NCBI RefSeq assembly: GCF_004342845.1
Contig: NZ_SLXB01000021.1
Coordinates: forward strand, 1 to 64,000
Direction: 5' to 3'
From: Prevotella heparinolytica
GTDB lineage: Bacteria; Bacteroidota; Bacteroidia; Bacteroidales; Bacteroidaceae
DNA length: 64,000 bases
In this document: positions 1-64,000 of the stretch, piece after piece
How positions within the stretch are numbered: position 1 is the stretch's first letter
Layout: the number at the start of each line of letters is the position of its first letter
Notes under the pieces: model-generated
The model's input: the letters and a program-made list of their open reading frames with translations, nothing else
The model's database searches: none
What the model was told of the DNA's origin: nothing
Made by a program: the position numbers and the translations under genes

Positions 1-94
1 GTTCCACCTCTTTCCATTCCGAACAGAGAAGTTAAGCCCGGTCACGCCGATGGTACTGCGTAACAGTGGGAGAGTAGGTAGCCGCCGTCTTTTT
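1..94 (+). rRNA. rrf: 5S ribosomal RNA, 3' part (5' end outside window)
   Basis: The opening bases carry the conserved 5S core, including CCGAACAGAGAAGTTAAGCCC and the GGGAGAGTAGG stretch near the 3' end. About 20 nt at the 5' end lie before the window. A strong hairpin with T-rich tail follows at 103-136, so this is the end of an rRNA operon read on the + strand. The exact 3' end is estimated. Confidence 0.9.
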
Positions 95-102
95 TTGAAG
101 TG

Positions 103-136
103 GCCCCTCCATCCGGGAACGGATGGAGGGGCTTTC
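103..136 (+). terminator. rrn operon intrinsic terminator
   Basis: A perfect 13-bp stem (GCCCCTCCATCCG at 103-115 with its complement at 120-132) closes a GGAA tetraloop and is followed by TTTCTGCTTTT. It lies just after the 5S gene. Confidence 0.9.
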
Positions 137-225
137 TGCTTTTGTGCCTTTTGGATAGTTCGGGAAATTTATTTATATTTGCCGCCGAACTTTTTATTAT
201 TAATATTTTAAAGCAAATTGAGAGT

Positions 226-471
226 ATGAAAACTAAAATTTTATTGGCTGCTGCGGCAGTGGCATTTTCTTTTGTTGTGACATCTTGTGGGAATAAAAAG
301 GCTGAATCTAATGCCTCTGATACTGACTCTTGTTGCGCGGCAAAAACAGAACAAGTATGTGATTCTACCAAGGCTTGTTGTAAAACAGAAGGTGACAGTG
401 CAAAATGTGAAAAGGCTTGTGATAAGCCATGCGACAAGAAAGAATGCGATAAAGCATGTGATAAGAAGTAA
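226..471 (+). CDS. Small Cys-rich lipoprotein
   Basis: An 81-residue protein of unknown function. The start at 226 gives a clean lipoprotein signal (MKTKILLAAAA... with lipobox VTSC, Cys21); a longer in-frame ORF starting at 100 would run through the rrn terminator and is rejected. After the lipidated Cys come ten more cysteines in 60 residues, ending in a degenerate run of (E/K)xCDK motifs near residues 60-81. This composition suggests metal binding or thiol chemistry at the cell envelope, but that is inference. It is monocistronic, with an rrn terminator upstream and a hairpin at 495-540 downstream. Confidence 0.75.
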   Translation: MKTKILLAAAAVAFSFVVTSCGNKKAESNASDTDSCCAAKTEQVCDSTKACCKTEGDSAKCEKACDKPCDKKECDKACDKK

Positions 472-494
472 ATGTGAATTTGCATCGAATAGAT

Positions 495-540
495 AAATCA
501 CGGGAGAGATGCGGTAAAGTATTTCTCTTGTGATTTCTTT
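495..540 (+). terminator. Probable terminator of the lipoprotein gene
   Basis: AAATCAC (495-501) pairs with GTGATTT (530-536), with an inner AGAGA/TCTCT pairing and a following T-rich CTTTC. It starts 23 bp after the lipoprotein stop codon. Confidence 0.6.
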
Positions 541-1071
541 CTGAAGGTACGGATTTTATGGAACTTACCGTTTTAATGATAAACAGGTTAGTCCGTGAAA
601 TCCGTGCTTGATGTTAATACTTGTGCTATTCCCATTGTGATTAATTTTTATTGCTAATAAAAACGATATCAAAAAAGGAATCTCATCCACTTTTTAAAGC
701 ACTATTTTTGCCCTCTTTAATAGATAATTCAAAGTACCTCTATGGGGAGTTTACAAGTGTCCCACTATGCTATAGCAGGTATTCTTTTTCACTTATATTT
801 TTAATCTTACTTTGTACAAGAACACTGAAGAGAAGTTCATGCTGCATTTGAAGGGAGATGACTTTGCATTTAAGGAAGTATGAGTCACACTTTTGAGATG
901 CATTATGTCTCATTCTTGGATACAAAGTTTTGAAAGAGTCGTTTGATTAGGTTGGAGGAATTGTAAATAGCCGGTTGGAACGTTTTAGATTCTTTTATTG
1001 TGATATATTTGATTAATTATCATTTTATGAGTTATAAAATGATACTTTTAAAAGAAAAAGAAAGAGAATTG
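541..1071. other. Intergenic stretch without a supported gene
   Basis: AT-rich DNA between the lipoprotein terminator and the leucine leader promoter. The only ORF, 651-851 on +, is 66 codons with poor composition and no start context, and is not supported. No repeat or RNA gene was recognised. Confidence 0.5.
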
Positions 1072-1102
1072 TTTGCATGCTTCGAAATAATATATACCTT
1101 TG
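1072..1102 (+). promoter_or_regulatory. Bacteroides-type promoter of the leucine leader
   Basis: TTTG at 1072-1075 and TACCTTTG at 1095-1102 match both elements of the Bacteroides primary sigma consensus (TTTG / TAnnTTTG), separated by the expected 19 bp. Transcription should start near 1108-1110, about 20 nt before the leader ATG at 1128. Confidence 0.8.
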
Positions 1103-1127
1103 TGGCATTAAAATAAAAAAGAACGGA

Positions 1128-1211
1128 ATGAATCAGAACTTTATATATATTCTACTGTGTGGTATTATTATTCTGCTAGCTATGTTTAGTGGAAGTGGGT
1201 ACTGTGCATGA
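1128..1211 (+). CDS. Ile/Leu-rich leader peptide of the leucine operon
   Basis: A 27-codon ORF (ATG 1128, TGA 1209-1211). Residues 6-17 read IYILLCGIIILL: five Ile and four Leu in a peptide of 27. It lies 20 nt downstream of a consensus promoter and immediately before a terminator hairpin (1240-1275), in the orientation of the downstream leu genes. Its last codons contain one strand of an antiterminator (1189-1199). This is the arrangement of leader peptides in transcription attenuation: stalling at scarce Ile/Leu tRNA would leave 1189-1199 free. It could be a small membrane peptide, but the RNA layout argues for a leader. Confidence 0.65.
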   Translation: MNQNFIYILLCGIIILLAMFSGSGYCA

Positions 1212-1275
1212 ATATATAGAAGATTTAATGAAATACGAAAGCCTTTCTCACTTCCATGTGTGAAAGGCTTTTTTA
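1189..1275 (+). promoter_or_regulatory. Attenuator: antiterminator and terminator pair
   Basis: Terminator: AGCCTTTCTCAC (1240-1251) pairs with GTGTGAAAGGCT (1258-1269) with one mismatch, followed by a T run at 1268-1274. Antiterminator: GTGGAAGTGGG (1189-1199) can pair with CTCACTTCCAT (1247-1257) over 11 bp including two G-U pairs, consuming the upper terminator arm. The two structures are mutually exclusive, and 1189-1199 lies inside the leader peptide ORF. Pairing was read by eye; no folding energy was computed. Confidence 0.65.
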
Positions 1276-1418
1276 TATATAGAATATGAACTATAATAAG
1301 AAAATTGAATACGGTTAACGATAATTAGCATGTTTATACAGGTTATCGTGCATGGAAAGCTCGTCGGGGCTGCCTGCTCAGCCCCTTGCCGCATGGCGTT
1401 TCCTCCGCAGATGAGTAT

Positions 1419-2385
1419 TTATGGTCTTTCGGACTTGAACCCATCGACATACGGTTTCCCTTGCGTGACCACTGCAAAGGCTTGCCTTAGAAGTTTGTTG
1501 GCGACCGCAACGACCGCCACCTTACCGGGCTTGCCGTTAGACCGCAAACGGTCGAAACACGCCTTGCACTCGGAATTGCACCTGAGTGATGAGAATGCCG
1601 CCACATAGAGTTGGCTTCTGAGGTTTGAATCCCCGTTTCGGTTGATGTGACCTTTGACATTGACTGACGTACCGGATTGTTGGTAAGTAGGCGATAAGCC
1701 CAGATAACGGGAAAGTTGCTTGGCGTTATCAAAGTAGGTAAAACCCACCGGTGGCTACAATGAGTGCCGCTGCCAATGTGGCACCGATACCCTTGATGGA
1801 GGTGAGCAGGTCCATCTGCTTCTTGTACTCACCTTGTGCCAAGGAAGCAATCGTCTCTTCCATTGCCTTGATCTGCTTCTCCAGGAAAGTAATCGTCTTT
1901 TCGATGGTTTTCTTGCATTCAGGGTCGAAAGAAGGAAGGATTTCAAGTGAGCCTCTTAGGTTACGTGTTGCCACGAGTTGCTTCTTGAGTTGCCGCAGTA
2001 CCGTGCGCTTCTGCTTCAGGATGAGTATTGAATCGCTGCTCAGCTTGTAAGGAGTCGGTTGCATCCGCTCCCCGTACAGGGCTGTCAGACGAGCATCAAT
2101 CTCGTCCGTCTTGGTGACGGAGAGCATGGCTCGGGCGAAATTCTTTATCTTCAGCGGATTCTCAAGGCTGACGGTTATCCCGGCTTCGGAAAGCAGATAG
2201 ACGAGCAACGCACTATAATTGCCTGTTGCTTCCAAAACGCAATGGTGTTCTGCCGCTGAAACGGCCTGTATAAACTCATGTACACCTTTTACTGTGTTTT
2301 TAAATGTTTTTGTCCTGCCTGTCTTGGCGGACGAATAAGCGACAACGAAAGTCGCCTTGCTGACATCGATTCCAACGTAGGTCAT
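1419..2385 (-). pseudogene. IS110-family transposase, frameshifted
   Basis: Two overlapping frames make up one transposase of about 327 residues. The N-terminal part (1729-2385, 218 residues) has the RuvC-like DEDD domain: MTYVGIDVSKATF near residue 1, a Glu in CVLEATGNY and TDEIDA near residue 115. The C-terminal part (1419-1748) has the transposase_20 domain, including YLGLSPTYQQSGTS with the expected Ser. The reading changes at the GGTGGGTTTT run around 1737-1749: expected ...ATGGFTYFDN... is broken into ...ATGGFYLL-stop, consistent with one extra base. No typical slippery site is seen and family members are normally read in one frame, so this copy is probably dead; recoding or a sequencing error cannot be excluded. 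Confidence 0.85.
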
Positions 2386-2460
2386 AGTCTAAAACTTTAA
2401 ATAAAACAACATCATTACATCGTGAGCCATCATTACAGCCCATTGAACTATCCGGTTTCT

Positions 2461-2540
2461 GATGTAAGAGTGTGGAGGTGAAACATATTCTACAGTCTTT
2501 ATGACTAATGAAACATCGGCCTTATTCCACACTCTGATGT
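2461..2540 (-). ncRNA. Candidate IS110 bridge RNA region
   Basis: Upstream of the transposase start, AGAGTGTGGA (2467-2476) and its perfect complement TCCACACTCT (2526-2535) enclose a 49-nt loop holding a smaller AGTC/GACT stem and two copies of TGAAACAT. IS110-group elements are known to encode a structured bridge RNA in the noncoding end 5' of the transposase. Position, size and hairpin-with-internal-loop fit; guide sequences were not matched to donor or target, so the call is tentative. Confidence 0.4.
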
Positions 2541-2598
2541 TGAAACTTTATGCAAAAGTATAACGAAAAATAATATATAATGAATCAAATACAATTAA

Positions 2599-4098
2599 AT
2601 GATGAGTGACAGATTGTTTATTTTCGACACAACGCTTCGCGATGGTGAGCAGGTTCCCGGTTGTCAATTGAACACTGTAGAAAAGATACAAGTGGCAAAG
2701 CAATTGGAACTGCTGGGAGTGGATGTGATTGAAGCGGGATTTCCTGTTTCGAGCCCGGGGGATTTCAATTCGGTGATTGAAATATCAAAGGCTGTGACAT
2801 GGCCCGCTATTTGTGCCTTGACACGTGCCGTTCAAAGAGATATTGACGTAGCGGCAGAGGCTTTGCAGTTTGCTAAGCGTAAGCGTATTCATACGGGGAT
2901 TGGTACATCCGATTCGCATATCAAGTATAAATTCAATTCTAATCGTGAGGAAATTATAGAACGTGCGGTAGCTGCCGTGAAGTATGCTCGCAAATATGTG
3001 GATGATGTGGAGTTTTATGCCGAAGATGCCGGGCGCACGGATAACGAATATTTGGCACGTGTGGTAGAAGCTGTAATCAAGGCGGGTGCTACGGTAGTGA
3101 ATATCCCTGATACAACGGGCTATTGTTTGCCTTCTGAGTATGGTGCAAAAATAAAATATCTGATGGAACATGTTGACGGTATACATAATGCCATCCTCTC
3201 TACCCATTGTCATAACGATTTGGGTATGGCTACGGCAAATACGATGGCCGGTGTGCAGAATGGTGCTCGTCAGGTGGAAGTGACCGTTAACGGTATAGGA
3301 GAGCGTGCAGGGAACACTTCTCTTGAAGAGGTTGCGATGATAATCAAGTGTCATAACGATATTGATATTGAAACCAATATCAATACCCAGAAAATTTATC
3401 CGACCAGCCGGATGGTATCCAGCTTGATGAATATGCCTGTACAACCTAATAAAGCGATTGTAGGTCGTAACGCTTTTGCCCATTCTTCGGGCATTCATCA
3501 GGATGGTGTGTTGAAAAATGTACAGACCTATGAAATTATCAACCCGCGTGATGTGGGGATTGATGATAATTCCATCGTACTGACTGCACGTAGTGGCCGC
3601 GCCGCATTGAAAAATCGTTTGTCTGCATTGGGAGTGAATCCTACGCAGGATAAACTGAACGAAATATATGATGAGTTCTTGAAGCTTGCAGATAAAAAGA
3701 AAGATATCAATGACGATGATATTTTGGTATTGGCAGGAGCAGACCGTTCGCAACACCACCGCATTAAGTTGGAGTATTTGCAAGTGACCAGTGGGGTAGG
3801 GGTACGTTCGGTTGCCAGCTTGGGATTGAGTATATCCGGTGAAAAGTTCGAAGCTGCAGCCAGTGGGAATGGTCCGGTAGATGCTGCCATCAAGGCTCTG
3901 AAGAAAATAATCAACCGCCACATGACATTGAAAGAATTTACGATTCAGGCCATCAGTAAGGGTAGCGATGATATGGGTAAGGTGCACATGCAGGTGGAAT
4001 ATGATAATCATGTTTATTATGGATTCGGTGCCAATACCGATATTATAGCCGCTTCTGTTGAAGCTTATATTGATTGTATCAATAAGTTTAAGATGTAA
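2599..4098 (+). CDS. leuA: 2-isopropylmalate synthase
   Basis: Cytosolic enzyme condensing acetyl-CoA with 2-ketoisovalerate, the first committed step of leucine synthesis. It has 499 residues, the usual size of the long form. The HMGL-like TIM barrel carries the [10 protein letters not shown] motif (residues 9-18) and metal-binding H203 and H205 in THCHNDLG; the C-terminal LeuA dimer/regulatory domain (about 365-499), which binds leucine for feedback inhibition, is present. Start is ATG 2599 or the adjacent ATG 2602. First gene of leuA-C-D-(cimA-like)-B. Its attenuator lies 1.3 kb upstream, beyond the IS110 element. Confidence 0.95.
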
Positions 4099-4141
4099 AA
4101 CGACCTTATGGTTGAAAGATTTATTGAGTAAGAATGGAGGG

Positions 4142-4243
4142 ATGATTTCACGAAGATTCAGAAAATATCCGGCAAAGGTTAAACGTTCTTTTAGAAGCAG
4201 AGATAAATTCAAAATCGATTTTGAGAAGAAAATAGCTAAATAG
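4142..4243 (+). CDS. Possible small basic protein between leuA and leuC
   Basis: A 33-codon ORF ([16 protein letters not shown]...) beginning 44 bp after leuA and ending 11 bp before leuC. It is rich in Arg and Lys and is preceded by AATGGAGGG, a better Shine-Dalgarno-like sequence than most in this window. No family is recognised and it may be chance. Conservation in related leuA-leuC intergenic regions would decide. Confidence 0.25.
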
Positions 4244-4254
4244 TAAATGAACAG

Positions 4255-5649
4255 ATGAATACATTATTTGATAAGATTTGGGATGCACACATTGTGCAGG
4301 AAGTGAAAGACGGTCCCACACAACTTTATATAGATAGGCTTTACTGTCACGAAGTCACCAGCCCGCAGGCCTTTTCAGGCTTGCGCGAACGCGGCATTAA
4401 ATGTTTTCGTCCGGAGAAGATATTCTGCATGCCTGATCACAATACTCCGACGCACGATCAGGACAAACCTATTGAGGATGCCATCTCAAGGACTCAGGTG
4501 GACACATTGGCCAAGAATGCGAAAGACTTCGGCCTCACTTATTTTGGCATGATGGACGAGAAAAACGGTATCATCCATGTGGTAGGTCCGGAACGAGGAC
4601 TGACTTTGCCGGGTATGACCATTGTCTGCGGTGACTCGCATACATCGACTCACGGCGCAATGGGCGCAGTGGCATTTGGCATCGGAACGAGTGAGGTGGA
4701 AATGGTGATGGCTTCGCAGTGCATTCTCCAAACACGCCCAAAGACGATGCGTATCACGATTGATGGTAAGCTTGGAAAAGGAGTGATGGCAAAAGATATG
4801 GCTTTGTACATGATGTCGAAAATGACAACCAGCGGTGCCACAGGATATTTTGTAGAGTATGCCGGAGAAGCCGTGCGCAGTCTGACAATGGAAGGCCGGT
4901 TGACTTTGTGTAACCTGAGCATAGAGATGGGGGCACGCGGTGGTATGATTGCTCCGGATGAAACCACTTTTGAGTATATCAAAGGAAGAGAGTATGCGCC
5001 GATAGGTGAAGCATGGAATACGTCGCTGGCTTATTGGAAAACATTGAAGAGTGACGAAAATGCAGTGTTCGATAAGGAAGTACGCTTTGCTGCCGAGGAC
5101 ATTGAACCGATGATTACCTACGGCACTAATCCGGGTATGGGCATGGGTATTACAAATTCCATCCCTACCACCGAGGGCATGGATGAAGCCTCCCGGACTT
5201 CGTTTGAGAAGTCATTGGATTATATGGGATTTCAACCGGGAGAGCCTTTGCTGGGTAAGAAGATTGACTATGTGTTTTTGGGCGCTTGTACCAACGGCCG
5301 CATTGAAGATTTCCGTGCATTCGCTTCCATTGTGAGGGGGCGTAAGAAAGCCGACGGTGTGGTGGCATGGTTGGTGCCCGGTTCATGGATGGTAGACGCG
5401 CAGATTCGTGAAGAAGGGTTGGACAAGATTCTGAAAGAAGCCGGGTTTGCCATCCGACAACCGGGGTGTTCCGCTTGTCTGGCTATGAATGACGACAAAG
5501 TTCCTGCCGGCAAATATGCGGTATCTACCAGCAATCGTAATTTTGAAGGACGTCAAGGCCCGGGTTCCAGAACGTTGCTTGCCAGCCCGATGGTGGCTGC
5601 CGCTGCTGCGGTGACAGGGGTTATTACCGACCCGAGAGAACTCTTTTGA
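4255..5649 (+). CDS. leuC: 3-isopropylmalate dehydratase, large subunit
   Basis: With LeuD it isomerises 2-isopropylmalate to 3-isopropylmalate using a [4Fe-4S] cluster. At 464 residues it is of normal length for the bacterial LeuC/aconitase family. Cluster ligands are visible: C345 in GACTNGR and C405/C408 in [21 protein letters not shown], another family signature, is at about residues 125-135. It follows leuA by 156 bp and is separated from leuD by 409 bp of repetitive and hairpin-forming DNA, so the two subunits are less tightly coupled than usual. Confidence 0.95.
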
Positions 5650-5782
5650 TTGCTGAGTAGTAATCTGAATTCGATATAACGTGTTGGATATGGACTGCAT
5701 CCGTACAAGAAAAAGCCTTTCATCGGCGTATAAAAACCTGTCTTTGCCTTATCTAAGACGGAAAGAGATTAGGGAGAAAACT

Positions 5783-5845
5783 TCATATAAGGGCTTTATA
5801 TTTACATATAAAGGCGCGATAATTATATATAAGTGCTTTATAAGT
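5783..5845. repeat. Three tandem 21-bp AT-rich units
   Basis: Units at 5783-5803, 5804-5824 and 5825-5845 share the pattern nnATATAAgtGCtttATAann; the first and third match best (ATATAAGGGCTTTATA and ATATAAGTGCTTTATA, each nearly palindromic). The period of exactly 21 bp is shared with the central part of the array at 43143-43205. Confidence 0.6.
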
Positions 5846-5875
5846 AGATTTCTTCCGTTAGGGGAGAATGTTTTC

Positions 5876-5925
5876 AAGCAGGTCTCATCATCTTTCGGAC
5901 GATGTCCCGTCTGCTTCTTTTCTTA
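5876..5925 (+). terminator. Hairpin with T-rich tail between leuC and leuD
   Basis: AAGCAG (5876-5881) pairs with CTGCTT (5911-5916), with an inner CATC/GATG stem and a CTTTTCTT tail, all in the direction of the operon. It may end part of the leuAC transcript or act as a second regulatory point before leuD. No other gene was found in 5650-6058; the ORF spanning 5681-6019 is repeat-derived and lacks a credible start. Confidence 0.5.
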
Positions 5926-6058
5926 TATCGAACTCCTGTTAAGCAGACGATTCGCACGTATGGCTGAAGCCGGATCGCGGATGCGGAGTTGTCATGAAAA
6001 CAAAATGATTGAAACATAAAAATTGATTTGTACATTTACTTAAATTGCAGATAGAGAG

Positions 6059-6658
6059 ATGAAACAGAAATTCAATATCATCACCAGTACTTGCGTGCCC
6101 CTTCCATTAGAGAATGTCGATACGGATCAGATAATCCCGGCGCGTTTTCTGAAAGCCACTACCCGCGAGGAGAAATTCTTCGGAGACAATCTGTTCCGTG
6201 ATTGGCGTTATAATCCGGACGGTTCTCTGAATAAAGATTTTGTGTTGAACAATCCTGCTTATGGCGGGCAGATTCTGGTGGCAGGAAAAAACTTCGGTTC
6301 AGGCTCCAGTCGTGAGCATGCGGCTTGGGCCATTGCCGGTTACGGTTTCCGTGTGGTGGTGTCCAGCTTCTTTGCGGATATCCATAAAAACAACGAGTTG
6401 AACAATTTCGTGCTTCCGGTGGTAGTGAGCGAGCCGTTCTTGAAAGAACTGTTCGACTCCATATTCGCCAATCCTAAAGTGCAGGTCGAAGTGAACTTGC
6501 CCGAACAAACCATCACCAATAAGGCAACAGGCAAGAGCGAACGTTTTGAGATTAACGCTTACAAGAAGCATTGTCTGATGCATGGATTGGACGACATAGA
6601 TTTTTTAGTGGGAAATAAAGATAAGATAGAAGCTTGGGAGAATAAAAATGAAGCATGA
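6059..6658 (+). CDS. leuD: 3-isopropylmalate dehydratase, small subunit
   Basis: Swivel-domain subunit of isopropylmalate isomerase, 199 residues. The N-terminus MKQKFNIITSTCVPLPLENVDTDQIIPARF and the GKNFGSGSSREHAAWA motif (near residue 77-92) are diagnostic of LeuD. It overlaps the following synthase gene by 11 bp, so the two are likely translationally coupled. Upstream is the hairpin-containing leuC-leuD gap. Confidence 0.95.
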   Translation: MKQKFNIITSTCVPLPLENVDTDQIIPARFLKATTREEKFFGDNLFRDWRYNPDGSLNKDFVLNNPAYGGQILVAGKNFGSGSSREHAAWAIAGYGFRVVVSSFFADIHKNNELNNFVLPVVVSEPFLKELFDSIFANPKVQVEVNLPEQTITNKATGKSERFEINAYKKHCLMHGLDDIDFLVGNKDKIEAWENKNEA

Positions 6659-8195
6659 TTATCCGAAGATAGAAATCATGGACACCACACTTCGTGACGG
6701 CGAACAGACCAGCGGAGTATCTTTTGTGCCCCATGAGAAGTTGATGATTGCCCGTCTGCTGCTGGAAGAGTTGAAGGTGGACAGGGTAGAGGTAGCTTCT
6801 GCAAGAGTGTCCGATGGAGAGTTCCAGGCGGTGAAGATGATTTGCGACTGGGCAGCTCGTCGCAATCTGTTGCCGAAGGTAGAAGTACTTGGCTTTGTGG
6901 ATGGGCACACCTCGGTAGACTGGATACATGCTACCGGTTGCCGTGTCATTAATCTGTTATGCAAGGGTTCGTTGAAGCATTGCATGTGTCAGTTGAAGAA
7001 AAGTCCGGAGGAACATATTGAAGACATTCTGGCCGTGGTGAGCTATGCGAACAAGCGGGACATGGAAGTGAATGTATATCTGGAAGATTGGAGCAATGGC
7101 ATGAAAGACTCTCCCGAATATGTTTTCCAATTGATGGAAGCTTTGATTCAGACCAATATAAAACGCTATATGTTGCCCGATACACTCGGTATACTGAATC
7201 CGTTGCAGGTCATTGAGTTTATGCGCAAGATGGTGAAGCGTTATCCGTATGCTCATTTCGATTTCCATGCGCACAATGATTACGATCTTGCCGTGAGTAA
7301 TGTACTTGCCGCCGTGTTGAGCGGCTGCAAGGGGCTGCATACCACCATCAACGGTCTGGGCGAACGGGCCGGGAATGCTCCGCTTGCCAGTGTGCAGGCC
7401 ATCCTGAAGGACCATTTCAGTGCGGTGACCAACATTGACGAGAACCGTCTGAACGATGTGAGCCGTGTGGTGGAATCCTATTCGGGCATCGTTATTCCGG
7501 CCAATAAGCCGATTGTGGGTGAGAACGTGTTTACGCAGGTGGCGGGAGTTCATGCCGACGGTGACAACAAAAGCAACCTTTATTGCAACGACCTGTTGCC
7601 CGAACGTTTCGGCCGTAAGCGTGAATATGCTCTGGGCAAGAACAGCGGTAAAGCCAATATACGGAAGAATCTGGAAGACTTGGGCTTGCAACTGGACGAG
7701 GAGGCCATGCGCAAAGTCACTGAACGCATCATTGAACTGGGCGACAAGAAAGAATTAGTGACACAGGAAGACTTGCCTTACATCGTCTCGGATGTTTTGA
7801 AGCATGGAGTGGTGGAAGAACGTGTCAGCCTGAAGAGCTATATCGTGAATCTGGCCTATGGATTGAAGCCGATGGCCACGCTGAAAATAGAAATCAACGG
7901 CAAGGAATACGAAGAAAGCTCCAGTGGAGACGGACAATACGACGCTTTTGTGCGTGCGTTGCGCAAGATATATAAGGTGACGTTGGGACGTAAATTTCCG
8001 ATGCTGACGAACTATGCCGTAACCATTCCTCCCGGCGGGCGCACCGATGCCTTTGTGCAGACGGTCATCACATGGAGTTTTGAAGACAAGATGTTTCGCA
8101 CGCGCGGTCTTGATGCCGACCAGACGGAAGCTGCCATCAAAGCAACGGTGAAGATGCTGAACATTATAGAGGGCGAGTATGAAAAGAAGGGGTAG
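6648..8195 (+). CDS. LeuA-family synthase, probably (R)-citramalate synthase
   Basis: A second HMGL-like condensing enzyme of 515 residues. It has [10 protein letters not shown] (11-20), the metal ligands H207 and H209 in FHAHNDYD and a C-terminal LeuA-type allosteric domain. It is clearly divergent from the LeuA at 2599 (for example TSGVSFVPHEK after the DGEQ motif). Such second copies within leu operons are often citramalate synthases (pyruvate + acetyl-CoA), giving a threonine-independent route to isoleucine that reuses LeuCD and LeuB; the mixed Ile/Leu leader peptide upstream fits this. Another 2-keto acid substrate is possible. Start overlaps the leuD end. Confidence 0.75.
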   Translation: MKHDYPKIEIMDTTLRDGEQTSGVSFVPHEKLMIARLLLEELKVDRVEVASARVSDGEFQAVKMICDWAARRNLLPKVEVLGFVDGHTSVDWIHATGCRVINLLCKGSLKHCMCQLKKSPEEHIEDILAVVSYANKRDMEVNVYLEDWSNGMKDSPEYVFQLMEALIQTNIKRYMLPDTLGILNPLQVIEFMRKMVKRYPYAHFDFHAHNDYDLAVSNVLAAVLSGCKGLHTTINGLGERAGNAPLASVQAILKDHFSAVTNIDENRLNDVSRVVESYSGIVIPANKPIVGENVFTQVAGVHADGDNKSNLYCNDLLPERFGRKREYALGKNSGKANIRKNLEDLGLQLDEEAMRKVTERIIELGDKKELVTQEDLPYIVSDVLKHGVVEERVSLKSYIVNLAYGLKPMATLKIEINGKEYEESSSGDGQYDAFVRALRKIYKVTLGRKFPMLTNYAVTIPPGGRTDAFVQTVITWSFEDKMFRTRGLDADQTEAAIKATVKMLNIIEGEYEKKG

Positions 8196-8267
8196 GGGGC
8201 TGTAATGTATCTGTCTCCAAAACACGAGTTATTATAAGGAATAAAAACGATTTAGATAGAAGAAACA

Positions 8268-9329
8268 ATGGAGTTTAAAATTGCCGTATTGGCCGGTGAT
8301 GGTATCGGCCCTGAGATTTCCGCCGTAGGTGTGGATGTAATGACTGCCGTGTGCGAGAAATTCGGACACAAAGTGAGTTATGAATATGCCATCTGTGGTG
8401 CAGATGCCATAGACAAAGTAGGTGACCCTTTTCCCGAAGCTACTTATGAGGCTTGTAAGAATGCGGATGCCGTACTTTTTTCGGCTGTGGGCGACCCGAA
8501 GTTCGACAATGACCCTACGGCAAAAGTACGTCCCGAACAGGGGCTGCTGGCTATGCGCAAGAAACTGGGCTTGTTTGCCAACATCCGTCCGGTGCAGACC
8601 TTCAAGTGCCTGCTTCATAAATCCCCGCTTCGTGCGGAACTGGTGGACAGGGCAGATTTCCTGTGCATCCGTGAGCTGACGGGCGGTATGTATTTCGGCG
8701 AAAAGTATCAGGACAACGACAAGGCGTATGACACGAACATGTACACCCGTTCTGAAATTGAGCGTATTTTGAAGGTAGGGTTTGAGTATGCCATGAAGCG
8801 CCGCAAGCACCTCACGGTGGTGGATAAGGCCAACGTGCTGGCTTCTTCCCGGTTGTGGCGACAGATTGCCCAGGAAATGGCCCCCCTTTATCCCGAAGTG
8901 ACTACCGATTATATGTATGTGGACAATGCTGCCATGCGTATGATTCAGGAACCTAAGTTTTTTGACGTGATGGTAACGGAGAATACTTTTGGCGATATCC
9001 TGACGGACGAAGGTTCTTGTATCAGCGGTTCCATGGGGTTGCTCCCTTCCGCCTCTACCGGCGAAAGCACACCGGTGTTCGAACCGATTCATGGCTCTTG
9101 GCCGCAAGCCAAGGGGCTGAACATCGCCAATCCGTTGGCGCAGATTCTTTCGGTAGCCATGTTGTTCGAGTACTTCGACTTGAAAGAAGAAGGAGCATTG
9201 ATTCGTAAGGTTGTCGATGCTTCTCTTGAGGCTGATGTCCGCACTCCGGAGATTCAGGTGGAGGGTGGTGCGAAATACGGCACGAAGGAAGTAGGGGCAT
9301 GGATTGTTGATGCCATCAATGCTTGCTGA
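8268..9329 (+). CDS. leuB: 3-isopropylmalate dehydrogenase
   Basis: NAD-dependent oxidative decarboxylation of 3-isopropylmalate, third step of leucine synthesis; homologues also act on 3-methylmalate in the citramalate route. 353 residues, standard for the family. The N-terminus [17 protein letters not shown], the substrate motif [11 protein letters not shown], the Asp-rich [15 protein letters not shown] and FEPIHGSWP near 265 identify it. Last gene of the operon, 72 bp after the citramalate-type synthase and followed by a long hairpin terminator. Confidence 0.95.
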
Positions 9330-9340
9330 TAAAAATCACA

Positions 9341-9420
9341 TCAGGCACGAACTTCGCAATTCTTCACGGTTTCTTTGAACTGAAATCCGTAAAAGTCTGC
9401 GATGTTCGTGCCTGAAAAAT
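9341..9420 (+). terminator. Long-stem terminator of the leu operon
   Basis: TCAGGCACGAAC (9341-9352) pairs perfectly with GTTCGTGCCTGA (9403-9414), with inner CGCA/TGCG and ACGG/CCGT pairings, followed by A-rich DNA. Because the next gene is convergent (minus strand, ending at 9472), it may act in both directions. Confidence 0.65.
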
Positions 9421-9471
9421 ACAACGGTGCTCAGGGCTTCTTCCTCTCTTCTAAAAAAGGAGACTTGCCGT

Positions 9472-9891
9472 TTATTGGTTCACAAATTCTATTTTCTTGC
9501 TCAGCTTGTCCAGACGGCTTTGTACTTTCTGCATTTTTTTTTCCAGATTGGCAATCTCTTTTTGGTTTTTCGCCAGCTTATCGTTGGCGGCTTTCACTTT
9601 TTTCAAGGCTTTGGCCCGTGCTTTTGCATCTTTTGCGGTTGCGGCAGCATCGGCTGTCGAGAGTTTAGGGGTAGATGTGTCGACATTCGAGTTGGCTTTC
9701 ATTGCCTTTTTCTTCAGTTCACTTGTTTCTGAGGTGGCTTTCTCGTAGGCTATTTTCAGCTTAGTTAGTTGCTCATTCAGCTTCAATACCTCTTGTTGTG
9801 CCTTTAAACGCTCCACTTCGGGGTCGTTGCCTGCAATGCACACTGTGCTCAATGAAAAGAGCAGCATTACTGCCAATAATAAATTCTTCAT
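9472..9891 (-). CDS. Secreted coiled-coil protein, unknown function
   Basis: 139 residues with a signal peptide (MKNLLLAVMLLFSLSTVCIAG, cleavage near residue 20). The rest is charged, rich in Lys, Glu and Ala and almost entirely predicted coiled coil, interrupted by a Thr/Ser/Pro segment near 70-80. No enzymatic motif. Probably a periplasmic or envelope-associated structural protein. Convergent with leuB and monocistronic. Confidence 0.75.
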   Translation of the reverse strand: MKNLLLAVMLLFSLSTVCIAGNDPEVERLKAQQEVLKLNEQLTKLKIAYEKATSETSELKKKAMKANSNVDTSTPKLSTADAAATAKDAKARAKALKKVKAANDKLAKNQKEIANLEKKMQKVQSRLDKLSKKIEFVNQ

Positions 9892-10157
9892 ACGTGTATT
9901 GTTCTTTATTTACGCTATCTTTCTGATATTTAGTTATTTCTCCGCAAAGATATTGTTTTGCCGGCTCCCATACAAGATTGTTATCCGATAAAATGCAAAC
10001 AAGGAGTATTTATTGATTTGAATCAAGCGGATCGCCGATATGCATGGTGCGGATATAGGGGGGCAGTGGCTTGCCGGATTCATCCGATATATGTGTAGTT
10101 GTGTTCTTTTTATTTTACAATTTTTCCAGAATTCCAATCGCTCCTCGGCGCAGATTG

Positions 10158-10245
10158 TTTCAGTCGCCGATTGAACGACAATCAGTCGCCGACTGAAACG
10201 GTTTCACTCAGTGACTGAAATGGTTTCAGTCACTGACTGATTATA
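10158..10245. repeat. Four tandem 22-bp palindromic units
   Basis: Units at 10158-10179, 10180-10201, 10202-10223 and 10224-10245. The basic form is TTTCAGTCnnnGACTGAAA followed by nGG; each unit is a near-palindrome and the third and fourth differ in the centre (CACTCAGTGACTG, CAGTCACTGACTG). The array ends directly in a CCCC/GGGG hairpin. Confidence 0.75.
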
Positions 10246-10276
10246 CCCCCTCTCAGAAGTACTTCTGGCAGGGGTA
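10244..10276. repeat. Hairpin of the CCCC-AGAAG-CTTCT-GGGG type
   Basis: CCCC at 10246-10249, then AGAAGT|ACTTCT (10255-10266) and GGGG at 10271-10274, framed by TA. The same design recurs at 11157-11193 and 20604-20631, so it is a repeated element rather than a unique terminator. Confidence 0.6.
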
Positions 10277-10448
10277 GACAGTGAAGTCGAAACGAAGGAA
10301 AAGACTAATGGTTAATGGTAAAAAATGGTTATTAATAGGCTTTTGGGGAGATGTGGAAAACAAAAAGTTTCTTATCCTTGATTTATCCGATGTTGCTATA
10401 ATTACAATATCTTTGCAATCCGAATGAAGAAGATAATTGTTTTGAAAG

Positions 10449-11156
10449 ATGGTTGAAGATACTAAAAGACAACTTTTGGAGTGGGCGGAAACTTATCATT
10501 GTGCCGGTTTTATCCCGCACGACCCGGTACAGTTTCCGCACCGCTACTTGCAGAAGCAGGATATTGAAATCAGCGGTCTGCTGACGGCCGTCATGAGTTT
10601 CGGAAACCGCAGGCAGATATTGAAGAAAGCCGACGAGCTTCATGGGCTGATCGGAGCATCTCCTTACGGGTACGTGTTGGCCCGTCAATGGGAAGTCGAT
10701 TTTCCCGCTTCAGACAGGAGGAGTTTTTATCGCATGCTTTCTTACTCGGATTTTCATGCTTATTTCAGTCGGCTGCACAAGGCATATTCTGCTTTTGAGA
10801 GTTTGGAAGATGCGTTGCACGCGTATTCGGGCACTCCGATGGAGCGGTTGTGCGCTTTTCTGAATGTCTCCGCCAAAAGTCCGCAGAAGAAGCTGAACAT
10901 GTTTTTACGCTGGATGATACGGAAAAATTCCGAGGTGGATTTCGGTCTTTGGAAGAGTTTTGATTGCAAGGATTTAATCGTTCCTTTGGATACGCATGTT
11001 TGCCGGGTGGCTTGTGCCTTGGGGCTGACCGAGACCGATACTTTCTCTTTGAGAAACGCCCGTCGCATTACGGCGGCTTTGGCGGAGGTTTTTCCCGATG
11101 ATCCTTGCCTCGGTGATTTTGCGCTGTTCGGTTACGGGGTAAACAATCAGTCGTAG
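10449..11156 (+). CDS. TIGR02757 family protein
   Basis: 235-residue conserved bacterial protein matching the TIGR02757/DUF2400 family by pattern: PHRYLQKQDIEISGLLTAVMSFGNRRQI near the N-terminus, KRLNMFLRWM-like NMFLRWMIRKNSEVDFGLW in the middle, and the LDTHVCRVACALGL motif toward the end. The fold is thought to resemble helix-hairpin-helix DNA repair proteins, but no activity is established. A -7 box TATCTTTG at 10408-10415 places transcription start about 25 nt before the ATG. Convergent with the glutathione peroxidase gene. Confidence 0.8.
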   Translation: MVEDTKRQLLEWAETYHCAGFIPHDPVQFPHRYLQKQDIEISGLLTAVMSFGNRRQILKKADELHGLIGASPYGYVLARQWEVDFPASDRRSFYRMLSYSDFHAYFSRLHKAYSAFESLEDALHAYSGTPMERLCAFLNVSAKSPQKKLNMFLRWMIRKNSEVDFGLWKSFDCKDLIVPLDTHVCRVACALGLTETDTFSLRNARRITAALAEVFPDDPCLGDFALFGYGVNNQS

Positions 11157-11193
11157 CCCCTCGCCGGACGTTCTGCCGTCCTCCGGCAAGGGG
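11157..11193. terminator. Bidirectional hairpin between convergent genes
   Basis: CCCCTCGCCGGA (11157-11168) pairs with TCCGGCAAGGGG (11182-11193) with one mismatch. It begins right after the TAG of the upstream gene and lies 15 bp from the end of the convergent peroxidase gene. It is a member of the repeated CCCC...GGGG hairpin family seen at 10244 and 20604. Confidence 0.6.
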
Positions 11194-11208
11194 TATGATG
11201 GGGAGGCG

Positions 11209-11826
11209 TCAACGCTTATTCGGAAGGAGCGCCGCAATCGCTTTCTCTACCTCTTCCATGCTTGCTGTGGGTTCAAAACGTGCCACGACTTTCCCTTCGG
11301 CATCGACCAAGAATTTGGTGAAGTTCCATTTGATGTCCGATTTTTCGGCATATCGGGCATCTTTTTTCTTCAGCATCTCGTCCATGAACTTTCCTCTCTT
11401 GTCATTTAAGTCGAAACCTTTGAACGGTTGCATTTTCTTTAAATAAGTATATAAGGGGATTTCCGCGTCTCCGTTGACTTCTATCTTGTCGAACTGCTCA
11501 AATTGAATGTTGAAGTTCAACGTGCAAAACTCGTGTATCTCTTCGTTGCTGCCCGGTGCCTGCTCTCCGAATTGGTTACAGGGAAAATCGAGAATGTCGA
11601 ATCCCTGCTCCCGATATTTGGCATAGATGGCTTGAAGTTCGTTGTACTGCGGGGTGAATCCGCAACGGGTGGCCGTATTGACAATCAGCAAGACCTTGCC
11701 TTTGTAAGCATCTAAAGAGATTTCCTTCTCCTCGGCGTTTTTCACTTTAAATCCATAAATGTTTTCTTGTGCAGATGCGGTTAGAGACAAAAGTGCCGCA
11801 AACATAAATAACCATTTCTTTTTCAT
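11209..11826 (-). CDS. Exported glutathione peroxidase-family protein
   Basis: 205 residues with a signal peptide (MKKKWLFMFAALLSLTASAQ), hence periplasmic. The thioredoxin-fold peroxidase domain has the Cys-type active site TRCGFT (C55), FPCNQFG (Q85) and KWNFTKFL (W167, N168), the conserved catalytic set. Without selenocysteine and without a known glutathione pool in these bacteria, it more likely reduces peroxides with thioredoxin-type donors (inference). Single gene; convergent with the TIGR02757 gene. Confidence 0.9.
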   Translation of the reverse strand: MKKKWLFMFAALLSLTASAQENIYGFKVKNAEEKEISLDAYKGKVLLIVNTATRCGFTPQYNELQAIYAKYREQGFDILDFPCNQFGEQAPGSNEEIHEFCTLNFNIQFEQFDKIEVNGDAEIPLYTYLKKMQPFKGFDLNDKRGKFMDEMLKKKDARYAEKSDIKWNFTKFLVDAEGKVVARFEPTASMEEVEKAIAALLPNKR

Positions 11827-12052
11827 ATTCGTTGCTTTTTAAAATTAGTAAAAACAGAGAATGCTCAAAGCGCTTTCTCTCTCTGTCATGATATGCAGAA
11901 GATTGCATGAACGGGGACAAAGATAAGTCCGGAGCGGTAATATCACAATAGCATTATTCTTTTTTGGCAAACAGGGAAACAAAAAAGAGACTGCCTACGC
12001 ATTGTGAACAGCCCCTCTTGCGTACTATTGATGTACTTTACCACTAAGCCTG

Positions 12053-12364
12053 TTATTCTTTTACGGCTTCACCTTTTTCATCCAGCATGATAGTTGTTTC
12101 CGTCTCATCCTTGGCAACAACAACTATTTTGTAGATTTTCACTCCATCTTTTTCTTTCACGTATGCTTCTTTTATCGAAGCTCCTTCATAGTCTTTGGCC
12201 AACGTCTGCATCACGGCTTGCGGCAAGTCGGCAGGGTCCATCTTTACAAATTCGTCTTGTGCAACTTGGCTTTCTGCTACAACAGAGTTGTCAACTTCCT
12301 GTGCAAATGCCACAGAACTACTTATTCCCAGAATCATTGCTAATGCTACTAATACCTTTTTCAT
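12053..12364 (-). CDS. Periplasmic PepSY-like protein
   Basis: 103 residues from the start at 12364 (MKKVLVALAMILGISSSVAFAQ signal peptide); the longer ORF upstream is rejected because the signal peptide would be internal. The mature part resembles PepSY-like (DUF2874-type) small exported proteins of Bacteroides: LPQAVMQTLAKDYEGASIKEAY followed by KIYKIVVV and a Glu-Thr rich strand. Function unknown, perhaps inhibitory or binding. Monocistronic. Confidence 0.75.
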   Translation of the reverse strand: MKKVLVALAMILGISSSVAFAQEVDNSVVAESQVAQDEFVKMDPADLPQAVMQTLAKDYEGASIKEAYVKEKDGVKIYKIVVVAKDETETTIMLDEKGEAVKE

Positions 12365-12578
12365 AATGGTAATTTTTTTAAGTGAATATATTAGGTTAAT
12401 GTCTCTGGCATTTATAATGCAAAGGCGATGCCGAAAAATAAGTGAATCAGTTATTTTGTTGTTTTTCAGTGTGATAGATGGCCTATGGTAGATGCCGGAT
12501 AGTTGGAAAAGTGTGGAAATATGTGGAATAGGGGGCACAGGATTGAGGAATAATTGCCCAAATATGATTTATTCTGTT

Positions 12579-12586
12579 TAAATTTG
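12579..12586 (+). promoter_or_regulatory. -7 box of the SLC13 transporter gene
   Basis: TAAATTTG, a full match to TAnnTTTG, 59 bp before the ATG at 12646. The -33 element is weak (ATTG at 12553-12556). Nothing else was found in 12365-12645. Confidence 0.5.
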
Positions 12587-12645
12587 CGGCGCGCTTATCT
12601 TTTACTGTTAGGTTGCATATTTTTATACCGTAAGAACTATTGCTT

Positions 12646-14505
12646 ATGCTGGTAACACTGATTATTCTGATTCTCTCTGCCGCTTTCTTTGTTGGCGGCA
12701 AAGTCCGTTCGGACATTGTGGCACTCTGTGCACTGCTCGGTTTGTTGGTTTTTCAAATCCTGACTCCGGAGGAGGCTTTATCGGGGTTCTCAAATTCGGT
12801 CGTTATCATGATGGTAGGACTGTTTGTGGTGGGCGGAGCCATTTTTCAGACCGGACTGGCAAAGATGATTAGTTCGCATATACTGAAGCTGGCAGGCAAA
12901 AGCGAATTAAGACTGTTTCTGCTGGTTATGATGGTCACTTCGGCCATCGGAGCTTTTGTCAGCAATACGGGGACGGTGGCGCTGATGCTTCCCATTGTGG
13001 TCAGTCTGGCTGTAAGCGCAGAGATGAACCCCGGCAGGCTGTTGATGCCTTTGGCTTTCGCCAGCAGCATGGGAGGCATGATGACGCTTATCGGTACTCC
13101 TCCGAACTTGGTTATTCAGAATACGCTGACCGGAGCCGGATACGAACCGTTGTCTTTCTTTTCTTTCATGCCGGTGGGCATTGTATGTGTAGCGGTGGGT
13201 ACATTGGTATTGCTGCCTCTGACCAAATGGTTTCTTTCCAAGAAAGGTAAGAAGAGTGACAGCTTGCTGTCGGGAAAATCACTCAACCAGTTGGTAAAGG
13301 AATACGGATTGTCCAGCAATTTGTTCCGGTTGCGTGTCAACAGCGAATCCCGTCTGATAGGACAGACGATTATCGATTTGGACGTGCGTCGCAAGTATGA
13401 TTTAAACATCATAGAAGTGCGGTGTGCTGATTCTTCCCAGCACCGTTTTCTGAAGACCGTGACTCAGAAACTGGCGTCACCCGATACAACCCTGAGTGTG
13501 GGAGATGTGCTATACATCACGGGCGACATTGCCAATGTGAACCGCTTTACCGAAGTCTTTCTGCTTGAAATGCTCGACGGGCATACGACGGAAGAAGCAG
13601 CCAAAGCCGACAAATCACTCGATTTCTATGATATAGGCATTGCAGAAATAGTCTTGATGCCTTCGTCCAATATCGTGAACCAGACCGTGAAGGACGCCGG
13701 ATTTCGCGATAAGTTCAATGTGAACGTACTGGGCATACGTCGTAAGCAAGAGTACATCTTGCATGATTTGGGGCGCGAGCGTATGCATAGCGGCGACGTA
13801 TTGCTGGTGCAGGGTGCTTGGCACGACATTGCCCGTTTAAGCAAGGAAGACTCTGAATGGGTGGTATTGGGGCAGCCTTTGGCTGAAGCGGCTAAGGTGA
13901 CTTTGGATTATAAAGCGCCGGTAGCAGCCGTTATCATGCTGTTGATGGTTGCGATGATGGTGTTCGATTTCATTCCCGTAGCCCCGGTGACTGCCGTAAT
14001 GATAGCCGGGCTGTTGATGGTATTGACAGGATGTTTCCGAAACGTGGAAGCCGCCTATAAGACGATAAACTGGGAAACGATTGTGCTCTTTGCCGCCATG
14101 CTTCCCATGTCGCTTGCCCTTGAGAAGACCGGCGCTTCGGCTTATATATCCAATGCGCTGGTGAGCGGGTTGGGAAGTTATGGTCCTATTGTGCTGTTGG
14201 CAGGCATTTATTTTACCACCTCTTTGATGACCATGTTTATCAGTAATACGGTGACGGCCGTGCTCATGGCGCCTATTGCCCTTCAAAGTGCCGTGCAGAT
14301 TGGTGTGAGTCCCGTTCCTTTTCTGTTTGCGGTGACGGTTGCCGCAAGCATGTGTTTTGCTTCTCCGTTCTCCACACCGCCCAATGCTTTGGTGATGCCG
14401 GCAGGACAATACACGTTTATGGACTACATAAAAGTGGGACTCCCGTTGCAGATTATCATGGGAGTGGTAATGATATTGGTGCTGCCGTTGTTGTTTCCTT
14501 TCTGA
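12646..14505 (+). CDS. SLC13-family transporter with two TrkA-C domains
   Basis: Inner-membrane permease, 619 residues from ATG 12646 (a TTG six bases upstream is less likely). An N-terminal bundle of hydrophobic segments includes the SNTGTVALMLPIV and GGMMTLIGTPPNLVIQNTL motifs typical of divalent-anion:Na+ symporters. A cytosolic insert (about 205-405) holds two RCK/TrkA-C modules (around 223-310 and 325-405), then a second membrane bundle repeats the pattern (ISNTVTAVLMAPIAL; STPPNALVMPAGQY). Substrate may be sulfate, dicarboxylate or another anion; it cannot be told here. It stands alone and is convergent with the ABC permease gene. Confidence 0.85.
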   Translation: MLVTLIILILSAAFFVGGKVRSDIVALCALLGLLVFQILTPEEALSGFSNSVVIMMVGLFVVGGAIFQTGLAKMISSHILKLAGKSELRLFLLVMMVTSAIGAFVSNTGTVALMLPIVVSLAVSAEMNPGRLLMPLAFASSMGGMMTLIGTPPNLVIQNTLTGAGYEPLSFFSFMPVGIVCVAVGTLVLLPLTKWFLSKKGKKSDSLLSGKSLNQLVKEYGLSSNLFRLRVNSESRLIGQTIIDLDVRRKYDLNIIEVRCADSSQHRFLKTVTQKLASPDTTLSVGDVLYITGDIANVNRFTEVFLLEMLDGHTTEEAAKADKSLDFYDIGIAEIVLMPSSNIVNQTVKDAGFRDKFNVNVLGIRRKQEYILHDLGRERMHSGDVLLVQGAWHDIARLSKEDSEWVVLGQPLAEAAKVTLDYKAPVAAVIMLLMVAMMVFDFIPVAPVTAVMIAGLLMVLTGCFRNVEAAYKTINWETIVLFAAMLPMSLALEKTGASAYISNALVSGLGSYGPIVLLAGIYFTTSLMTMFISNTVTAVLMAPIALQSAVQIGVSPVPFLFAVTVAASMCFASPFSTPPNALVMPAGQYTFMDYIKVGLPLQIIMGVVMILVLPLLFPF

Positions 14506-14533
14506 GCTTGAATGGACTGAGAGGGATAGTGTG

Positions 14534-15748
14534 CTAAGCTTCCCTCTTCTCGCCTTTCCATATTCCGGAAATCTTTCTCCGTATGGCGAGAATATTCAGC
14601 AGCGACACGGCAAGGAATAAGAGAAAGCCTGTCAGGAGACAGGGAAGCAACGAACTTTCTTCCAACTGTGGAAAGAAAGATTGAATCTTTTCGATATAAT
14701 ATGTGCGTATCCACATTACGCCACCTGTGGCAAGGAACAGGACAGCGACATTCAACCCTATCGTCAGAACGTGGTAAGGAAGGGCCACTTGCGTGGGGCT
14801 GTATCCTATCAGCAGAAGGTTTTCCAGTTTCACGGTATTCTTTTGCAACAGCAAGAAAATGCTCAACATCAGGATATAGAATGACAGTATGCTGATAAAC
14901 AGCCCGACTGCCATGACAATGCCTGTGACGAGACGCAGGAAGTAGGTGGTTTTTCCGGCATCGAGGTTGTCACCTTCGGTTTCATAGCCGTTGGCGGAGA
15001 AGTATTCGTTGATGGCTGTGTCCGTGGGGTTCTTCACTTCTACGATGAGGCGCGACGGCTTGGCTTCTTTGCCGGGAGCGAAGCTGTTGTTGGCCCAATC
15101 CATGAACGACTGTGGCACGAGAATGGTATTCAGCCGGTTGGAGAACCCGACGATATTCCCCTTGTACTGCTCTGTCTGTTCATTGCCCCGCAACACGATG
15201 TCCATTTGTATCATGCTTATCAGGCCTTCGGATAGTTTCGGCAAACTCCGGCTTTGGGCGAAACCGAAATTATACAGGTTCAGGTAGTTGCGGGGGATAA
15301 TGATGGGGATTGTATGGCTTCCCTCATCGAAGTGCCATTTGTCCAGACTGACGTCGACATATTCATCGGGTACGGATTCGAAGAACATTTCCGTGGAGAG
15401 GTGTATGCCGGCTTCTTGCATACCTACTCCGGCAGAGACCTTGAACAGGGAGGGAGTGAAAGCGCCTACGCTGCGTGTGAAAGATTGTTCTTTCATCGCT
15501 TCGATGTCGTCCTTGCTGAAGGTATTGTCTTTCCCGGTGATACCACCTAAAGCGCTGATTCTCCTTGTGGCTATGATATAGTCTTTCTTCATGAAGCTGT
15601 CTCCGGAGGTAAAGACGGGGAGTACATCGGAGTAAAACTGTAGGCTCATCAGCACAATCGTCATACCCAAAAGATTGGCAAGGAAAAAGCCGGTCAGTTG
15701 ACCTATGCTGATATGCCGGCGGAGAAGTTTCCAAACAAGTTTGTTCAT
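14534..15748 (-). CDS. ABC transporter permease, FtsX-like
   Basis: 404 residues. One N-terminal membrane segment (about 18-40), a large periplasmic domain (about 45-270) and three membrane segments (about 275-300, 320-345, 365-390) match the FtsX/MacB-type permease topology. It follows its ATPase gene by 32 bp on the same strand. Systems of this type move lipoproteins or peptides, or act as mechanotransmitters; the substrate here is unknown. Confidence 0.8.
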   Translation of the reverse strand: MNKLVWKLLRRHISIGQLTGFFLANLLGMTIVLMSLQFYSDVLPVFTSGDSFMKKDYIIATRRISALGGITGKDNTFSKDDIEAMKEQSFTRSVGAFTPSLFKVSAGVGMQEAGIHLSTEMFFESVPDEYVDVSLDKWHFDEGSHTIPIIIPRNYLNLYNFGFAQSRSLPKLSEGLISMIQMDIVLRGNEQTEQYKGNIVGFSNRLNTILVPQSFMDWANNSFAPGKEAKPSRLIVEVKNPTDTAINEYFSANGYETEGDNLDAGKTTYFLRLVTGIVMAVGLFISILSFYILMLSIFLLLQKNTVKLENLLLIGYSPTQVALPYHVLTIGLNVAVLFLATGGVMWIRTYYIEKIQSFFPQLEESSLLPCLLTGFLLFLAVSLLNILAIRRKISGIWKGEKREA

Positions 15749-15780
15749 ACCCTTTTTATTAAGTTGAAAGTGGGGGGATA

Positions 15781-16425
15781 TTATAATTTGAAGATGCTGT
15801 CGTATTCCATCACTAAGTGCTTTCCGATGGAAGTTATCAGGATGCCCGCTCCCTGCTTTTCTGCCTCGTCCGAAAGGATACGGCTCATGATGGTCCCGTT
15901 CTCATCGTCCAGATGGCTGACAGGCTCGTCTAAAAAGATGAAGTCGAAAGGTTGGCAGAGGCAACGGATGAAGGCGACTCTTTGTTGCTGGCCGAAAGAG
16001 AGTTTTCCGGCTTTCTCGTTTATCTTGTCTGTAATTCCGAGAAGTTCGAAGAGGACAAGAATGTCTTTTTTCTTTTTGTATCCGGTGAGTCGGTTCTTCA
16101 GTTGAACGTTTTCAAAGGCCGTGAGTTCCGGAAAGAGACGTAACTCCTGAAAGAGGATGCTGAGCGATTGTCTGCGGCTATTTACCCATTCGTTGACGGA
16201 AAGGGAGCGTATGTTCCGTCCGTCAAAGTTGATGATGCCTTGATAGTCGTGACGATAGCCGTAGATGTAGCTGCAAAGCGAGGACTTACCGGTGCCGGAA
16301 GCGGCTTCTATCAGATATCGCTTTCCTTTGTAGAACGTGATGTCCTGATGCCATATATCCGAGGTGATGGTGTTACGGTCGGCAAATACCGTGGGAAGCG
16401 TCTTTTGTAGTCGAATGCTATTCAT
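15781..16425 (-). CDS. ABC transporter ATP-binding protein
   Basis: 214-residue ATPase. Walker A ASGTGKSS (42-49), signature LSFGQ (142-146), Walker B FIFLDEP (162-168) and switch His171 are all present, so it should be active. The Q-loop lies near FQEL at 92-95. LolD/MacB-like size. Paired with the FtsX-like permease downstream; the DUF4836 lipoprotein gene just upstream may belong to the same transcript. Confidence 0.9.
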   Translation of the reverse strand: MNSIRLQKTLPTVFADRNTITSDIWHQDITFYKGKRYLIEAASGTGKSSLCSYIYGYRHDYQGIINFDGRNIRSLSVNEWVNSRRQSLSILFQELRLFPELTAFENVQLKNRLTGYKKKKDILVLFELLGITDKINEKAGKLSFGQQQRVAFIRCLCQPFDFIFLDEPVSHLDDENGTIMSRILSDEAEKQGAGILITSIGKHLVMEYDSIFKL

Positions 16426-16455
16426 TTCTTTTATATTGTTCGTTGGTTCTTTGAA

Positions 16456-17556
16456 TCACCATCCGATAAATTGTCTGGCAAAGTCGGCGAGCTGTTTCAA
16501 GGAATTCTGTTCTTTATCCTGCAGAATGACGGTGAAGGTGGTGCGGTTGCTGTCTCCCCGTACGTTCAGGACATCAATCCGGGTAATAAGTTGATAGAGG
16601 GTCTGAACTTCAGGCTCGTCGGCGCCGAATGCCATGAGAGCCCGCAGGTTGGTCACAGTCAGTAGTTCCTCGCTGGTCAGTTCTATGTTGAAAGGTACGC
16701 CGTGCATCATTTGTGCCATGGCCAATTGCAGGTCTTTCGTGCTTTGGGGATGGAAGGGTTGGTTGCTTTCTTTGGTTTCTCCATTGGAGTCGGCTCGTTG
16801 CAGGCGGGCATATATTCTTCCGTTCTCAAACAGGACATAGCCGTAAAGTTGTGTGCCTTGCGGCCAGTTCAGAACGCCGCGCACGTCGAAAGGCAGTATG
16901 TCGGGAGTGGCAAACAGGCGTATGTCTCCTTTTTGCTTCATCATGGGCTCATAGAAAGGGTTGGCATGTATGCTTTTATCGGCAGGTTGTTTTATCAGGG
17001 CAGTGACGGCAGCCGACAACTTCTTTAGCTGCGTGGCGCTCCCGCCATAAACGACAAGCAATGTCCCATCATTGAAAGCCAGTTGTATGCCTGCCTCTGC
17101 CATGTTGGAAATATAATATCCGTCGGCCTTGACGGGAGCAGTGCAGAACTTCTCTTCGGCAAGTGTTTTGAGCAGCGTTTCCAGTTTCTTCAGGTTGCTG
17201 ACTTTGAACGTGGCAGCCATGCTGTGCAGTGAAGGTGCTTTGAAGGCGTATACCGGTGAGTCCCAGTCTATCCCCGTTTCTTCGGGATGTTCCATCATGT
17301 TGTCCAATTGCTTGAAAAGGGCAGGAGTGCTTCCATTGAGCAACAGGCCGGATACTTTCTGCCGCATTTCCCTGCTGTCGGGGGTATTCAATCCGGCTTT
17401 CTCGACGATGGCTTTCATATCGATGGCAGCCACTTCGGTAGCATTGGCAGGGATGACATGGGTATATTCTGTTTTTTCGGTCTTACTGCATGACCCACCA
17501 AGGAGCAATATCAGTGTCCAAACGGGGAACAACCGGAATAATAAATTCTTTTTCAT
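16456..17556 (-). CDS. DUF4836-family lipoprotein
   Basis: 366 residues from the start at 17556 (MKKNLLFRLFPVW..., lipobox LLGGSC). The sequence just after, YTHVIPANATEVAAIDMKAI, is the hallmark opening of the DUF4836 family, common in Bacteroidetes and of unknown function; members here are often shorter than this family's longest forms. Likely anchored in the inner face of the outer membrane or surface-exposed. It starts 8 bp after rsmE ends and precedes the ABC exporter genes, suggesting one operon rsmE-DUF4836-ATPase-permease. Confidence 0.75.
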   Translation of the reverse strand: MKKNLLFRLFPVWTLILLLGGSCSKTEKTEYTHVIPANATEVAAIDMKAIVEKAGLNTPDSREMRQKVSGLLLNGSTPALFKQLDNMMEHPEETGIDWDSPVYAFKAPSLHSMAATFKVSNLKKLETLLKTLAEEKFCTAPVKADGYYISNMAEAGIQLAFNDGTLLVVYGGSATQLKKLSAAVTALIKQPADKSIHANPFYEPMMKQKGDIRLFATPDILPFDVRGVLNWPQGTQLYGYVLFENGRIYARLQRADSNGETKESNQPFHPQSTKDLQLAMAQMMHGVPFNIELTSEELLTVTNLRALMAFGADEPEVQTLYQLITRIDVLNVRGDSNRTTFTVILQDKEQNSLKQLADFARQFIGW

Positions 17557-17564
17557 ACGCAATA

Positions 17565-18263
17565 TTATTGGTTTTGTAGGTTTAGCAAGTGGCATGCCAC
17601 AAGGGCTGCCGTCTCTGTGCGCAGGCGCGATTTCCCCAAACTGACGGGGCGGAAGCCATGTACCTCGGCTGTTTTTACCTCCTCTTCGCTGAAGTCACCC
17701 TCCGGCCCGATGAGGATTACGGCGTCGAGTCCGGGTGTCAGTACGTCTTTCAGTAACGGTTTTTCGCCTTCGTAGCAATGGGCTATGAACTTCTGTCCCT
17801 CGAAAGGCTGTGCAACGAATTGCTTGAAGTCGGTCATTTCGTTCAGTCGGGGCATACGTGCTTTGAGTGACTGCTTGATGGCAGATACAAGTATTTTTGA
17901 AATGCGCTCTGTCTTGACGACCTTTCGTTCGGAGAAACGGCAGTTCAGGAATGTCAGTTCGTCGAAGCCTATCTCGGTGGCCTTCTCGGCAAACCACTCT
18001 GTGCGGTCCATGTTTTTGGTGGGAGCCAGGGCTATATGGAGATGCCCTGTCCATAAGGGGGCTTGCGGGATGGTTTCCAGAATGCGGACAAGGCAACGCT
18101 TGTTGGTGGCGGTACTGATTTCGGCACGATAGAAGTTTCCTTTTCCGTCCGTCAATGTCACTTCGTCTCCCGTTTGCAGGCGCAATACGCGTACGGCATG
18201 TGCGGCCTCTTCTTCAGGAAGTTCTGCGCAAGTTTGTATGTCAGGTGTATAGAAGACATGCAT
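17565..18263 (-). CDS. rsmE: 16S rRNA (uracil1498-N3)-methyltransferase
   Basis: SPOUT-class methylase acting on U1498 of 16S rRNA. 232 residues with N-terminal PUA-like domain (about 1-70) and the knot region: ALAPTKNMDRTEWFAEKATEIG, then LIGPEGDFSEEEV and the terminal SLGKSRLRTETAAL, all RsmE signatures. It follows the bifunctional-nuclease gene by 11 bp, suggesting co-transcription from 18856 or further upstream. Confidence 0.92.
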   Translation of the reverse strand: MHVFYTPDIQTCAELPEEEAAHAVRVLRLQTGDEVTLTDGKGNFYRAEISTATNKRCLVRILETIPQAPLWTGHLHIALAPTKNMDRTEWFAEKATEIGFDELTFLNCRFSERKVVKTERISKILVSAIKQSLKARMPRLNEMTDFKQFVAQPFEGQKFIAHCYEGEKPLLKDVLTPGLDAVILIGPEGDFSEEEVKTAEVHGFRPVSLGKSRLRTETAALVACHLLNLQNQ

Positions 18264-18274
18264 GGCTGTTCGTT

Positions 18275-18856
18275 TTATTCTTTTTCCATACTTCTAATCC
18301 GGTCTCTCAAGCGGGCGGCCCGCTCATAATCCTCGTCTTCGATGGCCTTTTGCAAAGCCGCTTTCAGCATTTCCAGCGAGTCTTCTTGCAAAAACTCATC
18401 TTGGGAGGGACTGCCGTCTCCCATAGGAGCGGTAGATTGCTCTCCCGTTTTCAGGCGCTCTGCTTCCAGAATATCCTCGTAGATAAAGATAGGGGCATCC
18501 ATCCGTAGGGCCAAAGTTACGGCATCGCTGGTACGGGCGTCGATGCGTAGAATGGTTTCTTCGGCTTTCATGTAAAGGAAGGAGTAAAAAATGCCGTTCT
18601 CTGCCTTGTAGATGAGGATGCGCAGCAGTTTGACGCCTAATATCTCGAGCACCGAGGCAAACAGGTTGTGTGTCATCGGGCGGGGCGGGATGATTTTTTT
18701 CAGTTCGATGAGCATGGCTTGGGCTTCGTAAGCGCCGATAATGACCGGAAGCTGCCTGTTTCCTCCTACTTCGGCCAAAACCAAGGCGTAGGCGCCTGCC
18801 TGCGCTTGGCTGTTTGAAATATTCTGTACTTGTAATTCTATCTTTTTCTTATTCAT
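18275..18856 (-). CDS. Bifunctional nuclease-family protein with UVR motif
   Basis: 193 residues. The BFN (DUF151) domain covers about 1-135: LPVIIGAYEAQAMLIELKKI followed by RPMTHNLFASVLEILG and RTSDAVTLALRMDAPIFI. The tail (about 158-193) is a UvrB/UvrC-type helix-turn motif, AIEDEDYERAARLRDRI. Members bind or cut nucleic acids in vitro; the cellular job in Bacteroidetes is not settled. Neighbours are rRNA modification and nucleoside transport genes. Confidence 0.85.
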   Translation of the reverse strand: MNKKKIELQVQNISNSQAQAGAYALVLAEVGGNRQLPVIIGAYEAQAMLIELKKIIPPRPMTHNLFASVLEILGVKLLRILIYKAENGIFYSFLYMKAEETILRIDARTSDAVTLALRMDAPIFIYEDILEAERLKTGEQSTAPMGDGSPSQDEFLQEDSLEMLKAALQKAIEDEDYERAARLRDRIRSMEKE

Positions 18857-18877
18857 AGGGCTATAAATCCTTCTTTC

Positions 18878-20143
18878 TTATTTTCTCTCCTCCGGTCGGT
18901 GTTTGTATTTAAAGACGATTGAAAAGACCACCGCCACCACCAGTGCATAAATGGCAAATGTGTACCATGCTGATTGCCACTGCGCGATTTGCGGTGCCGT
19001 ACTGTTGAAATCGACAAAATAATTGACTACCGCCTGTGCTCCCAGCGTGCCGATGGTGGCTCCGAAACCGTTTGTCATGATGACAAACAGTCCTTGTGCA
19101 CTGGAGCGGATTTCTTTATCGGTCTCCCTGTCTACAAACAAGGAACCGGAAATGTTGAAGAAATCGAATGCAACTCCATAAACAATCATGGAGAGCACGA
19201 ACATCCATACACCGCCGCCGGGATTTCCGCTACCGAAGAGGGCAAAACGGAGCACCCATGCCAGCATGGCAATCAGCATCACCTGTTTGATGCCGAAACG
19301 TTTCAGGAAGAATGGTATCAGCAGGATGCAGAGCGTCTCGGATATTTGCGATAGAGAAATCAAGATGTTGGCATGCTGCACGCCGAAAGTGTCGGCATAT
19401 TCGGGGATGTTTCCGAAGCTGCTGATGTATGGATTGGCAAAGCCGTTGGTTATTTGTAGCGACACGCCCAACAGCATGGAGAAAATGAAGAAAAGAGCCA
19501 TCTTCTTCTGTTTGAACAATGTAAATGCACGTAATCCCAAGGCCTCCACCAGAGACTTGGTCTGTCCGCCCTTGCTGGTGGGGCAAGCCGGAAGCGACAG
19601 GGCATAAACGCCATATACCAGTCCGATGAGGGCGCAGGCGAAGAATTGCCCATAGGTGTTTTGCAGTCCCAGTAAATCGACCATCCACATGGAGCAGATA
19701 AAACCGATGGTGCCGAAAATGCGGATAGGGGGAAAGGTCTTGATAGTGTCCAGTCCTGCCTTATCCAATGCGGTATAGGCCACGGAATTGGAGAGGGCGA
19801 GGGTGGGCATATAGAAAGCGACACTTAACGAATAGAAAGTAAACAGAATGCCGAACTCTGCATTTGCGCCTGCGGCCATGCCGTAATAATCGGTGAGCCC
19901 CATGAAGACGGCGGCAATGAAATGACTGAGGCTAAGCAGCTTCTGTGCCGGTATCCAACGGTCGGCAATGATGCCCAGAATGGCAGGCATGAAGAGCGAC
20001 ACGATGCCTTGCATGGCGTAGAACATGCCGATATGACCGGCCAGCCCTACATTAACCAGATAGCTGCCCATAGATGTGAGATAGGCTCCCCACACGGCAA
20101 ATTGCAGGAAGTTCATGATAATCAAGCGGATTTTGATGCTCAT
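18878..20143 (-). CDS. Nucleoside:H+ symporter-type MFS permease
   Basis: 421 residues with about twelve hydrophobic segments. The opening MSIKIRLIIMNFLQFAVWGAYLTSMGSYL and the GIIADRW loop are characteristic of the NHS (NupG/XapB-like) branch of the major facilitator superfamily. It likely imports nucleosides across the inner membrane. It has an unusual upstream region: an 18-bp palindrome over the promoter and a short terminator-ended RNA (20232-20304), so expression is probably controlled. Confidence 0.85.
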   Translation of the reverse strand: MSIKIRLIIMNFLQFAVWGAYLTSMGSYLVNVGLAGHIGMFYAMQGIVSLFMPAILGIIADRWIPAQKLLSLSHFIAAVFMGLTDYYGMAAGANAEFGILFTFYSLSVAFYMPTLALSNSVAYTALDKAGLDTIKTFPPIRIFGTIGFICSMWMVDLLGLQNTYGQFFACALIGLVYGVYALSLPACPTSKGGQTKSLVEALGLRAFTLFKQKKMALFFIFSMLLGVSLQITNGFANPYISSFGNIPEYADTFGVQHANILISLSQISETLCILLIPFFLKRFGIKQVMLIAMLAWVLRFALFGSGNPGGGVWMFVLSMIVYGVAFDFFNISGSLFVDRETDKEIRSSAQGLFVIMTNGFGATIGTLGAQAVVNYFVDFNSTAPQIAQWQSAWYTFAIYALVVAVVFSIVFKYKHRPEERK

Positions 20144-20231
20144 AATTTCTTTCTTTTTTATGTGTTTTTCTTATTTATACATTGCCGCAAATGTAGGTAT
20201 TTTCTCGGAAAGGAAGAAAGGAAGGAGGGGA

Positions 20232-20304
20232 TAATAAAAAAAGAAGGCCATCTATCCCAGACAGCCAATCTTTATTAACCTTAAATCTAATACCATGAAA
20301 AACA
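20232..20304 (-). ncRNA. Candidate small RNA / attenuated leader upstream of nucleoside permease
   Basis: On the minus strand a TACCTTTG box (20317 down to 20310) is followed by about 70 nt containing TTTTTCAT-GGTATTAGATTTAAGGTTAA, then an intrinsic terminator: GGCTGTCT (20266-20259) pairs with AGATGGCC (20253-20246) over 8 bp with two wobbles, followed by a T-rich run (20245-20235). The permease ATG is 90 bp further on. A leader at 48879 shares the TTTTTCAT...TTTAAGGTTA motif, suggesting a paralogous sRNA family. Confidence 0.55.
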
Positions 20305-20309
20305 CAGTG

Positions 20310-20341
20310 CAAAGGTATATGGTTTATGTTATATAACATAA
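20310..20341 (-). promoter_or_regulatory. Promoter with 18-bp palindromic operator
   Basis: TACCTTTG (minus strand, 20317-20310) preceded 19 bp upstream by TATG as a 3-of-4 -33 element. The perfect palindrome TTATGTTATATAACATAA (20324-20341) sits between and over them, an ideal place for a dimeric repressor or activator. A second palindrome, AACCTTATTTAAGGTT, lies at 20369-20384. Confidence 0.6.
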
Positions 20342-20539
20342 TATTCCTGTCTGTTTCTTCTATCTGTTAACCTTATTTAAGGTTTTTGGTTTGGATGAAG
20401 AAAGCTGCGTACGAGATTAGCCGGTGTTTGGCATGAAACTTAAAAGTCGGTTGTATCGCCGAGGCGCGGTACTCATCGTTTCTGAAAAATCTTATCAAAA
20501 TCTCTGTCAGTAGAGTAAGAGAAAAAGAAGAGACAGGAT

Positions 20540-20605
20540 TACTACCGTACTGAAGGTACATCAGTCGTATACTGATGTGGCTTCAGTCGTATACTGATCT
20601 ACCCC
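20540..20605. repeat. Three 22-bp units with palindromic CAGTCGTATACTGAT core
   Basis: CAGTCGTATACTGAT occurs at 20562 and again exactly 22 bp later at 20584; a weaker unit (CCGTACTGAAGGTAC) precedes at 20540-20561. The array runs directly into a CCC/GGG hairpin, as at 10158-10276. Confidence 0.7.
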
Positions 20606-20631
20606 CTCGCCAGAAGGTGTTCTGGCAAGGG
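20604..20631. repeat. CCCTCGCCAGAA hairpin, third copy of the family
   Basis: CCCTCGCCAGAA (20604-20615) pairs with TTCTGGCAAGGG (20620-20631), one mismatch, 4-nt loop. Very close in sequence to the hairpin at 11157-11193. The rest of 20144-20766 holds the sRNA/promoter region described separately and no gene. Confidence 0.65.
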
Positions 20632-20766
20632 TCTCCGGCTCTTTGGATTCTTTGCCGGAAATGAAATGACCATAGTAAATAGTTAATACATAACAGGCGT
20701 TTTTCCTGTCTGTTTATGGAATCAGTCTTGTGTTTTGAGAAAGCCTCAGATGGTTGAGGCTCTTCT

Positions 20767-21948
20767 TTATTCCACATACAGCACCAACCCTTTCAGGTAT
20801 TCCCCTTCGGGATGATAGATGCTTACCGGATGGTCGGCAGGTTGTGTCAGTTGATGCAAGATGCGCACGCAGCGTCCCGACATGGCGGCGGCAGTAAACA
20901 CGGCTGTGCGGAAATTTTCTTTGCTCACCGCCTGCGAGCAGGAGAAAGTGAAAAGAATGCCACCCGGCTTAATCTTCTCGAAAGCCTTGACATTCAGTTT
21001 GCGATAGCCTTGCAGGGCATTGCGCAGGGCGTCGCGGTGTTTGGCAAAGGCAGGCGGGTCGAGGATGATGAGGTCGTATTGGTCGCCCATGCGGTCCAGA
21101 TACTTGAAAGCATCTTCGGCATAGGCTGCATGGCGGTTGTCGCCGGGGAAGTTCAACTCAATGTTCTTGTTTGTCAAATCGATGGCTTTGGCCGAACTGT
21201 CAACGGAGTGCACCAATTGGGCATTACCTCGCATGGCATAGACGGAGAATCCGCCGGTGTAGCAGAACATGTTCAAAACACTGCGCCCCGGAGCGTAGCG
21301 TTCCAGCAGGGCACGGTTCTCACGCTGGTCGACGAAGAAACCCGTTTTTTGCCCTTTCAACCAGTCTATATGAAACTTCAACCCATACTCCGTGGTAATA
21401 TTGTCGGTGCCTCCGCCTTTCAGAAAACCGTTTTCGGGATAGAGGTCGGCCTTAAAGGGAAGGGTTGTCTCCGATTTATAATAGATGTTGTCTATTTTAT
21501 CGCCCATCACTTCGGCCAATGCGCGGGCTATGGTCATACGGTCGAGGTGCATGCCGGCAGAATGGGCTTGCATGACGGCTGTGCGGGCATACACATCGAT
21601 GACGAGCCCCGGAAGGTTGTCGCCTTCTCCGTGCACCAGACGATAGGTGTTGTTTGTTGCGCTTTCGGCAATACCGATGCTGCGCCGCATGTTATAGGCT
21701 ACGCTGAGTTTGCGTTTCCAGAAATCGGTATCGATTGCTTCGTCTTGTCGGAAAGTCAATACACGTACGGCGATGCTGCCGATTTGAAAATGTCCTTTGG
21801 CTATAAATTCTTTTCGGGAAGTGTAAATCTCTACTACTTCTCCTTCTTCGGGTTCGCCGTCAAAATGTGCGATGGCACCGGAAAACACCCATGGGTGGAA
21901 ACGCTTCAATGATTCTTCTTTACCGGGTTTGAGATATACTTTATACAT
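20767..21948 (-). CDS. rlmI: RlmI-type 23S rRNA methyltransferase
   Basis: Class I SAM-dependent methylase of 393 residues, start 21948 (MYKVYLKPGKEESLKRFHPWVFSGAI). The N-terminal PUA-like part (about 1-75) and an RlmI middle domain precede a Rossmann core with VLNMFCYTGGFSVYA (SAM motif I), LDPPAFAKHRDAL (motif IV) and the catalytic-Cys region FTFSCSQAVS. The family forms m5C1962 in 23S rRNA in E. coli. Paralogues with other targets exist, so the symbol is by family. Confidence 0.85.
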   Translation of the reverse strand: MYKVYLKPGKEESLKRFHPWVFSGAIAHFDGEPEEGEVVEIYTSRKEFIAKGHFQIGSIAVRVLTFRQDEAIDTDFWKRKLSVAYNMRRSIGIAESATNNTYRLVHGEGDNLPGLVIDVYARTAVMQAHSAGMHLDRMTIARALAEVMGDKIDNIYYKSETTLPFKADLYPENGFLKGGGTDNITTEYGLKFHIDWLKGQKTGFFVDQRENRALLERYAPGRSVLNMFCYTGGFSVYAMRGNAQLVHSVDSSAKAIDLTNKNIELNFPGDNRHAAYAEDAFKYLDRMGDQYDLIILDPPAFAKHRDALRNALQGYRKLNVKAFEKIKPGGILFTFSCSQAVSKENFRTAVFTAAAMSGRCVRILHQLTQPADHPVSIYHPEGEYLKGLVLYVE

Positions 21949-22088
21949 AAACGAACGGTTATTTATATTATCACTCATTCTGTCATTCTGCGCAAAGAAC
22001 ACGCTTTCTTTATGATATGAATGGTGAAAGAGATGGTTACTATCGTCAATTTAATCAGAAACTTGGCAGTATGGGATATGATATTATA

Positions 22089-22709
22089 TTATTCTGTCTC
22101 TTCTTCTGCGGCAATTATAAAATCGCCGGATTTCTTTAGTTCCTGCAATCTGTTGTAGATGTTGAGGCACGCCCACGCATCGGTGGCGGCATATAGCTGC
22201 TGGGATTGCGTCAGTATTTCGGCCTCCCAATTGGAGAGCTGTTGGTTCTTTGAGATTTTCTCTCCGAATAGAATGGCGTAAATCTTTTGCAGGCTCTTGT
22301 CCTGAATACCAAAGGGGCGGACAAACTCTTGCAGCTCGACGACGGAGCGAGGCTCGAACGGAGCACGTTTGTGAAGCATCATGAAATCGTCTTTCAACGA
22401 GAGGCCTATTTTCGTGATGGAAGGGTTTTCCAGCAGTGTGATTATGGGGAGGGTCAGTCCGGTGAGGTTCAGGCGAAACAGGAAACAATGTTCTTCCGAA
22501 GCAATTTGCAGCAGTGCGACTTTGTACGACTGTCCTTTGTTGAACGAGGGACGCGTTTCGCTGTCGATACCCAGTTGCGGACAAGTTTTCAGATAGTTTA
22601 CGGCTTTTTCGGCTTCCCAAGGAGTTTGTACGACATGTATCTGTCCTGTGAAAGCAGCTTTCGGCAGCTCCTTCAGTATCTCTTTGTTGATTGTTCTATG
22701 TATGACCAT
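22089..22709 (-). CDS. 3'-5' exonuclease, RNase D-like
   Basis: 206 residues matching the DnaQ-like DEDD exonuclease fold: GIDSETRPSF (D and E of motif I, near residues 48-50), SLKDDFMML (motif II) and LYAATDAWACLNIY (motif III). It lacks HRDC domains, so it resembles the stand-alone 3'-5' exonucleases of Bacteroidetes rather than full RNase D. Starts 7 bp after the DUF5063 gene; the pair is likely an operon with the RlmI gene downstream. Confidence 0.85.
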   Translation of the reverse strand: MVIHRTINKEILKELPKAAFTGQIHVVQTPWEAEKAVNYLKTCPQLGIDSETRPSFNKGQSYKVALLQIASEEHCFLFRLNLTGLTLPIITLLENPSITKIGLSLKDDFMMLHKRAPFEPRSVVELQEFVRPFGIQDKSLQKIYAILFGEKISKNQQLSNWEAEILTQSQQLYAATDAWACLNIYNRLQELKKSGDFIIAAEEETE

Positions 22710-22716
22710 GTGCTGT

Positions 22717-23280
22717 TTACTTTAAGTCAACCTCTTCAGTTGTCTCTTCCTCTTCCTCGTTTTCGTCTTGCGCATATCTCACACTATGCAGGGCACGCAA
22801 GGTATTGACGAGCTTTTGTCCCCAATACAGGCGGAAATTCTCCTGACAGATGGCAAGAGCGTCGTTCATGGTTTCGTTCAGTCCCAGTTGAAAAACGAAA
22901 ATGAAGTCCTTGATGTCCTGATAGATATCGGCTAAATCCTCGGATATGTATTTGGTGATGGGTTGGTCGCTATATTTCATGTCCGAAACGAACACCTCCA
23001 GATAATCGTCCTTGCCGGCAAGGATATTGGAGAGGTTCATGCGGAGTACCTCATAAGTTTCTTCGGTGACGAAGGTTTCCGGTGCTTCATCCCCTATGGG
23101 TTTGCAGTCGGGCAGCATGGAGGTCTTGAGGTAAAGCAGTGGAAGAATTTTCAGGGATGTGTCGATGAAAATGGAGGGTTTCATCCCTTCCGCCTGTTCC
23201 AGAAATTTACAGAACTCGGCGGCTACTGTAACAAACTCTACGACATTGCGATCGAATATCACTTGGCTTTCTTTTTTCAT
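22717..23280 (-). CDS. DUF5063 domain protein
   Basis: 187 residues from ATG 23280 (MKKESQVIFDRNVVEFVTVAAEF); an upstream ATG at 23304 is possible. Helical cytosolic protein with a DUF5063 pattern (LPLLYLKTSMLPDC; YQDIKDFIFVFQLGL; LYWGQKLVNTLRALH) and an acidic tail. It is regularly found beside the 3'-5' exonuclease in Bacteroides, hinting at a shared nucleic acid role, but no activity is known. Confidence 0.75.
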   Translation of the reverse strand: MKKESQVIFDRNVVEFVTVAAEFCKFLEQAEGMKPSIFIDTSLKILPLLYLKTSMLPDCKPIGDEAPETFVTEETYEVLRMNLSNILAGKDDYLEVFVSDMKYSDQPITKYISEDLADIYQDIKDFIFVFQLGLNETMNDALAICQENFRLYWGQKLVNTLRALHSVRYAQDENEEEEETTEEVDLK

Positions 23281-23517
23281 ATATGATGGCACTTTGAGAT
23301 GCAAAGATAGCGTAAACCGGAAGTAGAAGCAAATTAATCAGGGGATTATTCTTTTTTTCACTATTGCGATGTATTGCTTTTCCCCGATATGCCGTGGGGC
23401 TGATGTCAGGTTTGTGGGAGTGTGCATCCGGAAAGTGTAGGTTCTGGGACGGACGGGCGTTCGTTGATTTTAGGCTTGCAGAATATATTATATAATAATG
23501 TATGATTATTACATTAT

Positions 23518-24132
23518 TTATAATGTGTCTTTTATGTCACTTAGCTCTACCAGCTTATTCACAATGGCATAAATGGTGAGGCCGGCCGGAGAATGAATCT
23601 GTAATTTACGAGCTATGTTCCGGCGATGGGTGATGACGGTGTGAATGGAAAGATAGAGCTTGTCGGCAATGGCTTTATTGGTCATGCCTTTCACTACGCA
23701 CGTAATAATTTCTTTTTCGCGTTGGCTCAGGGTCTCCTGCTCGCTATCTTTCTCTTCTTCCTCTTCGGTGTGCAGCAACCGGTTGATTTTGGAAGAAATG
23801 ACATCTACATCATCGCAGATGGCAAAATTCTCGTCGTACTCTTTCAACGTGTTGTTGTCTATGACGGAACATATCATAGCGACATATTTGATTCTGCTTC
23901 GTCCGTGTTCTGCTTTGAAAGAAGCTAAGTCGAACCATCCGCCGAAAGTGGGGTTGATGATTACTATGTCAGCCGGATGCATGTGGATGTAGTTCTGCAA
24001 CGATTCCGGCGAAGCAACCTCAATGGGGTGGACATTCAGGTTGGGAATACGTTTGAGTACAGCCGTAAGGCCACTTCGGATGATAATCGAAGTTTCTGCG
24101 ACAACAATCTTCAAAGAGGCATTATTGTTCAT
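23518..24132 (-). CDS. LuxR-type regulator with non-canonical receiver
   Basis: 204 residues. The first 120 resemble a response-regulator receiver, but the acidic pair is replaced by VVAETS (residues 10-15) and the phosphoryl Asp by Asn60 (ADIVIINPTF), so phosphorylation is unlikely. Residues about 137-195 form a GerE/LuxR helix-turn-helix: LSQREKEIITCVVKGMTNKAIADKLYLS. Its start overlaps the end of the hemerythrin/RIC gene by 11 bp, so the two are translationally coupled and the regulator probably serves nitrosative or oxidative stress genes (inference). Confidence 0.85.
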   Translation of the reverse strand: MNNNASLKIVVAETSIIIRSGLTAVLKRIPNLNVHPIEVASPESLQNYIHMHPADIVIINPTFGGWFDLASFKAEHGRSRIKYVAMICSVIDNNTLKEYDENFAICDDVDVISSKINRLLHTEEEEEKDSEQETLSQREKEIITCVVKGMTNKAIADKLYLSIHTVITHRRNIARKLQIHSPAGLTIYAIVNKLVELSDIKDTL

Positions 24133-24826
24133 CTTTCAGCTCCTTTTCTATTTGTGCTACGGCGGGAACAAACATATAATCCTCTACCTGACAGTGGGTT
24201 GCAAGGTCTTGCTCGCAGTTGAATATGTCGAACAAAACAGCATTCAGCAGATTGTTGTTCTCTTTTTCCGGGTAGTATTTGATAATGATGTTTTTCAACT
24301 CTTTCAGCTTGGTCTCTATCTGATTGTGCTTACAAGCAAAAGTGGCGATATTATAATTATCCGACAGCCTGCCCTGCATCAGTTGTTCTACGTAGGTGAA
24401 TACGGCTGTATTCTCGTATTCCATGTGGCGTCGTACTTCCTTGGCATATTCATCGAAAAACTTTAAAATGAGGGACGCCACATCATTTGTACCGGAACTG
24501 TCGATGGCTTCGATCAGCTTGCTGCGGATGGCCGGCAGGTTGAAATCCAGAAAGTAAGTATGGGCGCGTTTCAGATAATCCATAAGGGCAAGGATGGAGA
24601 ATTCGTTCCCGTTTCCGTTATAGGAGTATTGCTCTTCGCTGATGAAATTGGCGACAGCGAGGAATGTCGGGCAATCAACGCCTTGCGCTTTACAGACATC
24701 TTTAACGCTTTTGTCTCCGAACCCTAATGAGAGCCCGAAACGACTCATCACCATCAATAGGGAGTAATTATCGCAGATGAGATCGCTCATTTTATCTGTT
24801 GCACGGTACTTATGTTGCTCGTTCAT
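24122..24826 (-). CDS. Hemerythrin-domain protein, RIC/YtfE-like
   Basis: 234 residues from start 24826. N-terminal DUF542-like part (DKMSDLICDNYSLLMVMSRFGLSLGFGDKSVKDVC) and C-terminal hemerythrin four-helix region with His/Glu ligands (RRHMEYENTAVFTYVEQL; KHNQIE; LATHCQVEDYMFVPAV). RIC proteins repair iron-sulfur clusters after nitric oxide or oxidative damage. The usual double-Cys motif of the ScdA domain is not seen, a common Bacteroides variant. Overlaps the LuxR gene. Confidence 0.85.
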   Translation of the reverse strand: MNEQHKYRATDKMSDLICDNYSLLMVMSRFGLSLGFGDKSVKDVCKAQGVDCPTFLAVANFISEEQYSYNGNGNEFSILALMDYLKRAHTYFLDFNLPAIRSKLIEAIDSSGTNDVASLILKFFDEYAKEVRRHMEYENTAVFTYVEQLMQGRLSDNYNIATFACKHNQIETKLKELKNIIIKYYPEKENNNLLNAVLFDIFNCEQDLATHCQVEDYMFVPAVAQIEKELKDEQ

Positions 24827-24993
24827 TGTGTGGTATCGTTTTTTATGCTCTGAATTAATATGCAAAGTAACGACTTTTCTTTGAAAGGAGCAATCGCTAT
24901 TAGTAGGTATTTTGGAATCGGTTGGTATTGAGTGCTCTGTGGATGTCGGAAAGAATGAACTATAAGCTTTAGTTTTATTTAACGAGATAAATT

Positions 24994-25007
24994 AGTTTGT
25001 AAACTAT
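24994..25007. promoter_or_regulatory. Possible BlaI operator
   Basis: TAGTTTGTAAACTA: TAGTTT and AAACTA are inverted copies around a GT centre. It lies 33 bp upstream of the BlaI-family gene, in the expected promoter zone; BlaI/MecI proteins bind short dyads and autoregulate. Identity of the site is inferred. Confidence 0.4.
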
Positions 25008-25039
25008 AAATTTTAGTTCTTTGCAAAAAATATAAGAAA

Positions 25040-25405
25040 ATGATGAAAGGATTGACTGTAAAAGAAGAGGAGATTATGGGCTTTTTCTGGGAAAAAGGTC
25101 CATTGTTTGTAAAGGAGATGCTGGGGTTCTATGCAGAACCGAAACCGCATTTCAATACTTTGTCCACCATTGTCAGAGGACTCGAAGATAAAGGCTTTTT
25201 GAGTCATCACACTTATGGAAACACTTATCAGTATTATGCGGTGGTGAGTGAGGAAGATTTCCGTAAACGGACATTGAAAGATGTTATCCGTAAATATTTC
25301 GACAATTCCTATCTCAGTGCAGTGTCGTCGCTGGTGAAAGAAGAGGAACTTTCGCTGGAGGAGTTGAAACAACTGATACTGGAAGTGGAGAAAGGGAAGA
25401 GATAA
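25040..25405 (+). CDS. BlaI/MecI/CopY-family repressor
   Basis: 121 residues, winged-helix DNA-binding domain at about 5-75 (LTVKEEEIMGFFWEKGPLFVKEML; HFNTLSTIVRGLEDKGFLSHHTYGNTYQYYAVV) followed by a dimerisation tail. In this family a BlaR1-type membrane protease relieves repression by cleaving the regulator. A BlaR1-like gene lies two genes downstream in the same direction. Start ATG 25040 or 25043. Confidence 0.9.
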   Translation: MMKGLTVKEEEIMGFFWEKGPLFVKEMLGFYAEPKPHFNTLSTIVRGLEDKGFLSHHTYGNTYQYYAVVSEEDFRKRTLKDVIRKYFDNSYLSAVSSLVKEEELSLEELKQLILEVEKGKR

Positions 25406-25431
25406 GAAATGACAGGAACAAAAGAGTATTT

Positions 25432-26436
25432 ATGAAACGTAAATTATTGTTTTTATTTATGCTGTGCGGTTTGTGTGTACCGGTCTTAGCACAGTTTTCC
25501 CAAGGGGTGATTTTTATGATAGACGGAAAGTTTTATGACAAGATGCCTGCTTCATTCAACATGGATTGGATTACCGGAATGGATAAAACGGTGGATGAAG
25601 ACGGTAATGTATTCTGCAAACTATACTTGAGAGAAGGAGCCCGACTTGATTCAGTTGATGTGTACAAAGCTATTCCGGAGGATAAAATCCCACATCTGCA
25701 AGAGATTAGAAAGCGCTTGGAAACTAAGGTGGTGGTAGTTTCGAAGCCTAAGAATGCGATAGTGTTGCTCAATGGTGTTTTTTTCTTTGAGATGCCGCCG
25801 CGCATTCAGTATGAAATAATGGATGTTCATTTTTATAGAGACACGAGTGGATGCACCATCCCTTTTTATTATTGGAATGGAAAACTGGAGGAAGAGGATA
25901 TGAAATATGCTTTGCCCTCTGTCAGAGTGGAAGGTGCCGAAGAGATGCTGGCTCTTTATCGCACTCCCGATTTGAGGAAGATGAGGATACAGATGCGGAA
26001 ACCTAAGGAGTTGCTTCTGAAAGTAGGAGATGAACTGGGACTTTTTAATGTGCAAGATGTGTCGGGCAGACAGTGGACACAACAGGAGACCTTGGGCAGG
26101 CCGTTGGTACTTAACTTCTGGTACACGGGGTGCGGTCCTTGTATCATGGAGATGCCCGAACTGAGCACATGGTTGGATATTTGTCCTGAAGCAAATTACT
26201 TTGCTGTTACTTGGAACACTGCTGAGCAAATAAGAAAAATTGTCGCTAACAAACATTTTCTTTTCACACAGATAGCCGATGATAAGGTTTTATGGAAGCG
26301 GTTTGGGGTAGAACAGACCCCTACAACTGTACTGATTGACAAGAAGGGGGTTGTACGTAAAATAGAAATCGGTACAAACGAGCGCAAACGTAAAGAATTA
26401 CTGGAATGCTTGAAGAATCTGGAAAAAGAAAAGTAG
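25432..26436 (+). CDS. TlpA-like thiol-disulfide protein with N-terminal extension
   Basis: 334 residues. A signal peptide (MKRKLLFLFMLCGLCVPVLAQ) exports it. Residues about 22-190 show no known domain but contain two similar segments (GVIFMIDGKFYDKMPASFNMDWI; NAIVLLNGVFFFEMPPRIQYEIM), an internal repeat. The C-terminal half is a thioredoxin fold with the CGPC active site (C234, C237) in NFWYTGCGPCIMEMPE. Sits between the BlaI and BlaR1 homologues with gaps of 26 and 39 bp, suggesting an envelope-sensing operon. Confidence 0.85.
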   Translation: MKRKLLFLFMLCGLCVPVLAQFSQGVIFMIDGKFYDKMPASFNMDWITGMDKTVDEDGNVFCKLYLREGARLDSVDVYKAIPEDKIPHLQEIRKRLETKVVVVSKPKNAIVLLNGVFFFEMPPRIQYEIMDVHFYRDTSGCTIPFYYWNGKLEEEDMKYALPSVRVEGAEEMLALYRTPDLRKMRIQMRKPKELLLKVGDELGLFNVQDVSGRQWTQQETLGRPLVLNFWYTGCGPCIMEMPELSTWLDICPEANYFAVTWNTAEQIRKIVANKHFLFTQIADDKVLWKRFGVEQTPTTVLIDKKGVVRKIEIGTNERKRKELLECLKNLEKEK

Positions 26437-26475
26437 ATCTGTTCGGGAATTTAAAACAATAAAAAACAGAAAAGG

Positions 26476-28548
26476 ATGGGACTCTTCTTTGTATATATAC
26501 TGAAATCATCCGTTTGCTTGGCGGCATTTTATTTGTTTTACCGTTTGTTGATGGCTCGCGAAACATTTCATCGTTTCAATCGGTTTGCTTTGCTGGGTAT
26601 CTTGCTGTTGTCTTGCCTCCTGCCGTTGATCGAAGTGAACGTAAAGCAAGAGACTGAAGTGCGTCAGACAATGCTGACACTGGAGCAGCTGTTGATGATG
26701 GCGGATGCGGAGAGTTCGGCAACGGTCGGAGCGGTTGAAGAAGCAACGGTTACGTGGGTGCAGATGGCTCTACTGGCTTATCTGTCGGGAATCCTTTTTT
26801 TTGCTTTCCGTAATGCTTGTTCGTTGATGCGGTTGCTGATGTTGTTGAAATCGGGAAGCAGACAACATGTTGATTGCTATTTGCCGGGTAGGAGAGAGCA
26901 TGTCACTTTGATTGTCCATAATAAGGAGGTATCTCCCTTCAGTTGGATGAAGTACATCGTTATTTCCCGTAAAGACTTGGAAGAGAATGGACGCGAAATC
27001 CTTATCCATGAACTTGCCCATATCCGTAACAGGCATTCCTTGGATTTGCTGGTGGCCGATGTTTGTGTTTTCTTTCAGTGGTTCAATCCGGCTTCGTGGC
27101 TGATGAAACAGGAGTTACAGAATATACACGAGTATGAAGCGGATGAGGCGGTCATTGAGGAAGGTGTGGATGCGAAACAATACCAATTATTATTAATAAA
27201 AAAAGCTGTCGGCACAAGGCTCTACTCTATGGCCAACAGCTTTAATCACAGTAAACTTAAAAAACGTATCACTATGATGTTAAAAGAAAAATCAAGTCCG
27301 TGGGCATGTTTGAAGTATCTTTATGTACTTCCCGTAGCGGCTGTTGCTGTTACAGCTTTTGCCCGTCCCGAAGTCTCCGAGAAAGTTGAAGAGATTTCTG
27401 CCGTCAAAGTTAATGATTTGGCTGCAATTGTAGAAACAAAAGTGGCAGAAAGTGTGGGAGACACCACGAAACCTGCCGGAGTGACGTATGTGCCTGTCGA
27501 GGTGAATGAAAAGTTGAAAGGAACTCCGGTTTTGACAGTCGTTGAACAAATGCCCGCATATCCCGGAGGTATGGCTGCTCTGATGGAGTATTTCAAGGAG
27601 AACATGCGCTATCCTGCATCTGCCAAGGAGCGAGGGCTGCAAGGACGTGTCATGGTTCAGTTTGTGGTAGATAAGGATGGAAGTATTAAGGAGCCGAAAG
27701 TCATTCGTTCGATAGATCAGGAGCTGGATGAGGAGGCATTGCGCTTGGTAAAGAGCATGTCGAAGTGGGAGTCGGGCAGACAGAACGGGGAACCCGTTGC
27801 GGTGAAATTTGCAGTTCCGGTGCCCTTTAAGCTGGATGCTGACGTAAGAATGAGCGAGCAGCTTGTCATTCAAGAAGTGCGTACGTCGATGGACGGAGGT
27901 AAAGGAATACCGCTCTATATCGTAGATGGCAAAGAGGTCTCCGCTTCTGTGATGCGTGCGCTGAAACCTGAAAGCATTGCAAGCGTGTCCGTCTTGAAGG
28001 ATAAGCCGGTCACGGCAATCTATGGAGAAAGAGCGAAACATGGCGTAGTTGTGATAACCTTGAAGGAAGGCGATTCTGCGATAGACATGCCGGAGAAGAA
28101 ACCGGAGGGAGCCGGTAAGGACGGCAAAGATATCGATCTATCCAAAGTGGAGGTCTTTATTGATGGTGTAAAGGTAGATTTGCAAGAAAAGAAGTTGGAC
28201 GAACTTGTGCCGTCCGATAAGATAGAGAACATAAAGGTTGATAAAGCTTCTGATGGAAAAGGCAAGATTTATATTACAATTAAAAAAGGAGAAAAAGTAC
28301 ACAATTTATATGCGGTTCAGGGCAATATGAAGGTGGAAGGCAAAGTGGTGGATGAGAAAGGCGAACCGATTATCGGTGCTACTGTTCTGATAGAAGGCAC
28401 CAATCGTGGTTCGGTTACAGATATTGATGGAAAATTTGTCCTTTCCGTACCCGATAAGAATGCCGTTTTAGTAATCTCCTATATAGGTATGGCAACGGTA
28501 AAAGTAACGGCGCAGCCGGAAGTTACTGTTGCATTGAAGAAGGAATGA
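26476..28548 (+). CDS. BlaR1-like M56 peptidase with TonB-C and SusC-type plug segments
   Basis: 690-residue fusion. Three or four N-terminal membrane segments surround the M56 metalloprotease domain with HELAH (178-182). Then come a periplasmic TonB C-terminal domain (about 375-450: RYPASAKERGLQGRVMVQFVVDKDGSI), a plug-like LYIVDGKEV...IYGERAKHGVVVI (about 475-535), an unknown segment that repeats the VFIDGVKV idea, and a C-terminal carboxypeptidase-regulatory-like beta-sandwich (about 618-690: EGKVVDEKGEPIIGATVLIEG). In BlaR1 systems ligand sensing triggers cleavage of BlaI. Here the sensor is replaced by outer-membrane-transport style modules. Confidence 0.85.
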   Translation: MGLFFVYILKSSVCLAAFYLFYRLLMARETFHRFNRFALLGILLLSCLLPLIEVNVKQETEVRQTMLTLEQLLMMADAESSATVGAVEEATVTWVQMALLAYLSGILFFAFRNACSLMRLLMLLKSGSRQHVDCYLPGRREHVTLIVHNKEVSPFSWMKYIVISRKDLEENGREILIHELAHIRNRHSLDLLVADVCVFFQWFNPASWLMKQELQNIHEYEADEAVIEEGVDAKQYQLLLIKKAVGTRLYSMANSFNHSKLKKRITMMLKEKSSPWACLKYLYVLPVAAVAVTAFARPEVSEKVEEISAVKVNDLAAIVETKVAESVGDTTKPAGVTYVPVEVNEKLKGTPVLTVVEQMPAYPGGMAALMEYFKENMRYPASAKERGLQGRVMVQFVVDKDGSIKEPKVIRSIDQELDEEALRLVKSMSKWESGRQNGEPVAVKFAVPVPFKLDADVRMSEQLVIQEVRTSMDGGKGIPLYIVDGKEVSASVMRALKPESIASVSVLKDKPVTAIYGERAKHGVVVITLKEGDSAIDMPEKKPEGAGKDGKDIDLSKVEVFIDGVKVDLQEKKLDELVPSDKIENIKVDKASDGKGKIYITIKKGEKVHNLYAVQGNMKVEGKVVDEKGEPIIGATVLIEGTNRGSVTDIDGKFVLSVPDKNAVLVISYIGMATVKVTAQPEVTVALKKE

Positions 28549-28679
28549 TTCTGTTTCTTTACCAGATTAAGAAAGAACTACCTCTATGGAAAAAGGAATC
28601 TTATTGTTAATTTCTCTTTATATTCAGAGGAAATGTGATTAATTTTGGCGGCATTATAAAATATTTTGTGTAAATGGAA

Positions 28680-28711
28680 AATACGGGATTCAAAGTGAGT
28701 TCCGTATTTTT
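28680..28711 (+). terminator. Terminator after the BlaR1-like gene
   Basis: AATACGG pairs with CCGTATT across a 15-nt loop and is followed by TTTTTTTC. Confidence 0.7.
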
Positions 28712-28754
28712 TTCATTGCTGTCCGCTAAAACATTTTCTAGTGTATAAAATTTA

Positions 28755-28790
28755 GGGCTGATACTTCGTGAATGAATTATCAGCCCTTTT
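28755..28790 (+). terminator. Second hairpin with T tail
   Basis: GGGCTGATA (28755-28763) pairs with TATCAGCCC (28779-28787), followed by TTTT. It could end read-through from upstream or be the leader of the small ORF at 28827. Confidence 0.6.
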
Positions 28791-28826
28791 GGTTATCTTT
28801 GAGTTGCAAAACAAAAAAGTATAACC

Positions 28827-28958
28827 ATGGGTATGGTAAGAATCGTCCTGATGTACTACATCAATATGGATACGTTCTTCGAACGACCTGACGAAGACTT
28901 GAAATTACTCCTAAAACAAACATCGGAAGAACCTCCGGAAGAAGAGAATTTGACATAA
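28827..28958 (+). CDS. Possible 43-residue acidic protein
   Basis: ATG 28827 to TAA 28958. The N-terminal third is hydrophobic (MGMVRIVLMYYINMDTFF), the rest is acidic (ERPDEDLKLLL...SEEPPEEENLT). A TATCTTTG -7 box lies at 28794-28801, 26 bp before the ATG, which supports a real short transcript. No family recognised. The remainder of 28959-29271 holds a TACTCCCAAC/GTTGGGAGTA hairpin (28982-29017) and a nested CCCCT/AGGGG structure (29137-29192), but no gene. Confidence 0.4.
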   Translation: MGMVRIVLMYYINMDTFFERPDEDLKLLLKQTSEEPPEEENLT

Positions 28959-29271
28959 GGAGGCTTTTCCAAAAGCAGAAATACTCCCAACACGTAATAT
29001 TTAATGGGTTGGGAGTAGATAATTATGGTTTAGTGGATAGTAATAAATTTGAATAGGAATCCTAACATCTGTATTATGATTTATGTGATTAGCATGCAAA
29101 AATACGGATTATAGGTGAAGGCGGGAAAGAGATATCCCCTCGCTTCCGTCTGTCCTCCCTGAATGGGAGAGCTGATGAACACAAGGGGATTATCGGAAAA
29201 ACAGTGTCGGTGTGAGCACTGTTGTGAACGCTTGGGGGAGCGTCCTGCGTGTTAAGCTAAACTCTGTTTCT

Positions 29272-30855
29272 TTATTCTTTATACACTTCGCGTATCGGGT
29301 CGTTGTACTGCACTTGAAGCTTCAGCAACTCCTCCTTCAGGTTGGCGGTGATGGTCTCCGTGCCCGGCTGTCCGTAGATGTTGTGCATCTCCGAAGGATC
29401 TTCTTTCAGGTCGTACAGTTCCCAACAATCAATGTCGTTGTAGAAGTGTATGAGTTTGTAGCGTTCGGTGCGCACACCGTAGTGGCGTCGTACGGCATGT
29501 TCGGCGGGATACTCGTAGAAATGGTAGTAGAGCGACTTGCGCCAGTCCGCCGGCTGCTCGCCCCGGAGCAACGGCAAGAACGACACACCGTGCATGTCGG
29601 CCGGAACGGGCACACCCGCCAAATCGAGGATGGTAGGACCGTAGTCGATGTTCTGCACCATCTGTTCCACATCTCCCCGCTTTCCGCCCGGCAAGCGGAT
29701 GAGCAACGGTGTGCGGAAAGATTCCTCGTACATGAACCGCTTGTCGAACCAGCCATGTTCGCCCATGTAGAAACCTTGGTCGGAGGTGTAGACAATCATG
29801 GTGTTCTCCAGCAGGTTATGCTTCTCCAAATAGTCGAGCACACGGCCCACGTTACGGTCTACTGAATGAATCACGCGCAGGTAATCGCGCATGTATTGCT
29901 GGTATTTCCATTCGGCCAGCGCCTTGCCCGTCAGTTTGGCTTCCTTGAAACGGCGGATGACAGGGTCATAATGCTTGTCCCATGCAGCCTTCTGGGCAGG
30001 ATTCATGGCGTTGTATATCCTGCGTCCGGCTTGCTCCAGCCCGGCGTTGCCGGTATGTATCTCGTTTTCTTTGTCAGCCATCTTCAAATCATACACCAAG
30101 TCCATGTCCTCGATGATGCTCATCTCCTGCTTCGATGCGGAGATGCGTCCTTCGTACTTGTCGTAGAAGTTCTCCGGCAAGGAGTACGCCACGTCGTTAT
30201 AGAGGTCGAGGTCGCAAGTGTCGGGCATCCAAGTGCGGTGGGGCGCTTTGTGGTGGATGAAGAGGCAGAAAGGCTTCTCCGGGTTGCGGATGCTGTCCAT
30301 CCAGTTCAGGGCCACGTCGGTCACGATGTTGGTGGCATAGCCTTCGCGTTGCAGTTTCTCACCGTTGCGGATAAAGGTGGGATTGTAATAATCCCCTTGT
30401 CCGGTAAGTATATCCCAATGGTCGAATCCCGTGGGTTCGGATACAAGATGCCATTTGCCTATCATGGCGGTCTGATAGCCGTTTTCGCGCAGCAGCTTGG
30501 GGAACGTCTGCTGGCTGCCGTCGAAAACGGTGGTGTTATCGGTAAATCCGTTGGCATGGCTGTGTTTGCCCGTCAGCATGCAGGCACGGCTCGGCCCGCT
30601 GAGCGAATTGGCCACGAAGCTGTTGGTGAAACGCACGCCTTCGCGGGCAATCCGGTCGATATTCGGAGTTTGCGTATAACGTTGGTCGTAGGCGCTGATG
30701 GTTTGGAACGAATGGTCGTCGCACATGATGTAGACGATGTTCATCGGCTTCTTCGCCTCGGAGACCGGCTTCTTCGGTGTGCCGTAGGTGGCAAGCGAAG
30801 ACAATGCAGCCGTCCCGGCAAGCGAGTAGATTAAGGTTGAGCTGTAATTCTTCAT
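29272..30855 (-). CDS. S1-type sulfatase, exported
   Basis: 527 residues from ATG 30855 (MKNYSSTLIYSLAGTAALSSLATYG signal). The alkaline phosphatase-fold core has the metal Asp pair D46-D47 (MCDDHSF) and the formylglycine motif S86-G-P-S-R (residues 86-90), the Ser variant that needs an anaerobic sulfatase-maturating enzyme. It removes sulfate from a glycan. Downstream member of the second SusC/D unit (35979 to 29272). Sulfatases point to sulfated host glycans or algal polymers and look odd beside pectin-type enzymes. Confidence 0.9.
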   Translation of the reverse strand: MKNYSSTLIYSLAGTAALSSLATYGTPKKPVSEAKKPMNIVYIMCDDHSFQTISAYDQRYTQTPNIDRIAREGVRFTNSFVANSLSGPSRACMLTGKHSHANGFTDNTTVFDGSQQTFPKLLRENGYQTAMIGKWHLVSEPTGFDHWDILTGQGDYYNPTFIRNGEKLQREGYATNIVTDVALNWMDSIRNPEKPFCLFIHHKAPHRTWMPDTCDLDLYNDVAYSLPENFYDKYEGRISASKQEMSIIEDMDLVYDLKMADKENEIHTGNAGLEQAGRRIYNAMNPAQKAAWDKHYDPVIRRFKEAKLTGKALAEWKYQQYMRDYLRVIHSVDRNVGRVLDYLEKHNLLENTMIVYTSDQGFYMGEHGWFDKRFMYEESFRTPLLIRLPGGKRGDVEQMVQNIDYGPTILDLAGVPVPADMHGVSFLPLLRGEQPADWRKSLYYHFYEYPAEHAVRRHYGVRTERYKLIHFYNDIDCWELYDLKEDPSEMHNIYGQPGTETITANLKEELLKLQVQYNDPIREVYKE

Positions 30856-30894
30856 TTTAACTCGATATTTTATTTGCAAATTGACATATCCCGC

Positions 30895-32739
30895 TTACCA
30901 TCCCGGATTCTGTTTCCACTGATTGGCGGTTCTGTTGAGCATCTCCTGATGGATGGGCAACAGATAGTCGCGGTCGGTATTGAACTTCCATCCGTCGGCA
31001 TATCCGGCAGGATTGGTGGGGATGATGTAGCGCAAGGCATCGCCGGGCTTACCTGTCAGGAAGAGATTGTTCTTTGAAGGTTGGTCGTACACTAACTTGC
31101 CTCCGTATTGCGGATGGTTCTCTAAATTGCTGCCTGTATAGAGTGCGCCTTTGGGCCATTGGCCTACAATCAGCTCGTCGGCGGCTGCCCAGCGCAGGAT
31201 GTCTTCCAGACGGCTGCCTTCGCAAGCCTTCTCGATGCGGCGCTCACGGCGCACGGCTTGGATGTATTTGTCGAGCTTGCGGAAAGGATAATCGGCCTCT
31301 TGGTTATACTCGCGGTCGAAGTCGACGGCAGGCATACCCACGCGGTCGCGCAAAGGTTGCAGTGCGTCGATGATTCGTTGTGCGTTTCCTGCACCATCCA
31401 GTTCGGCAAGGGCTTCGGCATAGTTCAGCAATACATCGGCATAGCGGAATTGGATGCCGGGAGTAGCGCCTTTAAACTCTGCGTCGAGGTTGCCGGTGTA
31501 GTCAATCTGCACATGTTTCAACAATGAATAGCCCGTCATGTTCTGGTTGTAGGAAGAAGAACCGATGAGCGGCGGAACCACGTAATAGGGTGCCGTGTCG
31601 TCCGGACGCAATTGCTGTCCGGGGGCACATACGGTCTGTACCAGACGCGGGTCGCGCAGGGTGGGTTGCAGTTCGTCGCCAAACACTTTCTTGGCCACGA
31701 TGCGTGCTTCGCCGGTAAAAGGTTTTCCGTCGCGTGTCAGGTAATCGTCCACCAATGAGGCGGTGACACCTACTCCGCCTCCGCCTTGATTAAGGTAACG
31801 GTTCACGTTGTTGCCTATCTTGTCGCCGTCGTACATCTTAAACCAAAGCACTTCGGGGTTTGAAGAAAGGTCGGCGGTCTGGAACATCCGGCGGTAGTCG
31901 TTCAACGGATTGCCGGTGGTATATATGCGCCATACGTTGCGGTCCATCACAGCTTTGGCTGCATCGGCGGCCTGAGTGAAGTAGCTGCGTATTTTTTCGT
32001 CCGTCACGGTGGGGTCGTAGAACTTGTCGTTCTTCGCTTTGTGATACTTCTCCCACGTACCCTCAAACAGAGCCACTTCGCTCTTCAGGGTGCGTGCCAC
32101 GTCTTTGTGCACACGCATGGAAGCACTGTTGTTCTTTTCGTTCAACAGGGAGATGGCTTTGTCCAGATCGCTCAGGATATTGTCGGCTATCACCGTGCGG
32201 TTGTCACGGGGCAGTTTCATTTCCTCGATGTTGGGGTCGAGCGGTTTGTCAATCCATGTCAACTGTCCGTAGCTGACGAACAGGCGGTAGTAGTACCATG
32301 CGCGGAAATAATAGGCTTCGCCCACGCATTGATTGTAAGCAGCCGTTCCCTTCTCGGAGGTATTCTCCAGATTGTTGAGCAGGAAGTTCACGTTGCGGAT
32401 TTGGGTATATGCTCCTAACTTGGAAGCATTGCTTAATGAAAGCTCTCCTGCCAATCGGGAGCTGACCGCACTGGATGCCATATTGTCGCTGTGAGTGTCG
32501 GAACCGGCAATGCCGCTTCCTCCACCGGCGGCAAAATCTTGTGCGCGCAGACCGCTTTCGTATATTTTATTATTATCGTTTCTTGTTTCGTAGAACTGAT
32601 CCAAGTAGTTTCTTATTTCACCCGTGCTTGAGAAAGGAGTGGCTGTGGAAAGTACGCCTTCGGGCGTTTTGTCCAAGTCGTAGCAGCCGGCCAGACCGAT
32701 TATCAGGGCTAAGCCCGGCAATATATTTCTTTTCTTCAT
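30895..32739 (-). CDS. SusD-like glycan-binding lipoprotein
   Basis: 614 residues. Lipoprotein signal MKKRNILPGLALIIGLAGC; SusD/RagB fold with TPR-like helices (LLNNLENTSEKGTAAYNQCVGEAYYFRAWYYYRLFVSYG) and the C-terminal RRERRIEKACEGSRLEDILRW motif. Acts on the cell surface as the lid of its SusC partner, which lies 12 bp upstream. The gene is followed by the sulfatase with a 39-bp gap. Confidence 0.93.
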   Translation of the reverse strand: MKKRNILPGLALIIGLAGCYDLDKTPEGVLSTATPFSSTGEIRNYLDQFYETRNDNNKIYESGLRAQDFAAGGGSGIAGSDTHSDNMASSAVSSRLAGELSLSNASKLGAYTQIRNVNFLLNNLENTSEKGTAAYNQCVGEAYYFRAWYYYRLFVSYGQLTWIDKPLDPNIEEMKLPRDNRTVIADNILSDLDKAISLLNEKNNSASMRVHKDVARTLKSEVALFEGTWEKYHKAKNDKFYDPTVTDEKIRSYFTQAADAAKAVMDRNVWRIYTTGNPLNDYRRMFQTADLSSNPEVLWFKMYDGDKIGNNVNRYLNQGGGGVGVTASLVDDYLTRDGKPFTGEARIVAKKVFGDELQPTLRDPRLVQTVCAPGQQLRPDDTAPYYVVPPLIGSSSYNQNMTGYSLLKHVQIDYTGNLDAEFKGATPGIQFRYADVLLNYAEALAELDGAGNAQRIIDALQPLRDRVGMPAVDFDREYNQEADYPFRKLDKYIQAVRRERRIEKACEGSRLEDILRWAAADELIVGQWPKGALYTGSNLENHPQYGGKLVYDQPSKNNLFLTGKPGDALRYIIPTNPAGYADGWKFNTDRDYLLPIHQEMLNRTANQWKQNPGW

Positions 32740-32751
32740 GATCGTATAGAA

Positions 32752-35700
32752 TTATAAGTTAACAACTAAACCGAAAGATACCACCTTGTTCATCGGATAG
32801 TTCTTTCCACCTTCGCCGGTATAACTATTGCTTGTGAATACAGCTTCGGGGTCGAACATGCCCATCAGCGGCGTAAAGGTCAGCAGATTCTCGCCGGAGA
32901 AAAATACCTGCACCTTCTGCATGCCGATTTTCTGTGTCCACCGTTGGGGAATATCGTAGCTCAAAGTGAGGTTTTTCAGGCGGCAATAGGCGGCGCTCTG
33001 TATGTAGCGGTCGCTCACGGTCTTTGTTTTTTGCTGGAACGGATCTACACCTCCGGCCGAATGGATATACGGTTTTGGGAAATAAGCATCCTTATTATCC
33101 TCGCGCCAATAGTCCATGTGTTCTTTGAAGACCGTTACTTGTGCATACGGGCCGCTCCCCCAGAAGTAGACACCGCCTCCGGCATTGTAGTCGCGCTTGC
33201 CTACGCCTTGGAACATGGCGCTCAGCGTAAGGCCTTTGTAGCTGATTGAGCCGTTGATGGTATATTGGTAGCGAGGAGTTGTGTTACCGATGATGGTCAT
33301 ATCTCCCATACCTCCTTCTAAGCTGTTTGTACCCCTGTCTATTTTATTGTCCCCGTTCAGGTCTCTGTATTTCACATCGCCCGGCGTCCACGGTTTACCG
33401 CTGATATATTTCAAGTCGTATTTCTGGTTATATTCGTCCGCTTCAGCTTGTGTTTGTATCAATCCGTCGGCACGGTAACCCCAGATTTCGCCTACTTTGC
33501 GTCCTTTATACCAGCTTCCTGCAGGGTCGCTTCCTTTGGGGTTGACGTATTCCGTTACTTCTGCCGTGGCGTCGGACAGCATACCGCCGATGCTGTAGTC
33601 GATGTCCTTGCCAATCTTGCCGCGATAGTTCAGGGTGAGTTCCCATCCCCGGTTACGCATGCGGGCATTGTTGGTTTTGGGTGCATCTGCTCCGAAGAAA
33701 TCGGGAAAATCTTCGCCCGGTCCTAACATGTCTTTCGTGTCGCGTTGGAAGAGGTCGAACGAACCGGTCAGGGAGTTACCGAAGAACCCGAAGTCCAGAC
33801 CAATGTTCTTGCTTTCTACCTTCTCCCATGTGGTAGCGGGGTTCACTACCAATGGCGCTTTGGTGTAAATGTGGCGTCCGTCGTTGAATATATAACCTCC
33901 CAAGCCGCCGTTCAGCTCCATGGTGGCAGCAAACGTATAGAGAGCCGCACCGGCCTGATTGCCCAGCAAACCGTAAGAAGCACGCAATTTCAGGTTGCTC
34001 ACTACATCGGTGAGTGATTCCATGAAGCGTTCCCGGTTGATGTTCCATCCCAACGAGGCCGAAGGGAAGAATCCCCAGCGGTGGTCCGGAGCAAAGCGGG
34101 ATGAGCCGTCGTAGCGTCCGTTCACCTCTACCAAGTAGCGTCCGTCATAATCATAGTTGATGCGGCCGAAGAATCCTCGGGTGGCCCATCCGTTGCGGGT
34201 ATCTACCACCACTTTGTCGCCCGTACCCATACCCACGTTCGGAGTGGCTGTGGAGTAAAGTCCCGTAATAGCGTTCTTCATGTAGCTGTAGCTGTTGTCT
34301 TCTTCCTGATAACCGCCCATCAGCGTAAAATTATGCTTATCGGCTAATGAGAAAAGGTAATTGGTATAGAAGTTGATTGTTTGATAACGTGTGCGTGCGT
34401 AGCTGCGGGTAAACTTGCCGTCGGGCGACATTCCCAATTCACTGCGTTGACCTTTCGAGGTGCTCACACCGTCGGCTGCGTAGATAAGCGGACTTACGTT
34501 GAGAGCCTCGTATTCCATGTTCATCTGTTTATATGTATAGTCGAAAAAGATAAACCAGTTCTTCAGAGGTTGTACTTCAAAACCGGTGGTCAGGCTCAGC
34601 CGATCGCGTGCGGTGGTAGTGTACGTACCGCTTTGCAGGTAAGGAATCATACTCAATTCGGTGAAATGACCGTTGGGATCGATTACCGACACCGTAGGGC
34701 GGAAACGTGCCAATGAATGGTAAAAACCTTCGCTGATACCACCGTCGCCGAATGGAGTATCGGTATCGGAGTGCATAAATTTGGTATTTACTTTCAGCTT
34801 CAGCCAGTCGGTGATCTGTGAATTGACGTTGGCGGTGAGGTTATAGCGGCTGAAATCCATCTTGGCATAGCGCAAGATACCGTCTTCCGAGTAGTAACCG
34901 CCCGAAACGTAGTACTGTGCTTTTTTTCCGCCACCGCTCAGACTGACGTTGTGGTTTTGTTTGAAAGCCCAGTCTTTATAGTGCAGATCGAAGTAATCTA
35001 CATTGCCTACACCCAGTTCGGAGTTTTCGAAAGCCGGGTTCATGTTGGAGTTGGCTGGTAATTCGGCCCAAGGGTTCACGCTGCTTGGGTCTTTAATGTA
35101 TTGTTGCAGCAAAGCCATTTTTTCTTCGCTGTAAAGACGGGGAGAGCCGGCATTGGTACATCCGTCGTTCCAATATTTGGCAAAAGAGTAGGAGTCTACC
35201 ATATCGGGCAACACGGTAGGCGCACTCCATCCCACTGTGCCTTGATAGTTGATGCGTGCTTTCCCGTCTTCGCCTTTCTTGGTTGTCACCAAGATAACGC
35301 CGTAAGCCGCTCGTGCCCCGTAGATAGCGGATGCTGCTGCGTCTTTCAATACCGAAATACTTTCGATGTCGTTCGGGTTCACATCAGAGAGGTTCATTTC
35401 CACCCCATCTACTAATATATAAGGATTGGCTGTGTTGTCTAAGTTTCCTTGTCCGCGCAAGGTCAATGTTCCCGATGATCCCGGGCGACCGGTTCCTGAA
35501 TTGCTTACCATCAAACCGGGTACCAATCCTTGCAGACTTTGTGTGGCATCGGCTACCGGACGGCGTTCCAACGCATCGCCCTTTACGGCCGAAACAGAAC
35601 CCGTGAGGTTCACTTTCTTCTGTACACCGTAACCTACCACAACTACTTCGTCCAGCATTTCGGTATCTTCTGCCAAAGCGATAGTTAAACGTGTTTTTCC

Positions 35701-35979
35701 ATTCACAGCAATTCGTTGCGTGGTATATCCGATGTATGACACCACGATGGTTCCTCCGGAAGGAACGCCGGAGAGCGTAAACTCACCATCCGCATTGGTA
35801 ATTGTACCGTTGGTAGTTCCTTCCACCAATACACTTGCGCCTATGATAGGCTCCTGATTGTTTTTGTCCGTTACACTACCTGTTACAGATAAAGACTGCG
35901 ACATGGCTGCCGGTGAAAGCAGAAGCATGATCGTTACAATCCATCCGAACAAGCATGAAACTGTTCTTCTTTTTTGCAT
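32752..35979 (-). CDS. SusC-like TonB-dependent transporter
   Basis: 1075 residues. Signal peptide to about residue 27, carboxypeptidase-like domain (28-110: VTGSVTDKNNQEPIIGASVLVEGTTNG), TonB box region DEVVVVGYG, plug (about 120-230, IYGARAAYGVILVTTKKG) and 22-strand barrel ending SFGLVVNL. Imports oligosaccharides bound by the SusD partner. The -7 box TACTTTTG on the minus strand at 36032-36025 begins this unit separately from the 42.8-kb pair. Confidence 0.95.
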   Translation of the reverse strand: MQKRRTVSCLFGWIVTIMLLLSPAAMSQSLSVTGSVTDKNNQEPIIGASVLVEGTTNGTITNADGEFTLSGVPSGGTIVVSYIGYTTQRIAVNGKTRLTIALAEDTEMLDEVVVVGYGVQKKVNLTGSVSAVKGDALERRPVADATQSLQGLVPGLMVSNSGTGRPGSSGTLTLRGQGNLDNTANPYILVDGVEMNLSDVNPNDIESISVLKDAAASAIYGARAAYGVILVTTKKGEDGKARINYQGTVGWSAPTVLPDMVDSYSFAKYWNDGCTNAGSPRLYSEEKMALLQQYIKDPSSVNPWAELPANSNMNPAFENSELGVGNVDYFDLHYKDWAFKQNHNVSLSGGGKKAQYYVSGGYYSEDGILRYAKMDFSRYNLTANVNSQITDWLKLKVNTKFMHSDTDTPFGDGGISEGFYHSLARFRPTVSVIDPNGHFTELSMIPYLQSGTYTTTARDRLSLTTGFEVQPLKNWFIFFDYTYKQMNMEYEALNVSPLIYAADGVSTSKGQRSELGMSPDGKFTRSYARTRYQTINFYTNYLFSLADKHNFTLMGGYQEEDNSYSYMKNAITGLYSTATPNVGMGTGDKVVVDTRNGWATRGFFGRINYDYDGRYLVEVNGRYDGSSRFAPDHRWGFFPSASLGWNINRERFMESLTDVVSNLKLRASYGLLGNQAGAALYTFAATMELNGGLGGYIFNDGRHIYTKAPLVVNPATTWEKVESKNIGLDFGFFGNSLTGSFDLFQRDTKDMLGPGEDFPDFFGADAPKTNNARMRNRGWELTLNYRGKIGKDIDYSIGGMLSDATAEVTEYVNPKGSDPAGSWYKGRKVGEIWGYRADGLIQTQAEADEYNQKYDLKYISGKPWTPGDVKYRDLNGDNKIDRGTNSLEGGMGDMTIIGNTTPRYQYTINGSISYKGLTLSAMFQGVGKRDYNAGGGVYFWGSGPYAQVTVFKEHMDYWREDNKDAYFPKPYIHSAGGVDPFQQKTKTVSDRYIQSAAYCRLKNLTLSYDIPQRWTQKIGMQKVQVFFSGENLLTFTPLMGMFDPEAVFTSNSYTGEGGKNYPMNKVVSFGLVVNL

Positions 35980-36024
35980 ACTCTTAGATTATTTTAAAAG
36001 TTAACTTGAGCAAAATGCTCGTTG

Positions 36025-36032
36025 CAAAAGTA
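36025..36032 (-). promoter_or_regulatory. -7 box of the second SusC/D unit
   Basis: TACTTTTG reading on the minus strand, 46 bp before the SusC start codon. A matching -33 TTTG was not found. Confidence 0.45.
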
Positions 36033-36092
36033 AGGGATCGCAGGTGCGCTAAAGTCGTAAATCGTCTATATTAAGTCTGAATATATCTAAAA

Positions 36093-36125
36093 AAGCCGTT
36101 CAGGAGGGTTTCCTGAACGGCTTTC
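36093..36125 (-). terminator. Terminator after the beta-helix lipoprotein gene
   Basis: AGCCGTTCAGGA pairs perfectly with TCCTGAACGGCT, flanked by an A run and a TTTCT run, so it can act on either strand. It separates the first PUL unit (42789 to 36162) from the second. Confidence 0.8.
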
Positions 36126-36161
36126 TATGAAATAAGTGAATAAAATAATATGAACCGTCTG

Positions 36162-37757
36162 TTACAACCATCGGGGTGCACCGACTTTGTTTATCTTGAC
36201 ATTTTCGTTGGTTACAGTGAAGTCGCCTTTATCGGCATCTTTAAACTTCGGGTCGAGTGTCTTGCCTCCGTCTTTTGCCACAATTTGAGTAACGCCTTCA
36301 ACCGTCAGTTCAATGGTGCCTGCATTTGCCGCATTATAATAGTTGTTGTTGCTAAATGTGGGGGCAGAGTTCGTTTGCGATTGTTTGGAGAAGTAACCTG
36401 CTGTATTCGCTACAATATTATTGGTGAATTTGATGCTATGCTTGAAAGTCGTTTTCACACCGTTTTCTTCTTTTTCCTCTAATGCGAATCTTACGTACAT
36501 AATGCGTTTGCTTGCATTGTTCGATATGCCGACTAAGGTGTTGTTACTTACGTTAATCTTACTCATGACATCAGGAAACGCTTTGGCAGTATTGTCATAA
36601 CGCACGAAGTCACGCTCTGCACAGCTGTTGTAAACGGTGTTGTTGATGAAGTTCAGTGCATTGTATGCCCCCTTACGGCTATCCATGAAGTCAGCTCCGT
36701 TGCATTTTACATCGTGTATGATACAATTGTCGAAAGTGATTGATTCTACCAAAGAGGCGGTATTGATGTAGAATAAACCTTTGTCGAAGTTCTTTATTTC
36801 GCAATTTTCTACATGCAGGGCTGTGTATGTTGCTTCTTTTTTGTAGTCGAACGCATGGTTTTTGCTACCGTCTCCGTCAAGGATAACGTTTCTCATTTCT
36901 ACGCTACCCCCATTCAAATTAAAGTTACCTCCTTTAATGACGGGTCTGTTGTTGATTCGTTCGCCCACAATACGCACATCCTTGTCGACATCTATGCCGG
37001 TGAGTTCGTAAGTACCTGCACGAACTAAGATAAGGTTGAAGTCTGCTGTGGCTTCATTGATGGCATCTTGCAGAGACTTTCCGCCTTCCGATACTAAAAT
37101 AGCCGTAGCCGGATCTATTAAGGTTGTGAAGGACTGTTCGCCGCAATTCTTGTCTCCATTGACTAAACGGGCTGTGTACTTGGTGTTTCCTTGCAGTTTG
37201 CCGACAGTCGCGGTGCAAGCCTTTAATTCTTCCGGTGTGAAGATGTGCCGGATATCTCCGGGAGTAAGCACAATGCCGGTTACTTGTTTATTTGTTTTCC
37301 ACGTAAATGTGGCGCTTGAGTAAGTCAAATCGTCTTCCGTCACTTTGCTTAGCAATTGTTCCGGGTCGGTTTTGAAGTACACTCCGTTCCATTTAGACTC
37401 CGGTCTGCCTTCACCATGAGCCTTGAATCTGGCAGAATATTTGGTATCGCCCACTAAGTCTTTAACATCATAAGGAATATCCTTATTTGTCAGGCCTGTG
37501 TAGGTGCGTACCGCTGTTCCGGCAAAAGTCAGACTATCATCTTGAAAGATTTCGATGTCATAGCTTGTTGCACCTTCTATCGGAGTCCAGCTTAAACGGA
37601 CATTGATGTTATTGTTTACTTTTGCCTCTAACCCGAAGGGAGCAAAGAAGCGCGCATATTCAACACCGGTCAACTCGTCGTCTTGTTTGCTGCAAGCCGT
37701 GGTCAGGGCAGCCAAAGCCAACCCCAACCCGATTGTATATTTAGAAAACTTCTTCAT
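36162..37757 (-). CDS. Surface lipoprotein with Fn3-like and beta-helix (DUF4957/DUF5123-type) domains
   Basis: 531 residues. Lipobox LAALTTACSKQ. A fibronectin type III-like domain at about 45-125 (SWTPIEGATSYDIEIFQ), a second beta domain to about 220, then a right-handed beta-helix of irregular repeats (VRAGTYELTGIDVDKDVRIVGE; VEMRNVILDGDG; ESITFDNCIIHDVKCNG) matching the DUF4957 and DUF5123 regions found in pectin loci. It may bind or cleave polyuronides; no catalytic residues are assigned. Last gene of the first SusC/D unit. Confidence 0.8.
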   Translation of the reverse strand: MKKFSKYTIGLGLALAALTTACSKQDDELTGVEYARFFAPFGLEAKVNNNINVRLSWTPIEGATSYDIEIFQDDSLTFAGTAVRTYTGLTNKDIPYDVKDLVGDTKYSARFKAHGEGRPESKWNGVYFKTDPEQLLSKVTEDDLTYSSATFTWKTNKQVTGIVLTPGDIRHIFTPEELKACTATVGKLQGNTKYTARLVNGDKNCGEQSFTTLIDPATAILVSEGGKSLQDAINEATADFNLILVRAGTYELTGIDVDKDVRIVGERINNRPVIKGGNFNLNGGSVEMRNVILDGDGSKNHAFDYKKEATYTALHVENCEIKNFDKGLFYINTASLVESITFDNCIIHDVKCNGADFMDSRKGAYNALNFINNTVYNSCAERDFVRYDNTAKAFPDVMSKINVSNNTLVGISNNASKRIMYVRFALEEKEENGVKTTFKHSIKFTNNIVANTAGYFSKQSQTNSAPTFSNNNYYNAANAGTIELTVEGVTQIVAKDGGKTLDPKFKDADKGDFTVTNENVKINKVGAPRWL

Positions 37758-37788
37758 AATCTTATCTGTTGTATGTATCTCTCATTAA

Positions 37789-39555
37789 TTAGTCATTAGA
37801 AAGCATGCCGTTGCTGTTATCGATAAATGTTTGCCAAATTGGCCAAAACTGGTTCTCATCAGGATTCTTCTGATAAAGACTGTTGATTAGTTCATCGGTC
37901 AGTTTTTCGGTATTGATCCATGTGACGCTTTCATAACCTGCGGGTGCATTGCCTGTTTCGCCGTGGTTCAAACCGTAGAAGAGCAGTGTTTCTTCGTCTT
38001 TGTCTATCTTATAGTACAGTTTTTCGGGAAGGTCGGCGTATGCTCCTTCGCGATGTGCCAGTTGCTTCATCTTCTCTTTTGCCTCGTCCATCTTGGTTTT
38101 CAGAAGATTCCAACGGATAAGATCGGCTTTTCTGAGAGATTCTCCGGCAAACTCAAAACCACGTTGCTCTACGATGGCGTTGAAGAACGCTTCTTTGTTT
38201 GCGGTGGCTTTTGTCATATATGCCGATACTTTGGCTGCTGGCAATGCGCGCTCCAGTATCGGTTTCAAGTAAGGAGCTGCGGCAGCAGGCGATTCCAACT
38301 CGTTGATAACTTCTGCTGCCATCAGATATACATCGGCCAGACGCATGTACTGCCAGTTGACGCCGTCGTCGTTGGTAGAAGTTACAATGCGGTTCATCCA
38401 TTCATAACGGAGCTTCCCGAAGCACCAGCTTTTCAGGCTACGCACCTCTTGTTTGGCTTTTCCATTTACCAAATTGGACGACCACTCGTAAGGAACACAG
38501 GTAATGTCACGGCGCACATCCTCTACATCATAGTCATAGAAAAGATAAGGCAGGGGGCCGTTTATGCCGCCTTGTGCTTGCTCCGTATATTGGTCTTTTG
38601 CCTTGTGCTTCACGCCGAAGGTATAAAGTACACGACCGCGGCCGGCAGAAAAAGGAACTTCCCAAAGGGATTCACCGCCTGCGGTGGTGTTGTCTTGGCA
38701 AAGTTTCTTAAAGTTATCTATAAAGTTCCCCAGCACACAGCCACTGTTATTAATGATATCTATACACTCTTCTTTTGCAATGGCGTACATCTTGTCAACC
38801 GTCAGTTCCGGACTATTGCTGCGGCGTATTCCGTCTGCGCGTTGACTGTATCCTGCGGCATAAAGAGCGGTACGTGCGCGCAACCCTTTGACGAATGCTT
38901 TGTTGATGCGTTCCGTGCTTTTGGTGACAGTAGAACCGTTCGGCCAAGACACCATGTCCGAAGCTTCTTTCAAGTCGTTGAGCAGACGTATATAAATGGA
39001 GTCTCTGTCCATTCTTGGCAGGTAAACCGTTTCCGAAGAATTAGGCTCGAAGCGGCCGGGAACATCTCCCCAACCTTTTACCAAGTCGAGGTAGAGTACG
39101 GCTCTCAAGGTGATAGCCTCGCCTAATAGTTGACTGAAATCCGGGTTCGTGAGGTCGGCATAGGTGCGCAAGCCTCGTATGCATAGGTTGGCACGTTCGA
39201 TGCCTTCATAGAATTTTGCCCAAGCATTGTTGTCGGTATTCATTTGTGAGTTGGTAGGACGCGTTGCGTATGTACATAACTCGTACTTCCCGTCATCGGC
39301 AATCTTTGCAGGGTCTATGTTGTTTATCCATTCAAGGTCGGTGTTTATACCGTAATAAGGGAGGAAACGGCCTCGATAGGAGTTGGTTTCTCCAAAGGAT
39401 TGATGAATGCCCATCACGGCGCCTTCAGCCAAGTCTCTTACGGAAAACAGGTTGGGCTCTTCCATTGCAGAAACGGAGGGAGCTTCCAAGTCGCAAGAGG
39501 TCATTGCGCCTGCCAGCGACAACATTAAAAGGGATTTATATATTATATTTTTCAT
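37789..39555 (-). CDS. SusD-like glycan-binding lipoprotein (first unit)
   Basis: 588 residues. Signal MKNIIYKSLLMLSLAGAMTSC; SusD-type helices (LREAVLYLDLVKGWGD-like LRAVLYLDLVKGWGDVPGRF) and the C-terminal EQRGFEFAGESLRKADLIRWNLL motif. Surface partner of the SusC gene 21 bp upstream. Its divergence from the SusD at 30895 indicates a different ligand. Confidence 0.93.
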   Translation of the reverse strand: MKNIIYKSLLMLSLAGAMTSCDLEAPSVSAMEEPNLFSVRDLAEGAVMGIHQSFGETNSYRGRFLPYYGINTDLEWINNIDPAKIADDGKYELCTYATRPTNSQMNTDNNAWAKFYEGIERANLCIRGLRTYADLTNPDFSQLLGEAITLRAVLYLDLVKGWGDVPGRFEPNSSETVYLPRMDRDSIYIRLLNDLKEASDMVSWPNGSTVTKSTERINKAFVKGLRARTALYAAGYSQRADGIRRSNSPELTVDKMYAIAKEECIDIINNSGCVLGNFIDNFKKLCQDNTTAGGESLWEVPFSAGRGRVLYTFGVKHKAKDQYTEQAQGGINGPLPYLFYDYDVEDVRRDITCVPYEWSSNLVNGKAKQEVRSLKSWCFGKLRYEWMNRIVTSTNDDGVNWQYMRLADVYLMAAEVINELESPAAAAPYLKPILERALPAAKVSAYMTKATANKEAFFNAIVEQRGFEFAGESLRKADLIRWNLLKTKMDEAKEKMKQLAHREGAYADLPEKLYYKIDKDEETLLFYGLNHGETGNAPAGYESVTWINTEKLTDELINSLYQKNPDENQFWPIWQTFIDNSNGMLSND

Positions 39556-39576
39556 TTCTTTAATTGTTTTGCTTGG

Positions 39577-42500
39577 TTAGAAGTTCAAGTTAAGACCTAC
39601 TACAAACTGACGGCTCTTTGGATAAGCGGAGTAGTCAACACCCGGAGTTAAGTTGGTTCTGCGGATGGTAGATACTTCCGGGTCATATCCTGAGTAGTTC
39701 GTAAGACAGAATACGTTGTAAGCCGTTACATAGAGACGTAAGTTCTGTATGTGCGCTTTAGAGAGCAAGCTCTTGGGCAACGTATATCCTAAGGTCAGCG
39801 TATTCAGACGCAGGAAAGAAGCGTCTTCTACGGCCCAGTCGCTGAAAATCATTTTTTCGCTATTGACATAGGGCGACCACATAGTGGTGTTGGCATTCAT
39901 TGCAGCTAATTGGGCGGGATCATTACAGATGGTTCCGTCTGCATTCAGGTTGTTCCAGCGTTTGCCGGCAGCCATTTCGCCAATCATATTGCGGTATTGG
40001 TATTTTCCGGGATTGGTGAATTCCATTTTGTTGGCGTTGTAGACATCGTTTCCGTAACTCCAGTTAAAGTTTGCGCTCAGGTCGAAACCGTAGGCACGAG
40101 CGTTGATGCTGAAGCCACCTGTATGTACCGGATTGGCATCACCAATGATTTCACGGTCGGCCAATGTTACTTTATTGTCCGCACTGCCGTCAACATTGGC
40201 CAGTTTCATGGTACCCGGACGCAACTTACCGAGAACGGCTGTCCCATCCACTACACCGTCTTTCAGCTTCCATGACTTGGTAGTTTCGTCATAGCCTGTG
40301 AAATCGCTTACTTCGTAACGGCCTGCCGAGCGATAGCCGTACATCCGTCCTACGGAACTTCCTTTGGCAATCCAGAAGTCGTAACCAATTTCGGAAGATG
40401 CCCAATAGGTTTCTTCACCGAAGTCGTTCATGATGCCGAGATCCTTGATTTCATTCTTGTTGAATCCTATATTCGCGCTGAAGCTCAAACCGAAGTTCTT
40501 TTTATCGAGAATGGTCCAGTTGATGCTGGCCTCAATACCTTTATTCTGTGTTTTACCCATGTTACGGTATTGATAGTCGTAGCCGGTTCCTGCAACCGGA
40601 AACTGAATCAACAAATCCTTTGTCGTGTTCAGGTATACTTCGACAGTACCGTTCAGTTTGCCGCCCAATACGGTGAAATCCATACCCACATTGCGGGTGA
40701 TTGTGGTTTCCCACTTCAAATCCGAGTTAGGCATTATCTTGGATGCAGACCAATAACTGTCAAATCCGTTGATCCAACTGGTTGCGGATGACTTATAGTT
40801 TAAGTTCATCTGGCCGGGAGGAATGTTATTGTTGCCGGCCGTACCGTAGCTGACACGCAGTTTCAGGTCGTCCAACCAGTTTTTTGCGCTTTCCATAAAA
40901 GGTTCGGAAGAAACACGCCATGCAACGGCGGCAGACGGGAAGTACCCCCATTGATTGCCGGATGAGAATTTAGAAGAACCGTCGGCACGGAATGTGGCAC
41001 TCAGCAGATATTTGCTTTCAAAGTCGTAGTTGACACGACCGAAGTAAGACAACAGCTTCTCGTCGGGATTGATGTAGTTGTCAATAGTAAAAGGTTTGCC
41101 TTGCGAGGAATACTTCCATGCGTCGGATGCTGTGAACGATTCGGGAAATCCATGAATGACATTGGTCTGAACCGTTGATTTACTGATGACCCACTCGTGT
41201 CCTATCATGGCATTCAGGTGATGACTGTCGCCCTTAAACAGTTTTGAGAAGTCGTAGCTGACGGTATTCGTACTGCGGAACTTATGACGATTGGTATTGG
41301 CGAGTTGAGCTGCCGGTTTTTTCTGATTGTCTTTGGAAGGCACATTCTTTATATAATAGGTGGTCAATCCCCAAAAGCGCTGATCGTTGTTGCGATAATC
41401 ATCGTATCCGACTTCGGCCTTGATTTTGAAGTTCTTGAAGATTTCCCATCCGAAACCGCCTGCAATATTCAATGTTTTGCGTTCCTGCATTCGATCGTTG
41501 TCTGAGATGGAAGTCAGAGGGTGATACAGGTTCCCCAAGTCATCGTCGGCACTACCAGAAGAAGAATCTAAATTGGCAAGGGGTATCGGAGTATAGATGA
41601 CGGAGTATTTCAGGCGTTTGTCCGAATCGTAAGTAGAGCTGACATCATTTGCACCGCCGCCGTTGATGTCAGTGTCTGAATAACGTGCCTGAAAGTCTAA
41701 TGTCACATTCTTGGCGGGTTTGGTGTTCAGTTTTAGGCTGAAGTTATCACGTTTATATGATGAGCCTTCCATAATGGCTTTATCATTCATGTGATTGTAG
41801 CTGAAAGCATATTTTATTTTGTCGCTACCTCCGTTGATGTTCAGGCTATGATTGAAAGTATGACCGGTGCGGCCGAAAGTCAGATTTTGCCAATCATTGG
41901 TTGCAATATTGTCATATAAATCCAAATCAGTGTATGAGCCGAAGAACTTTTCGTAAGCTGCAACATAACTGCTGCCTTTCAATTGGGCCAGCTCGTATTG
42001 CCAAGTCGCATAATCGGCGGCACTAAGCACGTCCAATGTCTTGGCAATCTTTTTCCATGAATAGTAGGTGTTGTAATTTACTGAGATTTTGCCTTCTTTA
42101 CCGGATTTTGTCGTCACCAAGATTACGCCGTTTGCACCGCGCGAACCATAGATGGCGGTAGAAGAGGCATCTTTCAATACAGTCATATCTTCAATATCCG
42201 TAGCCGGAATGTCGGATATTGATTCTACGGGAAAACCGTCGACGATAAACAAAGGCTCGTTACTTTGGGAGATAGAACCGCCTCCACGCACACGAATCTT
42301 TAATTCCGCATCGGGAGAACCTTCGGTTGTGGTGATTTGTACACCGGCCATTTTCCCGGTCAATGCTTCTGTTGCCGAAGCTACCGGAACGGCTGCTAAA
42401 GTTTCGGAGTTAACGGTAGCCACAGATCCGGTCAGGTCTTTGCGCTTTACCGCACCATAACCGATGACAACAACCTCTTCCAGAGCTTGTGCATCATCCG

Positions 42501-42789
42501 ACAAAACCACATTGAGTGTTTTCTGCCCTTTGACGGCAACTTCTTGTGTGGTCATACCCACGTAAGAAAATACCAATGTGGCATTAGCGGGAACGGTTAG
42601 GCTGAAATTACCGTCTATGTCGGTAATCGTGCCATTGCCGCTATTCCCTTTCTGAACTACGGATGCGCCGATTACGGTTTCTCCGGTTTTGTCTGTCACA
42701 GTACCTTTTACGGTTACATTTTGCGCTGATATGCCGAGTGATATCGTGGCTACTAATATAAATAGTAGCGCATTGCGCATGTTCTTCAT
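39577..42789 (-). CDS. SusC-like TonB-dependent transporter (first unit)
   Basis: 1070 residues from the start at 42789 (MKNMRNALLFILVATISLGISAQ signal peptide); two in-frame ATGs lie up to 21 bp upstream. Domains: carboxypeptidase-like (about 25-105), TonB box EEVVVIGYG, plug (IYGSRGANGVILVTTKSG) and barrel ending QFVVGLNLNF. Outer-membrane importer for oligosaccharides. Transcription likely starts at the TACATTTG box at 42883-42876. Confidence 0.95.
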   Translation of the reverse strand: MKNMRNALLFILVATISLGISAQNVTVKGTVTDKTGETVIGASVVQKGNSGNGTITDIDGNFSLTVPANATLVFSYVGMTTQEVAVKGQKTLNVVLSDDAQALEEVVVIGYGAVKRKDLTGSVATVNSETLAAVPVASATEALTGKMAGVQITTTEGSPDAELKIRVRGGGSISQSNEPLFIVDGFPVESISDIPATDIEDMTVLKDASSTAIYGSRGANGVILVTTKSGKEGKISVNYNTYYSWKKIAKTLDVLSAADYATWQYELAQLKGSSYVAAYEKFFGSYTDLDLYDNIATNDWQNLTFGRTGHTFNHSLNINGGSDKIKYAFSYNHMNDKAIMEGSSYKRDNFSLKLNTKPAKNVTLDFQARYSDTDINGGGANDVSSTYDSDKRLKYSVIYTPIPLANLDSSSGSADDDLGNLYHPLTSISDNDRMQERKTLNIAGGFGWEIFKNFKIKAEVGYDDYRNNDQRFWGLTTYYIKNVPSKDNQKKPAAQLANTNRHKFRSTNTVSYDFSKLFKGDSHHLNAMIGHEWVISKSTVQTNVIHGFPESFTASDAWKYSSQGKPFTIDNYINPDEKLLSYFGRVNYDFESKYLLSATFRADGSSKFSSGNQWGYFPSAAVAWRVSSEPFMESAKNWLDDLKLRVSYGTAGNNNIPPGQMNLNYKSSATSWINGFDSYWSASKIMPNSDLKWETTITRNVGMDFTVLGGKLNGTVEVYLNTTKDLLIQFPVAGTGYDYQYRNMGKTQNKGIEASINWTILDKKNFGLSFSANIGFNKNEIKDLGIMNDFGEETYWASSEIGYDFWIAKGSSVGRMYGYRSAGRYEVSDFTGYDETTKSWKLKDGVVDGTAVLGKLRPGTMKLANVDGSADNKVTLADREIIGDANPVHTGGFSINARAYGFDLSANFNWSYGNDVYNANKMEFTNPGKYQYRNMIGEMAAGKRWNNLNADGTICNDPAQLAAMNANTTMWSPYVNSEKMIFSDWAVEDASFLRLNTLTLGYTLPKSLLSKAHIQNLRLYVTAYNVFCLTNYSGYDPEVSTIRRTNLTPGVDYSAYPKSRQFVVGLNLNF

Positions 42790-42875
42790 TTTGTTAGACA
42801 TCCTTTGCATGTTTATAATTTAAAAAAGTTTCCATCTTTTGCTATGTGTTCGCACACACTGTTAAATCATTGATG

Positions 42876-42883
42876 CAAATGTA
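42876..42883 (-). promoter_or_regulatory. -7 box of the first SusC/D unit
   Basis: TACATTTG on the minus strand; predicted start near 42869 gives an 80-nt leader before the SusC start. No TTTG at the -33 position. Confidence 0.45.
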
Positions 42884-43060
42884 TAGAGATGTAAAACCTC
42901 GGATGTGTAAATTCTGTTTTTAGGTTGGTACTTTTTGTTATCTATGGCATGCCGATATGTTAATGCTCTGCTCGATAGTGTCATGGCAGAAGCTTATTGC
43001 ATTCCGGTTGCCGGTATGTATCGGTTGCCGGCAATAGTCTCGATATCATACATTATTTCT

Positions 43061-43249
43061 GTCGGCAGAAAAAGTTTGCGATGTCCGCAGAAAAAGTTCT
43101 CTTTGTCGGCAGAAAAAGTTTGCGAATACGGGAAGTATTCTCTATCCCAAACCTCGGGATATGTATCCCAAGTCCTGAAATATATATTCCAAGGCTTGGA
43201 ATAGAGTTTTTCTGCGGACATCGCAAAGTTTTTCCGCGGATATCGAATA
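43061..43249. repeat. Composite array of 21- and 22-bp units with inverted ends
   Basis: Three 22-bp units (43061, 43083, 43105; GTCsGCAGAAAAAGTT...), a 16-bp spacer, three 21-bp units (43143, 43164, 43185; TATyCCAA...), then two 22-bp units in opposite orientation (43206, 43228; GTTTTTCyGCGGAyATCG...). TTTGCGATGTCCGCAGAAAA (from 43075) is perfectly complementary to the segment ending at 43227, so the whole array can fold back on itself. ORFs in it (for example 42994-43275) are by-products of the period of 21. It fills most of the gap between SusC and the HAD gene. Confidence 0.8.
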
Positions 43250-43305
43250 GCTTTGAAAGGAACGTCTTCTTGCAAAAGAAAAGGAAGTGACCTGCTGTTT
43301 TCAGG

Positions 43306-43962
43306 TCAACGAGACATGGCTATTGTGAAGATTTCGCCTGCTTCGTTCACAATGTATTCGGGACGGAAAGCCTCCAGTTCCGTGCGTGGTCTGAATCCCC
43401 ACGTCACTCCGCATGCGGTTATTCCTGCATTGGCGGCCGTCTGCATATCCACTCCCGAGTCTCCTACATAAAGGACATCTTCTTTGTCCGTCCGGGCTAT
43501 TGCAAGAATATCATGCACGATGGTCGGATCGGGCTTTACGTTGATGCCTTCGCGCTGCCCGAATACGGCAGCAAAGCGGATGCCGGGGAAGTAATGGGCA
43601 ATCAGCTTTTCCGTGGCAGCCTGATATTTGTTGGATGCTACGGCCGGTTGCAATCCTGCCTCCTGCAATTGCAGCAGAAGTTCGGGTATGCCGGGATAAG
43701 GACGGCTTTTATCGGCATTATGTATGTCGTAATAAGGGATAAATTCTTTGCGTACGCGCAGTACGTTTTCTTCGTTCTTTTCTCCTTCCGGCAGGGCGCG
43801 CTCAAACAGTTTGTCGATTCCGTTGCCCACCATGAAGTTATAGGCTGTTTCCGGATGTATGGGGTAGCCAAGTGCCTGCAAGGCGTGGTTGGTGCTCTGT
43901 GCCAGGTCGGCGATGGTGTTCAGCAGAGTGCCGTCCAAATCGAATATTATCAGCTTTTTCAT
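43306..43962 (-). CDS. HAD-family phosphatase, phosphoglycolate phosphatase-like
   Basis: 218 residues. Motif I FDLDGTLLNT (residues 6-15, nucleophile D7), motif II near ASNKYQ, motif III Lys in NVKPDP and motif IV VGDSGVDM are complete, so it should be an active phosphatase; the helical cap insertion (about 17-85) is of the Gph type. A TATCTTTG box on the minus strand at 43992-43985 places the promoter 25 bp upstream. Substrate not determinable from sequence. Confidence 0.88.
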   Translation of the reverse strand: MKKLIIFDLDGTLLNTIADLAQSTNHALQALGYPIHPETAYNFMVGNGIDKLFERALPEGEKNEENVLRVRKEFIPYYDIHNADKSRPYPGIPELLLQLQEAGLQPAVASNKYQAATEKLIAHYFPGIRFAAVFGQREGINVKPDPTIVHDILAIARTDKEDVLYVGDSGVDMQTAANAGITACGVTWGFRPRTELEAFRPEYIVNEAGEIFTIAMSR

Positions 43963-44095
43963 TCGTTTTCTTTTTTTTCGATGGCAAAGATAGCATTTTT
44001 ATGGAGATGGAAAAAGGGAATTTGAGCGAGGCAGATGACGGAACGGGACAGGTTTCAGCGTGTGTCTTTTATGCCGCACCCGACGTGTGCGTTTT

Positions 44096-45772
44096 TCATT
44101 TGGTGATTCTGAACCAGTCTACATCTGCCCAACCGCCGTCGTTGGCTATGATGGCGGGACGGGTGCAGAACATGCCGATTTTCGTTCCGATCCATTTTCC
44201 CTCTTTGGCCTGAAAAGGTTTTCCAAGCTTATGATATTCCTTGCCGTTCAGGCTGTAGCCGAAGTTGCACATTACCACCAAGTCGTGTCCGCCTTCACTC
44301 TCGGTTATTTTCTTTCCCTTGCAACCGAATTCAACACGCAGATAAACGGTGTTTTCCTTCAGCTTTGTTGTTCCGTTCACTTCTTCGTGACTGCCTTTGT
44401 CTGCTTTCAGGCAGGATACTTGCGAAAGCATCAGACCGTGACCGGTGTTTTCCAGAATCAGCCCGGCATAATCCAATCCCATGACAACCAATCCTGTACG
44501 TTCGCCTTTGTATTTCTCCGAAGGCTTGAACGTAAGTTTCATGGTGGTGGTGAAATTGTCCGAAGGAGTTTTTTGCAATAGCAGGTTGGCAACATCCCAT
44601 AGGTTCTTGTATTCGTCGACTACCGGGTATGAGTAGAGGCGCACCAGGCTTTGGTCGCCGGCATAATAAGCCCATTTCTCGTTGATGTTGGCCTGCCATT
44701 GCCATTGCGGAGAGAGGGTGTAACCGTCGAATTCATCGCTCTCTTGCGGGTTGCAGATTGGATAAACCTTGCCTACATTGGGCTTATTGTAGGTCGATAC
44801 GGGTTCTCCGCATCCGTCACCGTCTTTATCGATGCCGATAACAGGCCAACCATCTATCCATTTCATGGGTTGCAGATGCACCGGACGTCCGTAGGCACCC
44901 ACGTCCTGGAAGTGCAGGAACCAATCTTCTCCGGCAGGAGTATCTACCCATGCACCCTGATGGGGACCATTGACAGATGTGTTCCCTTGCTCCAATACCT
45001 TTCGCCATTCGTATGGCCCATATATATGCTTGGAACGTTGCACAACCTGCCATCCCGTAGGAACTCCGCCTGCTGGATGGAAGATATAATAGTATCCGCC
45101 TCGTTTGTAAAGCTTCGGACCTTCGCAGGTCTGATGTTCCTCATGACCGTCGAAGACAATGCGCGACTGTGTGACGGCCTTGGTGGCATCGGCATTCAAC
45201 TCGCAGATGGCGATGACGCTTTTCAGTTGTGCACGGCTTCCTGCATAGGCGTGCACCATGTATACTTTGCCGTCCTCGTCCCAAAAGGGGCAGGCATCGA
45301 TAATGCCTTTTCCGGGCTTCACCGGTATGGGGTCTGTCCACGGTCCTTTCGGGTCTTTGGCTTTCACCATGAAAACCCCTTGATCGGGGTCTCCCCAAAA
45401 AATGTAGAATTCATTGTTATGATGGCGGATGGCCGGTGCCCATATGCGGTTGCCGTGTTGCGGGCGTTCGGGCATTTCAATCGGAGGGAGTGCATAGGGT
45501 ATGGCAGCACCGATAATGCTCCAGTTCACCAAATCTTTGGAGTGTAATATTTGTAATCCCGGCAGGCAGTTGAAACTGGAAGAGGTCATGTAGAAGTCAT
45601 CTCCTACCCGGCAGGCATCCGGATCGGAATAGTCCGCGTATAAAACAGGGTTTTTATACTTTCCGTTTCCCAAGTCCGGACACCAGACTTCCGAGACGTG
45701 ATTCTGTCGTTGTGCCTCCAGCGGTAAAGCAAGTAATAAGCCAAGGGCTAAATACAGGTTTCTTGTTTTCAT
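44096..45772 (-). CDS. Glycoside hydrolase family 43 enzyme
   Basis: 558 residues with a signal peptide (MKTRNLYLALGLLLALPLEAQ). The five-bladed propeller opens with YKNPVLYADYSDPDACRVGDDFYM (general base Asp near 50) and contains RIWAPAIRHHNNEFYIFW, DACPFWDEDGKVYMVHA and the acid CEGPKLYKRGGYYY. Residues about 345-558 form a DUF1349-like beta-sandwich. GH43 enzymes cleave arabinose or xylose linkages (arabinofuranosidase, xylosidase), often on pectin or xylan side chains. Last gene of the GH28-DUF4861-GH43 unit. Confidence 0.9.
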   Translation of the reverse strand: MKTRNLYLALGLLLALPLEAQRQNHVSEVWCPDLGNGKYKNPVLYADYSDPDACRVGDDFYMTSSSFNCLPGLQILHSKDLVNWSIIGAAIPYALPPIEMPERPQHGNRIWAPAIRHHNNEFYIFWGDPDQGVFMVKAKDPKGPWTDPIPVKPGKGIIDACPFWDEDGKVYMVHAYAGSRAQLKSVIAICELNADATKAVTQSRIVFDGHEEHQTCEGPKLYKRGGYYYIFHPAGGVPTGWQVVQRSKHIYGPYEWRKVLEQGNTSVNGPHQGAWVDTPAGEDWFLHFQDVGAYGRPVHLQPMKWIDGWPVIGIDKDGDGCGEPVSTYNKPNVGKVYPICNPQESDEFDGYTLSPQWQWQANINEKWAYYAGDQSLVRLYSYPVVDEYKNLWDVANLLLQKTPSDNFTTTMKLTFKPSEKYKGERTGLVVMGLDYAGLILENTGHGLMLSQVSCLKADKGSHEEVNGTTKLKENTVYLRVEFGCKGKKITESEGGHDLVVMCNFGYSLNGKEYHKLGKPFQAKEGKWIGTKIGMFCTRPAIIANDGGWADVDWFRITK

Positions 45773-45840
45773 GGTTAAAAAGATTTCAAAGCTTGATATT
45801 TAATTATTGTCGCGGTTGAAGGTGGCGCTCTGATTAGTGG

Positions 45841-47097
45841 TTACTTCTCCTCTTTGCGAGGCAGAGGAATGAGGGGAGAAATACTTACGGGGTGCTCCAG
45901 CGCTTCTTTCCACTCTTGCATATAGGCGAACCATGCTTCCGGGGTGGAATAGCCGAAGGTCTCTTTGCAGGAGGCAAACATGGTGTAATGGTGGAAGCGG
46001 TTGCTGCCGGGGGCTGAAAGCGTATAGAGAAAGTTGTCCTTGTCAGTCACTTCCTCGCGGATGTATTTTTGTGGAACATAGGTAGCAATGCCTATCGTCT
46101 CTTTGGCGTATTTCGCCGTGTCGGTCATGGGCCAGTATCTTCCCCAACTTCCAATCAGCCCCTTATGGTCGGAATAAGAGAGGGTTTCGCCGCCCATGAT
46201 GTTCTGAACGCCGGTACAGAAAGTCTCTTCTTCCAGAGGTTGGTCGAAGAAAGTCTCCACGAGCAAGTCCCGGTGTCCTGCATAGAGAATGTAGCGGTTG
46301 GTCATTGTCAGCTCTTTGCCTTGATATTGCCAGCCTTTCACCTCCACGTCGGTAATGGTGCGTACCGGACCGTATGCAAGGATACGTTCCGTGCGGAAGG
46401 TTACCGGCTCGATGTGGGTGGCCTTAGTGCCGTCCCAACCTTTCAGCGTGCCGATGCCGCAACTGTTTCCTACCATCAGCACATCGTTGCCGAAACCGTG
46501 CGCAAGCTGCTCGTCGGTAGGGTAAAACCGGCTCTCTTCGAGTTCCAATCCTTTCTTGAATTTACCGTACGGGTCTACTGTCTGTTTCGGGTTGAAGTAG
46601 ATACGATAGGCTGCCAATTCGGACTCGAACATCGGCCCGTGCCCATACAGCATGTTATAGAAGTCAGTCGTTCCGGGTGCTGTGACTGATTGTACCGGTG
46701 CATGTTTCTGCTTCCCTGCATCGCGCACCAGCATGGTGGCAAATACGCGTGCAGGATAAACCTTGGCGGTTTTATCGGCCGAGAATGTCACGGAAAGTAC
46801 TTTCCTGCCATTGGCGGGCATGTCGATGACGAAGACCAGCTCGTCGGCTTTCGAGTCACCGTTCAGGTCGTCCAATTGCGACGGTATTTCCACATCTCCA
46901 TCTTTTACTACGGCCGATTGTATGCGAAACCTGCTGTTCAGTTCGGACAGTTTGATGACTATGGGGGCATCCGTTCTGGCCTTGTCCCAAGAATTGACCA
47001 CTTCCATGGAGTATGCGGCGGTTTGCGGGGCAGTCTGTGCATACATATAGCCGTTGCACAACAGCCGGACAAAGATGATGAGTAAAGCTGTTTTCAT
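45841..47097 (-). CDS. DUF4861 family protein
   Basis: 418 residues, N-terminal signal sequence (MKTALLIIFVRLLCNGYMYAQ). The mature protein shows the DUF4861 signature: YHMLYGHGPMFE-like NMLYGHGPMFESELAAYRIYFN, then MTNRYILYAGHRDLLVETFFDQPL. The family is tied to pectin and polyuronide loci in Bacteroidetes and is thought to act on glycans, but no catalytic pair can be named from sequence. Its stop touches the GH28 start, giving a tight operon. Confidence 0.82.
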   Translation of the reverse strand: MKTALLIIFVRLLCNGYMYAQTAPQTAAYSMEVVNSWDKARTDAPIVIKLSELNSRFRIQSAVVKDGDVEIPSQLDDLNGDSKADELVFVIDMPANGRKVLSVTFSADKTAKVYPARVFATMLVRDAGKQKHAPVQSVTAPGTTDFYNMLYGHGPMFESELAAYRIYFNPKQTVDPYGKFKKGLELEESRFYPTDEQLAHGFGNDVLMVGNSCGIGTLKGWDGTKATHIEPVTFRTERILAYGPVRTITDVEVKGWQYQGKELTMTNRYILYAGHRDLLVETFFDQPLEEETFCTGVQNIMGGETLSYSDHKGLIGSWGRYWPMTDTAKYAKETIGIATYVPQKYIREEVTDKDNFLYTLSAPGSNRFHHYTMFASCKETFGYSTPEAWFAYMQEWKEALEHPVSISPLIPLPRKEEK

Positions 47098-48696
47098 TTA
47101 AAAGTTCAATCTGATTCCTTTGACGTCGATGTTTCTGTAGCTTTTGCCATCTACCTTCAGGTCTTTTGCACTCTTCACGTTCAGCGTTTTCCCGTTTGTC
47201 TCGATGCGGATATTCTCGAAGATTATTCCTTCCGCCTGACTGACAACTATTCCTTCCTTAGCTTCGCTGATAGTGACATTCTTCACAGTGACATTCTTGA
47301 TAGGCATTTCCGGCAGTCCGTTGAAGAACATGGCACGCCCGGTCCCTTTGCAGATGATATTGGAAATATGGATGTCACGGAAGGCGGGTGTCTCCACCGT
47401 CACGGGCGGAACGCTTGCCCGCATGCGTCCGGCCAGCTCCTCCTCCGTTTCCTCGCCGGCACCTTTGCCGCCATAGAACAAGTCGAACAGCAACGGTTCG
47501 TGAGGAATATCAATCATGTGAATGTTATTGATATAAATTCCTTCCACCACACCGCCCCTACCACGGGTACTCTTGAATCGAAGCCCTACATCCGTTCCGA
47601 GGAAAGTACAATCGGACACATAGATATTCTTCACCCCGCCGGACATCTCGCTGCCCACCACGAAACCGCCATGCCCGTGCAGCACTGTGTTGTTTTTTAC
47701 GATTACGTTTTGGCAAGGCTCTCCGCGTTTGCGTCCGTCCTCATCTTTTCCTGATTTAATGCAAATGGCATCGTCGCCGGCATCAAAAATATTGTTGATG
47801 ATAAGGGCGTTTTTACACGATTCCAAGTCCAGCGCATCACCGTTTTGCGAGTACCACGGATTGAACACCTTCACTTTATTGATGGTGATGTGTTCGCACG
47901 ACAGCGGGTGCAGGCACCAGCTGGGAGAGTTCTTGAATGTTACTCCTTCTAACAGCACCTTTCTGCTCTTGACGATATTCAGTAGCACCGGACGCAGCCA
48001 CGGGCGTATCTCGTTCCATTCCTCATCGGTTTCGATGCCTTCGGGATTGTTGAAGTCCTTGCAAGCTAATGCGCCTTTCAATGAGCCGGCAGTGGGATAC
48101 CATATCAATTTGTCTACCACGCCGCCCGATTTTACCAGCGCATTCCATTGGGAAGCCGTGAGCTTGCTTTGCTTCACAGGGCGCCAACTGTCGCCCGAAC
48201 CGTCGAATACACCATGACCGGTGATAGCTATGTTTTCAGCATTCCATGCCGAGATGGGCGATTGGCAACGGCGTGTTTCCAGCCCTTCGAAAGAGGTCTT
48301 TATGATGGGATAAGCATCGAAGTCGTCTGTAAATACCACCAATGCATTCTTTTCCGTGTAAAGGTTTACATTACTCAACAGTTCGATAGGACCGGTCAGC
48401 CACAGCCCTTCGGGAATGATAACCCTTCCTCCTCCGTGCATGTTTACCTCTTTTATGGCATCGTTGATTGCTTTCGTGTTGAGGGTAATGCCATCGCTTT
48501 TTGCGCCGAATTGCAGGATATTTACCGAATAATCCGGAAATACGGGTTGTTCCACTTTAGGCATATCGAATGGCAGATTCTCATAGATAGCTTCGTCTAT
48601 ATGATTTCCGCATTGTGCCGATGCGATGTTCTGTGCAGGCTGCAACGGGAGCGATAAGGCAGTAATCACTAACCATTTTTTGATAAGTGTGTTCAT
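47098..48696 (-). CDS. Glycoside hydrolase family 28 polygalacturonase
   Basis: 532 residues with signal peptide. Right-handed beta-helix with all GH28 active-site motifs: NGDALD (285-290), GDDA (307-310), HGHGG (340-344) and RFK (373-375). Hydrolyses galacturonan or rhamnogalacturonan backbones. Its insertion around 405-425 (GAGEETEEELAGR) is a family extension. First gene of the minus-strand GH28-DUF4861-GH43 unit; a structured leader with a TACATTTG box lies upstream. Confidence 0.92.
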   Translation of the reverse strand: MNTLIKKWLVITALSLPLQPAQNIASAQCGNHIDEAIYENLPFDMPKVEQPVFPDYSVNILQFGAKSDGITLNTKAINDAIKEVNMHGGGRVIIPEGLWLTGPIELLSNVNLYTEKNALVVFTDDFDAYPIIKTSFEGLETRRCQSPISAWNAENIAITGHGVFDGSGDSWRPVKQSKLTASQWNALVKSGGVVDKLIWYPTAGSLKGALACKDFNNPEGIETDEEWNEIRPWLRPVLLNIVKSRKVLLEGVTFKNSPSWCLHPLSCEHITINKVKVFNPWYSQNGDALDLESCKNALIINNIFDAGDDAICIKSGKDEDGRKRGEPCQNVIVKNNTVLHGHGGFVVGSEMSGGVKNIYVSDCTFLGTDVGLRFKSTRGRGGVVEGIYINNIHMIDIPHEPLLFDLFYGGKGAGEETEEELAGRMRASVPPVTVETPAFRDIHISNIICKGTGRAMFFNGLPEMPIKNVTVKNVTISEAKEGIVVSQAEGIIFENIRIETNGKTLNVKSAKDLKVDGKSYRNIDVKGIRLNF

Positions 48697-48767
48697 TCGC
48701 GATACTATATTATTAAATTATAAAATTACCGAGATTGCGGGAGGCGTAACCGAAGAGGGGTTTTATC

Positions 48768-48892
48768 ATTTCTCCGCAAGCGGCCCTCACGGGTGGCCTG
48801 CGGAAGAAATAATAAGTTGATTCATGTTAACCTAATTCTAACCTTAAATAAATATTATGAAAAAACCTCTTTAATTACCGGTTGCAAATGTA
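48768..48892 (-). ncRNA. Structured leader / possible small RNA upstream of GH28
   Basis: Minus-strand TACATTTG box (48892-48885), then within 20 nt GGTTTTTTCATAATATTTATTTAAGGTTAG, similar to the leader at 20304-20280 (TTTTTCAT...TTTAAGGTTA). Farther down ATTTCTTCCGCA pairs with TGCGGAGAAAT (48810-48768), with an inner GGCC/GGCC, but no T run follows, so it may be a processed leader rather than a terminated sRNA. The rest of 48697-49042 carries no gene and the fabI -7 box TATCTTTG (49009-49016). Confidence 0.4.
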
Positions 48893-49042
48893 TCGGGCTT
48901 CGGCGGAAACGATGTGCACTATTTGTTGGTTTTGGTGTATTTTTTGTCGTTTGCCTCTTTCTTTTGCACACTTTTGAGGTTTTTATGCAGAAATATGCGG
49001 AAACTTCCTATCTTTGCAACCGAATTTTTAGTAAATATAGGT

Positions 49043-49900
49043 ATGAGTTATAATTTATTGAAGGGAAAAAGAGGCATTATTTTCGGTGCTCTGAACGAGC
49101 AGTCCATTGCCTGGAAAGTAGCAGAAAAAGCAGTAGAAGAAGGTGCAACCATCACCTTGTCAAATACCCCCGTTGCCGTGCGCATGGGCGAAGTATCCGC
49201 ACTGGCCGAGAAACTGAATTGCGAGGTCATTGCTGCGGATGCAACGAGTGTAGAAGATTTGGAGAATGTATTCAAACGCTCCATGGAAGTGCTGGGCGGA
49301 CAAATCGACTTTGTGTTGCATTCCATCGGCATGTCGCCCAATGTGCGCAAGAAACGCACTTATGACGATTTGGATTATGATATGCTGGACAAGACGCTGG
49401 ATATCTCTGCCATCTCTTTCCATAAGATGATACAGGCAGCCAAGAAGCTGAACGCCATTGCCGAGTACGGCTCTATCCTTGCACTGAGCTACGTGGCTGC
49501 ACAACGTACATTCTACGGTTACAACGACATGGCAGATGCCAAAGCGTTGTTGGAGTCCATTGCCCGCAGTTTCGGCTACATCTACGGACGCGAGCACCAT
49601 GTGCGTGTCAATACCATTTCACAGTCGCCTACCATGACAACGGCCGGTGCCGGCGTAAAAGGTATGGACAAACTGTTCGACTTTGCCAACCGTATGTCTC
49701 CGCTCGGCAATGCTTCTGCCGATGAATGTGCCGACTATTGCATCGTCATGTTCTCCGACCTTACCCGTAAGGTGACCATGCAGAACCTGTTCCACGACGG
49801 CGGTTTCTCCAGTGTAGGCATGAGCCTTCGCGCCATGGCCACTTATGAGAAAGGTCTGGATGAGTATAAGGACGAAAACGGAAACATCATTTACGGATGA
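49043..49900 (+). CDS. fabI: Enoyl-[acyl-carrier-protein] reductase
   Basis: NADH-dependent last step of fatty acid elongation, cytosolic. 285 residues from ATG 49043 (MSYNLLKGKRGIIFGALNEQSIAW); the ORF extends upstream but the -7 box TATCTTTG at 49009-49016 puts transcription start after any earlier codon. FabI features: Rossmann GALNEQSIAW, the Tyr/Lys pair in SYVAAQRTFYGYNDMADAKALLES and the SQSPTMTTAGAGVKGMDKL loop. Next to an RsmI-like methylase gene. Confidence 0.95.
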   Translation: MSYNLLKGKRGIIFGALNEQSIAWKVAEKAVEEGATITLSNTPVAVRMGEVSALAEKLNCEVIAADATSVEDLENVFKRSMEVLGGQIDFVLHSIGMSPNVRKKRTYDDLDYDMLDKTLDISAISFHKMIQAAKKLNAIAEYGSILALSYVAAQRTFYGYNDMADAKALLESIARSFGYIYGREHHVRVNTISQSPTMTTAGAGVKGMDKLFDFANRMSPLGNASADECADYCIVMFSDLTRKVTMQNLFHDGGFSSVGMSLRAMATYEKGLDEYKDENGNIIYG

Positions 49901-49907
49901 TTTTTTA

Positions 49908-49975
49908 TTAGACGTTAGAAGATAGACGTTAGACTTTGGATATTTCTATTCTCTATTTTCTAACGTCTGAATTTA
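49908..49975 (+). terminator. Hairpin terminator between fabI and the methylase gene
   Basis: TAGACGTTAGA (and a second GACGTTAGA) pairs with TCTAACGTCTGA at its far end, with a T-rich context. It occupies most of the 94-bp gap. Confidence 0.55.
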
Positions 49976-49994
49976 TTCTCTAATTTCTACCCAA

Positions 49995-50699
49995 ATGGAA
50001 CCCGCACTTTATCTTTTGCCCGTCACTCTGGGCGATACGTCCATAGACACGGTATTGCCGTCTTATAATAGAGAGGTGATATCGGGAATCCGTCATTTTA
50101 TAGTGGAGGATGTGCGTTCTGCGCGCCGCTTTCTGAAAAAAGCGGATAAGGAAACGGATATTGATGCATTGAAGTTCTATACGCTGAACAAGCACACATC
50201 TCCCGAAGAGATATCCGGTTATCTGAAACCGTTGATAGAAGGGCAGCCGATGGGAGTAATTTCTGAAGCCGGTTGTCCGGCTGTGGCCGATCCCGGTGCC
50301 GATGTAGTAGCCATTGCCCAACGCAAAAACCTGAGAGTGGTTCCGTTGGTAGGGCCTTCTTCCATTATCCTGTCTGTCATGGCTTCCGGATTCAACGGAC
50401 AAAGTTTTGCCTTTCACGGCTATCTTCCCATAGAGCCGGCGGAGCGCGCCAAAAAAATAAAGGCGTTGGAACATAGAATATACAATGAACATCAGACGCA
50501 ACTCTTCATCGAAACGCCCTACCGTAACAACAAGATGATAGAGGACATCCTTCATAATTGCCGCCCGCAAACCAAACTCTGTATTGCGGCAAACATTACT
50601 TGCGAGGGGGAATATATCAAAACCAAAACCGTGAAGGAATGGCAGGGCCGCACTCCCGACCTGTCTAAGATTCCTTGTATTTTTCTCTTGTATAGATAA
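49995..50699 (+). CDS. RsmI-like tetrapyrrole-methylase family protein
   Basis: 234 residues, shorter than RsmI (about 280), and lacking the terminal extension. TP-methylase fold: LYLLPVTLGD, ISEAGCPAVADPG (SAM-binding), VPLVGPSSIILSVMASGFNGQSFAFHGYLP and QLFIETPYRNNKM. RsmI 2'-O-methylates C1402 of 16S rRNA; this shorter relative, common in Bacteroidetes beside or apart from a true RsmI, may have another target. The 3' end overlaps the convergent membrane protein gene by 35 bp. Confidence 0.8.
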   Translation: MEPALYLLPVTLGDTSIDTVLPSYNREVISGIRHFIVEDVRSARRFLKKADKETDIDALKFYTLNKHTSPEEISGYLKPLIEGQPMGVISEAGCPAVADPGADVVAIAQRKNLRVVPLVGPSSIILSVMASGFNGQSFAFHGYLPIEPAERAKKIKALEHRIYNEHQTQLFIETPYRNNKMIEDILHNCRPQTKLCIAANITCEGEYIKTKTVKEWQGRTPDLSKIPCIFLLYR

Positions 50700-51783
50700 T
50701 ATCTTTCAGGTTTTCGTATTCATGTTCCAAGCAACTGCCGAAGAAGTTCTGTCCCATATTATCTTCCATTTGCCGGAGTGTCCATAATTTCCCGCCTTTG
50801 AAGTTGTCATTGCATAGGATGGAATCGTCTTTCAAATCGAGTGTAAAGAGATAGACCAGCCGGTTGGTCGTTTCGTTTTCAAAGTGATATACGAAGTTGA
50901 AACGCAACTCTTCCGCCGGGGCAGAGGGTAATGTTTCCTTCAGTATCCTCTTTGCCCCTTCCTCCAAGGTTTCTTTGTAAATCAGATAACCTTCCAGCAA
51001 TAAATCTGTTTTACCTCTTTCGAAAGCGCAGCATTGATGGCGAGGCAGGAGAAACAGCATGCCGTTTGACATGACGGCAATCCGGACGACCGGGTTGATA
51101 TAATTGTTTTTCCGGCTTACGGCATCCGAAGCCAATGCTTTCCCGATGACATCTCCCCGCATGTTGACTATCGGGAAAAAGACCTCATTCCTCATAAGTG
51201 AGTTAAAATAGAGAATGCCGAACTGGTTGAACAGGATACCCAGAATAAATACGAGAAGCGGAGCCACGTTGAACAGCAAATGCCGGGTGGCATTTCCCAA
51301 AGGACGACTTACCAGCATGGCGCACAGAATAATCAGGAAATGCAGAAGAGCGATGAGGAGAATGACCCGTGCAGACACGACGGTAGCCTCCGCTCCCTGC
51401 ATAAAAACCGGTTTGCAGCACTTCTGTGCTTGCTCCGTTTGATGCCGCAGAAAGCGTTTCCGGTTGAAGTATATGATGAGCGGCGGTATGACGACGCAAA
51501 TCTCCAATGTGAGGGGGAACATGGAGCGGGGGCAATAATGGGGGATGAGCAGTGTGGTTATTGCCAGCAATAGGAGCATTGCGGTGCTGCTGTACAGTAT
51601 GATTTGCGGAATCTTATAGTCTTTTTTCCGCAAGGCAAGCATGCTGAGAACGACACCTATCCCCGCACCTATATAGATGGCACCCTCTTGTGTCATAATT
51701 TCGCATAACACAAAGGTTATTATGACAGGTATGAATCCCAGCGACAGGTTGAATTTGTATGATAGAATTTTTTGACTCCTCAT
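50665..51783 (-). CDS. Membrane protein with degenerate Nudix-like C-terminal domain
   Basis: 372 residues. Six or so hydrophobic segments in the first 195 residues (LGFIPVIITFVLCEIM; IYIGAGIGVVLSMLAL; LYSSTAMLLLLAITTLLI; LEICVVIPPLIIYF; VILLIALLHFLIILCAMLV; LFNVAPLLVFILGILF), then a cytosolic domain with Nudix-like strands. The Nudix box is degraded (EGYLIYKETLEEGAKRILKETL instead of GX5EX7REUXEEXGU), so hydrolase activity is doubtful. Function unknown. Convergent with the methylase gene. Confidence 0.65.
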   Translation of the reverse strand: MRSQKILSYKFNLSLGFIPVIITFVLCEIMTQEGAIYIGAGIGVVLSMLALRKKDYKIPQIILYSSTAMLLLLAITTLLIPHYCPRSMFPLTLEICVVIPPLIIYFNRKRFLRHQTEQAQKCCKPVFMQGAEATVVSARVILLIALLHFLIILCAMLVSRPLGNATRHLLFNVAPLLVFILGILFNQFGILYFNSLMRNEVFFPIVNMRGDVIGKALASDAVSRKNNYINPVVRIAVMSNGMLFLLPRHQCCAFERGKTDLLLEGYLIYKETLEEGAKRILKETLPSAPAEELRFNFVYHFENETTNRLVYLFTLDLKDDSILCNDNFKGGKLWTLRQMEDNMGQNFFGSCLEHEYENLKDIIYTREKYKES

Positions 51784-51831
51784 TCGTTGTATGATTTCTT
51801 TCTCTTCTTTACATCATAACAACCGAGCGTA

Positions 51832-52713
51832 TCAAATGTTTCTTCCTTCATTCTTTTTTTGTGCGGGGCAGATGTGCTTCTCCGCATGATAGGAAGAACG
51901 CACTAAAGGCGCGCTTTCCACCTGACGGAATCCTTTCTTCAGTCCGATTTCTTTGTAAAGGGCAAATTGTTCGGGCGTGATATATGCCGCTACCGGATAA
52001 TGCTTGTGCGTGGGTTGCAGGTATTGCCCTATGGTCAGTATGTGGCAACCCGCTCCTATCAGGTCGTCCATCAGTTCCTCCACCTCTTCCGGGGTCTCGC
52101 CCAAACCTACCATGATGCCCGATTTGGTTGTGGTGCCGCTTCCGGCTATTTGCCGCAGCACTTCAAGACTGGTTTCGTATTTGGCTGCGCTGCGCACCAA
52201 CGGACTGATGCGGCGCACGGTTTCCATGTTGTGCGAAATGATTTCCGGACGTTCGTTGATGACTTGCTCAACAAGTTCCTTTCGTCCCTGAAAGTCCGGA
52301 ATCAATACTTCCACGGTTGTCTTGGGGTTGAGGCGTTTGATTTCCCTGATGGTGCGTGCCCAATGCGATGCCCCCAGATCGGGGAGGTCGTCACGGTCTA
52401 CGGAAGTGACTACCGCATGCGCGAGTTTCATCAAGGCAATGGATTCTGCCACATGCGTAGGCTCTTCGGCATCCGGCGGCAGGGGCTTTCCGGTTTGTGT
52501 GTTGCAGAACTTGCAACTGCGCGTGCATATATTCCCTCCGATCATGAAAGTGGCAGTGCCTTTTCCCCAGCATTCGCCCATGTTGGGGCAACGGCCGCTG
52601 CTGCAAATCGTATGCAGGCAGTGCGATTCGACGATGCGTTTGGTCTCGGCATATCGCTCGTTGGCGGCGATGCTTATTTTGAGCCATTCAGGCTTGCGTA
52701 CTCTTTCCGGCAT
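51832..52713 (-). CDS. lipA: Lipoyl synthase
   Basis: Radical SAM enzyme inserting two sulfurs into octanoyl-protein. 293 residues. Auxiliary cluster ligands C37, C42, C48 (CSSGRCPNMGEC) and SAM cluster C63, C67, C70 (CTRSCKFC) are complete, and the terminal RSSYHAE motif supplies the Ser ligand. Starts 19 bp after the DPP-IV-type peptidase stop and likely shares its transcript. Confidence 0.96.
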   Translation of the reverse strand: MPERVRKPEWLKISIAANERYAETKRIVESHCLHTICSSGRCPNMGECWGKGTATFMIGGNICTRSCKFCNTQTGKPLPPDAEEPTHVAESIALMKLAHAVVTSVDRDDLPDLGASHWARTIREIKRLNPKTTVEVLIPDFQGRKELVEQVINERPEIISHNMETVRRISPLVRSAAKYETSLEVLRQIAGSGTTTKSGIMVGLGETPEEVEELMDDLIGAGCHILTIGQYLQPTHKHYPVAAYITPEQFALYKEIGLKKGFRQVESAPLVRSSYHAEKHICPAQKKNEGRNI

Positions 52714-52732
52714 ATCCTTATTCGTATCGGTA

Positions 52733-54949
52733 TCAGAGGTTGTTTTTGAAAAAGTCGGTCAGCCGCGTGTACAGGTGAAGCCGTGTGTTTCCTCCGTAAA
52801 TGCCGTGATTGCGGTTGGTGTAGATCTGCATGTCGAATTGCTTGCCCAGTTGCACCAACTCTTCGGCATATTCCGCACAGTTCTGGAAGTGTACGTTGTC
52901 GTCGGCCATGCCATGCACCAGCAACAGCCGGCCGTGCAGCTTGTCGGCGCGGGTAAAGGCCGAGCCGGCTTTGTAGCCTTCGGCGTTCTCTTTCGGAGTG
53001 CGCATGAAACGTTCGCCGTAGATGGTGTCGTAATAGTTCCAGTCGGTCACGGCGGCCACGGCTGCTCCGGCTTTGAACACCGGTGTTCCTTCGCTCATGC
53101 TCATAATGGTCATGTATCCTCCATAACTCCATCCCCAAATGCCGATGCGGTTTTTGTCCACATAGGGTTGGCTGCCCATGTAGAGGGCCGTTTCCACTTG
53201 GTCTTTGGCTTCCTTGACTCCCAAGTTCAAGTAGGTGCACTTGGTGAAGTCGGCACCCCGTCCGTCGGTGCCCCGTCCGTCTACACACACCACGATATAG
53301 CCTTGCGATGCCATGTAGGTTTCCCAACTGACGCTGAACCTGTCTGTTACTTGTTGCGAACCGGGACCGCTATACTGGTACATCAGTACCGGATATTTCT
53401 TCCCGGCAGAGAAGCCGGTCGGTTTCATCATCCAGCCGTTCAGTGCGGTGCCGTCGGTGGTCCGGAAGGTAAAGAACTCTTTCCGTGGCATGTCATAATT
53501 GGCAATCTCCTGTTTCAAGGCGGCGTTGTCCATGAGGGTGGCGAGTGTCTTGCCCGTGTTGTCGTTCAGGGTGATGACGGTAGGTGTGTCCAGTGCGGAG
53601 TAACGGTTCATGTAGTACTTCATGTTGGCGCTGAACTGAGCGCTGTTTGTTCCGCTTTGTGCCGATAACTTTATTTTTTTCCCTTTCCGGTCTGTTTTAT
53701 AGATTGCAGTGCGCATCGGGCTTTCTTCGTTGCTGCTGAAGTAGAAGCTGCCCTCTTCGGCATCGTAGCCCAGAAACTTGCGTACCTCATACTCTCCGGA
53801 GGTTACTTGCTTCAGCAGGTTGCCGCCTATGCTGTACCAGTATAGGTGCTTGTAGCCGCTTTTTTCGCTTACGAAGCTGAAGTTCTCCGGATAGAAAACG
53901 ATGTTGTCGAATACGTCTTCGCTGATGTACGTATCGCTTTCGTCTCGCAGGGCTAATTTGGCTACGGTGCTGCGCGGGTTGGCAAAGTACATGTCGAACC
54001 GGTTCTGATGGCGGTTCAGGGTCATGATGGCAAGTTTGTCAGGATCTTTCGTGAAGCGTATGCGCGGAATATATCCGTCGGCCTCTACGGGTACGTTTAT
54101 TTTGCGGGTCACCTTCGATTTGATGTCGAAGGTATGTACCGATACTTTGGAGTTGGCCTCACCTGTTTTGGGATATTTATACGCATATTCTCCCGGATAC
54201 TTTGCGAACGGGGCGAGGCGGGGCCACTGTCCGGCAAAGAGCTGCATGGAGTAGGAGGGCACTTCCCTCTCGTCCCAGCGGATAAAGGCCAGCATCTGAT
54301 TGTCGGCGCTGAACTCCAAGGCACGGTCGAAGGCGAACTCCTCTTCATACACCCAGTCGGGAATGCCGTTCAGAACTTCGTTCTGCTTGCCGTCCTCCGT
54401 CACTTGGCTTTCGCTGTTGCCGTAAAGCAGTTTCACGAGGAAGATGTTGTTGTTGCGCACAAAAGCCACTTGGTTACCGTCCGGCGAGAACACCGGCACT
54501 TGTTGCGGGCCTCCGTCCGAAAGCCTTTCCACTATGTTGTTTATCCGTCCGTCGAGGTTGCGCTTCAGGCTGTAGATGTAGTGCACTGCCGTATAGGAAT
54601 GGCGATAGATGGGGGTTTTTTCCGTAGCGATAAGCAGTTTGCTGCCGTCGGGAGCAAAGCTGTAGCTGTCGAAGCTTTTGAAAGGGCATTCGCGTGCGGT
54701 GGCGGCGTCGAACAACACTTCCACCTGCTTTCCCGTTTTGAAAGAGTATTTTATGATTTGCGTTCTGTCGGCATTCATCTGCGAGTAATGTTCGCCGTCG
54801 CCCGGAATGGGGATGACGCCTGAAATGTTCTTGGGCGTGAATTTGCCCGATACGATTTCTTTCAGGTCAAGCGCTTTGCCGTTTTGGGCAAGGCTTGCCA
54901 ATGTGCAGAGGCAGAAAAGGAGGAGACAGCAGATTTTTTTCATATCCAT
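52733..54949 (-). CDS. Dipeptidyl peptidase IV-family serine peptidase (S9B)
   Basis: About 738 residues; start 54949 or 54943 (MKKICCLLLFCLCTLASLAQ signal peptide), hence periplasmic or outer-membrane associated. N-terminal beta-propeller (to about 480), including the DPP-IV EFAFDRALEFSADNQMLAFIRWDE segment, then an alpha/beta hydrolase with catalytic Ser in GWSYGGYM, Asp in HGMADDNVHF and His in NRNHGIYGG. Removes X-Pro or X-Ala dipeptides. Its 164-bp leader is duplicated upstream of the AlbA_2 gene. Confidence 0.93.
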   Translation of the reverse strand: MDMKKICCLLLFCLCTLASLAQNGKALDLKEIVSGKFTPKNISGVIPIPGDGEHYSQMNADRTQIIKYSFKTGKQVEVLFDAATARECPFKSFDSYSFAPDGSKLLIATEKTPIYRHSYTAVHYIYSLKRNLDGRINNIVERLSDGGPQQVPVFSPDGNQVAFVRNNNIFLVKLLYGNSESQVTEDGKQNEVLNGIPDWVYEEEFAFDRALEFSADNQMLAFIRWDEREVPSYSMQLFAGQWPRLAPFAKYPGEYAYKYPKTGEANSKVSVHTFDIKSKVTRKINVPVEADGYIPRIRFTKDPDKLAIMTLNRHQNRFDMYFANPRSTVAKLALRDESDTYISEDVFDNIVFYPENFSFVSEKSGYKHLYWYSIGGNLLKQVTSGEYEVRKFLGYDAEEGSFYFSSNEESPMRTAIYKTDRKGKKIKLSAQSGTNSAQFSANMKYYMNRYSALDTPTVITLNDNTGKTLATLMDNAALKQEIANYDMPRKEFFTFRTTDGTALNGWMMKPTGFSAGKKYPVLMYQYSGPGSQQVTDRFSVSWETYMASQGYIVVCVDGRGTDGRGADFTKCTYLNLGVKEAKDQVETALYMGSQPYVDKNRIGIWGWSYGGYMTIMSMSEGTPVFKAGAAVAAVTDWNYYDTIYGERFMRTPKENAEGYKAGSAFTRADKLHGRLLLVHGMADDNVHFQNCAEYAEELVQLGKQFDMQIYTNRNHGIYGGNTRLHLYTRLTDFFKNNL

Positions 54950-55106
54950 CAATATAACGTAAATTCGGTATAATAAAATTATTTTTCTGAATATTAGCGA
55001 CATAGCGATACCATTCGCAGGCTTATGGCATTGAACCATGCCATTTAAGCGATTACCGCAATGTTTTCAGCGGCTAAAGTTACGAAGATTTATTGTATGG
55101 CGAATG
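54944..55106 (-). repeat. 164-bp duplicated leader, copy A
   Basis: Lies directly 5' of the peptidase start. It matches 56542-56704 at a constant offset of 1598 bp, with a handful of substitutions close to the start codon. Internal features: ATGGCAT/ATGCCAT hairpin (55024-55043) and CCATTCGC/GCGAATG at the borders of the conserved block. A TAACTTTA -7-like box is present on the minus strand near 55080. Confidence 0.85.
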
Positions 55107-55140
55107 ACTTTTTACCTGAAAAACTAACTAATAGCCATCT

Positions 55141-56541
55141 TCAACGTTGCTCTTGAATGATTACCCAATGTCCTGCACTTGTATTTCCCTCGCGAATCAA
55201 TACACCCACCTTTTGCATGGCTGCAAGGTCTCTCTTAACTGTCCTCTCGGATAGTGAGAGAACCAGTGACAATTCTTTCACGGAGATACGTGGATTGTTT
55301 TCAATCATTTTGCTGATTTCTCTTTGTCTGTCAGATAGTTGCTCTCGTGACAAACTGGTGACGTCACTCGTGACATTGCTGGTGACGTCACTACCGATAA
55401 TTTTCTTTCCGCTTGCGACGTCATAGCCACGCTTAAATGTTACAAGTGTACCACCGCAATCAGATTTGACCGTGGGTATAGGCAGCCCTACTTTCTTGAA
55501 TCCGTCACGGATTTTGGAATAGCCACGTCCCCATGTGTCGATAAAACCTGCCTTGAACATCGTATCGGCAATGTTCCGATTGCGAGGCTTGGATGAATGC
55601 TTGCCGTAAAGCACACTCTCGTCATATCCTTCCGGCAGTGTGCCCTCGTTCCATATCTCCACATGGTCATCATATACACGCATCTGTATGTCAGGCCCTG
55701 TGTAATCCTTATGGGCGATGCTATTATATAGTATTTCTCGCAAAGCCTCTATCGGGACTTCCAATTCCTCGATACGAAGCATGCCCTCAAAGCGTATAGG
55801 CGAAGCCAGATATTTTGCTTTCAACACTTCTACTACGCGGTCAGCCATTTGGATTATGTTGCCTTCTATCACATCCTGTATCAACAAATCTGCTTCGTCA
55901 ACACCAAAACGGCCAATTTTGAATCTTACACCGGTGAAGAATTTCAATGGATCTTTGCCAAAAAGCAAAAGTGTAGCATTCTTTAGATGCCCATCTTCAT
56001 CCATCAGATGCAGGCTTGTCAATATATCTTCAGTTGAAGCATTGCGCTGGTCTTCAGGTATGCGGTCTGCTTCAATACCTCTGCGCAAGAAATATTCTAT
56101 AGCCTTTCGGTCAATGTCATTCAGTGTTGCACGGTCATTCGTGATGTCATCCCATGAACGTCCCATCTTCTTTAAGATGAATTGCTGCAAGGCTGCGCCA
56201 TTCAATTCCTGCAAAGTACTGCCGGAGCGATAGTAATACTTACCTTTGTAACTGATAGGCACGTTACTCGGGTCAATTGTTATCTCTATGTATTCTAATC
56301 CGTCCTGCTCATAGAGGTTTACATCTACCACCAGCCCCATGCTGTTAACAATCTTGTTGGGAATGTCTTCCATCAGTTTCGTGATGTTCTTCAGACCATA
56401 TATTTCGAGATCATCATCCACTCCAAAATACATAACAGCTCCTTGTGCATTCGCAAAGCCGCAAATCCACTTTAGATATTCGTCTTGCCAGCTACGCTTG
56501 TATTCGACGTTCTGACATTCTTTTGCTGTTATCTTGCTCAT
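55141..56541 (-). CDS. AlbA_2/Schlafen-domain ATP-binding transcriptional regulator
   Basis: 466 residues from ATG 56541 (MSKITAKECQNVEYKRSWQDEY). N-terminal AlbA_2 domain (about 10-130: FANAQGAVMYFGVDDDLEIYG; YRSGSTLQELNG), a GHKL-like HATPase_c_4 region (about 230-365: LREILYNSIAHKDYTG; IWNEGTLPEG; NRNIADTMFKAGFIDTWGRGYSKI), and a C-terminal winged helix (about 400-460: SVKELSLVLSLSERTVKRDLAAM). A VTSxVTSxVTS linker precedes it. Earlier ATGs lie within the duplicated leader and are rejected. Such proteins are common regulators in gut Bacteroidetes; target unknown. Confidence 0.88.
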   Translation of the reverse strand: MSKITAKECQNVEYKRSWQDEYLKWICGFANAQGAVMYFGVDDDLEIYGLKNITKLMEDIPNKIVNSMGLVVDVNLYEQDGLEYIEITIDPSNVPISYKGKYYYRSGSTLQELNGAALQQFILKKMGRSWDDITNDRATLNDIDRKAIEYFLRRGIEADRIPEDQRNASTEDILTSLHLMDEDGHLKNATLLLFGKDPLKFFTGVRFKIGRFGVDEADLLIQDVIEGNIIQMADRVVEVLKAKYLASPIRFEGMLRIEELEVPIEALREILYNSIAHKDYTGPDIQMRVYDDHVEIWNEGTLPEGYDESVLYGKHSSKPRNRNIADTMFKAGFIDTWGRGYSKIRDGFKKVGLPIPTVKSDCGGTLVTFKRGYDVASGKKIIGSDVTSNVTSDVTSLSREQLSDRQREISKMIENNPRISVKELSLVLSLSERTVKRDLAAMQKVGVLIREGNTSAGHWVIIQEQR

Positions 56542-56704
56542 ATATATATTACGTGAAATCCGATATAATAATAAAATTATTCTTCTGAATATTAGCGACA
56601 TAGCGATACCATTCGCAGGCTTATGGCATTGAACCATGCCATTTAAGCGATTACCGCAATGTTTTCAGCGGCTAAAGTTACGAAGATTTATTGTATGGCG
56701 AATG
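56542..56704 (-). repeat. 164-bp duplicated leader, copy B
   Basis: Same sequence as copy A at 54944-55106, here 5' of the AlbA_2 gene. The identical block ends in ...TATGGCGAATG at 56704 and 55106; beyond that the two flanks differ. Copy plus gene form a 1.6-kb unit inserted just upstream of the peptidase gene. Confidence 0.85.
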
Positions 56705-56970
56705 GTTTTCGGAAAGTTTCTCCACACTTCACCGTCCGTAAGCCCACACCTTAGCCTCGCTCCGCCCTCATGTTACGGTGCATAAAGTGTGGGCGCAGGC
56801 CTGCCTCCACCTTCTCCACCTCCAACTTTTTTGGGATGCACTTCACAATGAGGGGGGGATATGGGGGAGGTCTTTTCTATTCTTTTCTTCTCTTCTCTCG
56901 CGCGCGCGAGGGAAAAAGGACTGATAATTTGTTGATATATTGAGCGTTATGGTCTTTTGGGGTAGCTCAT

Positions 56971-57016
56971 CGACTGCTTGCCAACTCCGAGCCGGCTCGG
57001 AGTTGGCAAGCAGTCG
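56971..57016. repeat. 46-bp perfect palindrome
   Basis: CGACTGCTTGCCAACTCC-GAGCC and its exact reverse complement meet with no loop at 56993/56994. It is followed by further GGCAGGCAGTCGC fragments of the same arm. Long loopless palindromes are normally unstable in bacteria. Confidence 0.9.
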
Positions 57017-57190
57017 GCAGGCAGTCGCTCGTCGGTTCGTGCCGAGTTGTCGCACAAGGTCCGTACTATTTCGCTCCCCATAAAAACCGATTATGTGAAA
57101 GATACGCCATGCATTTCCAATCCCGAAGTCTTTCAAGAAAAGAAAAACATTTACCTCTTAGAGAGTTTTTCTCCTTGCTCCGGCTCGCTA

Positions 57191-57256
57191 TATAGATGCC
57201 CTCATCCGGAACTATAGATGCAGCCTGCCGGAAATATAGATGTAGCACGGTAGATA
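57191..57256. repeat. Three tandem 22-bp TATAGATG units
   Basis: TATAGATG begins at 57191, 57213 and 57235, exactly 22 bp apart; CCGGAA recurs near the end of the first two. The centres diverge (CCCTCAT, CAGCCTG, TAGCACG). Confidence 0.7.
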
Positions 57257-57339
57257 TATATACCAAACCCCGCCTACAGATATCTCTCGCAAGGAATGCT
57301 TTTTGATAATCACTCGGTATTAATTCTCAATAATGTGGT

Positions 57340-58514
57340 CTGTTTACCCTCTATTCTTAGCATCCTTCTACGATTCTGAATTATTTTCTTTTAAACAGCG
57401 ATGCAAAGAAAGAAAACACGCCTTTTCGCTTTTTCTTTGGCTGTGCCTGACTTCTTATAGAGCTGAACCTATTTTTCGTATCGTCAAATCCGAAAATGAC
57501 GCCGGCTTCTTTTTCTATTTTAGGAATAGCAACGAATTGCAGCTCTTTGTAATTCTCGATATTCTCGATTGGAACCCAGTCTTCTTGCTCGAAATCCCAA
57601 TAAGTGACGTCGTCCAGCGTTTCTTCTTCGATATCCAGATCTGCCGATACGTCATACTGCCCGTCGGTACTTTTCATCAGAATATACGCTTCGACGAGTT
57701 CGTATGTCACGTTGTCGTAATTCAATACCGGTTTTTGCCAAGTTTCGTCTATTTTCTCATTCTCTTCTTCGTCCAAGGCAAATACCCAGATTGGATTTTC
57801 CTGCATATCTTGCAGGGTCACATCTTCCATGGGTTTGGGCTTCCCATAAGTCATTTCAATGGAATAAACATTGTCATAGCTTATTCCCTTTAAACCAAAT
57901 GCTTTCATCTTTTGTTGCGTTTTTAGTCCTATAATAATGAGAGAATCCTTACATCCTTTAGTTCCAAAAAGATATTCCGACCGATTGATAAAATCATCAG
58001 ATTCGGTAGAAAAACTTGAGAGCTTGTATGCGGGAGTTGCTCCGATAATTTCGTCGTAACTGCCGCAACATTCTCTTTTAGTTAAAAATTGAGTTTTACG
58101 GTGGATGTAATCCAATTTATAAATGTCATGCGGCATAAAAAAGTAGTATCCGATAGAGTCTGTAAGTGCTATAAAAGTAATATTGGGGTACTTGTTTTCA
58201 TTGCAAAATTCTTTGAACTTCTCTGTAACAATACAATATCCGTCGTATGTGCACAATATATCGGCTCTTTTTTTTTCGACCTTGTAATGAACATCCGGTA
58301 TTTTTTCTAATGTGTTATGACAGATCGGGCATGTGCCCGGTCTGTTTTCATTATCATACATGTATTCTATATCCGGCATAGATATAATTTTAGCTACCAC
58401 GGTCTCCATTGTTTCATCATTTTATTGTTTCTGTAAAAATCTAATTTCTGCGGGTTGGATACAATAATACAAATATTCTTTTGCATGCTAACAGCATCGC
58501 GATGAATTTGTTTG
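57340..58514. repeat. 1.2-kb direct repeat, copy 1
   Basis: Matches 60136-61311 at an offset of 2796 bp (2797 after one indel in the promoter). It contains the complete 342-residue gene, about 100 bp of its 5' flank, and at the other end the first eight codons (MLRIEGKQ) of the 164-residue gene, which here run into unrelated DNA and stop after nine more codons. Confidence 0.9.
57381..58409 (-). CDS. Hypothetical protein, duplicated (copy 1), immunity-like context
   Basis: 342 residues, no family recognised. N-terminal CPICHNTLEKI (residues 24-34) could be a small metal-binding knuckle; there is no signal peptide; the C-terminus is very basic (AQPKKKRKGVFSFFASLFKRK). Differs from the copy at 60177 by 15 substitutions and no indels (about 95.6% identity), so both are probably under selection. 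It is the last gene of a low-GC minus-strand cluster of small proteins resembling immunity genes; a role in protection against toxins is inference. Confidence 0.8.
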   Translation of the reverse strand: METVVAKIISMPDIEYMYDNENRPGTCPICHNTLEKIPDVHYKVEKKRADILCTYDGYCIVTEKFKEFCNENKYPNITFIALTDSIGYYFFMPHDIYKLDYIHRKTQFLTKRECCGSYDEIIGATPAYKLSSFSTESDDFINRSEYLFGTKGCKDSLIIIGLKTQQKMKAFGLKGISYDNVYSIEMTYGKPKPMEDVTLQDMQENPIWVFALDEEENEKIDETWQKPVLNYDNVTYELVEAYILMKSTDGQYDVSADLDIEEETLDDVTYWDFEQEDWVPIENIENYKELQFVAIPKIEKEAGVIFGFDDTKNRFSSIRSQAQPKKKRKGVFSFFASLFKRK

Positions 58515-58610
58515 AAGGAGTTGTAGAATATCTTTTACTTTTGCTTTTATTTCAGCTTCTGTAGTGTAAACTTTTGGAGTTATCTTATGATCTTCACTGA
58601 ACTCTGAATA

Positions 58611-59072
58611 TCATCCGGCTATTATACTTAATTCATCAAACCATATTTTTTTGTTTTGATCCGTTTCATCTCTATAGATGCCCATATCATACCATTCGTA
58701 GAATTTGTTGCAAAAGTCTATAGTACTGATTTTATCACAAAAGTATTGTTCTAAAAGATTAGGTATGAACATTTTCTTTGAGATTTGTATGGCTTTACTT
58801 TTTAATCTCTCTTTTAGTATCGTAACTTCATTGTAGTTGAGTTTTATTTCTGCAAATGAGACTAAGCTATTAGCTATTTTGGCTAATTGATTGAATAGCG
58901 ACAACTCCGTCTCGTTTAAGTTTCCTGAGGTATTCCAATAATCGCTATAATAAATATAAGCAACATAATATTCGTCTGAAAAATCATTCTCATTTATTTC
59001 TCCCGCAATGAGTTTATGAATAAGTTTATAAATATCATCTTTGCAATAGCTACTCTCTTCCATTTTGTTCAT
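58611..59072 (-). CDS. Small helical protein, possible immunity protein
   Basis: 153 residues, acidic and mostly helical. Two segments resemble the colicin D immunity-type pattern: LIHKLIAGEINENDFSDEYY near 13-32 and LEQYFCDKISTIDFCNKFYEWY near 107-128. No export signal. Lies 44 bp after the 166-residue gene. AT-rich codon use sets it apart from the chromosomal genes around it, suggesting horizontal origin. Function inferred only from context and pattern. Confidence 0.6.
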   Translation of the reverse strand: MNKMEESSYCKDDIYKLIHKLIAGEINENDFSDEYYVAYIYYSDYWNTSGNLNETELSLFNQLAKIANSLVSFAEIKLNYNEVTILKERLKSKAIQISKKMFIPNLLEQYFCDKISTIDFCNKFYEWYDMGIYRDETDQNKKIWFDELSIIAG

Positions 59073-59116
59073 TCCGGTTTGTGCTTATTATCATACATAA
59101 TGCCCACATGCTTGAG

Positions 59117-59617
59117 TCAATTCAAAACTTGATGGACAGTTTTTTCTCCTAAAAGTAAAAGTAAATTTTCTAAAGCTTCTCCGAAACTCATGACCCCATC
59201 AATATATTCATCCCTACATTCGTCAACATAGTAGATTAATTCTATTTCTTTTTCTGAAAATTCTACTTCATCATCTAAAGCCAATGCCAATAATTTATTT
59301 GTAATGAATATGAAATTCGTGTCAGAAGATAAATCGTATAAACTCAAAAAGGGAAAGAATAAGTTACCCTGAATTTTCAGGTTAGTTATTTCTCTCTTAT
59401 AAATTTCATCCATTAATATTTCTTGTATGCGTTCTTTCGTATGAGTCCATGATAATTCAATAATGAAATAATCATTTACATCTATTTCATTATTCAGAAT
59501 ATAATCATCAGTCCAAGAAGTTATGACAGAGATGTCTATAATGTTGTACTTAAGGGCGATATTAAACAAAACTATATTTTGATTGATTATTTTTTTCATA
59601 GTTACTTCTTTTACCAT
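59117..59617 (-). CDS. Small acidic protein, possible immunity protein
   Basis: 166 residues. The start at 59617 is chosen because GGAGG lies 6 nt upstream on the minus strand, an unusually good ribosome-binding site for this genome. The ATG seven codons later is less likely. Helical, rich in Ile, Glu and Asp; it contains VEFSEKEIELIYYVDECRDEY near the C-terminus. No family recognised with confidence. Confidence 0.6.
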   Translation of the reverse strand: MVKEVTMKKIINQNIVLFNIALKYNIIDISVITSWTDDYILNNEIDVNDYFIIELSWTHTKERIQEILMDEIYKREITNLKIQGNLFFPFLSLYDLSSDTNFIFITNKLLALALDDEVEFSEKEIELIYYVDECRDEYIDGVMSFGEALENLLLLLGEKTVHQVLN

Positions 59618-59664
59618 TTGTTTCCTCCTAATTTTCTTGCCTCTTTTGTATAATTATTTTGTCT

Positions 59665-60159
59665 TTATTCCATGTCGAGCCTTCCTGTGTTTCCATTCTG
59701 AATAATTCCATTATCGAATAAGGTTTCATATCCTTCCCCTTTATTTCCTAACAAATTACAGCCTTCTAATAAAGTATTATTGGAAAAATAAACGGTATCT
59801 CCAAATTGACAATCGAAGAAATTCAGAAAGCCATGGAATATATTTTCTTTCATTATGAACGGCTTTTTGTTATGTCCTCCGGCTTCGAAAGTTGCTTCTT
59901 GCAGAATAGTATTATTGGTAAATTCCAGTCCATTTATAAACCAACAATAGGAGAGTTGTACCTCTTTAATGATGCAATCACGAATAACTACTTCTGAGTG
60001 AAAGAGAAAAGCCGGTAGGTCAAGCGTATCAATAATGGAGTCCTTAATCGACAAACCAGAATGTAACTCAAAATTCAGCGTATTAATAATTACATCAGGT
60101 TCTCTTTTAAGATAATCCAAATCTACTGCTTCTATCTGTTTACCCTCTATTCTTAGCAT
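59665..60159 (-). CDS. Pentapeptide-repeat-like / beta-helix small protein
   Basis: 164 residues. The sequence shows a five-residue rhythm of aliphatic and aromatic residues (IRDCIIKEVQLSYCWFINGLEFTNNTILQEATFE; FDCQFGDTVYFSNNTLLEGCNLLG), as in pentapeptide-repeat beta-helices. Its first eight codons lie in the 1.2-kb repeat and are also present at 57340-57363. It starts 17 bp after the duplicated 342-residue gene and is probably coupled to it. Confidence 0.65.
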   Translation of the reverse strand: MLRIEGKQIEAVDLDYLKREPDVIINTLNFELHSGLSIKDSIIDTLDLPAFLFHSEVVIRDCIIKEVQLSYCWFINGLEFTNNTILQEATFEAGGHNKKPFIMKENIFHGFLNFFDCQFGDTVYFSNNTLLEGCNLLGNKGEGYETLFDNGIIQNGNTGRLDME

Positions 60160-61311
60160 CCTTCTACGATTCTGAATTATTTTCTTTTAAATAGCGATGC
60201 AAAGAAAGAAAACACGCCTTTTCGCTTTTTCTTTGGCTGTGCCTGACTTCTTACAGAGCTGAATTTATTTTTCGTATCGTCAAATCCGAAAATGACGCCG
60301 GCTTCTTTTTCTATTTTAGGAATAGCAACGAATTGCAGTTCTTTGTAATTCTCGATATTCTCGATTGGAACCCAGCCTTCTTGCTCGTAATCCCAATAAG
60401 TGACGTCGTCCAGCGTTTCCTCTTCGATATCCAGATTTGCCGATACGTCATACTGTCCGTCGGTACTTTTCATCAGGATATACGCTTCGACGAGTTCGTA
60501 TGTCACGTTGTCGTAATTCAATACCGGTTTTTGCCAAGTTTCGTCTATCTCCTCGTTTTCTTCTTCATCCAAGGCAAATATCCAGATTGGATTTTTCTGC
60601 ATGTCTTGCAGGGTCACATCTTCCATGGGTTTGGGTTTCCCATAAGTCATTTCAATGGAATAAACGTCTCTATAGATTATCCCTTTCAAGCCAAATGCTT
60701 TCATCTTTTGTTGCGTTTTTAGTCCTATAATAATGAGAGGATCCTTGCATCCTTTAGTTCCAAAAAGATATTCCGACCGGTTGATAAAATCATCAGATTC
60801 GGTAGAAAAACTTGAAAGTTTGTATGCGGGAGTTGCTCCGATAATTTCATCGTAACTGCCGCAACATTCTCTTTTATTCAGAAATTGAGTCTTACGGTGG
60901 ATGTAATCCAATTTATAAATGTCATGCGGCATAAAAAAGTAGTATCCGATAGAGTCTGTAAGTGCTATAAAAGTAATATTGGGGTACTTGTTTTCATTGC
61001 AGAACTCTTTGAACTTCTCCGTAACAATACAATATCCATCGTATGTGCACAATATATCGGCTCTTTTTTTTTCGACCTTGTAATGAACATCCGGTATTTT
61101 TTCTAATGTGTTATGACAAATCGGGCATGTGCCCGGTCTGTTTTCATTATCATACATATATTCTATTTCCGGCATAAATATAATTTTAGCTACCACGGTC
61201 TCCATCGCTTCATCATTTTATTGTTTCTGTAAAAATCTAAATTTCTGCGGGTTGGATACAAAAATACATATATTCTTTTGAATGCTAACAGCATAGCAGT
61301 AAATTTGTTTG
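60136..61311. repeat. 1.2-kb direct repeat, copy 2
   Basis: Partner of 57340-58514. Because the 164-residue gene is intact only beside this copy, this is the parental locus and the one at 57340 is the derived duplicate. Confidence 0.9.
60177..61205 (-). CDS. Hypothetical protein, duplicated (copy 2), immunity-like context
   Basis: 342 residues, 95.6% identical to the protein at 57381. Changes include S10F, D13E and a cluster in the GLKGI-YxxVYSIEM region; most are conservative, consistent with recent duplication and drift or fine diversification. First gene of the minus-strand cluster 61205-57381. No enzymatic motif was found. Confidence 0.8.
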   Translation of the reverse strand: METVVAKIIFMPEIEYMYDNENRPGTCPICHNTLEKIPDVHYKVEKKRADILCTYDGYCIVTEKFKEFCNENKYPNITFIALTDSIGYYFFMPHDIYKLDYIHRKTQFLNKRECCGSYDEIIGATPAYKLSSFSTESDDFINRSEYLFGTKGCKDPLIIIGLKTQQKMKAFGLKGIIYRDVYSIEMTYGKPKPMEDVTLQDMQKNPIWIFALDEEENEEIDETWQKPVLNYDNVTYELVEAYILMKSTDGQYDVSANLDIEEETLDDVTYWDYEQEGWVPIENIENYKELQFVAIPKIEKEAGVIFGFDDTKNKFSSVRSQAQPKKKRKGVFSFFASLFKRK

Positions 61312-61823
61312 TGGTATAACCTTCAGCTGATTATCATCGAAGGTTTGCAGAAGCTAAAGTAACAGAGATTTTTTGGTTGATTGTCTTTTTCATATTTTGC
61401 TTTTAGTGATTATATAGTGTTTCCGTCGAAATATAAGATTTTAATTTGAATATTTCAATTTGTTCTTGATTTATTGTTTGTTGCAGGAGTTAAAAACGGC
61501 TCTTCCATTAAAGAAGAAGATTCGTCCGGTATTTGGGGTAACAACTTGATATGAGTTACCCCTTTTCGGGAAAAGTCATCGAATAGAAGTTGTTTCTGTC
61601 TTTCACAGAGGGTATGCACCTTTATCATTTTCTTGTTTTCTTCTTGTCTATAGCGAGCGTCTCCAAAAGAACATGATAAGAACATGATAAGAACATGATA
61701 AGAACATGGTAGGAACTTGGTTGGTGTGAAGGTAAGATGGCTGCTTCTTTTATGTGCTTCCAATCGTGTCAAACCGTTGAAAAGCTGAAATAAATTCAAA
61801 ACAGATTCTTATCTTTGCGCATT
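61206..61823. other. Intergenic region before the radical SAM gene
   Basis: Holds the 5' flank of the duplicated gene (to 61311), a minus-strand ORF of doubtful reality (61455-61628 from an internal ATG, 57 codons, basic), an 11-bp tandem repeat and the -7 box TATCTTTG at 61810-61817. Confidence 0.5.
61668..61711. repeat. Four tandem 11-bp units (AGAACATGATA)
   Basis: Three exact copies from 61668 and a fourth with one change (AGAACATGGTA), followed by GGAAC. One helical turn per unit, half the period of the arrays elsewhere. Confidence 0.8.
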
Positions 61824-62750
61824 ATGGATAGAATGAATCTTTATAATGAATTTCCCTTGTTCCTGAAACGTTATTTCCCTTACAAGGTACAGAAAATATC
61901 GCTGAATGCCGGCTTCACATGCCCTAACAGAGACGGCAGCAAGGGCTATGGCGGCTGCACATATTGCAATAACCAGACTTTCAACCCCGATTATTGTCAT
62001 ACGGAGAAATCCGTCACGCAGCAGTTGGAAGAAGGAAAGCTGTTCTTTGCCCACAAGTATCCGGAAATGAAATATCTGGCCTATTTTCAGGCTTATACCA
62101 ATACGTATGGGGAACTGGAGAGCCTGAAACGTAAGTACGAGGAAGCCTTGTCGGTGGATGGAGTGGTGGGGTTGGTCATCGGCACACGCCCCGACTGCAT
62201 GCCCGACAACCTGCTGCGCTATCTGGAGGAGATGAACCGGCATACTTTCCTCTTGGTGGAGTATGGCATAGAAAGCACCTGCAACGAAACCCTCGGGCGC
62301 ATCCGTCGCGGGCATACCTTCGAGGCTGCCGCAGATGCGGTGGAGCGAACCGCCTCGTGCGGCATCCTTACCGGCGGGCACGTCATCCTCGGACTGCCGG
62401 GAGAGACGCCGGCCGACATTGTGGCGCAGGCCGGCACACTGTCGCGCCTGCCCCTCACCACGCTGAAAATGCACCAGTTGCAACTGATACGCGGCACCCG
62501 CATGGCATTGGAATATGAGCGACACCCCGAAGATTTCCATCTGTTCGATGTGGAAGAATACATCGCCCTTGTCATCGACTATATCGAACATTTGCGTCCC
62601 GACTTGGTGCTGGAACGTTTCGTATCGCAGTCGCCCAAGGAACTGCTCATCGCTCCCGATTGGGGATTGAAAAATTATGAATTCAACCACCGGCTGCAAA
62701 AAAGAATGAAAGAACTTGGAGCATATCAAGGCAAGAAGTATGAAATGTGA
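61824..62750 (+). CDS. TIGR01212-family radical SAM protein
   Basis: 308 residues from ATG 61824 (a TTG start nine bases earlier lies inside the promoter box and is rejected; ATG 61833 is an alternative). Cluster-binding cysteines C33, C45 and C48 in FTCPNRDGSKGYGGCTYC show the long first spacing typical of TIGR01212 (YhcC-like) proteins. Also FAHKYPEMKYLAYFQAYTNT and GLPGET. Activity of the family is not well defined. The -7 box ends seven bases before the ATG, implying a leaderless or nearly leaderless mRNA. Confidence 0.88.
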   Translation: MDRMNLYNEFPLFLKRYFPYKVQKISLNAGFTCPNRDGSKGYGGCTYCNNQTFNPDYCHTEKSVTQQLEEGKLFFAHKYPEMKYLAYFQAYTNTYGELESLKRKYEEALSVDGVVGLVIGTRPDCMPDNLLRYLEEMNRHTFLLVEYGIESTCNETLGRIRRGHTFEAAADAVERTASCGILTGGHVILGLPGETPADIVAQAGTLSRLPLTTLKMHQLQLIRGTRMALEYERHPEDFHLFDVEEYIALVIDYIEHLRPDLVLERFVSQSPKELLIAPDWGLKNYEFNHRLQKRMKELGAYQGKKYEM

Positions 62751-62811
62751 GAAAAAAGAACTACTTTTGTGGCATGTTTAAACGTGGAATCAATCTAAAT
62801 AAATAAAAACA

Positions 62812-64000
62812 ATGAACCCGAAAGCTGTGATAAAAGGAAAAATCCACTACGTGGGAGTAAACGACCGCAATAAACATTTATTTGAAGGCATGTGGCCGTT
62901 GCCGTATGGCGTTTCGTACAATTCTTACCTGATAGACGATGAAACGGTGGCATTGGTCGATACGGTGGACATCTGCTATTTCGAAGTCTATCTTCGTAAG
63001 ATAAAGAGCATCATCGGCGAACGCCCCATACAGTATCTCATCATCAATCACATGGAACCCGACCATTCCGGTTCCATCCGCCTGATAAAGCAACATTATC
63101 CCGACATTGTCATCGTGGGCAACAAGCAGACTTTCGGCATGATCGAGGGATTTTACGGTGTGACGGGCGAGCAGTATTTGGTGAACGATGGCGATTATCT
63201 GGCTTTGGGACACCATAAGCTCCGTTTCTATATGACGCCGATGGTGCACTGGCCCGAAACGATGATGACCTTCGACGAAACGGAAGGCGTGCTGTTTTCC
63301 GGCGACGGATTCGGTTGTTTCGGCACGGTGGACGGCGGCTTCCTCGACACCCGCATCAATACCGACCGCTGTTGGGACGAGATGGTGCGCTACTATTCCA
63401 ACATTGTGGGCAAATACGGCTCTCCGGTGCAGAAAGCCTTGACAAAACTGAGCAGCCTGCCCATCTCCACCATCTGTTCCACCCACGGGCCGGTGTGGAC
63501 GGAAAACATCGGCAAAGTAGTGGGCATTTACGACAAGCTGAGCCGTTATGATGCCGACGAAGGTGTGGTCATTGCATACGGCTCCATGTACGGCAATACG
63601 GAACAGATGGCCGAAGCCATTGCAGCCGGGCTTTCCGCGCAGGGCATCCGTAACATCGTGATGCACAATGTGAGCAAGAGCGATCCGTCATACATCCTTG
63701 CCGATGTCTTCAAGTATCGGGGGCTCATCGTCGGCAGTCCTACTTATAGCAATCAGGTTTATCCGGAGGTAGAATCCCTGCTATCCAAAATCCTTGTACG
63801 CGAGGTTAAGGGACGTTATTTAGGCTACTTCGGCTCATTCTGTTGGGCGGGTGCTGCGGTGAAGCGTATGGCCGAGTTTGCCGAGAAGAGCAAGTTCGAG
63901 CTGGTGGGCGACCCTGTGGAGATGAAGCAAGCCATGAAAGACATCACCTACGAGCAATGCGAGCATCTGGCGCGCGCCATGGCCCAACGTCTTAAAAAAG
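62812..64000 (+). CDS. Flavodiiron protein (FprA-type), runs off window
   Basis: At least 396 residues, 3' end cut by the window. N-terminal metallo-beta-lactamase-like domain with diiron ligands in H80-M-E-P-D-H85 (INHMEPDHSG), H in VHWPETM and D in SGDGFG; C-terminal flavodoxin domain (from about 250) with the FMN loop YGSMYGNTEQMAE and SPTYSNQVYPEV. Reduces O2 to water and/or NO to N2O, protecting anaerobes. Starts 61 bp after the radical SAM gene. The last codons here (QRLKK) are close to the usual family end. Confidence 0.95.
   Translation, partial: MNPKAVIKGKIHYVGVNDRNKHLFEGMWPLPYGVSYNSYLIDDETVALVDTVDICYFEVYLRKIKSIIGERPIQYLIINHMEPDHSGSIRLIKQHYPDIVIVGNKQTFGMIEGFYGVTGEQYLVNDGDYLALGHHKLRFYMTPMVHWPETMMTFDETEGVLFSGDGFGCFGTVDGGFLDTRINTDRCWDEMVRYYSNIVGKYGSPVQKALTKLSSLPISTICSTHGPVWTENIGKVVGIYDKLSRYDADEGVVIAYGSMYGNTEQMAEAIAAGLSAQGIRNIVMHNVSKSDPSYILADVFKYRGLIVGSPTYSNQVYPEVESLLSKILVREVKGRYLGYFGSFCWAGAAVKRMAEFAEKSKFELVGDPVEMKQAMKDITYEQCEHLARAMAQRLKK

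Follow-up and report, generated by a model that had tools for sequence, protein, structure and literature searches.

Is the short region that precedes the leucine operon of Prevotella heparinolytica a leader-peptide attenuator, and if so, which amino acids would it sense and does it still govern the genes downstream? We analyzed a window of 64,000 nucleotides (contig NZ_SLXB01000021.1, positions 1 to 64,000) from a 3.64-Mb genome closely related to Bacteroides and Phocaeicola. The initial annotation of this DNA had described trp/leu-type attenuation, and the whole leader region (1072-1277) indeed comprises a promoter, an Ile/Leu-rich leader ORF, a terminator, and an antiterminator pairing. Judged from the sequence and its comparison with relatives, these elements very probably form a ribosome-mediated transcription attenuator of the leu/trp/his type that responds to isoleucine and leucine.

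Results

A leader ORF and alternative RNA pairings in the window

The promoter claimed by the initial annotation was recovered on the forward strand at 1072-1102, with a -33 element TTTG (1072-1075), a 19-nt spacer, and a -7 element TACCTTTG (1095-1102), which match the Bacteroides -33/-7 consensus and would place the transcription start near 1109. A sigma-70 promoter scan, irrelevant for Bacteroides, did not detect the 1072-1102 promoter. The leader ORF occupies 1128-1211 on the same strand and encodes 27 codons, MNQNFIYILLCGIIILLAMFSGSGYCA, followed by a stop; these coordinates are exact and the ORF is kept in relatives. Its five isoleucines (residues 6, 8, 13, 14, and 15) and four leucines (residues 9, 10, 16, and 17) lie between residues 6 and 17, as had been described, with their codons at 1143-1178. 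When 1103-1290 was shuffled 3000 times with its dinucleotides preserved, 5 of the shuffles contained an ORF with at least nine Ile/Leu in 12 residues. No Shine-Dalgarno sequence is evident before the ORF.

Downstream, an intrinsic terminator (3:4 hairpin plus U run, forward strand) folds with -19.4 kcal/mol and z = -7.2, and none of 200 shuffles folded equally well. The terminator first placed at 1240-1275 thus stands, with a slightly wider span of 1237-1275. A rule-based terminator scan reported nothing at 1237-1275 despite this strong fold, probably owing to its fixed stem and loop rules. The 11-bp pairing said to exclude the terminator is also present: strand 2 (1189-1199, forward strand), the 5′ half of the antiterminator within the last leader codons, pairs with strand 3 (1247-1257, forward strand), the 3′ half, which is part of the terminator 5′ arm and loop. 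The 11 pairs include 2 G-U, amount to about -15 to -19 kcal/mol, and are mutually exclusive with the terminator. Taken in isolation the antiterminator fold is unexceptional (z = -1.2), so its support comes from the comparison with relatives given below. Folding and alignment together place a 1:2 protector hairpin at 1133-1231 (forward strand), whose inner stem pairs the regulatory Ile-Leu-Leu codons (1171-1179) with strand 2 at 1186-1194. The last Leu codon (1176), strand 2 (1189-1199), and the stop codon (1209) are spaced in a way that, given the footprint of a ribosome, fits a scheme of stalling and covering.

Under this scheme, RNA polymerase would start near 1109 and a ribosome would begin the leader peptide. 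Were charged Ile- or Leu-tRNA short, the ribosome would stall at codons 6-17 (1143-1178) and open the 1:2 hairpin that ties these regulatory codons to strand 2; the freed strand 2 (1189-1199) could then pair with strand 3 (1247-1257), block the terminator, and let transcription enter the Leu/Ile operon. With isoleucine and leucine plentiful, the ribosome would reach the stop codon (1209) and cover strand 2, while without translation the 1:2 hairpin would retain it. With strand 2 covered or held, the 3:4 terminator would form and transcription would end near 1275. The sequence elements, their conservation and covariation, the genes they accompany, and the match of the leader residues are observed here, whereas termination, stalling of the ribosome, and a response to amino acids are predictions.

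The operon and its interruption by an IS110 element

The genes downstream, all intact and on the forward strand, are ordered leuA-leuC-leuD-citramalate synthase-like-leuB. They comprise leuA for 2-isopropylmalate synthase (2599-4098; NF002086, 750 bits against a cut-off of 532), leuC (4255-5649), leuD (6059-6658), a citramalate-synthase-like gene of the isoleucine branch (6648-8195), and leuB (8268-9329), with leuC, leuD, and leuB assigned by profile matches. The product of 6648-8195 matches NF042433 (CimA) best, with 658 bits, below the curated cut-off of 950, versus 339 bits for the best LeuA model, and 68 of 78 relatives have this fourth operon gene downstream. In the known pathways, LeuCD and LeuB can act in leucine synthesis and in the citramalate route to isoleucine alike. 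The operon is predicted to make leucine and, probably, isoleucine as well, and its citramalate-synthase-like gene would explain why the leader carries Ile in addition to Leu codons.

Further features of this part of the window were observed. The gap between leuC and leuD (5650-6058, 409 nt) is long relative to most relatives, which have ~50 nt or less, and neither repeats nor a clear gene were found in it. The contig opens with a 5S rRNA gene (1-90), so that the leu operon adjoins a ribosomal RNA operon, and an ORF at 100-471 includes a predicted small Cys-rich lipoprotein (~226-471; MKTKILLAAAAVAFSFVVTSCGNKK...CDKKECDKACDKK) that could bind metal.

In the window genome, leuA is not adjacent to the leader. 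Although all elements of an attenuator of leuA are present, an IS110-family insertion sequence of about 1294 bp, unnoticed in the initial annotation, occupies about 1286-2584 between the terminator and leuA, inserted at ATGAA and antisense to the operon. It is absent in relatives, where about 80 to 210 bases separate the leader stop codon from leuA. Its transposase gene (1419-2385, reverse strand) is frameshifted into two frames (1729-2385 and 1419-1748); a 94% second copy on contig C51 has one intact 321-aa transposase ORF (L003) that matches NF033542. Control of leuA by the attenuator in this strain is uncertain, and RNA may still reach leuA through IS110.

It is conceivable, and we would not dismiss it lightly, that the attenuator of the window genome is a disconnected relic, IS110 having cut off leuA, which would then be served by another promoter or be silenced by polarity. 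The antisense orientation of the element, its frameshifted transposase, and the short distance from leader to leuA in relatives all favor this. We nevertheless hold it to be the less probable course of events: every attenuator element is intact and without sign of decay, as are the operon genes, the insertion is possibly young, and the forward strand of IS110 offers no good Bacteroides promoter near leuA, the best being a one-mismatch site 951 bp away.

The same distances speak to the idea that translation of the leader acts mainly on translation or reinitiation at leuA, and not on termination. Leaders that lie 10-15 nt before a gene can supply reinitiating ribosomes (PMC4833913), but leuA usually begins about 80-150 nt beyond the leader stop, a strong terminator separates the two, and in the window genome reinitiation would be implausible across 1.3 kb; we thus consider this very improbable.

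Conservation and covariation 5′ of leuA

We gathered leuA loci by similarity to leuA or by DNA search with the leader region, and picked terminators in relatives near leuA while avoiding those of upstream genes. The leader region was detectable by DNA search in 106 of 120 same-genus genomes, and a leader ORF, terminator, and antiterminator were found 5′ of leuA at 92 examined loci, 85 of them distinct. Genomes of Bacteroides, Phocaeicola, Prevotella type, and Parabacteroides all have the leader and terminator immediately 5′ of leuA, and typical peptides of relatives are MIQNFTYILLCGIIILLAKFSGSECCA, MTQRQNLHIIINIIIRLQRAGGSVKVCM (Prevotella type), and MEQILRNSLLNSLGIIIILLWQQDRK (Parabacteroides). 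The initial annotation had asked for a check of the ORF and of the 1189-1199/1247-1257 pairing in relatives, and both are conserved; the Ile/Leu codons are conserved 5′ of leuA, and the stems covary. Four loci (L023, L036, L043, and L076) have a shifted frame that puts the leader stop codon within GGAAGTGA, the element that forms strand 2, and there the RNA is retained although the end of the peptide changes; strand 2 being kept despite the frame shift indicates that the RNA, and not the peptide alone, is under selection.

The covariation alignment comprises 78 sequences. In the terminator, 98.5% of cells are paired and 8 of 12 pairs show double changes (kinship not fully corrected). In the antiterminator, 87.1% of cells are paired versus 30-62% in slid versions (again with kinship not fully corrected), and 6 pairs have changes on both sides; a position at the loop edge covaries (T:A in 18, C:G in 13, and G:C in 7), and the core GGAAGTG/CACTTCC is nearly invariant, so that support at the core is mostly conservation. 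For the 1:2 hairpin, 72.0% of cells are paired versus 34-50% when slid, with a covariation score of 0.242 against 0.186 in shuffled alignments (0 of 500 as high, in shuffles that ignore kinship). Support for this predicted hairpin is weaker than for the terminator and antiterminator.

Each strand 2 also fits the terminator of its own locus. Duplexes of strand 2 with its own terminator arm average -18.1 kcal/mol versus -16.7 kcal/mol (sd 0.16) when partners are permuted, and none of 10,000 permutations was as good, relatedness being uncorrected. Divergent members, read directly, re-form the antiterminator with other bases: GCTCGGAGTGAGAGAG/CTTTCTCATTCCGAGC in L075, CAAGTGAG/CTCACTTG in L057, and GTGGGAAAG/CTTTCCCAC in L043.

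Codon choice in the leaders is also skewed. Among Leu codons, CTA accounts for 44.5% in the leaders of relatives versus 3.1% in window genes, which resembles the use of rare codons known from enterobacterial leu leaders. Pairing of CTACT with strand 2 may also select for CTA, and the enrichment may stem partly from pairing.

Distribution of the leader in Bacteroidales

We built a covariance model, R1, from the leuA leaders alone, without gene information, and applied it with strict filters. R1 matched in 68 of 247 Bacteroidales genomes, spread over 50 of 165 genera, and all 30 fetched loci lie directly before leuA (24) or ilvD (6), where the leaders contain valine in addition. The other 179 of the 247 genomes gave no match under these strict filters, and some of them may not carry leuA. 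A match of R1 to the minus strand of the window at 1232-1353 was rejected as the terminator read backwards. In a crude scan of a phylum-wide sample, mainly from other classes and orders, most leuA loci of non-Bacteroidales Bacteroidota had no clear leader 5′ of leuA.

Candidate leaders of other amino acid operons in the same genome

A search of chosen operons of the same genome gave further candidate leaders. The ilvD operon is preceded by the leader MNLHTSINLAVLHIIRVVVVTLGA (VVVV; L113 1228-1302, terminator at 1345, ilvD at 1399), which has an antiterminator of 13 bp across its stop codon and is also matched by the R1 leu model. Before the his operon stands MNIILAHHHHHHPGE (HHHHHH; L114 1124-1171, terminator at 1211, hisG at 1357), and of 30 Bacteroidales hisG loci, almost every one from a different family, most have a His-run leader in this place. 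The trp genes have the leader MRTISVNTYWWWRPLQLRQS (WWW; L148 2990-3142, reverse strand), a match to the Bacteroid-trp family RF01692 with 94 bits. The Phe/Tyr-rich leader MKSFAYAYYFFFYFYFGRKVEREFVCVK (L150 1297-1383, terminator at 1428) precedes a prephenate dehydratase gene at 1492. Each of these four leaders is preceded by the same -7 pattern, TAnnTTTG, as the leu leader, and each has a terminator; antiterminator pairings are clear in the ilv, his, and phe leaders and less clear in the trp leader. The residues of each sister leader match the products of its own operon. Together with the conserved and covarying elements 5′ of leuA and ilvD, this match bears out the trp/leu-type attenuation that had been proposed.

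In the ~340 nt 5′ of thrA (L151 700-1039) we found no clear terminator, and we do not claim a leader there. This region does hold a promoter-like site, together with a short ORF that has several Thr/Met codons (MNKYYQHTVTSMWTMTLRG), a possible Thr/Met leader.

These comparisons leave little room for the suggestion that the product of the ORF is a small membrane protein of one hydrophobic helix with a function of its own, with the terminator just ending its short transcript. The stretch IYILLCGIIILLAMF would form a transmembrane helix and close relatives have kept the peptide; however, Arg or Asn interrupts the hydrophobic run in Prevotella-type genomes (IINIIIRLQRAGGS), the C-terminus switches frame while the RNA stays, the alternative RNA pairings covary, and the residues follow the operon, with Val in ilv, His in his, and Trp in trp. 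We judge such a function highly unlikely.

Comparison with RNA families

Rfam searches at the leu leader returned no match above gathering score to the enterobacterial leader families or to the T-box, and no match to the RF01692 covariance model. The leu, ilv, his, and phe leaders matched no Rfam family; the trp leader alone did. The trpB motif RF04312 aligned with the leu leader at full length with a sub-threshold 27.2 bits (gathering score 59; E 0.5), and was rejected as a match at chance level. A ligand-binding riboswitch, a T-box, or a protein-dependent attenuator, whose output stage would likewise be a terminator with an alternative pairing, is least probable of all in place of a ribosome-dependent device, since Rfam 15 gives no T-box or riboswitch match and every match in the region scores far below gathering, an aptamer-like conserved core is absent, and the sole strongly conserved upstream part is the Ile/Leu coding run, with a strand 2 that can be covered at the stop codon.

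Discussion

Our analysis favors a ribosome-mediated attenuator 5′ of leuA, and we lean toward a broader proposal in which Bacteroidales govern amino acid synthesis largely by leader-peptide attenuation, with an almost full set of such devices (leu, ilv, his, trp, and phe/tyr). Within that set, the leu leader would be a dual sensor of isoleucine and leucine that uses its regulatory codons as strand 1, such that the protector hairpin would be opened directly by the ribosome that stalls on them. The leu attenuator offers a concrete and testable route of ribosome-based amino acid sensing for dominant gut bacteria, and amino acid regulation has been little studied in their lineage. The analysis supplies coordinates and predicted strands together with a covariance model, and extends the list of leader peptides overlooked by annotation.

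The mechanism itself is classical and belongs to the textbook, and Bacteroidota already have known or suggested cases of peptide-leader attenuation. The initial annotation had called attenuators of this type little described in the phylum, which holds insofar as the leu leader matches no Rfam family and we found no description of a leu leader in Bacteroides in open-licence papers. It needs qualifying in that the Bacteroid-trp leader (Rfam RF01692) of Bacteroidetes was published in 2010 by Weinberg (PMC2864571), and in that leader peptide attenuation has been suggested for Flavobacterium psychrophilum, where pheA and hisG have conserved 5′ elements (PMC9723704). The Bacteroid-trp leader shares the phylum and the presumed mechanism with the leu leader, but has Trp codons and precedes the trp operon. 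The Flavobacterium psychrophilum elements come from the same phylum but a different class, and the main text of that report names no leuA example (PMC9723704). The trpB motif RF04312, which is reported to lie upstream of amino acid transporters in Firmicutes and Fusobacteria (PMC11109978), shares with the leu leader a terminator and an anti-terminator.

The closest parallels in architecture are the enterobacterial leu, ilvGMEDA, his, and trp leaders, which have the same succession of a promoter, a short ORF rich in codons for the product, 1:2, 2:3, and 3:4 pairings, and a U-run terminator before the first gene. Compared with these, the leu leader described here is unrelated in sequence, has a Bacteroides promoter and no evident Shine-Dalgarno sequence, combines Ile and Leu in mixed control, and pairs the regulatory codons themselves with strand 2.
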